From: a virus
Length of the DNA stretch: 41,161 nt
Direction: 5' to 3' (one strand)
IMG/VR virus record: IMGVR_UViG_3300046471_000236
Location: 1 to 41,161 of that record
The translations under genes were made by a program, and so were the position numbers. Positions 1 through 41,161 of this stretch are shown here, one piece after another. Every line of letters starts with the position of its first letter. Positions within the stretch are counted from its first letter, which is position 1. The notes beneath the pieces were generated by a model, which was not told the origin of the DNA, ran no database searches, and saw only the letters and a program-made list of their open reading frames with translations.

Positions 1-1023
1 CTATTTGGTCGGCGTAACCTTGTCGCCGCGGCGGTTGCGCACGTAGTGCTCGGTCATAGTGACTGTGGTGTGTCCGAGCTGTTGTTGCGCTTGGCGGATG
101 TCCGTCGAGTCGGTCTTGTCGGTGCCCGCCTTGGCGCGCAGATCACGGAACTGGAACTCACCGGCCGGTATGCCGGCGTCGTCGCGAGCGGTGTTGAACC
201 GATCGCGCAGCATCCATTCCGATAGCGGCCTTCCCTGGTCGCTTACGATCAGCCGCGTGCTGTGCACCTTGTAACCAGTCTTGCGTGTCGCGATACGGGC
301 AAGCAACGCCGCCAGATCGCCCACGATCTCGATGCGCCGCTTGGCCTTTGTCTTGCCCTGCTTGACGTGCAGAAAGCCCTCACGGACGTCTCGCTGATCC
401 ATGGTCCGCGTGTCTGCCACGCGCTGGCCGGTCAGGTAGGCCAAGTCCATGGCGTCGCGCAGCGCCTGGTCGCCAAGGTTATAGACGGCGTTGAACACGT
501 CGTCCTCGATGTAGACGTCGCGGCCGGTCTCTTTGAAGCCCCGGATGCCGGCGCAAGGGTTGGACATATCCGTGTAGCCTTCCTCGCGCGCCCAATTCCA
601 CAGGTGAGAGAGCAGAGCCTTATCACGGTTGGCGCGCACCTGAGCCTTGGTGCCACGCCAGCGAAGGAACTTCTTCACCTGGTTTGGCGTGATTGAATCG
701 AGCGGGCACGGTGGTTCATTGAAGAACGCAAGCAGCTGCCGCATGCTTTTATGGTTGTCGCGCTGCGTGCCGGGCGCCTTGGTCGGCACGACGGCGCCAA
801 GGTATCGGTCTGACACGTACTTGAACGTGATGACCTCTTGCGGCTTCTCCGCGCCGTCGCGCTCGATCTCGGCCCAGCGCCTGATAGCGAGGCCGTAGTC
901 AGTGCCGAGCGCTTCCTCTTTGCGCGGGCTGCCGCCGTGGTCGTAGAAGTAGTACGTGGTGTCGCCGCGCTTGCGCAGGCGCAGGCGCGGGATGGCATTC
1001 GGATTTGATGCTCGGCGACCCAT
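1..1023 (-). CDS. int: Phage tyrosine recombinase (integrase)
   Basis: Site-specific recombinase that integrates and excises the phage genome. Taking the ATG at 1023 gives 340 residues. Visible in order are an N-terminal basic segment, a SAM-like core-binding domain and a C-terminal catalytic domain. The catalytic domain has Arg201 (motif LTGQR), a Lys in the beta-hairpin KQGKTKAKRR, the RDLR box (about 293-296), LGH (His318) and the nucleophile Tyr327 in MTEHYVR. The usual HxxR box reads RxxR here, which I recall as common in this integrase subfamily. The frame stays open upstream to 1086, but those codons lie inside the excisionase-like gene, whose stop is one base away from this ATG. It is the last gene of the leftward operon, which fits int control from the early left promoter. 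No att repeat is visible next to it. Confidence 0.95.
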   Translation of the reverse strand: MGRRASNPNAIPRLRLRKRGDTTYYFYDHGGSPRKEEALGTDYGLAIRRWAEIERDGAEKPQEVITFKYVSDRYLGAVVPTKAPGTQRDNHKSMRQLLAFFNEPPCPLDSITPNQVKKFLRWRGTKAQVRANRDKALLSHLWNWAREEGYTDMSNPCAGIRGFKETGRDVYIEDDVFNAVYNLGDQALRDAMDLAYLTGQRVADTRTMDQRDVREGFLHVKQGKTKAKRRIEIVGDLAALLARIATRKTGYKVHSTRLIVSDQGRPLSEWMLRDRFNTARDDAGIPAGEFQFRDLRAKAGTDKTDSTDIRQAQQQLGHTTVTMTEHYVRNRRGDKVTPTK

Positions 1024-1024
1024 G

Positions 1025-1231
1025 TCATGCCGCCTTGCTTGACTGCCAAGCGGTCTTAGGCTTGGCCTTCTCTGGCGCACCCTCAACCGCCGCGCGCGTC
1101 ACCACGGGCCAGCCGTGGCCGTCGACGTAGTGGCGGATGCCGTTCTGCCTGAGAAACGAGAGTTGCCGGGCGCGTGTGTGCGCCCGGGTCAGCTCGGTGA
1201 TTTCTGTACGTGAAAGACACAGGTTCGTCAT
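1025..1231 (-). CDS. DUF4224-like small protein, candidate excisionase
   Basis: 68 residues. The pattern LSRTEITELT...RARQLSFLRQNGI...DGHGWPVV resembles the DUF4224 family, short proteins encoded directly upstream of phage integrases. The predicted role is a recombination directionality factor (Xis-like), inferred from family and position. The stop codon lies one base before the integrase ATG, so the two are probably translated together. The C-terminus is rich in Lys and Ala and may be disordered. No strong ribosome-binding site is visible. Confidence 0.75.
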   Translation of the reverse strand: MTNLCLSRTEITELTRAHTRARQLSFLRQNGIRHYVDGHGWPVVTRAAVEGAPEKAKPKTAWQSSKAA

Positions 1232-1273
1232 GGCGTTACCATCAGGCCATTCATCAGGGTGGGGAGATCAGGC

Positions 1274-1516
1274 ATGGGTAAGGTTATCTCTGGCACGTAT
1301 CCGACGACCGCTGGCCGCTTCAATTGGATTGCCACCTTTAACCATGTTGAAGGTGAGCGGTATACAGTCGGTCGTATTCGGGTCACCAGCGAACGCGGCG
1401 GAGACGCATTTGTCCTCCGCGATGAAGAGTTCGTGGCGCATGAGGAAAATTCGGAAGACATCGCAAAGCTGACTGTCTGCTCGGCAATCGATACTCAAAT
1501 CGTTGGGCTGAGCTGA
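1274..1516 (+). CDS. Small protein of unknown function on the opposite strand
   Basis: 80 residues from the ATG at 1274, which has a GGGGAG ribosome-binding site 7 bases upstream. An in-frame GTG at 1259 is a less likely start. The sequence alternates hydrophobic and polar residues (GRFNWIATFNHVEGERYTVGRIRVTS), suggesting a small beta-rich fold; no family recognised. It is the only rightward gene in the left arm: divergent from the excisionase candidate (42 bp apart) and convergent with the next leftward gene (2 bp apart). That orientation suggests its own promoter and possibly expression in the lysogen. Codon use looks like a real gene. The antisense frame over the same DNA looks less convincing. 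Confidence 0.58.
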   Translation: MGKVISGTYPTTAGRFNWIATFNHVEGERYTVGRIRVTSERGGDAFVLRDEEFVAHEENSEDIAKLTVCSAIDTQIVGLS

Positions 1517-1518
1517 CA

Positions 1519-1713
1519 TCACGCCTTCGTCTTGTCGTGGGTGGATAGGGCTACGCGCAGCTGGTTGATGACTTCAGCGCGGATGTCGCTCTTGTGGTCG
1601 GTGTCACCGTGTACTGCGAAGCAACCGTAAGGGCCGAAAACACAAAGCGCGTGCTTGCCATTTGCGGTACGCACTTCAATGCTCCAGCCCCCAGGAAGAA
1701 CCTGCTCTTTCAC
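1519..1713 (-). CDS. Small protein of unknown function
   Basis: 64 residues if started at the GTG at 1713, which has a GGCGGGCGAG stretch just upstream. The frame is open further upstream, but that part overlaps the preceding gene and does not look protein-like. The chosen part reads convincingly (GGWSIEVRTANGKHALCVFGPYGCFAVHGD) and suggests a small beta-sheet domain ending in a helix. No family recognised. It lies in the run of small early leftward genes. Confidence 0.5.
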   Translation of the reverse strand: MKEQVLPGGWSIEVRTANGKHALCVFGPYGCFAVHGDTDHKSDIRAEVINQLRVALSTHDKTKA

Positions 1714-1738
1714 CTCGCCCGCCTTGGCGTTGCTGCGG

Positions 1739-2176
1739 TTATATAGGCTGAGCGGATAGCATGGCTTTCGTCCACGCGTCGGTGAATGCGTGAAGATCGG
1801 CAAGCGATTGGAACTTCGAAACGTGCTCATACTTGCCGTCTGGTCCGCATGACTCCGACGTATGGAAACCCTTTGACGCTGACCTATATAGATCAATCAT
1901 CAATTGATCAGTGACGGCAGTCCGTTCTTGCGCCACAAGAAAGGCGCGATATTGATTCATCGTTACGCCTTGGCAACCGCAATCCTGTCCGTTGCAGCAC
2001 ATCAACTCATCGCCGTCATCAGGCACAGCAACCGGCTCGCCAAGCGCCTGGGCGAATGACTTTGCAGCCTCTTCCACTATGCGAAGGATCAGCGGAGATT
2101 CGACATGCGCGAACTCATCTCGCGTAGAAATATCCGCCGCGATACCGATCACCTCATCCGTCACTACGATCTTCAT
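1739..2176 (-). CDS. Hypothetical early phage protein
   Basis: 145 residues; ATG at 2176 preceded by GGAG at good spacing (GGAGAAAGTGAATG). The N-terminal half is acidic and contains a Cys-rich patch (CCNGQDCGCQG, about residues 60-70) that could bind a metal. The C-terminal part contains a second Cys within SESCGPDGKYEHVSKFQ and a helical tail. I do not recognise a family. It belongs to the leftward early operon, in the variable block between the recombination genes and int. Confidence 0.65.
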   Translation of the reverse strand: MKIVVTDEVIGIAADISTRDEFAHVESPLILRIVEEAAKSFAQALGEPVAVPDDGDELMCCNGQDCGCQGVTMNQYRAFLVAQERTAVTDQLMIDLYRSASKGFHTSESCGPDGKYEHVSKFQSLADLHAFTDAWTKAMLSAQPI

Positions 2177-2209
2177 TCACTTTCTCCGATGGCTAGGTGG
2201 TGGGGTGGG

Positions 2210-2401
2210 TTAGCCTTCAAACTCGGGCAGCGCATCAAGCTCCTGCTGAGTCATCTTAGGAAAGGTGATCGTCACCGTTTCGCCTTCTTCGATGCTTTCG
2301 GCATCCGGTACGATGTTGTCGATCAAGGTGTGCAATTCGGCAAAATCCCCGACGATATACACACCGTTCGCCTCAATCTTTACGCACTGAATCAGTTCCA
2401 C
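2210..2401 (-). CDS. Small acidic protein of unknown function
   Basis: 63 residues from the GTG at 2401, chosen because a perfect AGGAGG (2411-2406) lies 4 bases upstream. The spacing is tight, but no other start is comparable. The longer open frame upstream gives implausible protein. The product is acidic (EEGETVTITFPKMTQQELDALPEFEG) with an N-terminal beta-like stretch (MELIQCVKIEANGVYIVGD). No family recognised. Confidence 0.6.
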   Translation of the reverse strand: MELIQCVKIEANGVYIVGDFAELHTLIDNIVPDAESIEEGETVTITFPKMTQQELDALPEFEG

Positions 2402-2421
2402 ACATCCTCCTAGAACTCGGG

Positions 2422-2703
2422 TTAGGGTTGGGGCTTGTGATTCACTGAAGCCATGCGTTTCGCTCGGCAAAGAATCGCAGTGTCTCGAATCGTGCATTCG
2501 ATAGCGCCATACCTGATAGCATCGGAGCGCTTCGACATGCAAATGTCGTAATGCTCGTTGGGACGTCCGGGGTACTGAATCCATTTGCGTTGCACGCCTA
2601 TCTTGTCAGCCATGTCGTCTAGTTCTTCGCGCGTATCGGCTGTCATGTGGCACATAACCATTCCACGATACGGTGCTTTCATGTCGTCAACGTAGATGGC
2701 CAC
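2422..2703 (-). CDS. DUF4031 domain protein
   Basis: 93 residues, GTG start at 2703 with AAGGAG 7 bases upstream. The N-terminus MAIYVDDMKAPYRG, the CHMTADTREELDDMADKIG block, the aromatic YPGRPNEHYDI and the SKRSDAIRYGAIECT segment match my memory of DUF4031, a short family found in phages and actinobacteria with no established function. The DD and HYDI residues are probably the conserved polar positions. Five bases separate it from the gene upstream. Confidence 0.8.
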   Translation of the reverse strand: MAIYVDDMKAPYRGMVMCHMTADTREELDDMADKIGVQRKWIQYPGRPNEHYDICMSKRSDAIRYGAIECTIRDTAILCRAKRMASVNHKPQP

Positions 2704-2707
2704 AGGA

Positions 2708-3073
2708 TCACTCCTTCGCTAGGGCGGCTTGAATGGCGGCGCGCATCTCATCGACTAGCGTGGCGAACTTGGCCTGCGTCTCGTCGGCCCTCTTGTTTTG
2801 CGACCACGAGTCGCTGTCTGCCTGTTGCCAGTAGGTTTGGTCGAGTTGCCATGCACGACGAAGCGCCTTTGACACCATGTCCTCTACGTCGCCGGCATCA
2901 TCCACACGCATCGCGTATTGGGCGGCTAGGTGTGCGTCGATGGAGTCGGCCGAGGATTTAAATTTATCTCGATAGCGTGGATTAACCATATCCTGTGAGG
3001 CGCAGCGCAGCATGTGCGAAACCTGCTCTAGCGTCATCACATCACCCTTCGTCTCGTCGGTCATGTCAGTCAT
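2708..3073 (-). CDS. Hypothetical helical early phage protein
   Basis: 121 residues from the ATG at 3073, which overlaps the preceding stop by 8 bases. An alternative ATG at 3064 (118 residues) has a GGTGG at better spacing and may be the true start. The sequence is Ala/Asp/Gln rich and predicted mostly helical (LEQVSHMLRCASQDMV, RADETQAKFATLVDEMRAAI). No family recognised; cytoplasmic. Confidence 0.6.
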   Translation of the reverse strand: MTDMTDETKGDVMTLEQVSHMLRCASQDMVNPRYRDKFKSSADSIDAHLAAQYAMRVDDAGDVEDMVSKALRRAWQLDQTYWQQADSDSWSQNKRADETQAKFATLVDEMRAAIQAALAKE

Positions 3074-3386
3074 CCACCATGGTCGTATCCATCTCGTTTT
3101 CTAGGACGCGATAGGTCACAGTTAGCGGGGCAAGTTCCTCGCCACGCTTTAGGCGCATCTCTGCAATCACTTCGTCAACCATGCGAACAACGCCATCGTT
3201 GTTGTATTCCGCGCTCCCATCGGCAACGAGCCGTGCTGCGTAAGCGGCCATGCCCTCGACGCCGTTATCAAGCTGCCAAAGGCCACACTCCCAACCCGCA
3301 AGCATCTCTTCGGAACCGTATTCGTCGGGCAGGTTGACGCGAATCTTCCGCGTGATGACCACTTCAAACGTTCGTGTAATTGTCAT
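3066..3386 (-). CDS. Hypothetical early phage protein
   Basis: 106 residues. The ATG at 3386 is chosen because GGGAG lies 6 bases upstream; the 14-residue extension to 3428 overlaps the previous gene and is proline-rich shadow sequence. The N-terminus (MTITRTFEVVITRKIRVNLP) looks like a beta-hairpin and the middle is acidic. It overlaps the next gene by 8 bases and follows the previous one by 1 base, as in a tightly packed operon. Function unknown. Confidence 0.65.
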   Translation of the reverse strand: MTITRTFEVVITRKIRVNLPDEYGSEEMLAGWECGLWQLDNGVEGMAAYAARLVADGSAEYNNDGVVRMVDEVIAEMRLKRGEELAPLTVTYRVLENEMDTTMVDD

Positions 3387-3387
3387 G

Positions 3388-3834
3388 TCAGTCTCCCTGA
3401 GTGGCGTGGCGGGTGGCGGTAGCTTCATCGAAGGCTAGTAACCACGTTTCAAAGCGGCCACCTTCGCGAAGTTCGGCCCATGGCGCATCGTCGCCATTGA
3501 GGTGAAGACCGCTTACTCCGTGGCTGTTGTCGATCAGGCAGCTAACTGCCTCGACTCCCTTGCGCAGAATCTCCGCATCCCTAGCGATAGCCTCGTAGGC
3601 GTCGAGTAGGGCGAGGATGGTTTGGGGGTTGAAGGTGGCGATGAATTCGGCATCTTGATCCTTCAAAAGGTTGTCTTCAGGCTCCATGATCGAAGGACCA
3701 TATGTATATGCTGTCCCTTCTTCCGGAAGACTGTGAAAACTTGCCGACTTTCCGCGATACAGCCACGGCCCGGGCGTCGCCTTCTCCGCCACCTCCCGCA
3801 GCTTCTTCAGGTCAATGGTCATTTGCTTATCCAT
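3388..3834 (-). CDS. Ead/Ea22-like phage protein
   Basis: 148 residues; ATG at 3834 with GGAG 7 bases upstream. The start LKKLREVAEKATPGPW followed by QDAEFIATFNPQTILALLDAYE is the hallmark of Ead/Ea22-like proteins encoded in early regions of lambdoid phages (lambda ea22 relatives). Their function is unsettled; lambda's ea genes are non-essential early genes that affect host growth. Here it is one of the accessory genes read leftward between the helicase and int. The C-terminal third (DDAPWAELREGGRFETWLLAF) is not recognised. Confidence 0.8.
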   Translation of the reverse strand: MDKQMTIDLKKLREVAEKATPGPWLYRGKSASFHSLPEEGTAYTYGPSIMEPEDNLLKDQDAEFIATFNPQTILALLDAYEAIARDAEILRKGVEAVSCLIDNSHGVSGLHLNGDDAPWAELREGGRFETWLLAFDEATATRHATQGD

Positions 3835-3845
3835 TGCAGCGCTCC

Positions 3846-4058
3846 TTAAAACGGAATGATTTCCGACCACTCAGCGCAGCCATTACGCTGCGCGTCGGCC
3901 GGTACGTGAGCCATCCAGCGCGCGCACCAGCCATCCCGGAACACCTCGCACTCCAGGCACGGTGTCAGCTCCGGCAGCGCTTCCAGTGCCGCTAATGCTC
4001 GCTTCGTCCCCGCGATCAGCACGCGCTTCTGGTTTATGTTCGGGTGCTGCAAGCTCAT
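3846..4058 (-). CDS. Small Cys-motif protein overlapping the helicase 3' end
   Basis: 70 residues from the ATG at 4058. It begins inside the helicase frame and overlaps it by 176 bases. The N-terminus is helical (RVLIAGTKRALAALEALPEL) and the C-terminus carries a clear cysteine motif: CLECEVFRDGWCARWM followed by PADAQRNGCAEW and a terminal PF. The same pattern (CxxC, C, P-x-DAQR, C) recurs in the Cas4-like protein at 6460-7593. In this frame the sequence looks like a conserved domain, whereas the helicase frame over the same bases is Ala/Gly/Arg rich. I therefore believe this is a real gene, probably zinc-binding. Confidence 0.65.
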   Translation of the reverse strand: MSLQHPNINQKRVLIAGTKRALAALEALPELTPCLECEVFRDGWCARWMAHVPADAQRNGCAEWSEIIPF

Positions 4059-5643
4059 TGAACGTGTGCTCCAAAATGTCCGGGTACTTGTCGGTCTCAT
4101 CGACCAGGATCGAAACGGGCGTCGGCAGCTTCCATGCGAGTGGCAACGCCTCTTCAACCGTGCGCGGGCACTTGTCTTGTGTGCGTGCCTGCCACCAGCG
4201 CAGCGCCTTCGCGCGCGGCATGCCGTCGTGCTCGATGCAGATCCACTCGCTGAACCGACGCAGGCCGCACTGGTAGGTCACCTTCAGGCTGACTGTCTTG
4301 CCGGGCTTGTCGTGGCGGGCGTAGCTGATCGACTGCACGGCGTGAACGGTGCGGACGCGCTCGCGGTCCGTGCTCAGAACGGGGGCGTTTACCGGCCTAT
4401 CAGAATGCGCCGGATCGCCGCTCGTAAACTCGAACTTGCAGACGTCGCACTTGCGCATGCCGTAAGGCAGAAGCGACTGGCACTTCGGGCATTCCTTCAT
4501 GCGGCCTTTTTCGACTTGGGCTTTCTGTCCTGCTTTGCGCGGACGGCTCACGCGGATCTGATCGACCGGGCCGTGTTCCAGCAGGTTCCCGGCGAAGTCC
4601 AAGACCAGGCAGTCGGTCTTGCCCGGCGCGATGCGGAAGCCGCGACCAATTTGCTGATACATCAAGCCAGGGCTCTTAGTCGGGCGAAGCATGGCCACGC
4701 AGTCGATGTGCGGCGCGTCGAAGCCTTCCGATAGCACGTTCACGTTGACCATGCAGCGGATGCGTCCTTCCTTGTACGCATCGATGAGCGTCTTTCGCTC
4801 GCCCTTCGGCGTCTTGCTGCTCACCACGCCGACAGTGATACCGCGTGCCTTGAGCACGTCACGCACTGCCTCAGCGTGCTTGATATTCACGCAGAACACG
4901 ATCCAGGCGCGGCGGTCATCGGCGCGCGTGCACAGCTCCGTGCAGGTACGTCCCACCAGGCCGTTCGCCATCATGGCGTCAGCGAGCTCTCCCTCGTCGT
5001 ACTCGCCGCCCTTGGTGTGCACTTGCGACAGGTCGGCCAGCTCCAAGCCGCCCGGCGTGACGAGCCGCGATAGATAGCCGTCGCTGATCAGGTCAGGGAT
5101 ACGCGCCTCGTAGGCGATCTCGTTGAGCACGTACTCGGGGCCACAGATGGGAACAGCTCGCCCCTTGAGGCGATACGGCGTGGCGGTCAGGCCGATGACG
5201 CGCAGGTTTGGATTGAACTTGCGGCAATCGCTGATGAACTTCAGGTAGCTGCCGTCGCCGTCTAACGGGATGCGCTGGGCTTCGTCGATGATCAGGATGT
5301 CGAAGCGGCCGAGCTGATGGGCGATCTTCGCCACGCTCTGGATCTGCATGTACAGCACCGCGTCGAAGCGGTCACGGCGGCGCAGGCCAGCGGCATATAT
5401 GCCCATGGGAGCGTTCGGCCACAGGGCGCGCAGCTTGCCGGCGTTCTGGCTTACCAGCTCCTGGACGTGCGCAAGAATGCCCACGCGGCCACCCCACTGC
5501 TTGACAGCTTCCATGGCAATGGCGGCCATCAGCGGGGACTTGCCGGCGCCGGTGGGAAGCACGAGGGCGGGGTTGCCTTCGCGGTGGCGGAGGAAGTCCC
5601 AGCACGTGTCTAGGGCGGTTTGCTGGTAGGTGCGAAGCTGCAT
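3883..5643 (-). CDS. SF2 DEAD/DEAH-box helicase (RadD-like)
   Basis: 586 residues from the ATG at 5643, which shares one base with the preceding stop (TGATG). ATP-dependent nucleic-acid helicase. Visible are the Q-like start LRTYQQTALD, Walker A PTGAGKS (30-36), the DEAQ box (120-123), TATP (153-156) and the C-terminal RecA-fold motif QQIGRGFR. A four-cysteine zinc ribbon follows (CPKCQSLLPYGMRKCDVC, near 395-412). This domain order matches phage and RadD/YejH-type helicases acting in branched-DNA recombination or repair. It sits in a module with a Sak4-like annealase, an SSB and a nuclease-like protein. The last 55 or so residues overlap another gene and are low-complexity, so they may be dispensable or the result of a lost stop codon. 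Confidence 0.9.
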   Translation of the reverse strand: MQLRTYQQTALDTCWDFLRHREGNPALVLPTGAGKSPLMAAIAMEAVKQWGGRVGILAHVQELVSQNAGKLRALWPNAPMGIYAAGLRRRDRFDAVLYMQIQSVAKIAHQLGRFDILIIDEAQRIPLDGDGSYLKFISDCRKFNPNLRVIGLTATPYRLKGRAVPICGPEYVLNEIAYEARIPDLISDGYLSRLVTPGGLELADLSQVHTKGGEYDEGELADAMMANGLVGRTCTELCTRADDRRAWIVFCVNIKHAEAVRDVLKARGITVGVVSSKTPKGERKTLIDAYKEGRIRCMVNVNVLSEGFDAPHIDCVAMLRPTKSPGLMYQQIGRGFRIAPGKTDCLVLDFAGNLLEHGPVDQIRVSRPRKAGQKAQVEKGRMKECPKCQSLLPYGMRKCDVCKFEFTSGDPAHSDRPVNAPVLSTDRERVRTVHAVQSISYARHDKPGKTVSLKVTYQCGLRRFSEWICIEHDGMPRAKALRWWQARTQDKCPRTVEEALPLAWKLPTPVSILVDETDKYPDILEHTFNELAAPEHKPEARADRGDEASISGTGSAAGADTVPGVRGVPGWLVRALDGSRTGRRAA

Positions 5644-6089
5644 CACGCCGCCCTCTTAGCCGGCGGCATCTGTGCGTTCTTCGCATTCGTCCTGCGAGCA
5701 TTCGAGCATGCGACACACGCTGACGAGTTGACGTAACGCACAACGCCACCGCATTTGTTGCATTCCCTGCCGTCATACCGACTAGCCGGATCGTTCTTGC
5801 TTTCGACACGGTGCATCTGGTTCCTACCGCCCGTCACCTTCCGCTCGCGAGCCGATGCCAGAAGGTCATCCGACAGCTGACGCCACAAGCCGAAGAGGCT
5901 GTCGCCTGCCGTGTACACGCCGACCAGTTCTTCATCGATCACATGTGCCGGGTTCTCGACCGTCACGAAGCCATCCGGCGATAGGCACACGGCGCGCGGG
6001 ATCTTGTACTCGCTGATGATGCGGGCCGCTTTGTCGGCACACTGGCTGATCGTGTGTATGCCGATACGGCCGCAGGGGCGCTCGTTCAT
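5643..6089 (-). CDS. Zinc-ribbon phage protein of unknown function
   Basis: 148 residues, overlapping its neighbours by one base downstream and four bases upstream (ATGA). The N-terminal domain (about 1-75) is unrecognised. The C-terminal part has a CNKCGG...CVACSNARR zinc ribbon (about 110-131) of the kind seen in small phage DNA-binding proteins and HNH-associated regions, but no HNH residues. The tail is Lys/Ala rich. It probably binds nucleic acid and may help the helicase encoded next to it; this is inference from position. Confidence 0.7.
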   Translation of the reverse strand: MNERPCGRIGIHTISQCADKAARIISEYKIPRAVCLSPDGFVTVENPAHVIDEELVGVYTAGDSLFGLWRQLSDDLLASARERKVTGGRNQMHRVESKNDPASRYDGRECNKCGGVVRYVNSSACVACSNARRTNAKNAQMPPAKRAA

Positions 6090-6463
6090 GGGGAGACGCG
6101 CTCAAAATAGGCTTCCTCGCCGTAATAGCCGTTTGATTCGCCATACCAGCGGATCACCACAAAGCCCCTTGCAGTCGCCAAGCGATAGAACGTCCACGTA
6201 AAGCTATCCTGATATTCAGGCGTTACGCCTTCCGGGTTCTCGCCGCTTGTCGATTCCTCGGCAAGCGTTACGGGCAGTCCGATCATGTCAGCCACATCGC
6301 CGTTAACGTCATCGACGCTCACCGATTCGCAACAATCCTGGCTGTGATACATGCGATATTTCACGCCGTCGGCCATTGTGAAGGTCACGCTTTCGCTGCC
6401 GACTTCCAGGCCGTCAATTGCCGCGATGGTCTTGCCTGTCAACTCGCTAAATTCTGTGCTCAT
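6086..6463 (-). CDS. DUF7448-type phage protein
   Basis: 125 residues; start ATG overlaps the stop of the nuclease-like gene by four bases. The order LTGKTIAAIDGLE, ESVTFTMADGVKYRMYHSQD, CCESV, DDVNGDVADMIG and LAEE, followed by a Trp/Tyr-rich C-terminus (FVVIRWYGESNGYYGEEAYF), matches a widespread phage and bacterial family I recall as DUF7448. The HSQDCCE box is the most conserved part and could bind a metal. No biochemical function is established to my knowledge. Confidence 0.75.
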   Translation of the reverse strand: MSTEFSELTGKTIAAIDGLEVGSESVTFTMADGVKYRMYHSQDCCESVSVDDVNGDVADMIGLPVTLAEESTSGENPEGVTPEYQDSFTWTFYRLATARGFVVIRWYGESNGYYGEEAYFERVSP

Positions 6464-7593
6464 GCCGCCTTCTCCAATTCAACGTGTTCAACCAACCGCC
6501 CCGCAAACGCATCGCGCAGCTCGCTGGTCTGCGCATCGCGAATCTGTGCCGGCGTGCTCGCCGCCAATTCACTCGACTCAAACGACCCCGGCCCGCGCGC
6601 CCCATTGCGAAACACAAACCCATCAGCGGCCTTGTATTCAACCCAGCCTTCCTCGGCCGATGCGTCCAATACCTCGCCCCAGCGCTTCAGCAGCGCGGGC
6701 ACGTACAGATGGCTCGCGCACGCGGTGCGCTGCGCATCGAGCGGGATGTCCGCGCCCCACTTGGCGCACGACCAGCGGCCGTCGCCGTCTTTCTCGGGCG
6801 TGGCGTGCAGGCAGGTGCGGCAGGAGACGGCAGGCAATTGCGCGGTGTGGCAAACCTTCGCCTGTGAACACATTTTGCATTTGTAAAATGCGGCGTCGGT
6901 CGAAATGCCAGCGGGCGGATCTTGCGCGAAGATGATCCGCGCCGCCTTCGCTTCGAGTCGCTCGCCTTCCGCTGCATCGGCGTTGATGCGCTCAACGTGC
7001 AGGCTGTCGTCGTCCTTGCAGACTGACATGTACAGCGTGCGGGTCAGCGAGGCGAGGTGCATCTCAAGCTGATTCTGCGCGACATGTTCCGGGTGAGCGA
7101 CGGCTACGCCATCACCAGGATACGGATTGTTGGCCGGGTCGTTCTCGTGCTTTTTGCGATCTTCGGGCTTACCGCCGAGCTTGGTGAACGACTTCTCGCC
7201 GGACGTCTTGAACGACAAGTTGTGCCACGTCTTAGGCGCTTCAGGAATGCCAAGCGCCACGCCGTCGATCTTGGCGACAAGGTGACCGCCGCAGCCAGTG
7301 AACACGAACTGCTCGCCCGTGGCAGGATCGATGTCGCGAACGTCGCAACCGATGCCGCGCAGCTCATCCACGAAGAGCGGCTCTTCACGGTGGCCGCGAT
7401 TGAACAGGCGCAGCTTGCGGCCATTGAAGCTTTCGCGCTCGCACCACCTGAAGGAGAACCATAGGCTGCGCTCACACTCGCGTCCGATGATGGATGCACC
7501 GAGGCGACGCGACAGGCGCTGAGGCTTGTTCTCCCACCACGCAAGGATGGCCTTTCGAGTCTGGGATTCAGGTTTTTCGGGTAGCAGGGCCAT
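6460..7593 (-). CDS. Cas4-like PD-(D/E)XK phage protein, possibly catalytically altered
   Basis: 377 residues from the ATG at 7593, with AGGA upstream. The frame is open to 7743, but homologues I recall begin near SRTR-AILxWW, as this start does. The layout is a PD-(D/E)XK nuclease fold with RRLGASIIGRECERSLWFSFRW, then GHLVAKIDGVALG (the Asp of motif II), then WHNLSFKTSGEKSF. A Cys cluster follows (CKMCSQAKVCH...CRTC) and a second Cys motif (CAKW..PLDAQRTAC). In the usual family the third motif reads LE-x-K; here the Glu position is Ser (TCG). Such proteins serve as recombination exonucleases partnered with Sak4/SSB. Activity is therefore uncertain; the fold assignment is firm. Confidence 0.82.
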   Translation of the reverse strand: MALLPEKPESQTRKAILAWWENKPQRLSRRLGASIIGRECERSLWFSFRWCERESFNGRKLRLFNRGHREEPLFVDELRGIGCDVRDIDPATGEQFVFTGCGGHLVAKIDGVALGIPEAPKTWHNLSFKTSGEKSFTKLGGKPEDRKKHENDPANNPYPGDGVAVAHPEHVAQNQLEMHLASLTRTLYMSVCKDDDSLHVERINADAAEGERLEAKAARIIFAQDPPAGISTDAAFYKCKMCSQAKVCHTAQLPAVSCRTCLHATPEKDGDGRWSCAKWGADIPLDAQRTACASHLYVPALLKRWGEVLDASAEEGWVEYKAADGFVFRNGARGPGSFESSELAASTPAQIRDAQTSELRDAFAGRLVEHVELEKAA

Positions 7594-7772
7594 GTTGGGT
7601 TCCTGGTTCGAAGAGGGGCTGTCTCTCCAGCTGTCGCACCACTCGGTATGCCCACAACAGGCCCGGCAGGTGTCGCGTCGTGTTCGAATTAGTGCCGGTG
7701 CTTGGTCTAGACCGCCGGCTCGGCCAAGGAGTCGCGCTTCCATGCGCTAGTGCCAAGCTCACAAGGGATTGC
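7594..7772. other. 179-bp gap in the leftward operon
   Basis: No convincing gene. The nuclease-like frame stays open to 7743, but that part reads as a compositionally odd Arg/Cys/Pro string. A perfect 10-bp palindrome, GGTCTAGACC, lies near 7705. No clear promoter or terminator is seen on either strand. It is the longest break in the leftward operon and could hold a processing or regulatory site. Confidence 0.4.
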
Positions 7773-8279
7773 TTAGGCGGCCTTCTTCCACGGCGGCGTG
7801 TTGTCAGCGGCTGCGGGTGCCGTGGTGTTCGCCTGCGTGTTGAGAGCCGGCGCCTGGTAGCCTTCGAGCTTCTTCCAGGCTTTGATTTCGTTGCCGTCTC
7901 GGTTGGTGGTGTAGCCGTTCTTCTGCGTCGTGCCAGCCGGGATGAACTCGACGCGGATCAGGTGCGGCTTGTAATGCAACTCCTGCGAGTCGCGCGGGTT
8001 AGTGACGCCGGTAGCCTGGCGGATGCTTGCGAACTGGCGGTTCGCAATCTCCTGTGCCTGTACGTTCGGGCTGTTGAGGTTCAGGCGAGCCCAAAGCTTG
8101 CGGCCCTTGTATTCGCCATCCATGACGACGTATTCGAGTTCCAGGAATTCGCCATCACCCTTCTTGGTCGGGAGCATGTCGCTCTCGACGATCTGCGCCG
8201 GATACTCGCCGGCGGGAATGGCGGCGAAGTCCGCCTGAGCTTCAGCGTTCGGGTCGTAGGAGCCGTTGAGATTTGCCAT
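7773..8279 (-). CDS. DUF669 single-stranded DNA-binding protein
   Basis: 168 residues. The start MANLNGSYDPNAEAQADFAAIPAGEY, the segment GEFLELEYVVMDGEYKGRKLW and the tail NTPPWKKAA are typical of DUF669 phage proteins. These have an OB-like fold and are thought to act as phage SSBs working with Sak-type recombinases. The linker before the tail is Ala/Thr/Asn rich and probably disordered, as in SSBs, with the PWKK tip as a likely protein-protein contact. It lies 34 bp downstream of the Sak4-like gene. Confidence 0.88.
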   Translation of the reverse strand: MANLNGSYDPNAEAQADFAAIPAGEYPAQIVESDMLPTKKGDGEFLELEYVVMDGEYKGRKLWARLNLNSPNVQAQEIANRQFASIRQATGVTNPRDSQELHYKPHLIRVEFIPAGTTQKNGYTTNRDGNEIKAWKKLEGYQAPALNTQANTTAPAAADNTPPWKKAA

Positions 8280-8313
8280 GTTCGTGTCCTTGGTTCGGGT
8301 TGGGTTGCTTGGT

Positions 8314-9075
8314 TTAAGCCGCCTGCGCCATCGCAGCCGGCGCCATGGCCTGCATCAGCGCAGACCAGGAAAGGTCGATCGTGTCGGGCATGCCGTAGCG
8401 GTTGCCGGCGATGTAGCTGGGCTTCGCGGTGACATGCAGAACGCGGCGGCCCGTGCTGACACCGCGAGCACGCGTGCCGCTGAAGCCGTCCTTCTCTTTC
8501 TTGATGGAGATTTCTTCCTGCGCGAAGCCGATCACGTCCGCCCACTCGACAGCCAGGCCGAGCGCTCCCTTTTGCAGCTTCAACTCGTATCGGTCGAAGG
8601 CTTCCGTGTCGGGCGCCTCGAAGCGCTTCACGAGGCTGTGGCCGATCAGGCCAATGGCCTTGCTGTAGTTAAGGCGAAGGTCATTCAGCGCAGCAAAGAA
8701 GGTGCGCCAAGTGTCATTGGCGGCGATGTAGCCCTTGCCGTAGCCGGGTGCTTCGATGTTGGCCCAGCCGTTGACCTTGCAGGCGTGCGCCCACACCAGC
8801 GGCTCCAGCCAGTCGAGCGAATCGATCACGACCGTGCCAAAGTCGTTCGGCGCGGTGAGGCTGTCGATGGCTTCCATCACCTGCTCGAACGAAGTAAGCA
8901 GCGGGAACGAGTTGGTCTCGATGCCCTGCAATCCGTCTTCGAGCGGCAGGAAAATAGGGTTGTAGGCGCCGGCAAAAAACGTTGACTTACCGATCTTCTG
9001 CGCGCCGTGAACGATGACGCGCGGCGGCAGGCTGTTGCGGGTGGTCTTGCTGATACTGGAAAGTGAGATGGCCAT
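8314..9075 (-). CDS. Sak4-like RecA-fold ATPase (AAA_24), single-strand annealing protein
   Basis: 253 residues. Walker A is GAQKIGKST (about 24-32), Walker B is TVVIDSLDWLEP (Asp about 85), and the strand IGLIGHSLVKRF carries the sensor-like motif. This is the AAA_24/Sak4 core-RecA family, which anneals or pairs single strands with a phage SSB; the DUF669 gene is next to it. The C-terminal tail is Ala/Met rich. Together with the helicase and nuclease-like genes it forms the phage's own recombination pathway, active early in lytic growth from the leftward promoter. Confidence 0.88.
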   Translation of the reverse strand: MAISLSSISKTTRNSLPPRVIVHGAQKIGKSTFFAGAYNPIFLPLEDGLQGIETNSFPLLTSFEQVMEAIDSLTAPNDFGTVVIDSLDWLEPLVWAHACKVNGWANIEAPGYGKGYIAANDTWRTFFAALNDLRLNYSKAIGLIGHSLVKRFEAPDTEAFDRYELKLQKGALGLAVEWADVIGFAQEEISIKKEKDGFSGTRARGVSTGRRVLHVTAKPSYIAGNRYGMPDTIDLSWSALMQAMAPAAMAQAA

Positions 9076-9091
9076 GGTTTAGGGCTCCGGG

Positions 9092-9253
9092 TTAATCGAT
9101 AAGAAGGCGAATGCCGGTGGCGAGGACTGCGCAAATAACGATGGACGTCAGCCACGTGAGCACAGCTACGGCGAGGCCATGTTGATAGGCAGTCGCTGAG
9201 AACAGGACGACGAACACGCCAAGCACGATGAGCAATCCGAACGTCTTGCGCAT
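9092..9253 (-). CDS. 53-residue two-helix membrane protein
   Basis: Translating the minus strand from the ATG at 9253 to the TAA at 9094-9092 gives 53 residues with two hydrophobic stretches, FGLLIVLGVFVVLFSATAY and AVAVLTWLTSIVICAVLA, separated by QHG. The ATG shares one base with the stop of the upstream gene (TGATG), a coupling used elsewhere in this operon. That, plus the clean hydrophobic pattern, supports a real inner-membrane protein. Function unknown; candidates are superinfection exclusion or a host-membrane effect. Confidence 0.6.
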   Translation of the reverse strand: MRKTFGLLIVLGVFVVLFSATAYQHGLAVAVLTWLTSIVICAVLATGIRLLID

Positions 9254-9657
9254 CACGCCGCCTCCCGCATCTCTTCCGCCACGCGCTCGATCTTCACGCT
9301 CGGCTTAGCAGGTTTCGACGTGATGACCTGGGCGATCAGCGCGTACGATTCCGGCTCGTTGTTCTGCCAGTGGCGCAGCTCCTTCGTGTCGAGACCATGC
9401 TTGATGGGGAACACGCGGCGCATGCCTTCGGACAGGTCCGACCAGATGGCCGCCAACGCAGGCGCATCCACCGTGCGATTCATCGCGTAGGTGATCGACA
9501 CCTTGTAGTCGGCGCCCTTCATGCTGACCGAGCCTTCGGTCTTGGCGGGGATCAGTTCCACGAGCTGGTTCTCGGCGCGGATACGCTCGGCGGTCGCCTT
9601 GGCTTCCGCGAACTTCGCAATCTCAAGATTGCGCGCGGCTTCGTCGATGGGGTTCAT
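9253..9657 (-). CDS. Hypothetical early phage protein linked to the recombination module
   Basis: 134 residues; the ATG at 9657 overlaps the upstream stop by four bases. The N-terminal half is a long charged helix (AARNLEIAKFAEAKATAERIRAEN) likely to form a coiled coil. A beta-rich stretch follows (SVSMKGADYKVSITYAMNRTVD) and then a helical region ending in KIERVAEEMREAA. I recall similar proteins beside Sak4/DUF669 genes in other siphophages, but I assign no function. It may be an accessory factor of the annealase. Confidence 0.7.
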   Translation of the reverse strand: MNPIDEAARNLEIAKFAEAKATAERIRAENQLVELIPAKTEGSVSMKGADYKVSITYAMNRTVDAPALAAIWSDLSEGMRRVFPIKHGLDTKELRHWQNNEPESYALIAQVITSKPAKPSVKIERVAEEMREAA

Positions 9658-9920
9658 GCGGCCTCCAACAGGAGGTTGTTGTTTGCCGCGTGTTCGATCA
9701 CGTTCGTAGTCAGCGTGGTCGCCAGTTCGCGGGTCGTCGCGACCATGCTCTCAGCCACGATGGCGAGAATGCGGTCGATGTGTTCCGGCGACAGCTGCAG
9801 GCGGACCTCGTGCTTGTTGGCGTCAGAGAAGGCGATACGGCCTCCGATGCCGCCTGCGCGGACGCCCTGATGTTCGAAGGTGTACGTGTTGCGCTGGATT
9901 ATCAGTTCATTGAGCTGCAT
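9654..9920 (-). CDS. Hypothetical small early phage protein
   Basis: 88 residues; the ATG at 9920 has GGAG eight bases upstream. A much longer open frame upstream was rejected because it covers other genes and looks random. The sequence MQLNELIIQRNTYTFEHQG...GGRIAF followed by a helix with repeated small polar residues suggests a compact alpha/beta protein. It overlaps the next gene by four bases. No family recognised. Confidence 0.65.
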   Translation of the reverse strand: MQLNELIIQRNTYTFEHQGVRAGGIGGRIAFSDANKHEVRLQLSPEHIDRILAIVAESMVATTRELATTLTTNVIEHAANNNLLLEAA

Positions 9921-9940
9921 GTCTTTTGCTCCAGGTGTGT

Positions 9941-10018
9941 TTAGCGCGCCAACCACAACAAGGCGGCGCATGTGAATTCGATTGCGATAGGGGTGATAAG
10001 CGCTCGCAGCAACTTCAC
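9941..10018 (-). CDS. Possible 25-residue hydrophobic peptide
   Basis: A GTG at 10018 overlapping the preceding TGA (GTGA) opens a 25-codon frame to the TAA at 9943-9941. The peptide has two basic residues, then a hydrophobic stretch (ALITPIAIEFTCAALLWLA) and ends with Arg, as a single-pass membrane peptide would. It fills the only gap in this part of the operon, with the same coupling as its neighbours. At this size the evidence is positional and compositional only. Confidence 0.38.
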   Translation of the reverse strand: MKLLRALITPIAIEFTCAALLWLAR

Positions 10019-10221
10019 GCGGCACCCTTCGGTTCGACGGTGCGCACGCTGCGCAGGTAGCGCGTCGCCTTGCTGAGTGCGTTGGCCACACTGTGGCCTT
10101 CGCTGGCAGTGCGCAGCGCCATGCGTTCGGCCTGCTTGGTCGTTTCAGGGCCTGCCTGCGAACTCATGCGGATCGAGCGGCGAAGGGCGAACAAGCGCGG
10201 GTCGTACACCTGAGCGGTCAC
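10015..10221 (-). CDS. Hypothetical small basic early protein
   Basis: 68 residues from the GTG at 10221, which overlaps the upstream TGA in the GTGA style used throughout; an in-frame GTG at 10230 is the alternative. The product is Arg/Ser rich (RLFALRRSIRMSSQ) with a helical C-terminal half (NALSKATRYLRSV). Likely cytoplasmic, possibly nucleic-acid binding. No family recognised. Confidence 0.55.
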   Translation of the reverse strand: MTAQVYDPRLFALRRSIRMSSQAGPETTKQAERMALRTASEGHSVANALSKATRYLRSVRTVEPKGAA

Positions 10222-10535
10222 GCCGCCCACCGCCAGTCACTCTGCGAAAACGAGTGCATCGACATCAGCTCGATGGCGTCGGCAATGCGTGCCTTCGCCT
10301 TGCGATCCGTGATGCGACGGTTGACCGCCATGCGGCGCCAGAACCAACCCTCAAGCATCACCTCGTTGGTCGCGCGGCCCATGCCGCCCGGAACCTTCGA
10401 CACCTCTTCGTGCATCTGGTCGTTGAGGCGGCCGCGCTCGTAGTTCGAGGTGTACGGGTCTTTGATCGATGCCCACCAGGCGCGCTGTGCGCGGCGGGCG
10501 GCGTGGCGGAGCTTCTGGTAGGTATGGCGGTTCAT
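10218..10535 (-). CDS. Hypothetical basic early protein
   Basis: 105 residues; the ATG overlaps the upstream stop by four bases. The N-terminal part is strongly basic and aromatic (YQKLRHAARRAQRAWWASIKDP), and there is another basic stretch (WFWRRMAVNRRITDRKAKARI). A role in nucleic-acid contact is possible but unproven. Second gene of the leftward operon. Confidence 0.6.
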   Translation of the reverse strand: MNRHTYQKLRHAARRAQRAWWASIKDPYTSNYERGRLNDQMHEEVSKVPGGMGRATNEVMLEGWFWRRMAVNRRITDRKAKARIADAIELMSMHSFSQSDWRWAA

Positions 10536-10732
10536 GCGCGAGCCTGCTTGGCGGCTTCGCGCAGAGCGTCAGAGATGCGGTCGGCGTTCTCTGCATCCAT
10601 GGCGAGGTCGGTGGCCAGTTCGCCGCTACCAATAAAAAGGCCGAGCACCACAACACCAGGGCTCGCCTTGGCGTCCACACACACCGCGTCGGTGATGCGA
10701 ATCGCGTCCGATGACCAGGTTGGATTGTTCAT
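10532..10732 (-). CDS. First gene of the leftward operon, unknown function
   Basis: 66 residues; the ATG at 10732 has GGAG seven bases upstream. It sits about 30 bases after the predicted start of the leftward transcript, the place lambda uses for N. The product is not Arg-rich like N. It contains a hydrophobic centre (ASPGVVVLGLFIGSGELATDLAM) and a helical acidic end (AENADRISDALREAAKQA). No family recognised. An antitermination role is not supported by sequence. Confidence 0.65.
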   Translation of the reverse strand: MNNPTWSSDAIRITDAVCVDAKASPGVVVLGLFIGSGELATDLAMDAENADRISDALREAAKQARA

Positions 10733-10768
10733 GGTCGTTCTCCACCGCCGGTTATCGGCGTGATGTGG

Positions 10769-10797
10769 AGATTAGCCACCAGCTAAACATCTGTCAA
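10769..10797 (-). promoter_or_regulatory. Predicted leftward early promoter (PL)
   Basis: On the minus strand a perfect -35 TTGACA (10797-10792) is followed after exactly 17 bases by TAATCT (10774-10769). The spacer contains a complete operator, and a second operator abuts the -35. Transcription would start near 10762 and lead directly into the leftward operon. Repression by CI/Cro binding is the obvious reading. Confidence 0.7.
10772..10786. promoter_or_regulatory. Operator OL1 (TTAGC-N5-GCTAA)
   Basis: Sequence TTAGCCACCAGCTAA, a perfect 5-bp inverted repeat around 5 bases, centred at 10779. It lies between the -35 and -10 of the leftward promoter and is identical in its half-sites to the operator at 11602-11616. 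Confidence 0.75.
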
Positions 10798-10811
10798 TAG
10801 CTATCAGCTAA
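10797..10811. promoter_or_regulatory. Operator OL2
   Basis: Sequence ATAGCTATCAGCTAA, centred at 10804, exactly 25 bp from OL1. One base differs from the consensus half-site. It touches the upstream edge of the -35 box. Confidence 0.65.
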
Positions 10812-10826
10812 ATATTTTCCAGACAC

Positions 10827-10848
10827 AAAAAAGCCCGCTGTGCGGGCT
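10827..10848 (-). terminator. Intrinsic terminator of the repressor transcript
   Basis: Read on the minus strand, AGCCCGC-ACA-GCGGGCT is followed by TTTTTT. It lies just after the small gene downstream of the repressor and before the leftward promoter, so it insulates repressor transcription from the early operon. Confidence 0.85.
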
Positions 10849-10860
10849 GTACCTCATCTC

Positions 10861-11061
10861 TTATCCGGCCTTCATGCCTGACAGATGTCTGCGCCTTTCC
10901 AGTGGTCGCAGTCGCGCAACTTCTTGACGGCTAGGCGTCAGGTTCTTGTCAGTCGCCAAGTTCTTGTCGCCCACCAGGGTGAGCTTAGCCTTTGTGCCGT
11001 ACTCGTCTGGCCACGTTTGCCGTGCGAGTGCCATTAGCCGGCACACCATCGTCTCGTCCAT
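10861..11061 (-). CDS. Small protein downstream of and overlapping the repressor
   Basis: 66 residues; ATG at 11061 with GGCGGAG upstream. It overlaps the repressor 3' end by 77 bases in another frame and ends just before the terminator at 10848. The sequence (MVCRLMALARQTWPDEYGTKAKLTLVGDKN) reads like protein, whereas the repressor frame in the overlap is Arg/Ala/Gly rich. It would be co-expressed with the repressor in the lysogen, so it could be an immunity accessory or anti-repressor-type partner. That is inference; no family recognised. Confidence 0.5.
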   Translation of the reverse strand: MDETMVCRLMALARQTWPDEYGTKAKLTLVGDKNLATDKNLTPSRQEVARLRPLERRRHLSGMKAG

Positions 11062-11542
11062 CTTTCTCCGCCCCTCGTGCCGTCATGATCGATGCGATCT
11101 TGCGTCCATGCTGGATCAACTCTTCGGTCGAAGGCTGGGCCGGCAACGCTGCTCGCAACTGGTACAACTGCACAAAGCGTGCCGCGTCCTCGGGATCTTC
11201 CAGGGACACAGGTAGCCCCAGTTCCTGCTTGAGTTTGCGCAAACTCTTGTGCGTCTCAGAGATCATGAGCGGGTCGAGTATCACGGGCTGCGAATCCTTA
11301 TTTGATCCGGTTGCCGGATCATCCCATTGCGGGCGATCCATCCATCCGTGGGCGTTCCTGGTGGCTGATTCAATCTTGCGCGCCACGTCATCGCCCATCT
11401 TCTTGCCGCCGACGAGCTGGCTTAGGAAGGAGGGCGCCATGTTCAGAGAGAGCGCTTGATCCTTCTGCAGGTTGATGCCACGCGCTTTCATGGCGTCAAC
11501 CAGGGCAAGGATGTTGCGGTGTCTGATTTCGGAGATGTCCAT
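10985..11542 (-). CDS. CI-like phage repressor without an S24 peptidase domain
   Basis: 185 residues from the ATG at 11542. Residues 1-75 form an XRE-type helix-turn-helix domain: RHRNILALVDAMKARGI, then MAPSFLSQLVGGKKMGDDVARKIE (recognition region), then GWMDRPQW. The rest is helical (SETHKSLRKLKQELGLP, EDAARFVQLYQLRAAL) and has no LexA/CI-type Ala-Gly cleavage site and no Ser/Lys dyad. It should bind the five operators around it to hold lysogeny. The predicted -10 box ends about 7 bases before the ATG, so the mRNA is probably leaderless, as lambda cI is from PRM. The last 25 or so residues overlap another gene. Confidence 0.85.
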   Translation of the reverse strand: MDISEIRHRNILALVDAMKARGINLQKDQALSLNMAPSFLSQLVGGKKMGDDVARKIESATRNAHGWMDRPQWDDPATGSNKDSQPVILDPLMISETHKSLRKLKQELGLPVSLEDPEDAARFVQLYQLRAALPAQPSTEELIQHGRKIASIMTARGAEKDGRDDGVPANGTRTANVARRVRHKG

Positions 11543-11548
11543 GGGCAA

Positions 11549-11554
11549 ATTGTA
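11549..11554 (-). promoter_or_regulatory. Predicted repressor promoter (PRM) -10 box
   Basis: On the minus strand TACAAT (11554-11549) matches the -10 consensus in five of six positions and lies directly at the edge of operator 11552-11566. No good -35 box is present 16-18 bases upstream, as expected of a promoter needing activation. Initiation about 7 bases later would fall at the repressor ATG (11542). Confidence 0.55.
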
Positions 11555-11566
11555 GCCAGCGGCTAA
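11552..11566. promoter_or_regulatory. Operator OR3 (repressor-proximal)
   Basis: Sequence GTAGCCAGCGGCTAA, centred at 11559, one base off consensus. It overlaps the repressor -10 box, so its occupation should shut off repressor synthesis. Confidence 0.7.
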
Positions 11567-11576
11567 TTCAGACTGT

Positions 11577-11591
11577 TTAGCTGGGGGCTTT
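11577..11591. promoter_or_regulatory. Operator OR2 (weak, one good half-site)
   Basis: Sequence TTAGCTGGGGGCTTT, centred at 11584. The left half matches perfectly and the right half loses its last two positions. The exact 25-bp spacing to both neighbours makes it credible despite the mismatch. Confidence 0.6.
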
Positions 11592-11618
11592 ACAACAGCA
11601 TTTAGCGCGTGGCTAAAT
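11589..11618 (+). promoter_or_regulatory. Possible rightward early promoter (PR)
   Basis: TTTACA (11589-11594) and CTAAAT (11613-11618) are 18 bases apart and flank operator OR1. Both boxes are imperfect. A start about 7 bases after the -10 would fall on the cro ATG (11625), which has no ribosome-binding site, so a leaderless transcript is likely. Confidence 0.4.
11602..11616. promoter_or_regulatory. Operator OR1 (cro-proximal)
   Basis: Sequence TTAGCGCGTGGCTAA, a perfect match to the consensus, centred at 11609. It overlaps the predicted -10 box of the rightward promoter and ends 9 bases before the cro ATG. Confidence 0.75.
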
Positions 11619-11624
11619 GTAGAC

Positions 11625-11885
11625 ATGCCCATCGAATCATTAGACAAAGCCATCGCCGTCCTTGGCAGCCAGGATGCCCTGGCCGACGCGCTCTTCATCA
11701 AGTCGCCGTCCATCAGTGGCTGGCGTGATCGTCAGCGCGTGCCCGCTGAGCGCTGCATCGCCATCGAGCTCGCCACAGGCGGCGTCGTTACTCGCTACCA
11801 GCTGCGCCCCGATGTGTTCGGCGCGGATCCGGTCAATCACTCGGCCAGCCAGCGCCAGAGCGCGGCGCGGAAGAGGGCGGCCTAA
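11625..11885 (+). CDS. cro: Cro-like transcriptional regulator (YdaS-type HTH)
   Basis: 86 residues. The segment IAVLGSQDALADALFIKSPSISGWRDRQRVPAERCIAIELATGG-VTRYQLRPDVF is the YdaS/Cro-type helix-turn-helix found opposite phage repressors in many proteobacterial prophages. It spans residues 8-65 and is followed by a basic Ala/Arg/Ser tail. It is the first rightward gene, divergent from the repressor across three operators, and should repress the repressor gene to commit to lytic growth. No Shine-Dalgarno is visible, and the ATG sits where the transcript should begin. Confidence 0.88.
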   Translation: MPIESLDKAIAVLGSQDALADALFIKSPSISGWRDRQRVPAERCIAIELATGGVVTRYQLRPDVFGADPVNHSASQRQSAARKRAA

Positions 11886-11981
11886 GTGCTCAGTCATATC
11901 AACGTCCTTGTCCGTGGTGTCCATGCCGACACCGTAGTGACGCAGCGCAACACCTTCCACGTTCGGAGCTACCAACCGTGA
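11886..11981 (+). CDS. Possible 31-residue protein between cro and the CII-like gene
   Basis: A GTG directly after the cro stop (TAA GTG) opens 31 codons ending in a TGA that overlaps the next GTG start (GTGA). The peptide (LSHINVLVRGVHADTVVTQR, then NTFHVRSYQP) alternates like two beta strands. It has no in-frame stop and abuts both neighbours exactly, so a coupled small gene is likely. Function unknown. Confidence 0.45.
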   Translation: MLSHINVLVRGVHADTVVTQRNTFHVRSYQP

Positions 11982-12433
11982 ACGTCATCGACGCAGCGCA
12001 CCGCACCATCCACGACTACCCCGGCGGCTCCGAGTCGCTTGGCCCGCGCATCGGCATGTCTGCCGCTGTGCTTCGCTCGAAGGTCAACCCGAACACCGCG
12101 ACGCACCACCTCACGCTTGGCGAGGCGGACCGCATCATGGGTGTGACCGGCGACCATCAAATCCTGCACGCGCTTGCCGCCAACCATGGCTTTGCACTGA
12201 CCAGCCTGGAAGGCGAGTGCGAGGACGTCTCGATCCTGACGAGCATCCTGCGCGTGACCAGCGCCGAGGGTGAGCTGGCGCGCGTGATCGACGCGGCACT
12301 CAAAGATGGCCGCATCAGCGCCAACGAAAAGGCCGACATCGAGGAAAGCGCGCTGCATGTCCAGCAGACGCTGGTCGCGATGGTTCATCGCATCGTGGGC
12401 AAGGACAGCGCGAAGCTTAAGGCGGTGGCGTGA
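11978..12433 (+). CDS. CII-like phage regulatory protein (Phage_CII/CP76 family)
   Basis: 151 residues, GTG start overlapping the small upstream frame. The N-terminal half (VIDAAHRTIHDYPGGSESLGPRIGMSAAVLRSKVNP, then HHLTLGEADRIMGVTGDHQILHALAANHGF) is characteristic of the phage regulatory CII family (PF06892). The rest is helical, probably for oligomerisation. It is expected to be a DNA-binding regulator influencing the lysis-lysogeny choice or early rightward transcription. Position right after cro matches lambda cII. No target site can be named from sequence. Confidence 0.88.
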   Translation: MNVIDAAHRTIHDYPGGSESLGPRIGMSAAVLRSKVNPNTATHHLTLGEADRIMGVTGDHQILHALAANHGFALTSLEGECEDVSILTSILRVTSAEGELARVIDAALKDGRISANEKADIEESALHVQQTLVAMVHRIVGKDSAKLKAVA

Positions 12434-12567
12434 ACATCTCCGACCACGGCCAGGACGACGCGTTGGAATTCAATCCCGATCCCGACACCGTCGAAACCAT
12501 CCGCACCCATCTGTGGCTGCAGCGCAATGCGCGTGAGCTGGCCGAGCCCGAAGGAGTGGAAGAATGA
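12430..12567 (+). CDS. 45-residue acidic protein
   Basis: GTG at 12430 overlaps the CII-like stop and the frame ends in a TGA overlapping the next ATG (ATGA). The 45 residues are acidic (DHGQDDALEFNPDPDTVETI), with a helical end (LWLQRNARELAEPEGVEE). Both junctions and codon use support a real gene. It is missed by any 60-residue cutoff. Function unknown. Confidence 0.55.
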   Translation: MNISDHGQDDALEFNPDPDTVETIRTHLWLQRNARELAEPEGVEE

Positions 12568-12836
12568 ACGCAGTGATGAAAGAAGCGCCGCGCTCGGCGC
12601 AACTCAGCTACAACTTGATCGACTACAAGCTCACGCATCGACACAAGTCAATTCTGAAGCGCTTCGATGACCTGTGCCGCTACATGCGACTGGCGAACAA
12701 GATGCCGCCATGCATGCGCTTGTCGCGCGCGGACTATGCGGACATCAATGCCGCAGTGGTCAAGCAGAGCGACAACCAGCGCTCACTCGGCACGGTGCGC
12801 TACGGCACGTTTGCCATTCTATCGGCGGGGGAATAG
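12564..12836 (+). CDS. Hypothetical early protein
   Basis: 90 residues; the ATG overlaps the previous stop and has AAGGAG upstream. The middle is basic and aromatic (YKLTHRHKSILKRFDDLCRYMRLANKMPPCMRLSRADY), resembling a small DNA-binding helical protein. The C-terminus GTVRYGTFAIL looks like a beta hairpin. No family recognised. Confidence 0.65.
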   Translation: MNAVMKEAPRSAQLSYNLIDYKLTHRHKSILKRFDDLCRYMRLANKMPPCMRLSRADYADINAAVVKQSDNQRSLGTVRYGTFAILSAGE

Positions 12837-12838
12837 CC

Positions 12839-13036
12839 ATGGATGATCTCGACCGAGCCGCCGAACTCGAACAGGCCGAGCGCGACTCAGCGCTGCGCTT
12901 GCATGCCTTGCGCCCTCGCGTGGTGCCGATGTGTGAAAGCTGCGAGGAAACGCCCGTCGTCGTCTCTAAGGGCGTCGCGTGGCGCTTCTGTGCCGAGTGC
13001 GCAGAGGATCATTTGCGTAGGAATCAGGCGGCGTGA
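12839..13036 (+). CDS. TraR/DksA-like zinc-finger protein (shortened finger)
   Basis: 65 residues from the ATG at 12839. The start MDDLDRAAELEQAERDSAL is the typical N-terminal helix of phage TraR/DksA-family proteins, and a four-Cys finger follows (CESC...CAEC). Family members bind the RNA polymerase secondary channel and alter promoter response; some phage copies are small. The finger here lacks the usual intervening IPxxR/PxxxxC layout, so the DksA assignment is tentative. It overlaps the next GTG start by four bases. Confidence 0.6.
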   Translation: MDDLDRAAELEQAERDSALRLHALRPRVVPMCESCEETPVVVSKGVAWRFCAECAEDHLRRNQAA

Positions 13037-13737
13037 TCAAAGCCATCGAAACCAGATACAAGGGCTACAACTTCCGCAGCCGTCTCGAGGCTCGCTGGGC
13101 TGTGTTCTTTGATGCGCTCGGCATCGAATGGGAGTACGAGCCGGAAGGGTTCGAACTGCCCGATGGAACGCGTTATTTGCCGGATTTTTGGCTGAAGCGC
13201 GAGTGCGTATGGGTCGAGATCAAGGGACAAGCGCCAACCCATACCGAGAAGAACGCATGTTTTCTTCTCGCACAAGAAAGTCGTCCCGTCCTGTTGTTGT
13301 CGGGTGCGCTTGAGATCGATGACTATGTGAATTGCAAAGGTATTCTTTTCACCGGATGGCGTACGGCGCACCTCGAATCGTTGTCCTCCCTCGCCAGCTA
13401 CGTGCTCGATCAAAAATTCGACGAAGAGAACGGATTGCCATGCCTTCTCCGTGAGAACGGCTATTGGCCAAAGCTAGATGAAGGCGATAAATTCTTTGAG
13501 CACGAATGGGAGCGGAATAAAGCGCTGTGCTTGGCGGATGTCCAATACTTTGAAGGTAAGTACGGTAGAAAAGATTATCGCTATGAATACGGGCTAACTG
13601 TTGACATCGGCGCATTGTCCATGGTTTGTGGACGGCTTCATTTGGATGCCTATGATGTTTCCCGCAATGTAACGCACGCCATCACGGCCGCCCGCTCCGC
13701 GCGCTTCGAGCACGGCCAATCCGGTGCAAGTGCATGA
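13033..13737 (+). CDS. PD-(D/E)XK nuclease-like protein with an unknown C-terminal part
   Basis: 234 residues, GTG start. Residues 1-70 carry a clean nuclease core: FRSRLEARWAVFFDALGI (Glu), EYEPEGFELPDG, then YLPDFWL (Asp) and WVEIKGQ (Glu-x-Lys). I recall this core in many phage early regions, acting on DNA ends or branches. The remaining 160 residues are unlike anything I know. The DNA from about 13240 to 13650 looks AT-richer by eye than its surroundings, with codons such as TTT, TAT and AAA. That could mean a recently acquired domain. It overlaps the primase start by four bases. Confidence 0.75.
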   Translation: MIKAIETRYKGYNFRSRLEARWAVFFDALGIEWEYEPEGFELPDGTRYLPDFWLKRECVWVEIKGQAPTHTEKNACFLLAQESRPVLLLSGALEIDDYVNCKGILFTGWRTAHLESLSSLASYVLDQKFDEENGLPCLLRENGYWPKLDEGDKFFEHEWERNKALCLADVQYFEGKYGRKDYRYEYGLTVDIGALSMVCGRLHLDAYDVSRNVTHAITAARSARFEHGQSGASA

Positions 13738-16100
13738 CACTGTCGACGACATATGAGCACGGCTCCTATTACGTCGACCTTGGTTGGGGCCTGTGCTCCA
13801 TCCCACGTGGCACCAAGGGGCCGACCGATAACGGCTGGAACAACCCGGCCAATATCATCACGTCGCTCGAGCAGGTGGCGACCATCACGTCTGCCCGGCC
13901 GGACAATGGTCTTGGCCTGGTCCACAACGTCAGCGGCACATGCGCGATCGACGTGGATCACCTCGAGTTCTTCCGCACCTGCCTAGAAGAGCTCGGCACG
14001 TCGCCTGAAGTACTGTTCGCCGGAGCCCCGCGCATCGTTGGAAACACTGGCCGTGACAAGGCGATCTTTCGTCTGCCAGCCGGCGAATTCAAAACGCACA
14101 AGCTGGTGTGGCCGCCACGGGCGCCAGGCGAGAAGCCGACGACCATCTTTGAGCTCCGCACCGGTGCCGTGCAGGACGTTCTGCCGCCCACGATCCATCC
14201 CAATACCCATCAGCCATACCGTTGGCGCGATGGCTGCGCTCCCTGGGATCTTGGCGGCGTTCCCGAGCTTCCGGCCGAGCTCATTGCCATGTGGCGAGAT
14301 TGGGACCGCTTCAAGGTCCAACTCATGGCTGTGTGCCCCTGGGCGCCGAAGCCAGAGGCGCCGAAGCCTCGAGCTCGTTCCATAGGGCCTAACGGCAGTG
14401 TGATTGGCCAGTTCAACCAGGCGCATGACGTGGCCGCGATCCTTGGCGCCCATGGCTATGAGCCTAAGGGGCGCCGATGGCTTTCCCCCACCTCGAGCAG
14501 CAAGCTAGCCGGCGTTGTCATCTTCGAAGACGGCACGCATTGCTTCAGTCATCACGCCAGCGACCCGCTCAACGATGGTCACGCGCACGACGCGTTCTCT
14601 GTGTTCTGCCAGCTCGTGCACGGCGGCGATATGACGGCGGCTGTAGCTGCCGCGGCTGACATTCTTGGCCTCAATACACGCACGCCTGACCCCGTGCCCA
14701 TGGATAACGTGCGCCAATTCATGGCGAACAGCTCCAAGGCCAATCGCAAGCCGCAAGGTCTTGACCTCGCTGTTCTCGAGAAGATGCCCCCATCTGATCT
14801 CCTGACCGTGCCTGGTGTGCTTGGCCAGATAGTTGAATACGCCAACCGGACAGCTCCCAAGCCGCAGCCGCAGTTCGCCGTCCAGGCAGCACTGGCGCTT
14901 GGCTCTGTAGTGCTCGGCCGTCGGTGGATGACGACTCAGGACAATTGCTCGTCCCTGTACTTCGTCAACATCGGCATGTCCGCCAGCGGCAAGGAGCACC
15001 CGCGGACGGTCATCGATCGCGTTCTGACGGCCGCCGGCATGGACTGGCTGCTAGGCCCGGGAGGATACACAAGCGACGGCGCCGTGTTCTCGCACCTGCA
15101 CGCGAAGCCATGCCACCTTTCGATCATCGACGAGCTTGGCGAGCTCCTGGGCAACGCCAAGGCGCAAGGCAACTTCAACAAGCGACAGGCCATCACCGTG
15201 CTCGTGCAGGCCTGGGGCATGCCTCACGGTACGTTGCGCCCCAACGGCTACAGCACCATGAGCCTGACAGCAAAGCAGCGGTCGGAGATGGAAAGCAAGA
15301 TCATCCATAGGCCGGCGCTGTCGCTCATGGCCATGACGACGCCGGACATGTTCTACAGCGCCCTGGACGAGCAGAGCATCCGCGGCGGCTTCCTCAATCG
15401 TCTCCTGATCGCTGAATCGGATCTGCCGCCCCGAGTGCGTGGCAAGACGGAGCGCATGCCGGTTCCGCAGGCAGTCATCGACTGGTGCAAGTCCGTGCGC
15501 CAGGTGGGGGAGGGCAACCTTTCGGGCATGGAGCTCGGCGCCGACGTGGTGCCTGAGTTCGGCATGGTCGACTTCACTGATGAAGCCGATGCCATGCGCG
15601 AGCAGTACGAGGCCGAATGCATCGAGGAAATCAAGGCACTGCGCCATGAAGGCCTTGGCGAGATGCAGGGCCGATCGAACGAGAAGGCGCAGCGATTGGC
15701 ATTGATCGTCGCGCTATCGGTCAATCCCGATCGACCGCTTATAACGGGCGAGATCATGCGTTGGTGCATCCGGTATGTCCGTCATTACACCGAGCAGACG
15801 ATCGCCTCCATCCGCAAGCACATGCACGGCACGCAGTTCGCTCAGTGGCGCGCGTCGGTCATGGATGCCCTGACCAAGGGTGGCGACCGCGGACGCACCG
15901 AGTTCGAGCTCGCACGCTGCAGTCGTGTGTTCGCCGGCCTCGAGCCGCGCGTGCGTCGCTCGGTGCTGGACAGCCTCAAGTCCGACCGCATGGCGGCCTT
16001 CGTGGACATGGGGAAGGGCATAGGCGGCCGCGGCAAGTCCAGGCAGGCCTGGGTTGCACTGACGAACGGCCAAGACGAAGAGGTGGAAGATGCTGCGTAA
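13734..16100 (+). CDS. Bifunctional primase-helicase (PrimPol + DUF3987)
   Basis: 788 residues. The N-terminal domain has the archaeo-eukaryotic primase signature Asp-x-Asp in AIDVDH (73-75) and the downstream GNTGRDKAIFRLP. A middle Zn-free linker carries the HHASDPLNDGHAHDAF box (around 265-280). The DUF3987 ATPase follows, with a Walker A-like GMSASGKEH (around 412-420) and Walker B LSIIDELGELL (around 461-471). The Walker A ends GK-E rather than GK-S/T, as I recall for related phage copies. It is the core replication enzyme, making primers and unwinding phage DNA. A low-GC-looking region with palindromes immediately downstream is a candidate origin. Confidence 0.9.
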   Translation: MTLSTTYEHGSYYVDLGWGLCSIPRGTKGPTDNGWNNPANIITSLEQVATITSARPDNGLGLVHNVSGTCAIDVDHLEFFRTCLEELGTSPEVLFAGAPRIVGNTGRDKAIFRLPAGEFKTHKLVWPPRAPGEKPTTIFELRTGAVQDVLPPTIHPNTHQPYRWRDGCAPWDLGGVPELPAELIAMWRDWDRFKVQLMAVCPWAPKPEAPKPRARSIGPNGSVIGQFNQAHDVAAILGAHGYEPKGRRWLSPTSSSKLAGVVIFEDGTHCFSHHASDPLNDGHAHDAFSVFCQLVHGGDMTAAVAAAADILGLNTRTPDPVPMDNVRQFMANSSKANRKPQGLDLAVLEKMPPSDLLTVPGVLGQIVEYANRTAPKPQPQFAVQAALALGSVVLGRRWMTTQDNCSSLYFVNIGMSASGKEHPRTVIDRVLTAAGMDWLLGPGGYTSDGAVFSHLHAKPCHLSIIDELGELLGNAKAQGNFNKRQAITVLVQAWGMPHGTLRPNGYSTMSLTAKQRSEMESKIIHRPALSLMAMTTPDMFYSALDEQSIRGGFLNRLLIAESDLPPRVRGKTERMPVPQAVIDWCKSVRQVGEGNLSGMELGADVVPEFGMVDFTDEADAMREQYEAECIEEIKALRHEGLGEMQGRSNEKAQRLALIVALSVNPDRPLITGEIMRWCIRYVRHYTEQTIASIRKHMHGTQFAQWRASVMDALTKGGDRGRTEFELARCSRVFAGLEPRVRRSVLDSLKSDRMAAFVDMGKGIGGRGKSRQAWVALTNGQDEEVEDAA

Positions 16101-16364
16101 AAAGAAATCAGCGCAACACGTCCGAACGGGTTATAGCCGTTGGGAGAGTAGGTATGAGGGCAAATCCGTTAATCCGAACATGGGGGAGTTCCATCCTATG
16201 AGGGAGAGGGGTCTGGGTGGGATTGTTTCTGTATATAAAACCCCCCGTCTCTCTTTATACGGATTATTGTCTAGCCCTTGTGCCACAAGGCTTATAACCC
16301 GTATCGAGTGTGTTGCTGTTTTGATGCGGAGTTTGTTTCCCCACCCTGCTGTCAGGGTGCCGGC
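16101..16364. other. 264-bp palindrome-bearing region, candidate replication origin or control region
   Basis: A 92-codon frame crosses it, but the translation is low quality. By eye it is AT-richer than the surroundings. It contains an inverted pair ACGGGTTATAGCC (16126-16138) and GGCTTATAACCCGT (16289-16302), a TATA-rich stretch GTATATAAAA, short repeats of AATCCG in both orientations, and a perfect palindrome at 16276-16290. It lies directly after the primase-helicase gene, where phage origins are often found. Confidence 0.45.
16276..16290. repeat. 15-bp perfect palindrome
   Basis: CCTTGTG-C-CACAAGG, seven paired bases around one centre base. Its right edge overlaps the right arm of the long inverted pair (16289-16302). 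It could be a protein-binding site; it is not followed by a T-run, so it is not a terminator. Confidence 0.7.
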
Positions 16365-16769
16365 ATGACCCGGGTCGTTTCGGTCGTGCCCGAGGACTTC
16401 GAGCAGGAGCTGGTCATGCGCTGGGCCATCGGCCAGACCGAGACCTGGCCCGAGCTGGTCCTCCTGTTCCACATCCCAAATGGCGGCAAGCGCGGCAAGC
16501 GCGAGGCCGAGAAGCTCAAGCGCATGGGCGTCAAGGCCGGCGTGCCCGACCTGTGCCTGCCTGTGCCGCGTGGGGGCTTCCACGGCCTCTATGTGGAGAT
16601 GAAGCGACTGGAGGGCGGCAGGGTGTCGACCGAACAGAAGACGTGGCTTGCAGCGCTGCACGCGGCCGGTCACTGCGTGGCGTTGTGCGAAGGGCACGAG
16701 CAAGCGATCGCCGTGCTCCGTGACTACCTGGCAGCCGATGGCTGCGGCGAGATGGAGGAGGCGGCGTGA
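16365..16769 (+). CDS. VRR-NUC domain nuclease
   Basis: 134 residues from the ATG at 16365. The pattern LFHIPNGGKRGKREAEKLKRMGVKAGVPDL, then GLYVEMKR, then VSTEQKTWLAALHAAGH is the VRR-NUC family: Asp in GVPD, Glu-x-Lys in VEMK, Gln in TEQ, all intact. Stand-alone phage members are thought to resolve Holliday junctions or trim branched replication intermediates. It follows the replication gene and overlaps the next start by four bases. Confidence 0.92.
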   Translation: MTRVVSVVPEDFEQELVMRWAIGQTETWPELVLLFHIPNGGKRGKREAEKLKRMGVKAGVPDLCLPVPRGGFHGLYVEMKRLEGGRVSTEQKTWLAALHAAGHCVALCEGHEQAIAVLRDYLAADGCGEMEEAA

Positions 16770-17158
16770 TCAAGCAGAAGAGTGCATCGACGCTTTCCCA
16801 TAACCAGAAATTGAGGCTTCGGCAGCAGCTTGTGTCTACGGTTGAAGAGTTTGATCGGATCAATCCCGTAGTGAGCGCGCCGAAGCCAGACAAAATTAAT
16901 CGATCATCGACTACCGAAGCAAAGCAGCCCCAAGGAGCCCGCATGCGTAAGTTGACCTTGTACCGCGACGACTCCACGACGCAGGTCGTGTACGAGAACG
17001 TAAAGCACTACTTCTGGCTGGCTGGGAACACCGTACTTTCAGTAGCCATCGTGAGCAACGTGGATACCGGCGAGCACTATTACGTGCAGTGGCCACGAGA
17101 GCGCTTTTGCTGGTTCAAGGATCAGCCGATGGCCGAAAGGTGCAAGGAGGCCGCATGA
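16766..17158 (+). CDS. Hypothetical protein, possibly two genes fused in frame
   Basis: 130 residues from the GTG at 16766, with GGAGGAGG just upstream. A second start, the ATG at 16943, has an equally strong AAGGAG 5 bases before it and would give 71 residues. The N-terminal part (LSHNQKLRLRQQLVSTVEEF, then a polar linker) and C-terminal part (MRKLTLYRDDSTTQVVYENV, HYYVQWPRERFCWF) look like separate small proteins joined by a linker. Either two products are made or a stop codon was lost. No family recognised. Confidence 0.6.
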   Translation: MIKQKSASTLSHNQKLRLRQQLVSTVEEFDRINPVVSAPKPDKINRSSTTEAKQPQGARMRKLTLYRDDSTTQVVYENVKHYFWLAGNTVLSVAIVSNVDTGEHYYVQWPRERFCWFKDQPMAERCKEAA

Positions 17159-17394
17159 ACAACGTCAAGCAACTAAGGCCGCTCCTCTCGATCCCTCACA
17201 TGCTGCGGTTCTGGGCGGACATGTTCGATAACGGAGACGAGGAGATGCCAAAGAGCATCTTGCTCGTTTGTGTTCCCACTGATGCGTCCTCGGTGCCAGC
17301 GCTATTCGGCGCAGGGCAGGATATGAACAGGTGCGAAGAGATCGGCGCCCTCTTCACCGCCACCCGCATCGCGAGCGAAACGGAGCTATCATGA
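17155..17394 (+). CDS. Hypothetical small phage protein
   Basis: 79 residues; ATG overlaps the previous stop and is preceded by AAGGAGG. A hydrophobic beta-like stretch (KSILLVCVPTDASSVPALF) follows an acidic helix (MLRFWADMFDNGDEEM). No family recognised. It overlaps the next gene by four bases, so these three genes form one coupled unit between the nuclease and the late region. Confidence 0.6.
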   Translation: MNNVKQLRPLLSIPHMLRFWADMFDNGDEEMPKSILLVCVPTDASSVPALFGAGQDMNRCEEIGALFTATRIASETELS

Positions 17395-17867
17395 CCACCT
17401 TCACCAACGACAAGCCAACCTTCCGAGAGCGCGTCTTCGCCCTGGCCGGACACTCGACCTGGCGCGAGCCCACGGGAGGCGGAACGTCGCACCTGCGCGC
17501 CATTCCCGCCGACCACATGATCGCCGCGGCCCTGAGCTTTGGCCGGCGCAACCCGAAGGACGTGGGACCGGACATCGCCATGGACATGGCCACCGGTCTC
17601 GCCGGCCATCGCCGCCCGGTCTGTGCGGCGCTTGGCAAGGCCATGGCGGGCGACCGGTCGGTGCTGGTAAGGCGCAACCAGGGGTACATTGCGCACGTCG
17701 CCCTAGCGGCTTACTGGCTCGTCATGGGGCAGGGACTGCGCGAGGCGCCTGATGGCATTGCGGACGATGACTGGAAAGACCTTGTCGCGGCAGGGGCGCT
17801 GATCCTGGAGACGTTGGCCGAGGATGCGTTAGCACTTGCTGCGCGTAGGAACCGCCGCGCTGCTTGA
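17391..17867 (+). CDS. Hypothetical protein in the position of a late regulator
   Basis: 158 residues from the ATG at 17391. The sequence has an N-terminal charged region, a middle with HLRAIPADHMIAAALSFGRRNPKD and a helical C-terminus (LVAAGALILETLAEDALAL) ending in basic residues. No recognised domain. It is the last gene before a promoter-like element and terminator that precede the lysis genes, the location of antiterminator Q in lambda-like phages. A regulatory role is inference from place only. Confidence 0.65.
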   Translation: MTTFTNDKPTFRERVFALAGHSTWREPTGGGTSHLRAIPADHMIAAALSFGRRNPKDVGPDIAMDMATGLAGHRRPVCAALGKAMAGDRSVLVRRNQGYIAHVALAAYWLVMGQGLREAPDGIADDDWKDLVAAGALILETLAEDALALAARRNRRAA

Positions 17868-17892
17868 CAAGCGCACGGTAGCCTGCACGAAA
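17864..17892 (+). promoter_or_regulatory. Promoter-like element before the late genes
   Basis: A perfect -35 TTGACA overlaps the stop of the preceding gene. The -10 region 17 bases on (ACGAAA) is poor, so it would need an activator or phage factor. About 20 bases further lies a terminator, giving a promoter-terminator pair like lambda PR'-tR'. Confidence 0.33.
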
Positions 17893-17912
17893 CTTCCATC
17901 ATCGAACCACTG

Positions 17913-17943
17913 CGCCCTGTCATCTGACGGGGCGTTTTCTTTT
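17913..17943 (+). terminator. Intrinsic terminator before the late genes
   Basis: CGCCCTGTCA-TC-TGACGGGGCG (one G-T pair), followed by TTTTCTTTT. It would end rightward early transcripts, or a short leader from the promoter-like element just upstream, unless antitermination occurs. Confidence 0.8.
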
Positions 17944-18122
17944 GGGGCATCGGTGACGCGCAAATAGCGGGCCTGAATGTGCCGCACGCTTAGCCCGATG
18001 CAGCCGCGAGGCCAGCCGTAGCGGACGCGCTGCGGAAACTCGCTCCCAACTTCCTGAGCCGGCCTGCGCCCTTGGCGTCAGTAGCCCCGCCTAGCGGGCG
18101 CCGGACTTATTGAGGCAACTGC
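17944..18122. other. Intergenic leader of the late operon
   Basis: No gene seen. The only structure noted is a short GC hairpin around 18085-18101 (CCCGC-CTA-GCGGG) without a T-run, and GAGG shortly before the next ATG. It may be part of a long late leader. Confidence 0.4.
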
Positions 18123-18323
18123 ATGCAAGCACATTTCCCGCCGTTCACTCGGACGGATACGGCTGCGCGTGCCGAGCTTGCCGCGCAGATCTCGGACACC
18201 GAGTCAAAGCTGCGAACCGCGCTGGCGTACGTCAACCATGCGCGAAGCCTGCTGCGTGAAGCGCTTGGCGACGAGCCATCGACTGACAGCTACCAGCGCG
18301 ACCGCGACGCGACCGGCGCATGA
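18123..18323 (+). CDS. Hypothetical small protein
   Basis: 66 residues; ATG with GAGG upstream. Mostly one long helix (AARAELAAQISDTESKLRTA, then YVNHARSLLREALG) with a polar end, likely a coiled coil. It overlaps the metallophosphoesterase start by four bases. A competing frame over the same bases is Arg/Ser-rich and rejected. No family recognised. Confidence 0.55.
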   Translation: MQAHFPPFTRTDTAARAELAAQISDTESKLRTALAYVNHARSLLREALGDEPSTDSYQRDRDATGA

Positions 18324-19408
18324 TCTGCCCCAAATGCGGTTCGGAGTCGGCCAAGAAGAACGGCGCAGGACGTGGCACGTGTCCTGATGGCGGCCACACG
18401 TTCAAACTGTCGACCGCATCGTTCACCCAGCCCGAGAACCTGCCCGAAGGTGTCAAGCTTCGCGGAACTTCGACGCTGACCGACATGCGCACCGGTGAAT
18501 CGGTGATGCAGTGGGTCAAGACGAGCGCAGACCAAGAGGCGCAAGCCGCCGCCATCCTCGCCGGCATCAAGGCGATGGCCGAGAAGATCAAGCCTGTGCC
18601 AGCGCAGCGCGCGCCAAAGCGCACGGTTGACGATTTGGCGAACCTGTACGTAGTCACCGACTACCACCTTGGCATGCTTAGCTGGCCCGAGGAAACCGGC
18701 GACGACTGGAACCTGGACATTGCCGAAAGCATGCTGGTCGATTGGTTCGGCGCTGCAATCGCGCAGGCGCCAGATTCGGAGCTTGGCATCTTCTGCCAGC
18801 TCGGCGACTTCCTGCACCAGGACGGCCTGGACGCGGTAACGCCGGCATCAAAGCACCTGCTTGACGCCGATACCCGCTTCCAGAAGATCGTGCGCGTGGC
18901 CATTCGCGCCATTCGGCGCGTGATCGGCATGCTGTTGGCCAAGCACCAGCGGGTCATCATTGTGATGGCCGAGGGCAACCATGACACCGCGTCGAGCATC
19001 TGGCTCCGCGAGCTATTGGCGGCGCTGTACGCGAACGAGACTCGTGTGAGCGTGGATGTGTCGCCCGATCCGTATTACTGCGTTGAGCACGGTGACACGG
19101 CCTTGTTCTTCCATCACGGGCACAAGCACAAGATGGGCGGCATCGACACGGTGTTCGCCGCCAAGTTCCGCGAAGTGTTCGGACGCACAAAGCACGCCTA
19201 TGCGCACATGGGCCATCTGCACCACGTCGATATCAAGGAAACGAACCTGATGCTCGTGGAGCAGCACCGCACGCTGGCTGCGAAGGATGCCTATGCGTCG
19301 CGCGGAGGCTGGATGAGTGACCGAGACGCGCAGGTGATCACGTACAGCAAGGCATGGGGCGAGGTTGGTCGCGTGCGTGTGTCGGCTCGCATGTTGGAGG
19401 CGGCATGA
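18320..19408 (+). CDS. Calcineurin-like metallophosphoesterase with N-terminal zinc finger
   Basis: 362 residues. A small N-terminal Cys/His finger (CPKCGS...CPDGGH, residues 3-26) precedes the metallophosphoesterase domain. That domain has VTDYHLG (Asp-x-His, about 112-116), LGDFLHQDG (about 161-169), EGNHDT (about 218-223), FHHGHKH (about 264-270) and MGHLHHVD (about 296-303), so all five metal-binding motifs are present. Related phage proteins near the terminase or lysis genes are often called DNA-end or repair phosphoesterases. The substrate here is unknown; the finger suggests nucleic acid. Confidence 0.88.
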   Translation: MICPKCGSESAKKNGAGRGTCPDGGHTFKLSTASFTQPENLPEGVKLRGTSTLTDMRTGESVMQWVKTSADQEAQAAAILAGIKAMAEKIKPVPAQRAPKRTVDDLANLYVVTDYHLGMLSWPEETGDDWNLDIAESMLVDWFGAAIAQAPDSELGIFCQLGDFLHQDGLDAVTPASKHLLDADTRFQKIVRVAIRAIRRVIGMLLAKHQRVIIVMAEGNHDTASSIWLRELLAALYANETRVSVDVSPDPYYCVEHGDTALFFHHGHKHKMGGIDTVFAAKFREVFGRTKHAYAHMGHLHHVDIKETNLMLVEQHRTLAAKDAYASRGGWMSDRDAQVITYSKAWGEVGRVRVSARMLEAA

Positions 19409-19671
19409 CCATCGGCTTCGCAGGCGACGGCCCAGCCGAGCCCGAAGACGACACCCGCGAAGCCGAACCGCTCCAGCTCGCCGATGGCGAGTGCCATATC
19501 TCAGATGGTCCAGAGCTGTACGAGCTCACCGATTCACTGGCGTCGCAGTTCCGCGATGGCCAGCTCTACGTGCTCAAGCGCGACACCCTGAAGTGGGTGA
19601 GTGTCGAGGACATCAACAACAAACCGGCCGGCAAGCTGTCGGCAATCAGGGGCGGCAATGGAACAAAGTGA
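19405..19671 (+). CDS. Hypothetical acidic protein
   Basis: 88 residues; ATG overlaps the upstream stop. Acidic N-terminus (GDGPAEPEDDTREAEPLQLAD) and a C-terminal part (FRDGQLYVLKRDTLKWVSVED) with beta-like character. It overlaps the holin start by 14 bases, which would couple holin translation to it. No family recognised. Confidence 0.6.
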   Translation: MTIGFAGDGPAEPEDDTREAEPLQLADGECHISDGPELYELTDSLASQFRDGQLYVLKRDTLKWVSVEDINNKPAGKLSAIRGGNGTK

Positions 19672-19852
19672 ATTCGCACGCGAGTCTGTGCTCGCGTCGC
19701 TACGCGTGGCGCCGCCCGCGTTCGTGTCGGTCGCCACAGTGTTGAAAGCGCTTGACCCTCAGTGGGTAATTGCGATTCCGACCGTGCTGTTCATCACCAT
19801 GCAGGCGGCCTATCTATTCTGGAAGTGGCGCCGCGAGGCATCGAAGAAGTGA
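19658..19852 (+). CDS. Holin (two transmembrane segments)
   Basis: 64 residues from the ATG at 19658. Two hydrophobic segments (about 16-33, starting VAPPAFVSVATVL, and about 36-56, PTVLFITMQAAYLFW) are separated by ALDPQ. The C-terminus is basic (KWRREASKK). This is the class II holin/pinholin shape. It sits directly before a SAR endolysin, which can be activated by membrane depolarisation alone, so a pinholin is plausible. It times lysis from the inner membrane. Confidence 0.75.
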   Translation: MEQSEFARESVLASLRVAPPAFVSVATVLKALDPQWVIAIPTVLFITMQAAYLFWKWRREASKK

Positions 19853-20313
19853 AACCCCGCATCATTGCCGCGCTACTCGCGGCCGTCATCGGCCTAGCTT
19901 CGGTATTCATCCCGACATGGGAAGGCAGCCAGCCTGTCGGCTACCGCGACATCGCGGGCATTGCCACGGCCTGCGAGGGCCACACCGGCGCCGACGTGGT
20001 CATTGGCGTGCGGTACTCGCCAGAGCAATGCGCAGCATGGCTTAAGAGCGACGTCGGCAAAGCGGCCGTTGGCGTCGGTGACTGCGTTGATGCGCCGCTC
20101 AAGGTCTACGAATGGGCCGCGTTTACGTCGCTGGCCTACAACATCGGTGTGAGCAAGTTCTGCAAGTCAAGCATTGCACGCAAGGCCAACGTTCACGACA
20201 TGCCAGGCGCATGCGCGGCGATCGACCTTTATGTGTATGCCGGTGGCCGCCGAGTAGAGGGCTTGGTGAGGCGCCGCGCTGCGGAACGGGCTATGTGCGA
20301 GGGCAGGGCATGA
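19849..20313 (+). CDS. SAR endolysin, GH24 lysozyme (P21-type)
   Basis: 154 residues; GTG start overlaps the holin stop (GTGA). The weakly hydrophobic N-terminus (RIIAALLAAVIGLASVFI, about 4-21) is an uncleaved signal-arrest-release segment. The lysozyme active site follows at once: Glu25-x8-Asp34-x5-Thr40 within TWEGSQPVGYRDIAGIAT, then CEGHTG. Four more Cys (ADVV...QC, DCVDA, KFC, GACAAID) could control folding in the periplasm. It is exported by Sec, held in the membrane, and released when the holin depolarises it to cut peptidoglycan. Confidence 0.93.
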   Translation: MKPRIIAALLAAVIGLASVFIPTWEGSQPVGYRDIAGIATACEGHTGADVVIGVRYSPEQCAAWLKSDVGKAAVGVGDCVDAPLKVYEWAAFTSLAYNIGVSKFCKSSIARKANVHDMPGACAAIDLYVYAGGRRVEGLVRRRAAERAMCEGRA

Positions 20314-20591
20314 CGAAGTTTCGAAAGAAGCCAGTGGTGATTGAGGCGTGGCAATGGAACGGCTTGCCTGATCTTGGCGTTGTCCCCGATTGGCTGTCGG
20401 AAGCACTGTACCTGCCGGATTTCCCGCTCAAGGAAAATCAGGTATCGCGTGCCGGTGACAAGCTCAAGATCGGAACGCTTGAGGGTGTGATGGAAGCGAG
20501 CGCCGGCGACTGGATCATCAAGGGCGTGAAGGGCGAGCTATACCCGTGCAAGCCCGACATCTTCGCGGCCACCTACGACTCGGTGGAATGA
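20310..20591 (+). CDS. PGDYG-type phage protein
   Basis: 93 residues; ATG overlaps the endolysin stop. The start MTKFRKKPVVIEAWQWNG and the end GDWIIKGVKGELYPCKPDIFAATY are highly typical of a short, very widespread phage protein family (PGDYG-like). Its function is not known to me. It often lies in lysis or late regions. Likely cytoplasmic alpha/beta. Confidence 0.85.
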   Translation: MTKFRKKPVVIEAWQWNGLPDLGVVPDWLSEALYLPDFPLKENQVSRAGDKLKIGTLEGVMEASAGDWIIKGVKGELYPCKPDIFAATYDSVE

Positions 20592-20728
20592 CCATGTACA
20601 CGCACCGCATGAAGTGGTGGGCATGGCTAGCGCTGAAGATCGTGTCGATGCATCGGCGCGTGTCGGGTCAGACGAGCTTTGACCGCGTCGTCGAGTTTTG
20701 CTTGAGCAAGGGGTTCACGCCGAAATGA
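20588..20728 (+). CDS. 46-residue basic protein
   Basis: ATG at 20588 overlaps the upstream stop, and its TGA overlaps the Rz ATG (ATGA). The product has an amphipathic Trp-rich start (MKWWAWLALKIVSMHRRV) and a short tail. It is too short for usual gene callers but has both couplings. It could be membrane-associated in the lysis cassette. Confidence 0.5.
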   Translation: MTMYTHRMKWWAWLALKIVSMHRRVSGQTSFDRVVEFCLSKGFTPK

Positions 20729-21243
20729 TCGACGCGATCAAGCCTTACTGGCTGGAAATCAAGTTCTTCGCCGCGGTAATCCTGCTGACGCTGGCATTCA
20801 TCGCCGGCGGCCATGTGCGATCGACGCGCGACGCCGTGACGCTGGCCACCTACAAGGCCACGGCAGCTCAGGCCGCAGTGAACGCACAGGCAAAGCTCCA
20901 GGCTGACCACACGGCTATGGAGAACAAGTTCCAGGCGCTAAACGCCAAATACGAGGCTGCGACCCATGCGAAAGCTCCCGATGTCGCTGGCTCTGTCAGC
21001 GCTGGTATCACTGGCGGCACTCTCAGGTTGCGCGACGCCGAAGTGTGCGCCGCAGATCGTCAAGCCGCCGCCGCTACCGCCCGTTCCCGCGCCGCTGATG
21101 CAGCCGCCACCCAAGCCCTTGCAGACCGCGTCGCACATTCGATCGCTTCTGTTCGAGCAGGTGACGAGGCCGACAAGCGCGAGCACGACCTCGGCGAGCA
21201 AGTGACGGCACTCCAAGGCATCTTGGAAGCCGAACGGAAGTAA
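20725..21243 (+). CDS. i-spanin (Rz-like)
   Basis: 172 residues. One N-terminal transmembrane segment (EIKFFAAVILLTLAFIAGGH, about 10-29) is followed by a long Ala/Gln/Arg-rich periplasmic helix with heptad character (KATAAQAAVNAQAKLQ, ATARSRAADAAATQALADRV). This is the standard inner-membrane spanin shape. It pairs with the lipoprotein encoded within the same DNA to fuse inner and outer membranes, the last step of lysis in Gram-negative hosts. Confidence 0.85.
   Translation: MIDAIKPYWLEIKFFAAVILLTLAFIAGGHVRSTRDAVTLATYKATAAQAAVNAQAKLQADHTAMENKFQALNAKYEAATHAKAPDVAGSVSAGITGGTLRLRDAEVCAADRQAAAATARSRAADAAATQALADRVAHSIASVRAGDEADKREHDLGEQVTALQGILEAERK
20966..21205 (+). CDS. o-spanin lipoprotein (Rz1-like), nested in Rz
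   Basis: 79 residues, entirely inside the Rz gene in the +1 frame. The signal peptide MRKLPMSLALSALVSLAALS ends in a lipobox LSGC with Cys22, followed by a Pro-rich segment (KPPPLPPVPAPLMQPPPKP), as in lambda Rz1. It is exported, lipidated and placed in the outer membrane. The nesting is the classic Rz/Rz1 arrangement. Confidence 0.88.
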   Translation: MRKLPMSLALSALVSLAALSGCATPKCAPQIVKPPPLPPVPAPLMQPPPKPLQTASHIRSLLFEQVTRPTSASTTSASK

Positions 21244-21246
21244 GTC

Positions 21247-21552
21247 ATGGCCAAGAGCAGCACCACCTTCGAAAAGGGCAAATCCGGCAACCCTGGCGGG
21301 CGCTCGCCGCGCATAGGGCCCAATGGCGAGACGGCGGCGCAGCTTGCACGTAAGCACACGGTCGAGGCCATTGAATGCCTGGTCGAAGTGACCAACGACA
21401 AGCGAGCCATGGCTATTGCGCGCGTGTCCGCAGCCAACGCACTGCTTGACCGTGGCTGGGGCAAGCCCACCGAGTACGTCGAGGCCAATGTCACGACCGA
21501 CAGCGTGCCCGTGATCCAGATCATCCGTTGTCCGGCCGATGCCTCGAATTGA
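21247..21552 (+). CDS. Putative terminase small subunit (DUF5681-like)
   Basis: 101 residues. The N-terminal FEKGKSGNPGGRSPR motif marks DUF5681. The rest is helical, with AAQLARKHTVEAIECLVEV and RVSAANALLDRGWGKP. Members lie directly before terL in many phages and are taken as small terminase subunits that recognise DNA to be packaged. It overlaps terL by 14 bases, so the two are made together. Confidence 0.78.
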   Translation: MAKSSTTFEKGKSGNPGGRSPRIGPNGETAAQLARKHTVEAIECLVEVTNDKRAMAIARVSAANALLDRGWGKPTEYVEANVTTDSVPVIQIIRCPADASN

Positions 21553-22783
21553 ATTAACGGATCCGCAGTTCGAGTTTGTCACCGCAGAAGAGCAGTTCCC
21601 AGCCATGGTGGCCGGCTTTGGTAGCGGCAAGACGCACGCGGCCATTGTCCGTGCGCTGACCAAGAAGCTGCAGTACCCGCGCCAGAGCGTGGCGTACTAC
21701 CTGCCGACCTATGACCTGGTGCGCCGCATTGCGTTTCCGCGCATCAGCGAGCAGCTGGAGCAGCTTGGCCTCAAGTTCGCCACGAACAAGGCGGACAACA
21801 TCATCTCCGTGCAGGATGCTGGCGACATCATCCTGCGCACGATGGACACCCCCGAGCGCATCATTGGCTACGAGGTGGCCGATTCGATCGCCGATGAGCT
21901 GGACACGCTCAAGGAAGATCAGGCTCGCGCGGTGTGGGTCAAGATCATCTCGCGCAACCGTCAGAAGAAGCCGGACGGCGGCCTGAACACGGTGGCCGTG
22001 GCCACCACGCCGGAAGGCTTCCGGTTCGTCTACGACCGCTGGCACCGCAACCCGGCGCCAGGCTATCGGATCATCAAGGCGTCGACGCTCAGCAATGCGC
22101 GGAACCTGCCGGCGGGCTACATCGACAGCCTGCGCGCGTCGTATCCGTCGAACCTGCTTGCCGCGTACCTGGATGGTGAGTTCGTCAACCTCGTGGCCGG
22201 CTCGGTCTATCCCGAGTTCGATCGCGTGAAGAACGCCAGCGCTGAGACCATCAAGCAAGGCGACGCGCTGCACATCGGCATGGACTTCAACGTCGGCAAG
22301 ATGTCAGCGGTGGTGCATGTGCTTCGTGGCGATCAGCCGCACGCGGTCAAGGAATACACGAAGGTGCTGGACACGCCGGCCATGTGCGCGCTGCTGAAGC
22401 GCGAGCATCAGGGCCACTCCATCATGGTCTACCCCGACGCCAGCGGTCAGGCGCGCAAGTCGAACAACGCCAGCGAGTCGGATCACGCGATCCTTCGCAC
22501 GGCCGGGTTCAGCGTGCGAGTGAATGCCACCAACCCGCGCGTCAAAGACCGCGTGTTGTCGGTCAACGCCATGATCCACAAGGACGGCGCGCGGCGCTAC
22601 CTGGTGAACCCCGAGCTCTGCCCCGAGCTGGTCGAGTCGCTCGAAAAGCAAGCCTACGACAAGAACGGCGAGCCGGATAAAGCCGGCGGCCTGGATCACG
22701 TCATGGACGCGGCCGGCTACTTCGTCGTCTACCGATACCCCATTCAGCACCGCATCGCTGTGGTGCAGCCTCTCAGGATCTAA
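21539..22783 (+). CDS. terL: Terminase large subunit
   Basis: 414 residues. ATPase domain: Walker A AGFGSGKTHA (25-34), Walker B region SIADELDTL (acidic pair about 119-120) and the coupling motif in AVATTPEGF. Nuclease domain: MDFNVGK (Asp about 249), VYPDASG (about 298-304) and DHVMDAAGYF (about 386-395). It packages DNA into the prohead and cuts concatemers. The length is slightly short for the family but all motifs are present. Confidence 0.95.
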   Translation: MPRIELTDPQFEFVTAEEQFPAMVAGFGSGKTHAAIVRALTKKLQYPRQSVAYYLPTYDLVRRIAFPRISEQLEQLGLKFATNKADNIISVQDAGDIILRTMDTPERIIGYEVADSIADELDTLKEDQARAVWVKIISRNRQKKPDGGLNTVAVATTPEGFRFVYDRWHRNPAPGYRIIKASTLSNARNLPAGYIDSLRASYPSNLLAAYLDGEFVNLVAGSVYPEFDRVKNASAETIKQGDALHIGMDFNVGKMSAVVHVLRGDQPHAVKEYTKVLDTPAMCALLKREHQGHSIMVYPDASGQARKSNNASESDHAILRTAGFSVRVNATNPRVKDRVLSVNAMIHKDGARRYLVNPELCPELVESLEKQAYDKNGEPDKAGGLDHVMDAAGYFVVYRYPIQHRIAVVQPLRI

Positions 22784-22785
22784 GC

Positions 22786-24198
22786 ATGCCCATTGCCGTT
22801 AATGCCTGCCACGAGGACATCCTTGCCCTGCGTCGGCAATGGCTGCTCATCAATGCCCTGATGGGCGGAACGCACGCCATGCGCGGGCAGGGTGAAGTCC
22901 TTCTCCCGAAGTGGCCAGCCGAGGACAACGAGGCATACAAGTCGCGCCTGAACACGGCGACACTGTTTCCCGCGTACAACCGCACGGTTGGCGTCATGTC
23001 GGGCAAGCCGTTCGCCAAGCCGTTGACACTGAAGGACGTGCCGGCACAGATCGAAGAGTGGTGCCAGGACATCGACCTGCAGGGTGTCAGCCTGCATAGC
23101 TTCTCGGCCGAGATGTTCGAAGAGGTCGTATCGCGCGGACTGGCCGGCATCCTGGTCGAGTACCCGACGACGCCGGCCGCTGACGGCGAAACGCAGACCG
23201 TGGCGCAAGTGCAGGCCTCCGGCGCGCGACCTTACCTTGTGCGCGTGAAGCACAACCAAATTCTTGGCTGGAAGTCGCAAATGGTTGGCGGCCGCATGAA
23301 GCTGACCCAGCTACGGCTTCTGGAAACGGTCGAAGAGGATGACGGTGTCTACGGCACGGTTCGAATTGAGCAGGTGCGAGTGCTCACGCCCGGCGGCTGG
23401 GAGCTTCACCGTGTTGCCGGCCAGAATGGCACGTGGAGCCTGTTCCAAAGCGGAACGACCACGCTGAAGGACATTCCATACGTGCCGCTGTATGGCGAGC
23501 GCCTGGCCTTCATGATGGGCTGGCCGCCGATGCTGGACCTGGCCTACCTCAACACGAAGCACTGGCAGAGCCAGAGCGACCAAGACACGATCCTGCACGT
23601 GGCGCGCGTGCCCATCCTTGCCATGATAGGGGCAGACGACCAGACGCAGTTGACCGTCGGCGGCGCATCCGCCGTCAAGCTTCCAATAGGCGCAGAGATG
23701 AAGTTCGTAGAGCACACTGGAGCGGCCATTGAGGCGGGCGCCAATGCGCTTCTCGCTCTTGAAGAGCAGATGATTCAGACCGGCGCGGAATTGCTGGTCA
23801 AGAAGCCGGGATCGCGCACCGCGACCGAGACGGCCACGGATGCCGAGGCCAACAAATCGGATCTGCAGCGCATTGCCGAGAACTTCGAGGATGGCATCGA
23901 CCAGGCCCTGTACTTCATGGGTCAGTACGCCGGCATCGCCAAGACGGGCACGGCCACGCTATTCAGCGATTACGGCGCAGCCACGCTGTCCGATGCCAGC
24001 GCAACGCTGATCAAGGATCTCGCCATGGGCGGCCTGATCACGAAGGAAACGGCTCTGCAGGAACTGCAGCGTCGCGGTGTCCTGGGTGCCGACGTGGACC
24101 CGGCAACCGAGGTTGCCAATGCTGAGGCCGAAGGCCCAGCGCTCGGCACGCTGGGACTGAACCCGGAAGTGTCGGCGGCGACCAATGTCAACGGCTAA
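22786..24198 (+). CDS. Portal protein (DUF4055)
   Basis: 470 residues. The N-terminal ALRRQWLLINALMGGTHAMR and LLPKWPAEDNEAYKSRLN, the segment FPAYNRTVGVMSGKPFAKP, and the downstream MLDLAYLNTKHWQSQSDQ match the DUF4055 portal family of siphophages. Long C-terminal helices include SDLQRIAENFEDGIDQAL and the Ala/Glu-rich tail. Twelve copies are expected to form the DNA gate at the capsid vertex. It follows terL by two bases and overlaps the minor head gene by 14. Confidence 0.9.
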   Translation: MPIAVNACHEDILALRRQWLLINALMGGTHAMRGQGEVLLPKWPAEDNEAYKSRLNTATLFPAYNRTVGVMSGKPFAKPLTLKDVPAQIEEWCQDIDLQGVSLHSFSAEMFEEVVSRGLAGILVEYPTTPAADGETQTVAQVQASGARPYLVRVKHNQILGWKSQMVGGRMKLTQLRLLETVEEDDGVYGTVRIEQVRVLTPGGWELHRVAGQNGTWSLFQSGTTTLKDIPYVPLYGERLAFMMGWPPMLDLAYLNTKHWQSQSDQDTILHVARVPILAMIGADDQTQLTVGGASAVKLPIGAEMKFVEHTGAAIEAGANALLALEEQMIQTGAELLVKKPGSRTATETATDAEANKSDLQRIAENFEDGIDQALYFMGQYAGIAKTGTATLFSDYGAATLSDASATLIKDLAMGGLITKETALQELQRRGVLGADVDPATEVANAEAEGPALGTLGLNPEVSAATNVNG

Positions 24199-25279
24199 CG
24201 CGGTCCTGCAAGACTGGGCGATCAACCACGAGCACGACCTACGGCAGTTCGCCACCGGCGTCCAGCAGCGCATGATCGCCGTGCTCAACCGCACGGATGC
24301 TCGCCTGATGGCGCAGCTGACCGAAGCGCTCATGCAGATGGACCGCGAGAGCTTCACGGTAAAGCGCCTGGACGCGCTGCTTGATTCGGTCCGCGCACTG
24401 AACAAGCAGGCCTATGACGCGGTGCTGGCCGATTTGCAGCCCGAGATGAAAGGCTTGGCCGGCGTCGAGTCCAAGGCTCAGCTGGCCGGCTTGCGCGCGG
24501 CAGTGCCAGCGCAGGTAATGGTGCAGTTTCCTGTTGCCGGCGTGTCGGCCAGTCAGGTCTACGCCACCGCCTTGTCGCGGCCTTTCCAGGGCCGATTGCT
24601 CAAGGATTGGGCCGCCAACCTAGAATCATCGCGCCTGACGCAGATCCGAAACGCCGTGCGCGCGGGCTTCGTCGAAGGCCAGACCACGGCGGACATCATC
24701 AAGACCATTCGCGGCACGCGTGCGCTGCGCTACAGCGATGGCATCCTGGAACGCCCGCGCCGCGAGCTTGCCGCTGTGGTACAAACCGCGCTGAGCCATA
24801 CGGCTCAGACCGCGAGGCAGGCCATGACGGACGCGAACGCCGACTTGGTGAAGGCTGTGCAGTGGGTGTCAACGCTGGACAGCAAGACCAGCCCCATGTG
24901 CCGGATACGTGACGGGCTGAAATACACCGCGGACGATCACAAGCCGATTGGGCACAGCATCCCGTGGGGCGAAGGCCCGGGCCGGTTGCACTTCAACTGC
25001 CGGTCTGTGTCCGTACCCGTTCTCAAGTCGTGGCGCGAGCTAGGCATCGACATAGACGAGATGTCGCCGGGCACGCGCGCGTCCATGGATGGCCAGGTGC
25101 CGGCTGATCAGACCTATGCAGAGTGGTTTGCCAAGCAGTCAGCCGAACGCCAGGACGAGATACTCGGGCCGGAGCGCGCCAAGCTGTATCGCTCTGGCAA
25201 GGTGTCGTTCTCGCAGTTCTATTCGCCCAACGGCAAGTATCTGACGCTTGAACAACTTGAGGCCAAGACGGGAGCTTGA
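24185..25279 (+). CDS. Minor head / head morphogenesis protein (SPP1 gp7 / Mu F-like)
   Basis: 364 residues. Helical N-terminal half, then a conserved segment with QTALSHTAQTARQAM, DSKTSPMCRIRDGL, IPWGEGPGRLHFNCRSV and PVLKSWRELG. These match the phage Mu F/SPP1 gp7 head morphogenesis domain; the Cys/His spacing (C...HFNCR) suggests a metal site. It follows the portal gene as expected and probably joins the portal in the procapsid. The last bases overlap the next TTG start. Confidence 0.88.
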   Translation: MSTANAVLQDWAINHEHDLRQFATGVQQRMIAVLNRTDARLMAQLTEALMQMDRESFTVKRLDALLDSVRALNKQAYDAVLADLQPEMKGLAGVESKAQLAGLRAAVPAQVMVQFPVAGVSASQVYATALSRPFQGRLLKDWAANLESSRLTQIRNAVRAGFVEGQTTADIIKTIRGTRALRYSDGILERPRRELAAVVQTALSHTAQTARQAMTDANADLVKAVQWVSTLDSKTSPMCRIRDGLKYTADDHKPIGHSIPWGEGPGRLHFNCRSVSVPVLKSWRELGIDIDEMSPGTRASMDGQVPADQTYAEWFAKQSAERQDEILGPERAKLYRSGKVSFSQFYSPNGKYLTLEQLEAKTGA

Positions 25280-25524
25280 CAAGCGCACCGGTCACTCTGC
25301 AAGCATTGGTCACGATGGGATCGCTTCGCATCATTCAAGGTACGCCGCCACCGGACACACCGGCCGAGCGGGTGCGCCAGAAGATGCGAGACAGCCGCGC
25401 GAAGTACAAGCCGTCGTGCAGTAGTTGCGGCGGCCATGAATACATCACCTCGCGCCATGGCGATGTCCACACCAAGCTTTGCGTTATCTGCCTGACTCAT
25501 GGGCGGCGGCGCGAGATGACCTAA
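25276..25524 (+). CDS. Small zinc-binding protein
   Basis: 82 residues from the TTG at 25276 overlapping the upstream stop, or 69 from the ATG at 25315. Four Cys in two pairs, CSSCGGHEY and CVICLTHG, form a plausible zinc ribbon, and the N-terminal part is basic (RVRQKMRDSRAKYKP). I recall similar small phage proteins near the capsid genes. Function unknown. Confidence 0.62.
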   Translation: MTSAPVTLQALVTMGSLRIIQGTPPPDTPAERVRQKMRDSRAKYKPSCSSCGGHEYITSRHGDVHTKLCVICLTHGRRREMT

Positions 25525-25598
25525 GAGATTCCACGCTGGCAGGATGATGTGCGCCGGGGCCGTAAGGCGTCGGAATTGCAGCCAGCACCATTCAACAG

Positions 25599-25624
25599 AG
25601 CCCCGCCGAGCGGGGCTTTTTTAT
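25599..25624 (+). terminator. Intrinsic terminator after the minor head genes
   Basis: AGCCCCGC-CGA-GCGGGGCT followed by TTTTTATT. A strong hairpin and T-run, placed before the scaffold-capsid unit. Confidence 0.92.
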
Positions 25625-25664
25625 TGGCCAGTGGCCAGCCACACGTCCAGAGGACACAACCACC

Positions 25665-26288
25665 GTGAGTGAAATCGACCTGACTGCACCAGAGGTGCAG
25701 GCGGCAATCACTGCTGCCGTTGAGAAAGCCACCGCTCCGCTGGTCGCTAAGCGCGACGAATTGCTGGGCGAGGTCAAGAAGCTTCGCAAGAACTCCGAAA
25801 TCGACCCGGCCGACCTGGAAAAGGTCGAGTCCGAGCGTGATCAGTTCAAGGCGCAGCTCGCCGAAGCCAACAAGAGCCTGGGTAAGGCAACCAAAGATCT
25901 GGACGCCGCTACCAAGCGCGCAGAACAGGCCGAGGGTGCGTCGACCAGCCTACTTGTTGAGAACGGCCTCAACGACGCGCTGACGAAGGCTGGCGTCACC
26001 AATCCGGTTCACCAGAAGGCCGCCAAGGCCATGCTAGCTGGACAGGTTCAGATCGTGGCCGACGGCGAAAGCCGCGTGGCAAAGGTCGGTGACAAGGCAC
26101 TCGGCGAATTCATCACGGAATGGGCGGGCAGCGACGAGGGCAAGCACTTCGTAGCGGCCACGCCGGCGAGTGGCGGCGGTGCCCATGGCGGCAACCGCGG
26201 CGCATCCAATCAGACGGGCAACTTGGGCGGGACGCGCGCAGAGCGCACCGCAGCCATAGCTGCCCGTTTCCCCGATCTTCCGAAGTAA
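25665..26288 (+). CDS. Capsid scaffold protein
   Basis: 207 residues, GTG start. Charged and helical through the middle (LVAKRDELLGEVKKLRKN, ESERDQFKAQLAEANKSL, LDAATKRAEQAEG) with coiled-coil character, then a Gly-rich linker (SGGGAHGGNRG) and a basic C-terminus (RAERTAAIAARFPDLPK). This composition and its place directly before the capsid gene identify a scaffold. It shapes procapsid assembly and then leaves or is degraded. No protease domain is seen. Confidence 0.82.
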   Translation: MSEIDLTAPEVQAAITAAVEKATAPLVAKRDELLGEVKKLRKNSEIDPADLEKVESERDQFKAQLAEANKSLGKATKDLDAATKRAEQAEGASTSLLVENGLNDALTKAGVTNPVHQKAAKAMLAGQVQIVADGESRVAKVGDKALGEFITEWAGSDEGKHFVAATPASGGGAHGGNRGASNQTGNLGGTRAERTAAIAARFPDLPK

Positions 26289-26300
26289 AGGAAACAAGTC

Positions 26301-27269
26301 ATGTCTCTCTCTCAGCAGGTTGTTTTCAACGAATATGTTCTGCCGGCGACCATCGAGACGCTCGCGCAGCTCGTCGACAAGTTCAACGACGCTTCCGGTG
26401 GCGCGATCCGTCTCACCACCGACGGCTTCACGGGCGACTTCCTGCAGGAATCGTTCTTCTCGGCGATCAGTGGCGCCCAGCGCCGCGTGAACCGCTACGC
26501 CGCTCAGGCCACTGTCACGCCCACCGACCTGACGCAGATCAAGCAGTCAAGCGTCAAGGTGGCTGGTGGCTTCGGCCCGATCCGCTTTGAGCCGTCGCAG
26601 CTGACCTGGCTGGACCAGCCGACCGCGCAGGGCATCGAGGTCGCATCGCGCAACTTCGCTGAAATCCTGATGCAGGACCAGCTGAACACCGCCATTGCCG
26701 CGCTTGTGGCCGCGATCAGCAATCAAGGCACTGCCACCAACGACGTGTCGGCCACGCTTGGCATCGACTACGGCGCCATGAACTCCGCGCATGCGCTGTT
26801 CGGCGACCGCAGCTCCAGCCTGGTTGCGCAGGTGATGAACGGCACGATGTTCCACAAGCTGATCGGCCAGAACATCGCCAACGGCGCCAAGCTGTTTGTC
26901 GCCGCCAATGTTCAGGTGGTCGACGTGCTTGGTCGTCCGGTGATCGTGACCGATGCCCCGGCCCTGTACGCCACGGGCACGCCGAACAAGCTGAAGGTGC
27001 TTTCGCTCGCCGACTCGGCCGCGATTGTCCACGACGCTGGCGATGTGATCTCCAACGTCCAGACCGTCAATGGCCAGTCCCGCATCGAGACCAGCATGCA
27101 GGTGGATTACACCTTCGGCCTGGGTCTCAAGGGTTACACCTGGGACGAGACCAACGGCGGCAAGTCCCCGACCGACGCCGCGCTGGCGACCGGTTCGAAC
27201 TGGGACAAGACGGCGAGCGACATCAAGAACACCGCTGGTGTGATCACCATCGGCGACGCGAGCAAGTAA
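26301..27269 (+). CDS. Major capsid protein
   Basis: 322 residues. Strong resemblance to siphophage capsid proteins that begin MSLSQQVVFNEYVLPAT and contain FLQESFFSAISGAQRRV, KVAGGFGPIRFEPSQ, ALFGDRSSSLVAQVMNGTMF and LGRPVIVTDAPAL. HK97-like fold expected. Codon use is the most GC-ending in the window, as for a highly expressed gene. A terminator lies 9 bases after its stop and another lies before the scaffold gene, so it can be expressed as a separate unit. Confidence 0.9.
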   Translation: MSLSQQVVFNEYVLPATIETLAQLVDKFNDASGGAIRLTTDGFTGDFLQESFFSAISGAQRRVNRYAAQATVTPTDLTQIKQSSVKVAGGFGPIRFEPSQLTWLDQPTAQGIEVASRNFAEILMQDQLNTAIAALVAAISNQGTATNDVSATLGIDYGAMNSAHALFGDRSSSLVAQVMNGTMFHKLIGQNIANGAKLFVAANVQVVDVLGRPVIVTDAPALYATGTPNKLKVLSLADSAAIVHDAGDVISNVQTVNGQSRIETSMQVDYTFGLGLKGYTWDETNGGKSPTDAALATGSNWDKTASDIKNTAGVITIGDASK

Positions 27270-27277
27270 TCGAGCGA

Positions 27278-27303
27278 GGGGCTGGGAAACCGGCCCCTTT
27301 CTT
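27278..27303 (+). terminator. Intrinsic terminator after the capsid gene
   Basis: GGGGCTGG-GAAA-CCGGCCCC followed by TTTCTT. GAAA tetraloop with an 8-bp stem (one G-T pair). Confidence 0.85.
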
Positions 27304-27315
27304 GTGGAGGATCGC

Positions 27316-27498
27316 ATGAAGGAAAAGCCCATTCATTACGAGCCGCATCCGGTGTCGCCGGAGCGGAAGGCCGAGCTGGTAGCGCAGGGCGTGCAGATCG
27401 TTGACGCCATCTTTGCGCCGCCGGGCGAAGCCGTTGAAGTGCCGGTTGAGCAGCCGCGTGCTCGCACGCTGTCCATGAAGAAGGCGGCTGACGCGTGA
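27316..27498 (+). CDS. Small structural-region protein
   Basis: 60 residues from the ATG at 27316, chosen for the GGAGG 5 bases upstream; a GTG at 27304 is possible but lies within that site. The sequence (KPIHYEPHPVSPERKAELVAQGVQIVDAIFAP, then Pro/Glu rich) resembles small proteins between capsid and connector genes, perhaps a head-decoration or assembly factor. It overlaps the next GTG start by four bases. Confidence 0.6.
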   Translation: MKEKPIHYEPHPVSPERKAELVAQGVQIVDAIFAPPGEAVEVPVEQPRARTLSMKKAADA

Positions 27499-27983
27499 CC
27501 ATCATTGTCGAGGACGGCACGGGCGTCACTGGCGCCGAGGCCTACATCTCGGTATCCGATGCTGACGCGTACTTCGTTGCGCGCAGCAACACGGCCTGGG
27601 CTGCACTCGACACGCCGACCAAGGAATCGTGCCTGCGAAAGGGTTGCGACTACCTGGAAGGCATCTACAAGTGGAAGGGCATGCGCGCCACGAGCACGCA
27701 GACCCTGAGCTGGCCCCGCCAGTGCGTTGTCGTCGATGGCGTTTCAGTGTCTTCGGATGCTGTGCCTGTAGCGGTGTCGCGCGCCAATGCTGAACTAGCC
27801 CTGCGCGCGTCCGCTGGCGAACTTGCCGCGGATGAAAGCACGCAGGTCACGCGCGAGACGGTTGGCCCTATCACGGTCGAGTATCAGGCTGGTGCACGTC
27901 AGAACCCGCGTTATGTGTCGATCGACGCCATGCTTGCCGCGTACACGATGGGCGGCGGCCAGGTTGCGGTGGTGCGGGCGTGA
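27495..27983 (+). CDS. Head-tail connector / adaptor (DnaT_2-like)
   Basis: 162 residues, GTG start. The N-terminal TIIVEDGTGVTGAEAYISVSDADAYF is typical of the phage proteins classed as DnaT-like ssDNA binding (PF20557). In head-to-tail modules these are structural head-completion adaptors. The rest has helical hairpins (KESCLRKGCDYLEGIYKW, AVSRANAELALRASAG), as in connector proteins. It joins the portal to the next connector. The DNA-binding name is historical and not supported by position. Confidence 0.82.
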   Translation: MTIIVEDGTGVTGAEAYISVSDADAYFVARSNTAWAALDTPTKESCLRKGCDYLEGIYKWKGMRATSTQTLSWPRQCVVVDGVSVSSDAVPVAVSRANAELALRASAGELAADESTQVTRETVGPITVEYQAGARQNPRYVSIDAMLAAYTMGGGQVAVVRA

Positions 27984-28333
27984 GCTTCAACTACCCAAAC
28001 ACCGCCGCCACAGCCACGCGCCTCCTGCAACGCTTTGGCGCCGCGTGCGCGATCAAGAGGCGGGGGCCGGAAGTCTACGACCCGGCGACAGGCGCGACCG
28101 CTCCAAGCTACACCAGCCTGCCAACCACGGCGACTGTCTTTGCCATGCCGCAGAAGTACATCGACGGCACGCTGATCCTGCAGGGCGATCAGCAGGCGTT
28201 TTGCGCGCCTGCGGTCGAGCCAAAGCAGGGTGATGCTTTCGACTGGCAGGGCAAGACATACGCCGTCATCTCGGTGAAGCCTGTATCGCCCGCTGGCGTG
28301 CCAGTTCTGTTCGAGGCGCAGCTACGTGGCTGA
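27980..28333 (+). CDS. Head-completion / neck protein
   Basis: 117 residues, GTG start. The N-terminal ATATRLLQRFGAACAIKRRG and the C-terminal KQGDAFDWQGKTYAVISVKPVSPAG pattern match small stopper proteins (HK97 gp10-adjacent, SPP1 gp16-like class) that close the portal after packaging. Mainly beta. The neighbours on both sides are connector and tail-completion genes. It overlaps the next by eight bases. Confidence 0.75.
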   Translation: MSFNYPNTAATATRLLQRFGAACAIKRRGPEVYDPATGATAPSYTSLPTTATVFAMPQKYIDGTLILQGDQQAFCAPAVEPKQGDAFDWQGKTYAVISVKPVSPAGVPVLFEAQLRG

Positions 28334-28955
28334 CAACAAGCAGTTTGCTCTTTCGATTGCTGCGTTTGCGGCAAAGGCGCCGGAAATGGCGCGCGAAGTG
28401 GCACGTAAAGCAAGCATTGATCTTCTAACAAACATTGTGTTGCGCACCCCTGTAGGAAACCCGGATGTTTGGAAAGTAAACCGCGAGTCGATCTATGCGC
28501 GGTCAATGACAAACAGTTTCGTTGACCGCATCAACTCGGACACCTTGAGCAATCCAAACAACCGCACAGCCACAGGCAAGCTAAAGAAAGGCGTCCGGGC
28601 AACTCTGCTTAAGCGGGCGACGAAGAAGGAACTGCGTGAAGCAAATCCGATCAAGGCTCCCGAGGGGTACGTTGGTGGGCGGCTGCGAGCCAATTGGGCT
28701 GTAACAATCAATTACGCAACAACTCGCACCGAGGACAGTCCAGACCCATCGGGCAATGCGACGATTTCGGCCGGTGCCGACGTCATCGGATCATGGGATG
28801 CCGAGGGATCTCTGTTCATGACCAACAACCTGCCTTACGCGATCCCTGTCGAGTATGGGCACAGCGGAGTTCAGGCCCCCTCGGGAATGGTTCGAATTTC
28901 TGCCACTGAGTTCACCGCATACATCAACAAAGCTGTCGCGGAGCTTCCCAAGTGA
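28326..28955 (+). CDS. Tail completion / HK97 gp10-like protein with an insertion
   Basis: 209 residues, GTG start. The frame is set by VARKASIDLLTNIVLRTPVGNPDVWK, then APEGYVGGRLRANWAVTI, and LPYAIPVEYGHSGVQAPSGM at the end; these are typical of HK97 gp10/tail-completion proteins. Between them, about residues 53-112 form a Lys/Arg/Asn-rich stretch (SIYARSMTNSFVDRI, TATGKLKKGVRATLLKR) that I do not recall in relatives. The gene looks AT-richer by eye than its neighbours (ACA, AAA, ATT codons). It probably sits at the head-tail joint. Confidence 0.78.
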   Translation: MADNKQFALSIAAFAAKAPEMAREVARKASIDLLTNIVLRTPVGNPDVWKVNRESIYARSMTNSFVDRINSDTLSNPNNRTATGKLKKGVRATLLKRATKKELREANPIKAPEGYVGGRLRANWAVTINYATTRTEDSPDPSGNATISAGADVIGSWDAEGSLFMTNNLPYAIPVEYGHSGVQAPSGMVRISATEFTAYINKAVAELPK

Positions 28956-29365
28956 GCAACAAGCTCTGCCGGCGCGCCATCGAGACGCGGCTCACCGCGT
29001 GGGCAGCCGCGCGCGCGCCTGCGTTGCCGATCGCTTACGAGAACGTGCCGTTCAATGCTCCTGCCGGCGCGTACCTGCGCGGCTTCCTATTGCCCGCCAG
29101 GACGGCCAGCGACGACCTTGCCGGCGCGCATCGCGAATACAGCGGTGTCTACCAGGTCAGCGTGGTCGCGCCGATCAACGCCGGCCCCGGTGCCGCAGAA
29201 GGGATCGCCGACGAACTGGCGGCCTTGTTCCCGCTCAACCAGCGCCTGACCGTTGCGGGCCTCGTGCTGCAGATCATCACCCCCGTCACTGCCGCGCAAG
29301 GCGCGCAGGACGTCACGTCTTTCATCGTGCCGGTCAGCTTCGGCTATCGAGCCGACACCACGTAA
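28952..29365 (+). CDS. Tail terminator (DUF4128)
   Basis: 137 residues, GTG start. AIETRLTAWAAARAPALPIAYENVPFNAPAGAYLRGFLLPA with the GVYQVSVVAPINAGPGAAEGIADELAALFP segment matches DUF4128, the lambda gpU-like tail terminator. It caps the tail tube and sets where the head joins. It is the last gene before a terminator and the tube gene. Confidence 0.85.
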   Translation: MSNKLCRRAIETRLTAWAAARAPALPIAYENVPFNAPAGAYLRGFLLPARTASDDLAGAHREYSGVYQVSVVAPINAGPGAAEGIADELAALFPLNQRLTVAGLVLQIITPVTAAQGAQDVTSFIVPVSFGYRADTT

Positions 29366-29388
29366 TCGCGCGATGAGCGCAGCAAACG

Positions 29389-29409
29389 GCCCCGCAAGGG
29401 GCTTTTTTT
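29389..29409 (+). terminator. Intrinsic terminator before the tail tube gene
   Basis: GCCCC-GCAA-GGGGC followed by seven Ts. Short stem, strong T-run. Confidence 0.85.
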
Positions 29410-29447
29410 ATGCCCGCTCGCCGGGCTTCTTCCTCTGAGGAACCCAC

Positions 29448-30098
29448 ATGGCAATCACTCTTCCCAATGGCGCGCTGGTCAACATCGCCAACGGCTACGG
29501 CTCGGCTATCGCTGTCACGGGCATCTCCAATGCATCCGAAGCGGTGTTCACCGCCGCCAACACGTTCGCCACGGGCGACTACGTCGAGGTGACCGGCACC
29601 GGCTGGTCGCGCCTAAACGACAAGGTCGTGCGCGTGAAGTCCGCCACGTCGACCACTTTTGTGGCCGAGGCGTACGACACGTCGAGCACGTCGATCTATC
29701 CGGCGGGCGGCGGCAACGTAGGCTCGGTGCGCAAGGTCACCGGCTTCACGCAGCTGTCGCAGATCCTCACCACCACGTCGAGCGGTGGCGATCAGCAGTT
29801 CCTGACCTACCAGCTCCTGGAAGCGGACGCACAGAAGAACATCCCGACGTTCAAGACCCCGTCGGTGATCACCCTGGAAGTGGCGGACGACCCGAGCCTG
29901 GCCGGCTACATCTTGGCCAAGGCGGCCAACGATGACCGCCTGCCCCGTGCCATCCAGATCGCTCTGCCGAACGGCGCAAAGCTGCTCTACAACTCGTACG
30001 TGAGCCTGTCGCCGGCGCCGTCGCTGACGGTGAACACGATCATGAGCGTGCAGGTCACGTTCTCGAACAAGAACGAGCCGGTGCGCTACGCCTCTTAA
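29448..30098 (+). CDS. Major tail tube protein
   Basis: 216 residues. Beta-rich (AVTGISNASEAVFTAANTF, ATGDYVEVTGTGWSRLND) with a C-terminal domain ending in SVQVTFSNKNEPVRY. This looks like the lambda V/HK97-type tail tube protein seen in siphophages. It has a terminator on each side, as expected for the most abundant tail protein. A good RBS (GAGGAA) precedes the ATG. Confidence 0.85.
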   Translation: MAITLPNGALVNIANGYGSAIAVTGISNASEAVFTAANTFATGDYVEVTGTGWSRLNDKVVRVKSATSTTFVAEAYDTSSTSIYPAGGGNVGSVRKVTGFTQLSQILTTTSSGGDQQFLTYQLLEADAQKNIPTFKTPSVITLEVADDPSLAGYILAKAANDDRLPRAIQIALPNGAKLLYNSYVSLSPAPSLTVNTIMSVQVTFSNKNEPVRYAS

Positions 30099-30113
30099 GG
30101 GCGATCCCCTACA

Positions 30114-30143
30114 GCCCCCGGTAGCTCCGGGGGCTTCTTTTTC
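30114..30143 (+). terminator. Intrinsic terminator after the tail tube gene
   Basis: AGCCCCCGG-TAGCT-CCGGGGGCT followed by TCTTTTT. Nine-bp perfect stem. Confidence 0.92.
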
Positions 30144-30157
30144 ATAAGGACGAGAAC

Positions 30158-30469
30158 ATGGCAAAGCTGAAGCTTTCACCCGATCCGACGTTTACGGCTG
30201 CGGTTGGCATTCCGGTGCACGGCACAGACCCTGCGCAGGTGTCATTCACCTTCAAGCACCGCGACCGGCCAGGCGTTCAGGCGTGGATGGAAGAAGTTGC
30301 CAACAAGACGGACGCAGAGGTTGTTTCATCGTGCGTAACCGGATGGGAGCTTGAAGACGAGTTCACGCCGGAGAACGTCAAGCGTCTCTGCGACAACTAT
30401 GGCGGCGCGGGCATGGCCATTTTCTCGGCCTACCTCGACGAGCTCCGGGGAGCCCGCGCAAAAAACTGA
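30158..30469 (+). CDS. Tail assembly chaperone (G-like)
   Basis: 103 residues. KLKLSPDPTFTAAVGIPVHGTDPAQVSFTFKHRDRPGVQAWM, then TGWELEDEFTPENVKRLCDNY, matches the phage tail assembly chaperone G class. The product binds the tape measure protein during tail assembly. It ends at a TGA right after a slippery A AAA AAC, and the -1 frame continues into a T domain. A strong ribosome-binding site is present (AAGGACG, ATG). Confidence 0.9.
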   Translation: MAKLKLSPDPTFTAAVGIPVHGTDPAQVSFTFKHRDRPGVQAWMEEVANKTDAEVVSSCVTGWELEDEFTPENVKRLCDNYGGAGMAIFSAYLDELRGARAKN

Positions 30470-30783
30470 AGGCGGTCGCGCGTGCGATCTATGAGAAGGG
30501 TCATGACGCGGCGGAACTCGCCTCGTTCGGCCTCACGCTCGAAGATTTTGACGACGCGGCCGTATCTGTCTGGCCGGATAACTTGCCGGCTTGCAACGTG
30601 TTTATCGCCATGGCAACGCAATGGCGAACCGGCGCGATCGGCGCAACCGGGCTTGACTATGGAGCCCTGCCAGCTGTTTTCCGGTTGGTAGGCGTGCCGC
30701 GCGCGAAATGGCCTGACACCTTCGAGTGTCTCCGCGTAATGGAGAGTGAGGCGATGAAGGTGATGGGAGAGAATCGTGGCTGA
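30158..30783 (+). CDS. GT fusion tail chaperone made by -1 frameshift
   Basis: Reading slips back one base at 30466, so base 30466 is read twice: join 30158-30466 and 30466-30783, about 208 residues. The T part has no start codon near the junction. It reads LKAVARAIYEKGHDAAELAS, then DFDDAAVSVWPDNLPACNVF, then QWRTGAIGATGLDYGALPAV, which is the DUF1799 signature of lambda GT-type chaperones. A few percent of ribosomes are expected to make it. The T part binds the tube protein, and the GT:G ratio sets tail assembly. Confidence 0.85.
30460..30466 (+). promoter_or_regulatory. -1 frameshift slippery site A AAA AAC
   Basis: Zero-frame codons are GCA AAA AAC TGA, giving the heptamer A AAA AAC immediately before the G stop. 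After slipping, the next codon is CTG at 30466. The stop lies one base downstream, and downstream GC-rich bases (GGTCGCGCGTGCGATC) could form structure. Confidence 0.85.
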
Positions 30784-33622
30784 TATCGCAAGCCTTGGCA
30801 TCAGGGTTACGACAGACGGCGTCCAGCAGGCTGCGGACAGCTTGGACAAGATGGCGGCTAGTGGCGAGCGCGCTGCTGCGGCTGCTCCGAAAGTTGCCAA
30901 GTCAGCCTCGGATGCCGCAAAGGCCTTTGATAAAGAGGCGGATTCGCTCGCAGCACTCATCAGCAAGATGGACCCTGCTGCGCGAAAGCTTGACGATATC
31001 GCTTCGGCGCAGGCGCGCTTGAACGCACTACAGAAGAATGGTGGAATCAGCTCGGCTGGCTTTAGCGAGCTGCAGTCCGCGCTTGACGCTGCGAAGAAGA
31101 AGATTGAAGGAACGAGTGATTCAGTCCACAGCTTCACGCTGAACAATGCTAATGCTCGCCGCGAACTAGGCCTTCTCGCCAAAGACATCGCAACGGGTAA
31201 CTGGGGCCGATTCCAGCAGTCGTTTGCGACACTCGCCGGTCAGTCGGGCGCCCTTGGCGCTGTATTCAGTGCCACGGGCCTAGCTATTGCAGCGCTTGCT
31301 GCACCTCTGGCTCTCATCACCGTCGGTGCAATCAAGGGCTATACCGAGGTCGATAAACTACGCTCTTCGCTGATCGCAACGGACGACGCGGCAGGCAATA
31401 GTGCATCGGCGCTTGATCATATGGCCTCATCCGTAGGCGAGGCCACGGGGAAATGGGGTGACGCTCGCAGGGCCGTCGAACTCTTCACGGCATCCGGCAA
31501 GGTTTCTGGGGCTGGCATCAGCGGGCTTGCTAAAGAAGCCGTGGACATGGCCACGGTGACGGGCGAGAGCATCGACAAAACCGTCGCCAAGATTATCGAG
31601 TTGGGCGAGAAGCCTGCCGAGACGATCGCCAAGCTCAATGAGACATACCATGTCCTGACAGCGGCTCAGTACGCGCATATTGCAGCGCTCGAAGAAGAGG
31701 GTCGAGTTTCCGATGCCGCCCGCCTAGCTAATGCCACGCTCAGCGACGAGATGGCCAAGCGAGCCAAAGAAGTCGAAGACAACTCTGGCTGGATCGTAAA
31801 ATCAGCGCACGCGGTGCGTGACGCATGGGATGAAGCGTGGGACGCGATAAAGCACGTTGGAAAGCCAGACTCGCTTACTGACCAGGTGAACGAGGTTCAG
31901 GGCAAGATCGATGCCTTGATGCACCCGCAACCAAAGACCGATCGGCAGGGTAATCTTGTTCAGAGTAATGCATCGGGCGCTGACGCCAGCGACCCGCGTG
32001 TCGTCGCCCTGCAAAACCAATTGGCCGACCTTCGCAAGAAGCAGTTCGATAGCGGCCTTGCGGACGTCAATAGTTCTCTCAGCGACCAAGCTGATGCCGA
32101 CTCTATCGCATCTCAGCAGCGCCTTGGGAAATTCGCGACGCCTCAGCAGAAGCTTGACGACACCCTCAAGAAAGCCAACATAGATCGGCTTCGCGCGCTC
32201 ACTGGCGTGGTCGACCCCAATGATCGCGCGAGAATCCAGGACGAATACAACGAGCAGGTCAGGCAGGCGAAGGATGCCTACAACGCCACGCTGAAGAAGC
32301 GTGACGGCGGCGCAAACAATGCCGATGAGAGTGCACAGTCAAATGCCTTCAAGGCCAACCTGGCATCTATCGTCGATGCCTACAAGAACGGGCAGGCCCA
32401 ACTCGATGCAGCGCGCAAGGCCGGCACGCTCTCTGATGAGGACTACTACAAGCAAGCCAATGACTTGCTGTGGAAGAACGAGGGCGATCAAGTAACGGCG
32501 ATTCAGGCCGAAATAAACCGCCTTCAGACACGTAAGGCGATCGGCGCAGAGCGCATCAGGCTCGATGGACAGATCAACCAGCTGGAGGCGCAGGCCGCTA
32601 AAGTCGAGGCCGACGCAGTCAGCAAGAGTGACGTTCTAGCCACCCAAGAGAAAGCGGGCTACGAGAAGCGGCAGCAGGCCATCGATGCTTATACGCAATC
32701 CCTTGACAAGGCCAATCAGGCAATACGGCGACAAGTGGATGCCGAAGTCGCGCGCGTGGGCATGGGTGAAAAGGAATACGAGCGTCAGCAGGCCATCAAT
32801 AAGGCCTATCAGGATCAGGCAGACAAAGAACAGGAGCTTGCTCTTAAGCTTCAGGCCGGTAGCCGGGGTGAGACTGGCGGCATCGACCAGCGCCAGTACG
32901 ATGCTGACGTGGCCGCCCTTCAGGCGGCGACAGATAAGCGAGTACAGATACTGCAAGACGGCTACGCGCAGATGGATGCAGCGCAGTCCGACTGGATGAA
33001 CGGCGCCAAGAAGGCCTTCGCCAACTATGCGGACAATGCCAGCAACATCGCCGGCCAGGTGCAAGGTGTGTTCACTGATGCCTTCAATGGCTTGGCGGAT
33101 GCCTTCGCAACTTTCGCCACGACAGGCAAGGCGAATTTCAAGGACCTGGCCACATCGATCATCGCGGACCTGATTCGCATCGAGACTCGCATCGCTATCT
33201 CGAAGGCGCTGCAGTCGATGTTCGGTGGCGGCCAGATGACGGACGGTCAGCAGTCGCAGCTTGCCAGCGGTGCCAGCGACTTCATCGACTCGGTAATCGC
33301 CAGCGCCAAGGGAAACGTGTTCACGTCGCCCGCGTTGTCTGCATACTCAGGCACAGTCGTTGACAAGCCCACCATGTTCGCGTTTGCTAAGGGTGCGGGA
33401 CTCATGGGTGAAGCGGGCCCTGAAGCGATCCTCCCTCTGACTCGCGGCCCCGACGGCAAGCTGGGCGTAACGGCCAGCTCGCAAAGCTCCGGCAGTAAGA
33501 GCGGCCCCGTCTCGATCAATCAGAACATCATCGTGCAGGGTCGCATGGACCGCCGCACGTCTCAGCAGATTGCCACGCAAAGCGCGCGCGAACAGCGTAT
33601 GGCGCAGTCGAGGAACGGATGA
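30776..33622 (+). CDS. Tape measure protein
   Basis: 948 residues, GTG start overlapping the T frame by eight bases. Alternating coiled-coil stretches (DSLDKMAASGERAAAAAPK, DAAKAFDKEADSLAALIS; QDQADKEQELALKLQ) surround a hydrophobic patch around residues 158-190 (LGAVFSATGLAIAALAAPL). A C-terminal tail tip-type segment (FAKGAGLMGEAGPEAILPLTRG) is the typical phage tape measure end. It sets tail length: at about 0.15 nm per residue, roughly 140 nm. It may also form the DNA channel at entry. Confidence 0.92.
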   Translation: MADIASLGIRVTTDGVQQAADSLDKMAASGERAAAAAPKVAKSASDAAKAFDKEADSLAALISKMDPAARKLDDIASAQARLNALQKNGGISSAGFSELQSALDAAKKKIEGTSDSVHSFTLNNANARRELGLLAKDIATGNWGRFQQSFATLAGQSGALGAVFSATGLAIAALAAPLALITVGAIKGYTEVDKLRSSLIATDDAAGNSASALDHMASSVGEATGKWGDARRAVELFTASGKVSGAGISGLAKEAVDMATVTGESIDKTVAKIIELGEKPAETIAKLNETYHVLTAAQYAHIAALEEEGRVSDAARLANATLSDEMAKRAKEVEDNSGWIVKSAHAVRDAWDEAWDAIKHVGKPDSLTDQVNEVQGKIDALMHPQPKTDRQGNLVQSNASGADASDPRVVALQNQLADLRKKQFDSGLADVNSSLSDQADADSIASQQRLGKFATPQQKLDDTLKKANIDRLRALTGVVDPNDRARIQDEYNEQVRQAKDAYNATLKKRDGGANNADESAQSNAFKANLASIVDAYKNGQAQLDAARKAGTLSDEDYYKQANDLLWKNEGDQVTAIQAEINRLQTRKAIGAERIRLDGQINQLEAQAAKVEADAVSKSDVLATQEKAGYEKRQQAIDAYTQSLDKANQAIRRQVDAEVARVGMGEKEYERQQAINKAYQDQADKEQELALKLQAGSRGETGGIDQRQYDADVAALQAATDKRVQILQDGYAQMDAAQSDWMNGAKKAFANYADNASNIAGQVQGVFTDAFNGLADAFATFATTGKANFKDLATSIIADLIRIETRIAISKALQSMFGGGQMTDGQQSQLASGASDFIDSVIASAKGNVFTSPALSAYSGTVVDKPTMFAFAKGAGLMGEAGPEAILPLTRGPDGKLGVTASSQSSGSKSGPVSINQNIIVQGRMDRRTSQQIATQSAREQRMAQSRNG

Positions 33623-34218
33623 CCACGGGATTCATCAACAAGCGCTTATCGCTGAGCGTTGAGTCCGGCTTTGTCGGTGGCCCTGAGTGGAGCACCGACA
33701 TCAAGCAGACCAGCGGTGGCCGGGAGGTGCGAAACAGGCTGTGGCAGTTCCCGAAGCACCGCTATACGGCGAGCCTGACCGTATTCACGCCAGCCAATAT
33801 CCAGGAGCTTCGCTCGCTGTTCTACGCGTGCGCTGGCCAGTGGGGCGTGTTCCGATTCCGCGACATGATGGACTACGTGGCCACAGGCGAGATCCTCGCC
33901 GTGTCATTTGGGTCGAAGACACCTGTCCAGCTCATCAAGACCTACACCTTCGGCGACCAGTCGTTCTCACGGCAGATTCAGGCGCCGGTGTCAGGTGCGG
34001 CGACCGTGTTTGACGCCGATGGCGTTACACCGATTTTTGGCAGCATGGACTACACGACAGGACTATTCACGCCGGCCGACCCGTGGCCGCATGCGACCGC
34101 TTTTTGGTCGGGCCAGTTCGATGTGTGGGTGCGCTTCGTCTCGGACTACGGCGCGCTCACAGCGGTCACGCTCAACGCGATGACGGCCGATATTGAGCTG
34201 CTTGAGGTGGCGGTTTAA
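33619..34218 (+). CDS. DUF2460 distal tail protein
   Basis: 199 residues. TTGFINKRLSLSVESGFVGGPEWSTDI, then EVRNRLWQFPKHRYTASLTV, then RFRDMMDYVATGEILAV and SMDYTTGLFTPA are characteristic of DUF2460 phage tail proteins (GTA-type distal tail ring). It connects the tube to the hub. It overlaps its neighbours by four bases upstream and one downstream. Confidence 0.9.
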   Translation: MTTGFINKRLSLSVESGFVGGPEWSTDIKQTSGGREVRNRLWQFPKHRYTASLTVFTPANIQELRSLFYACAGQWGVFRFRDMMDYVATGEILAVSFGSKTPVQLIKTYTFGDQSFSRQIQAPVSGAATVFDADGVTPIFGSMDYTTGLFTPADPWPHATAFWSGQFDVWVRFVSDYGALTAVTLNAMTADIELLEVAV

Positions 34219-35579
34219 TGCGCGCCATCTCCAGCCAGCTCAAGGCGCACCTTCAAGGATCCTCGACCAGTGTTTGCTACTTGCTCAAGGTAACGCCTGT
34301 GTCTGGCGCGGCTTTGTTTGGCATCACGACGCTTGACCACGACGTGACCTATGACGACGGGTCGGGGCCGCTGACGTATCGCGCCAAGCGAGGCTACACA
34401 TCGTTTGACGTGCAAACCCGAGCAGACCTATCGGTAGACAACTCGCAGGCCAAGGGGTTGCTGGCCGAGTATCCGGCCGACGGCGTGACGGCTGACGGGA
34501 TCGCGGCCGGATGGTACGACTCGGCCGGGTTCATCCAATACCTCGTCAACTACAACGACCTGACCATGGGTCACATAATCGTCAATAGTGGTCAGGTGGG
34601 GCAGGTGCAGAACCTGGACGACTTGACCATGTCCATGGAGATGCGTTCGCTCACCCAGATCTGCAAGCAGAACAATCTCCTTGAGCTGACGTCCATCACA
34701 TGTCGCGCCGATTTTGGCGATACGCGATGCAAGAAGGCCTACAAGTGGTGGCAGTCGACCGTGACCGCCGTAGGCGCCGAGCCAGACCGCACGTTTCAGG
34801 TTGATTCGTTTCGCAGCGTTCAGGTCAATACATCGTTCTTCTTAGGCGATGGCTCCACGAAAACAGCGCAGCTGAAGGACGAAACTGGCGCAACTGTATC
34901 GGCCAACTTCAGCGTCACGTCGATCACCAAGAATGGCGTTGGCCTCGTACCTGGAGCCGATTTCACAGTCAGCCCGTCTGGCGTGGTGACCTTCACGACG
35001 GCGCCGGCCATTCAGGCGATTTTGCTCTGGAACGGCAACTATGCGCTTTCGCCGGCCGGCACGGGTGCGGGCACGATAACCAATGTGCTCACGGGTGTTG
35101 GTGACGGAACGACCAAGAACTATCAGTTGCTCGACACGGTAGGAAACCCCGTCACAAGTGGCTTCTCGGTCTCGCATATTCGCCTTGATGGCGTGACCAC
35201 CACTGCATTCAGCATCAGCGGTGCAGGCGTTGTCACGTTCACCACTGCGCCACTCAATGGCCAGGAAATTCGCTGGGACGGATCCATTACACTGTCACCG
35301 GATGGGTACTTCGCGCCCGGCGTTGGTCAGTTCCTATCCGGTGACAACATCACCCGAAGCTTTGAGGTTGAATCGTTCGCCTCAGCCACGAACACCGTGA
35401 CGCTTTCCATTCCCCTTTACCTCGACGTGCAGATCGGCGATGTCCTGCAGATCCGCCAGGACTGCGACAAGTCGTGGACGATGTGCACGGGCCGCTATGC
35501 GAACGGCAACAACTTCCGCGGGGAGAAGGATCTGCCGCGCGCGGACTCGAACGACTTGATGGCCCCGAGCCAGACATGA
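34218..35579 (+). CDS. DUF2163/BR0599-type tail hub protein with two tandem inserts
   Basis: 453 residues. The N-terminal half (SSQLKAHLQGSSTSVCYLL, TTLDHDVTYDDGSGPLTYRA, MEMRSLTQICKQNNL) and the C-terminal RQDCDKSWTMCTGRYANGNNFRGEKDLP form the DUF2163/BR0599 family of GTA-like tail assembly proteins, with conserved Cys (DTRCKKAY, CDKSWTMC) as candidate iron or metal ligands. Between residues 210 and 355 lie two similar domains of 64 and 61 residues ending FTTAPAIQAILLWNG and FTTAPLNGQEIRWDG. These are absent in the family as I recall it and probably decorate the tail tip. Confidence 0.85.
   Translation: MRAISSQLKAHLQGSSTSVCYLLKVTPVSGAALFGITTLDHDVTYDDGSGPLTYRAKRGYTSFDVQTRADLSVDNSQAKGLLAEYPADGVTADGIAAGWYDSAGFIQYLVNYNDLTMGHIIVNSGQVGQVQNLDDLTMSMEMRSLTQICKQNNLLELTSITCRADFGDTRCKKAYKWWQSTVTAVGAEPDRTFQVDSFRSVQVNTSFFLGDGSTKTAQLKDETGATVSANFSVTSITKNGVGLVPGADFTVSPSGVVTFTTAPAIQAILLWNGNYALSPAGTGAGTITNVLTGVGDGTTKNYQLLDTVGNPVTSGFSVSHIRLDGVTTTAFSISGAGVVTFTTAPLNGQEIRWDGSITLSPDGYFAPGVGQFLSGDNITRSFEVESFASATNTVTLSIPLYLDVQIGDVLQIRQDCDKSWTMCTGRYANGNNFRGEKDLPRADSNDLMAPSQT
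34845..35282 (+). repeat. Tandem duplicated domain inside the BR0599-type gene
   Basis: Copy 1 is 34845-35036 and copy 2 is 35100-35282. Both start GDG(S/T)TK, have QL near the start, share FSV, then GVVTFTTAP, and end (L/R)WDG or WNG. Protein similarity is clear, but the DNA has diverged, so the duplication is old. Confidence 0.75.
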
Positions 35580-36034
35580 CGACTCGAGCCATTGGGCCTT
35601 TGCTTACCGATGACGAGCGGCAGGCATTCATCGAGTGCGCGCGTTCTCACGTAGCAGCGCGCACGATTTGGCGTCATCAAGGGCGCAGTGCACGGGGTCT
35701 TGATTGCGGCGGCCTGATTGCAGTCGCTCTAGCCGCAGCTGGGCGAACCGTGGCTGATGCGTTGGCCTATGGCCGCCGGCCGTACCGAAAGATGCTAGAG
35801 GCGACGCTTGAGGCGAACTTCGGCGCCCCACTGGAAAAGTCGTCACTCAAGCCAGGTGACATCGCCCTGATGCGATTCTCGGATAGCCAGCAGTGCTCGC
35901 ACGTCGGCATCGTCGCAGAACACCCGTCGGGCGGGCTGTCACTGATTCATGCCTTTGCCCAGGTAAAGCGTGTCGTCGAGCACCGCATCGACGCCGAATG
36001 GATGAACAACATCGCCGAGGTGTATCGACCGTGA
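35576..36034 (+). CDS. NlpC/P60 peptidase (tail-tip)
   Basis: 152 residues from the ATG at 35576, overlapping the upstream stop. The catalytic Cys44 lies in RGLDCGGLIAV, His109 in QCSHVGIVA, and a third polar residue His125 in LIHAFAQV, giving the Cys-His-His triad of NlpC/P60 enzymes. In siphophages this tail-tip peptidase cuts the cell-wall peptide to let the DNA through. It follows the BR0599 and precedes the hub gene, as in gene transfer agents. Confidence 0.9.
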   Translation: MTTRAIGPLLTDDERQAFIECARSHVAARTIWRHQGRSARGLDCGGLIAVALAAAGRTVADALAYGRRPYRKMLEATLEANFGAPLEKSSLKPGDIALMRFSDSQQCSHVGIVAEHPSGGLSLIHAFAQVKRVVEHRIDAEWMNNIAEVYRP

Positions 36035-38520
36035 GCGGGCAACAGATTGGCAGCGGCATCGGCCTTATTGTCGGCTCTTACTTTGGCGGCCCTGTTGGCG
36101 GAGCCATCGGCAGCGCCATCGGCGGGGCTATCGGCGGATGGATCGATCCGACAGAGGTAACCGGTCCGCATACAGCAGATGGTGGCCGTCAGACTGCTAC
36201 CGATGGACAGGCGATTCCATGGGTAATGGGTGCCGGCTGGGTGACGGGGACGATCGTTCAGGCCAGTGAGCGGCGCGACAAGAAGGTGCAGGACAGCGGC
36301 AAGGGTAGCGGCGAGGTGGTGTCCCATTACGAGGCCCATCAAGACTTCGCCATCCTTATCTGCGAGTCGGACATCAATCGAAACAGCCGCATTGCCGGTG
36401 TTCTCATGGTTGAGCAGGACGGCAAGATCGTCTACGACGTTCGCGCCGGTTCGGCCATCTTGAGCGATTCGAACAAGTGGGTTCAGGGCGTTGACTTCTT
36501 GTACGGTGACGAGACGCAGCTGCCGCACCCCACGCTTGAGGCCATCACTGGTGCGGGAAACACGTGCGCGTATCGCGGGTGCGCTATCGCCGTGTTCAAG
36601 GACTTCAATATCACCAAAGCCGGCGGTCGAATTCCGACCTTCCGATTCTTGGTCGGCGGCACTTCGTACGCAAAGCTTCCCGCACAGGGCGATTGGCGAT
36701 GGCTGAACACGTCATTGACCGACACCACACACTACTGGGATGTGTCCTACGATGACTCGTCGTGGCGCACCGGTGATGCGCCTTTCGGGAACACCTTTAA
36801 CCAACCATCCGCAGGAACGAACGCGCACAACTACGATAACCAGTTGGCCGCTGTCATTGGCACATTCACGCCGCTAAATACGCGCACCGTCATTCGCAAA
36901 TATCTCTACCTTGGCGCTGTCCCGCCGAGCGGTTACCACATGCGTGGATGGCTGGATAACTCCTACATCATGTACGTCAATGGCGTACTTACAGCGCAAA
37001 ACTCCACCGGTGTTAATGGTCCGGTTGATCGAACCATCTCATCTTCGAATTTCGTGGTTGGCCTAAACATCATTTGCATTCTTTGCGATGACGACGTGGC
37101 TACTGGGCCTACCGACGTCAGCTATTTCGACTTCTACCTTGAGCCGCTTAACAGCGAGGTAAACGAGCCGGCGATTGCGCTGTCCTACGTTGTTTCCAAT
37201 CTCATGACGCGGGGAGGCCTTTCGGAGTCGGACCTAGAGTTGTCGGCATTCGACACGACAATGATCAAGGGCTTCCCACTCGTCAAGCAAATGAGCGCCA
37301 CTGACGCCGCGTCGCCTTTGCTGGCCTGCTACTTCTGCTACATGAGCGAATGGGATGCTCGGTTGCGTGGCGCCTTCATGGGTGCTGACGTCATTGTCAC
37401 GTTCGACCCAGGCGATTTGCTCGAATCCAGCGGGGAGGATGACAGCGCCATTCAGTCGACGGTGCGCGCGCAGGCGGTTGACTTCCCGAAAATCATGGTA
37501 GGGACGTACTTCGATCCTGCGCAGAACTACATGCCCGTGACCGTCATGCGTTCGCGTCCGGCGGCAGTGGTCAAGGCTACTGGTACAAGCAACTTTGATA
37601 TCCCCGTTGCCATGGCCGCTAACGACGCCATCCAGGCCGTCGACAAGGGCATGAAGGTTTCCTATGCCCAGCTTGAGGGAACCGTGGAGTTCAGCGCGCC
37701 ATTCGGTGGCATCGGTGGCGCATACATCGCCCTTTGCCCTGGCGATCCGTTTTTCCTCAAGGGGCGCCGCTACATGATTCAGCAGATCATGATGAGCAAC
37801 GGATCGCTGGACTTTCAGGGCGTCTACGACCGCCAGAGCGCTTTTACATCGAACGTCCAGGCCATTCCGGGCAATGCGCCCTCTGTCCCGTCGTCGCCAT
37901 ACAGTGGTGCAACGCAGATCATGGCGATGAACTTGCCGTCGCTGCGTCCGCAGGACACCTATGGCCTGTACCTGGCGGCCTCGTCGCCGACCGGTTCGGT
38001 GAACTGGCGTGGATGCACGGTAGAAATCAGCTACGACAGTCAGGCGACCTGGCAGGCCGCGACGAGCATTAACGAGGCATCCGTCATGGGCACGCTCGTG
38101 GCCAATCAGGTGGCCATTGGTGGCTCCATGTCGGTGCAGGTGAACGGGGATCTGGAAAACGCCACACCTGACCAGCTTGCGGCCAACGGCAACGCCTGGT
38201 GCATCATTGCCGACTCCGGGACGGCCGACCTCGGCCAGTTCTCGACCTCGGTCGAGGATCCGTCAACCGCCGGCCTGTACGTGATCTCCGGCGTCGTACA
38301 GGGGCAGCGTGGCACGGCCGCGGCAGTTCACTCGATGGGGCAGGCTATCACGATGCTCGATAGCATCTACTTCCTCCCGATCGATACACAGTTCGCTGGG
38401 AAAACCCTCTTCCTGCGCGCAACCGGATACGGCGAAACAGTGGACGACGCCACCGTGATCAGCGTTGTCTACAACCCAGACACCAGCGTTATCTACGACG
38501 CCGGATCGGTGACCCCATGA
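36031..38520 (+). CDS. Tail hub / tip protein (GTA-like) with inserted jelly-roll-like domain
   Basis: 829 residues, GTG at 36031 overlapping the peptidase stop. The N-terminus is Gly/Ile rich (GSGIGLIVGSYFGGPVGG, AIGSAIGGAIGG), typical of phage hub proteins. The middle has hub segments (GVLMVEQDGKIVYDVRAGSA, YRGCAIAVFKDFNI). An inserted region at about residues 220-375 (YWDVSYDDSSWRTGDAPFG, YIMYVNGVLTAQNST) resembles a galactose-binding or PA14-like jelly roll. The C-terminal half continues as a gpJ/GTA-type tip protein (DATVISVVYNPDTSV). It probably binds or pierces the receptor surface. Confidence 0.85.
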   Translation: MSGQQIGSGIGLIVGSYFGGPVGGAIGSAIGGAIGGWIDPTEVTGPHTADGGRQTATDGQAIPWVMGAGWVTGTIVQASERRDKKVQDSGKGSGEVVSHYEAHQDFAILICESDINRNSRIAGVLMVEQDGKIVYDVRAGSAILSDSNKWVQGVDFLYGDETQLPHPTLEAITGAGNTCAYRGCAIAVFKDFNITKAGGRIPTFRFLVGGTSYAKLPAQGDWRWLNTSLTDTTHYWDVSYDDSSWRTGDAPFGNTFNQPSAGTNAHNYDNQLAAVIGTFTPLNTRTVIRKYLYLGAVPPSGYHMRGWLDNSYIMYVNGVLTAQNSTGVNGPVDRTISSSNFVVGLNIICILCDDDVATGPTDVSYFDFYLEPLNSEVNEPAIALSYVVSNLMTRGGLSESDLELSAFDTTMIKGFPLVKQMSATDAASPLLACYFCYMSEWDARLRGAFMGADVIVTFDPGDLLESSGEDDSAIQSTVRAQAVDFPKIMVGTYFDPAQNYMPVTVMRSRPAAVVKATGTSNFDIPVAMAANDAIQAVDKGMKVSYAQLEGTVEFSAPFGGIGGAYIALCPGDPFFLKGRRYMIQQIMMSNGSLDFQGVYDRQSAFTSNVQAIPGNAPSVPSSPYSGATQIMAMNLPSLRPQDTYGLYLAASSPTGSVNWRGCTVEISYDSQATWQAATSINEASVMGTLVANQVAIGGSMSVQVNGDLENATPDQLAANGNAWCIIADSGTADLGQFSTSVEDPSTAGLYVISGVVQGQRGTAAAVHSMGQAITMLDSIYFLPIDTQFAGKTLFLRATGYGETVDDATVISVVYNPDTSVIYDAGSVTP

Positions 38521-38810
38521 GCACTGTTGTTTCAGCTCGCTTCCTCATTCGTCGCGGCACCGCCGCCGATCTCGCCTCAGTCAACGAGATACCCCTGCAG
38601 GGTGAGTTCGTTTATGAGCTGGATGAGGGCCTAACAGACGGAAAGTATCGAATCAAGATCGGCGACGGGGTAAGCCACTACAACGCCTTGCCGTACATCT
38701 CGCTTGGCGCCGATCAAGTTCGGCAAATCATGCCCGTAGTGACTGGCGATGTACCGCCGGTCCTCGTCTATCTAGACGACGGAAGCCTCGTACACACGGA
38801 GATCAATTGA
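38517..38810 (+). CDS. Small tail-fibre / tropism-type protein
   Basis: 97 residues. SARFLIRRGTAADLASVNEIPLQGEFVYELDEG, then KIGDGVSHYNALPYISLG, closely resembles the N-terminal domain used in many tail-fibre proteins and in Bordetella phage Mtd, there called a tropism-determinant or hyaluronidase N-terminal domain. Standing alone here, it may attach the next fibre to the tail. No reverse transcriptase or template repeat is present. Confidence 0.75.
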   Translation: MSTVVSARFLIRRGTAADLASVNEIPLQGEFVYELDEGLTDGKYRIKIGDGVSHYNALPYISLGADQVRQIMPVVTGDVPPVLVYLDDGSLVHTEIN

Positions 38811-40280
38811 ATGACCGCACCCTACACCGGACGTCTCGCTGACTTCCTGCAATGTGGCTTGGCCTCTGCTCGTCCGGCAAGCGTCAACAATTCACCGGGA
38901 ACGGTTTGCTTCTACCTGGCGACAGACACGGGCGTACTTAGCGTCTGGAATGGCGCGGCCTGGGGGAGCATCTCAGGCTCTGGCGGCATCCCCGATGCGC
39001 CGGCAGACGGTTCGCTGTACGGGCGAAAGAACAATACCTGGTCCGCTGTACCTGTGGCGCCCGGCGCAAACTACGCGAAATACCTATGCGCCCTGATGGA
39101 GCCTGACGCCATCGAGCCCATGCAGAAGGACACGTTCACTTACACGCTCGGTGCGGCCACCAAGTACGTCATCGCATCCTGGGCGACTCGCATCGGCGCA
39201 GCAGGGCGCAGCGAAGTGCGTGACCCTAGCCGACCCATGGCCATTCGAAACATCACGTATACGGGCCTGCAGTCTGGCGCGTGCGCGATCATCATCGATC
39301 CGGCACTGGCGACATACACCGATCCGTGGACGACGTACTACCAGCGAAAGCTGGCGATCGACCAGTCGGACGTCAAGACGGTGAGCGTTGTTGGCGGATC
39401 ACAGCATCAGCCATTCCTTCCGGGCGCTTATGGCGCGATCATCACGCAGGTGACATGCTTCGATGACGCCTGGATCATCTGGCGCATTGGCGGCACGTGG
39501 GGACCAAACCTGTCCAACGAAATCAGCGACAGCACGACTCAGCGTGTCGGCAGCGGCCTTTGCCTACCCATCAGCAAGCAGATTGCTGGCGAGATCGAGA
39601 GTTCGTCAGCATCGACTTCAGGGCTCGGGTCCGTTTCGTATGTGCTTCTCCCGTCGACGTGGAGCGTCATTGCCGACCCGCTGGCCGGAAGTTACCTGTT
39701 TCGCGATGACTTTATGGGTGCGTCGATTGACACGGCGACCAAGTGGAATCGTGTGCAGTCGACCACCGGCAATGTCGAAATCAACACGAACTACCAATGG
39801 TGCGCGCTGACCGGCAATAGCACCTGGGGCTCGAACGGCCTTCTCGGTAAGACAGGCTATGCCCGATCGGCCGGTCGCGTATTCATGGTGGACTTCTTTG
39901 CCGGACGCAACGGCTATACCAGCGGCCTTGGCATTGTCGGGTGGAGCGACGGCCTCGGCCAGGCTCAGACCAACTTCGCGCACGGCGTCAACTTCGCAGG
40001 CAACACGTCCGCAGGCCTGATCAACATTTACGAGAACGGCACCAACCGCGGCACCGTCGGCAGTGGTTGGACCAACGGCAGCATCTATCGCATCCGCATC
40101 ACGCTGACGTCAGGCGGCGCCGTATACGAGATTCAGGGCGGCAAGGAATACCCAGCGCTTGGCGGCTCAACCTGGACAACGATCACGCCAGGCACTACGT
40201 CCAGCGCCACGGCCACACTGTATCCAGCGGCGTCAGCCTGGGCACAGACGTCCTACATCAGCGACGTCAGGGTCTACTGA
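38811..40280 (+). CDS. Tail fibre / receptor-binding protein
   Basis: 489 residues. Residues 1-80 form an attachment-like domain (NNSPGTVCFYLATDTGVLSVWNGAAWG). The middle is unrecognised. From about residue 300, a lectin-like domain (LFRDDFMGASIDTATKWNRV, MVDFFAGRNGYTSGLGIVG, YRIRITLTSGGAVYEI) has the strand pattern of concanavalin/LamG-type folds. Such domains bind surface sugars, so it likely decides host range. It is the last late gene; the methyltransferase on the other strand overlaps its 3' end by seven bases. Confidence 0.78.
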   Translation: MTAPYTGRLADFLQCGLASARPASVNNSPGTVCFYLATDTGVLSVWNGAAWGSISGSGGIPDAPADGSLYGRKNNTWSAVPVAPGANYAKYLCALMEPDAIEPMQKDTFTYTLGAATKYVIASWATRIGAAGRSEVRDPSRPMAIRNITYTGLQSGACAIIIDPALATYTDPWTTYYQRKLAIDQSDVKTVSVVGGSQHQPFLPGAYGAIITQVTCFDDAWIIWRIGGTWGPNLSNEISDSTTQRVGSGLCLPISKQIAGEIESSSASTSGLGSVSYVLLPSTWSVIADPLAGSYLFRDDFMGASIDTATKWNRVQSTTGNVEINTNYQWCALTGNSTWGSNGLLGKTGYARSAGRVFMVDFFAGRNGYTSGLGIVGWSDGLGQAQTNFAHGVNFAGNTSAGLINIYENGTNRGTVGSGWTNGSIYRIRITLTSGGAVYEIQGGKEYPALGGSTWTTITPGTTSSATATLYPAASAWAQTSYISDVRVY

Positions 40281-41161
40281 CGCACGGCCCAAAGCTCAAT
40301 CACATCGCCACCATGGTGGAAGACATTCGACACACGGAGCGCCGCGCCAATAACGCGGCGTTTCAATGAGGCGTGGCCGTTGGTAGGCGCGATCGGCGTC
40401 TTGATCTGCTGGATTCGAAACCCAGCTGATTCGACGGCACGTCGAAGGCTCTTCGGCGTGAAGAACTGCGTGTGGTGGACTGAGAAGGCATCGAACTTGT
40501 CTTGCCGTCCGCCGGCACGCATGGCGCGGCGTAAGCGATCCGTGTCGTTGTCGAACTGGTGAGGAACCTCGATGCAAACGAGGCCGCCCGGCGTCAAGCG
40601 CGCGCGACACCACTTGAGATGCTGGACGGGGTCGGGCATGTGCTCAAGCACGTGGTTCATGTGAATGGCATCGAAGCTTTCAGGGAGCAGGTGATCTTCG
40701 TTTGGCGCGTGCAGTCGTATGCCTCGCCCCATGGCGATGGCCCGTGCATCGGCAGACACTTCGATGCCGTGCGCCTTAGCGCCCGCAGACGACGCAGCGG
40801 CAACGAAATCGCCCGTGGCGGCGCCGTAATCAAGGAGAGACAGCCCCGGCTTCGCTCCGGTCATCCTCTTGGCGCGATCACGAAAGTGACCGGCGCGCTG
40901 TTCGGCGAACAGTGCATATTCGGGCAGGTCGTCCGGCTCAAAATAGAATTCGGCGCTATACAGGCGATCCACGCCCGCAGGACTGGGCCTGGGCGTTAGC
41001 CAGCGATGGCGGCATGCATCACATCGCGCCACTCCAAAAGGCTCGCGCAGCGAGAGCAATGCACCCCATCGGGCGTCGGAAGCGCCAGGGGCGTGACACA
41101 GCGGGCACGCCGGCACGGACTCGGAACCGGCTTCGCGCAGCGTCGTAAGAAGATCACCCAT
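40274..41161 (-). CDS. Class I SAM-dependent methyltransferase with N-terminal zinc ribbon
   Basis: 295 residues; its ATG coincides with the end of the window, so an upstream extension cannot be excluded. An N-terminal Cys motif (CPLCHAPGASD...CDACRHRW) precedes LRS-type spacing and the SAM fold: LSLLDYGAATGDFVAAASS (motif I), HGIEVSADARAI (motif II), DAIHMNHVLEHMPDP (motif IV), then FTPKSLRRAVESAGF. This architecture is typical of methyltransferases modifying sugars or other surface molecules. It could be a conversion gene of the prophage or a host gene. It is convergent with, and overlaps, the tail fibre gene. Confidence 0.85.
   Translation of the reverse strand: MGDLLTTLREAGSESVPACPLCHAPGASDARWGALLSLREPFGVARCDACRHRWLTPRPSPAGVDRLYSAEFYFEPDDLPEYALFAEQRAGHFRDRAKRMTGAKPGLSLLDYGAATGDFVAAASSAGAKAHGIEVSADARAIAMGRGIRLHAPNEDHLLPESFDAIHMNHVLEHMPDPVQHLKWCRARLTPGGLVCIEVPHQFDNDTDRLRRAMRAGGRQDKFDAFSVHHTQFFTPKSLRRAVESAGFRIQQIKTPIAPTNGHASLKRRVIGAALRVSNVFHHGGDVIELWAVRQ

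Follow-up and report, generated by a model that had tools for sequence, protein, structure and literature searches.

Analysis of the window, the whole 41,161-bp stretch of viral DNA examined here, indicated that five copies of the motif TTAGC-N5-GCTAA very likely constitute the operator set of a temperate phage whose lysogeny switch is of the lambda type, with two sites in a left group (OL) and three sites in a right group (OR). We assign them as immunity operators, as predicted from the DNA, because the window contains no other good copies of the motif and because the array is conserved together with one family of repressors.

Operator sites and overlapping promoters

Re-reading of the letters bore out the five positions given in the initial annotation (10772, 10797, 11552, 11577 and 11602), as well as the step of exactly 25 bp inside each group, which yields three such pairs. 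The proposed assignments in the switch region are as follows.

10532–10732, minus strand: first gene of the PL operon, 66 aa, with a GGAG ribosome-site-like sequence ahead of its start
10769–10797, minus strand: putative leftward promoter PL; -35 TTGACA (10797–10792), 17 bp, -10 TAATCT (10774–10769); kept in relatives
10772–10786, unstranded: OL1, perfect operator TTAGCCACCAGCTAA, overlapping the PL -10
10797–10811, unstranded: OL2, one mismatch, an A at 10797 that reads on the minus strand as the opening T of the PL -35
10832–10848, minus strand: terminator-like hairpin, 3' of the repressor gene and before OL
10985–11542, minus strand: lysogeny repressor, 185 aa, with an HTH N-terminus and without an S24 domain
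11542–11554, minus strand: putative repressor promoter PRM; -10 TACAAT (11554–11549), with transcription expected to begin at the repressor ATG
11552–11566, unstranded: OR3, one mismatch (at 11552), overlapping the PRM -10
11577–11591, unstranded: OR2, two mismatches (11590–11591), within the PR -35
11589–11618, plus strand: putative rightward promoter PR; -35 TTTACA (11589–11594), weak -10 in GCTAAAT (11612–11618)
11602–11616, unstranded: OR1, perfect operator TTAGCGCGTGGCTAA, over the PR -10
11625–11885, plus strand: Cro, 86 aa, YdaS / P22_Cro family
11978–12433, plus strand: CII-like regulator, Phage_CP76

The bare motif count is compatible with the view that the five sites are chance repeats: at up to two mismatches the window holds 9 matches, with 8.2 expected. 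At up to one mismatch, however, there are four matches, all of them array sites, against an expectation of 0.41, and none of 100 shuffles reached that number. Pairs exactly 25 bp apart, three in the window, averaged 0.0025 over 400 dinucleotide shuffles, and no shuffle had more than one. Given the exact spacing, the one-mismatch count and the conservation described below, we reject chance repeats as having practically no probability. The many copies elsewhere in the window that the initial annotation had named as a ground for doubt did not appear, as no stray copy lies outside the array at up to one mismatch.

The proposed overlap of the sites with the PL -35 and -10, the repressor -10 and the cro promoter was confirmed by position. 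A generic sigma-70 scan called none of PL, PRM and PR, and the promoters were therefore placed by hand from their positions and from conservation in relatives. In the class A alignment (the layout classes are defined below), the PR -35 of the relatives is TTGACA, and T-A-n-n-n-T is kept exactly 7 nt 5' of the repressor ATG in 25 class A phages. Since the expected PRM start is the A of the ATG (11542), the repressor mRNA is expected to be leaderless, as are the mRNAs of lambda cI and PY54 cI (PMC4488713).

In all three imperfect operators, the mismatches fall inside the promoter hexamer that the operator overlaps, and the same holds in relatives. Among 25 distinct class A phages, the outer half of OR2 is mostly TGTCAAGC, which is the PR -35 TTGACA reversed. 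Similarly, of 130 distinct OL pairs (oriented by their best -35 match), 111 have an OL2 ending in T, which gives GCTAT-TGAC, where the PL -35 begins. The initial annotation had counted two perfect sites, two sites with one mismatch and one site that had lost the end of a half-site; the counts stand and the end mismatches of the site at 11577 are real, but decay is not the best reading of them. Because the mismatches sit in promoter hexamers, in relatives too, the "lost" half-site more probably reflects a conserved trade-off in which one stretch of DNA serves both operator and promoter.

Gene context and proposed operation of the switch

The repressor matches phrog_12107, "transcriptional repressor" (E = 1.2e-15). 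It diverges from cro, and several operators lie between the two genes and overlap both promoters, while the second operator group lies over the leftward early promoter PL, an arrangement shared with lambda, in which a three-site OR likewise covers PR and PRM and OL covers PL. The cro start at 11625 has no obvious ribosome site. Leftward of the array lie small genes followed by genes for a Sak4-like annealing protein, SSB, a Cas4-type exonuclease, a helicase and an integrase; rightward, Cro and the CII-like CP76 protein are followed by a resolvase-like protein, a primase and, beyond these, packaging, head and tail genes. Among relatives whose host is named, the nearest come from Stenotrophomonas and Dokdonella, and the host is therefore probably a member of the Xanthomonadales. 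The distance from the repressor end to OL is about 175 bp in the window, including the terminator, compared with 0.7–1.3 kb in relatives, where unrelated accessory genes occupy the gap (loci L005, L006, L010, L011, L014 and L019).

In the proposed switch, repressor dimers would fill the adjacent sites OL1 and OL2, and likewise OR1 and OR2, each pair being spaced by 25 bp. Filling of the OL pair would shut PL and keep the recombination and integration genes off, and filling of the OR pair would shut PR and keep cro, the CII-like gene and replication off. OR3, over the repressor's own -10, could provide autoregulation and a handle for Cro. We infer which protein binds, in what order and how cooperatively, and the same applies to activation of the repressor's own promoter and to possible OL–OR looping.

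A domain search gave no S24 match in the 185-aa repressor. Because the repressor lacks this autocleavage domain, the window phage is probably induced not by self-cleavage but through an antirepressor or a similar partner, as are the Gifsy repressors (GfoR), which are released by antirepressors and do not cleave themselves (PMC3121763), and SPC32H Rep, which is antirepressor-controlled and not self-cleaving (PMC9986798). SPC32H Rep is also the best PDB fold match to the window repressor (Foldseek probability 1.00, E = 0.02, about 78 residues), and a profile comparison also matches it weakly within the HTH domain (E = 0.0098), the similarity being statistically modest and confined to the DNA-binding domain. 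No antirepressor was identified in the 41,161-bp window. In the model of the window repressor, the C-terminal half reaches medium confidence at best and the tail is disordered, and for this reason no function is read from that half.

Conservation of the array and of the repressor domain

A search with the repressor protein alone as query returned 13 viral and two genome loci. All 15 relatives have an OL pair, and in all of them the OR array keeps the register seen in the window. With the repressor ATG set at 3001, their OR sites fall at 2926/7, about 2951/2 and 2976/7; the middle site is degenerate, with three mismatches in several relatives, and the OL pair lies 1.2–1.9 kb past the repressor start. 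The constant register to the repressor start supports the earlier proposal of a layout resembling lambda OL/OR built on a different operator. The scan of related prophages that had been suggested also found the operator, in 15 of 15 relatives and in well over 100 contigs by pattern alone. In IMG/VR, 57 stretches carry the OR pair, whose 50-bp spacing is fixed by the pattern, and at least 119 carry the OL pair, compared with 4 when the OL pattern is read backwards as a control. The OL pattern permitted spacings of 21–29 bp, and over all loci the 130 distinct OL pairs are 25 bp apart in 90 cases, 27 bp in 24, 26 bp in 10, 24 bp in 4 and otherwise spaced in 2. Named phages with the array include Stenotrophomonas phage S1, Pseudomonas aeruginosa AUS531phi and Ostro, and Klebsiella KO-TP1. 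Judged from these sequence comparisons, the operator is a property of a large family and not peculiar to the window phage. One contig (L149:972-10500) contains about 20 near-matches to the motif, many of them 7 bp apart; this is a repeat family mimicking the operator sequence and not an immunity array.

More than 80 distinct N-termini of array-adjacent repressors share one HTH domain, in which the recognition segment ends in S-Q or N-Q and is followed in most cases by a GW(M/F/L)D motif. The motif tracks this one domain across phages of Stenotrophomonas, Pseudomonas and Klebsiella, hosts whose LexA boxes differ, which argues against the sites being host LexA (SOS) boxes, with host LexA and no phage repressor controlling the early promoters. 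The TTAG and CTAA ends are indeed shared with the Xanthomonas LexA1 box, TTAGTARTAATACTAA, and with no S24 domain in the repressor, SOS control must enter another way. The motif is, however, 15 bp long rather than 16 bp, its inner C and G are conserved, and the sites keep a fixed register to the repressor start. Host LexA boxes, which we consider extremely unlikely, were set aside on the ground that the sites accompany the repressor domain in phages of several hosts.

Three layouts were distinguished among the phages that carry the operators. In class A, to which the window belongs, the repressor ATG lies 9–10 bp after OR3 and the sites are spaced 25+25; in class C, the ATG lies 11–14 bp after OR3 with sites at about 24+24; in class B, found in Pseudomonas and enteric phages, the ATG lies 19–20 bp after OR3 and the middle site is displaced. 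The class B repressor start is 10 bp, or one helical turn, farther from OR3, and in four class B loci (L081, L163, L191 and L198) the middle operator is closer to OR3 (16 bp) than to OR1 (about 33 bp).

Where related repressors have altered recognition regions, altered operators occur at the same places, of the TTATC type in mEp506 and of the TGTAC type in Solano and LESphi3, with first-to-third spacings of 49–51 bp. This covariation bears on whether Cro or the CII-like protein, and not the 185-aa repressor, is the main protein on the sites. Cro shares the operators of the repressor in lambda-type switches and may do so here, but the operator sequence tracks the repressor domain, whereas the Cro-side proteins of the relatives belong to different PHROG families; we regard main binding by Cro or the CII-like protein as very unlikely and retain the repressor as the probable principal ligand. 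The loci at which repressors with related N-termini have other operator letters near the repressor start, with similar geometry, are L190, L193, L194, L196 and L200; besides the TTATC type of mEp506, they show a GTACC/TGTAC type in Solano, LESphi3, Hafnia yong2 and Edwardsiella EPP-1.

The C-terminal parts of these repressors vary. Scored by a simple G-x-S-M motif, all 52 class B repressors have the S24 active site, as do 3 of 27 in class A and 6 of 14 in class C; for selected examples a Pfam S24 match confirmed the domain. Three close relatives of the window repressor (L010, L013 and L033) carry G-x-S-M, with a Pfam S24 match for L010. The repressor at L005:3001-3654 has a weak S24 match, below the cut-off, and no G-x-S-M; it seems to combine these operators with an S24 domain that has decayed and no longer cleaves. 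The L081 repressor joins a P22 c2-like C-terminal domain (77% identity, residues 73–225) to a DNA-binding domain of the TTAGC type. We put forward, as a proposal about equally likely to hold or to fail, that one HTH module and a 3+2 array are nearly fixed in phages of Xanthomonadales, Pseudomonas, Burkholderia and enteric hosts, and that the C-terminal "induction" part has been swapped repeatedly (S24, decayed S24 or short helical).

Relation to known switches and implications

Lambda operators are spaced by about 23–24 bp, similar to the 25 bp of the window, and an apparently leaderless repressor mRNA is a further shared feature. Unlike lambda, the window has a TTAGC-N5-GCTAA operator, an OL group that the window scan found to comprise only two sites instead of three, an OL–OR distance of only 0.83 kb from centre to centre, a repressor without a self-cleaving C-terminal domain and an all-helical Cro of the YdaS/P22 type. 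Phage 933W has three OR and two OL sites. The immB region of N15, with its CB repressor, shares the 3+2 site count and the divergent cB and cro genes (PMC4488713), but its OL sites control repA, whereas the OL of the window would control a recombination operon. The N15 operator sequence probably differs from that of the window.

The gp44 region of Stenotrophomonas phage S1 encodes a homologous repressor (171 aa aligned at 38% identity) and carries an OL pair as well as OR sites of which the first and third are 50 bp apart; it differs in the 27-bp spacing of the OL pair and in extra genes between repressor and OL, and the operators are unannotated in the S1 record. Burkholderia phage KS9 encodes a short related repressor, gp41 (133 aa), proven to be the repressor by gene inactivation (Lynch 2010, as cited in PMC8310193), next to a sister array spanning 49 bp from first to third site, which supports the immunity reading of the window array; KS9 has the operator variant TTAGCG... 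and belongs to a different subclass.

No paper describing the TTAGC-N5-GCTAA operator was found in a literature search that reached a minority of subscription journals, and searches on phage S1, on Pseudomonas CI operators and on profile-matching solved CI/Cro chains returned nothing relevant. The 3+2 layout is already known from N15, and the window is a well-defined example of a known switch type, with an operator sequence for which we found no published description. It supplies a full and clear-cut set of operators for phages that have received little study. TTAGC-N5-GCTAA at 25-bp steps is a signature by which the switch can be located in many prophages that lack annotation, and from which immunity groups can be predicted; the operator-letter variants with related N-termini could help in working out a code of operator recognition. 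Of greater interest is the exchange of C-terminal parts while the operators stay fixed, which would amount to a natural experiment in which induction is rewired and immunity is left untouched. If such repeated swapping is real, phages in different hosts, or co-resident prophages, could share immunity and differ in their trigger.
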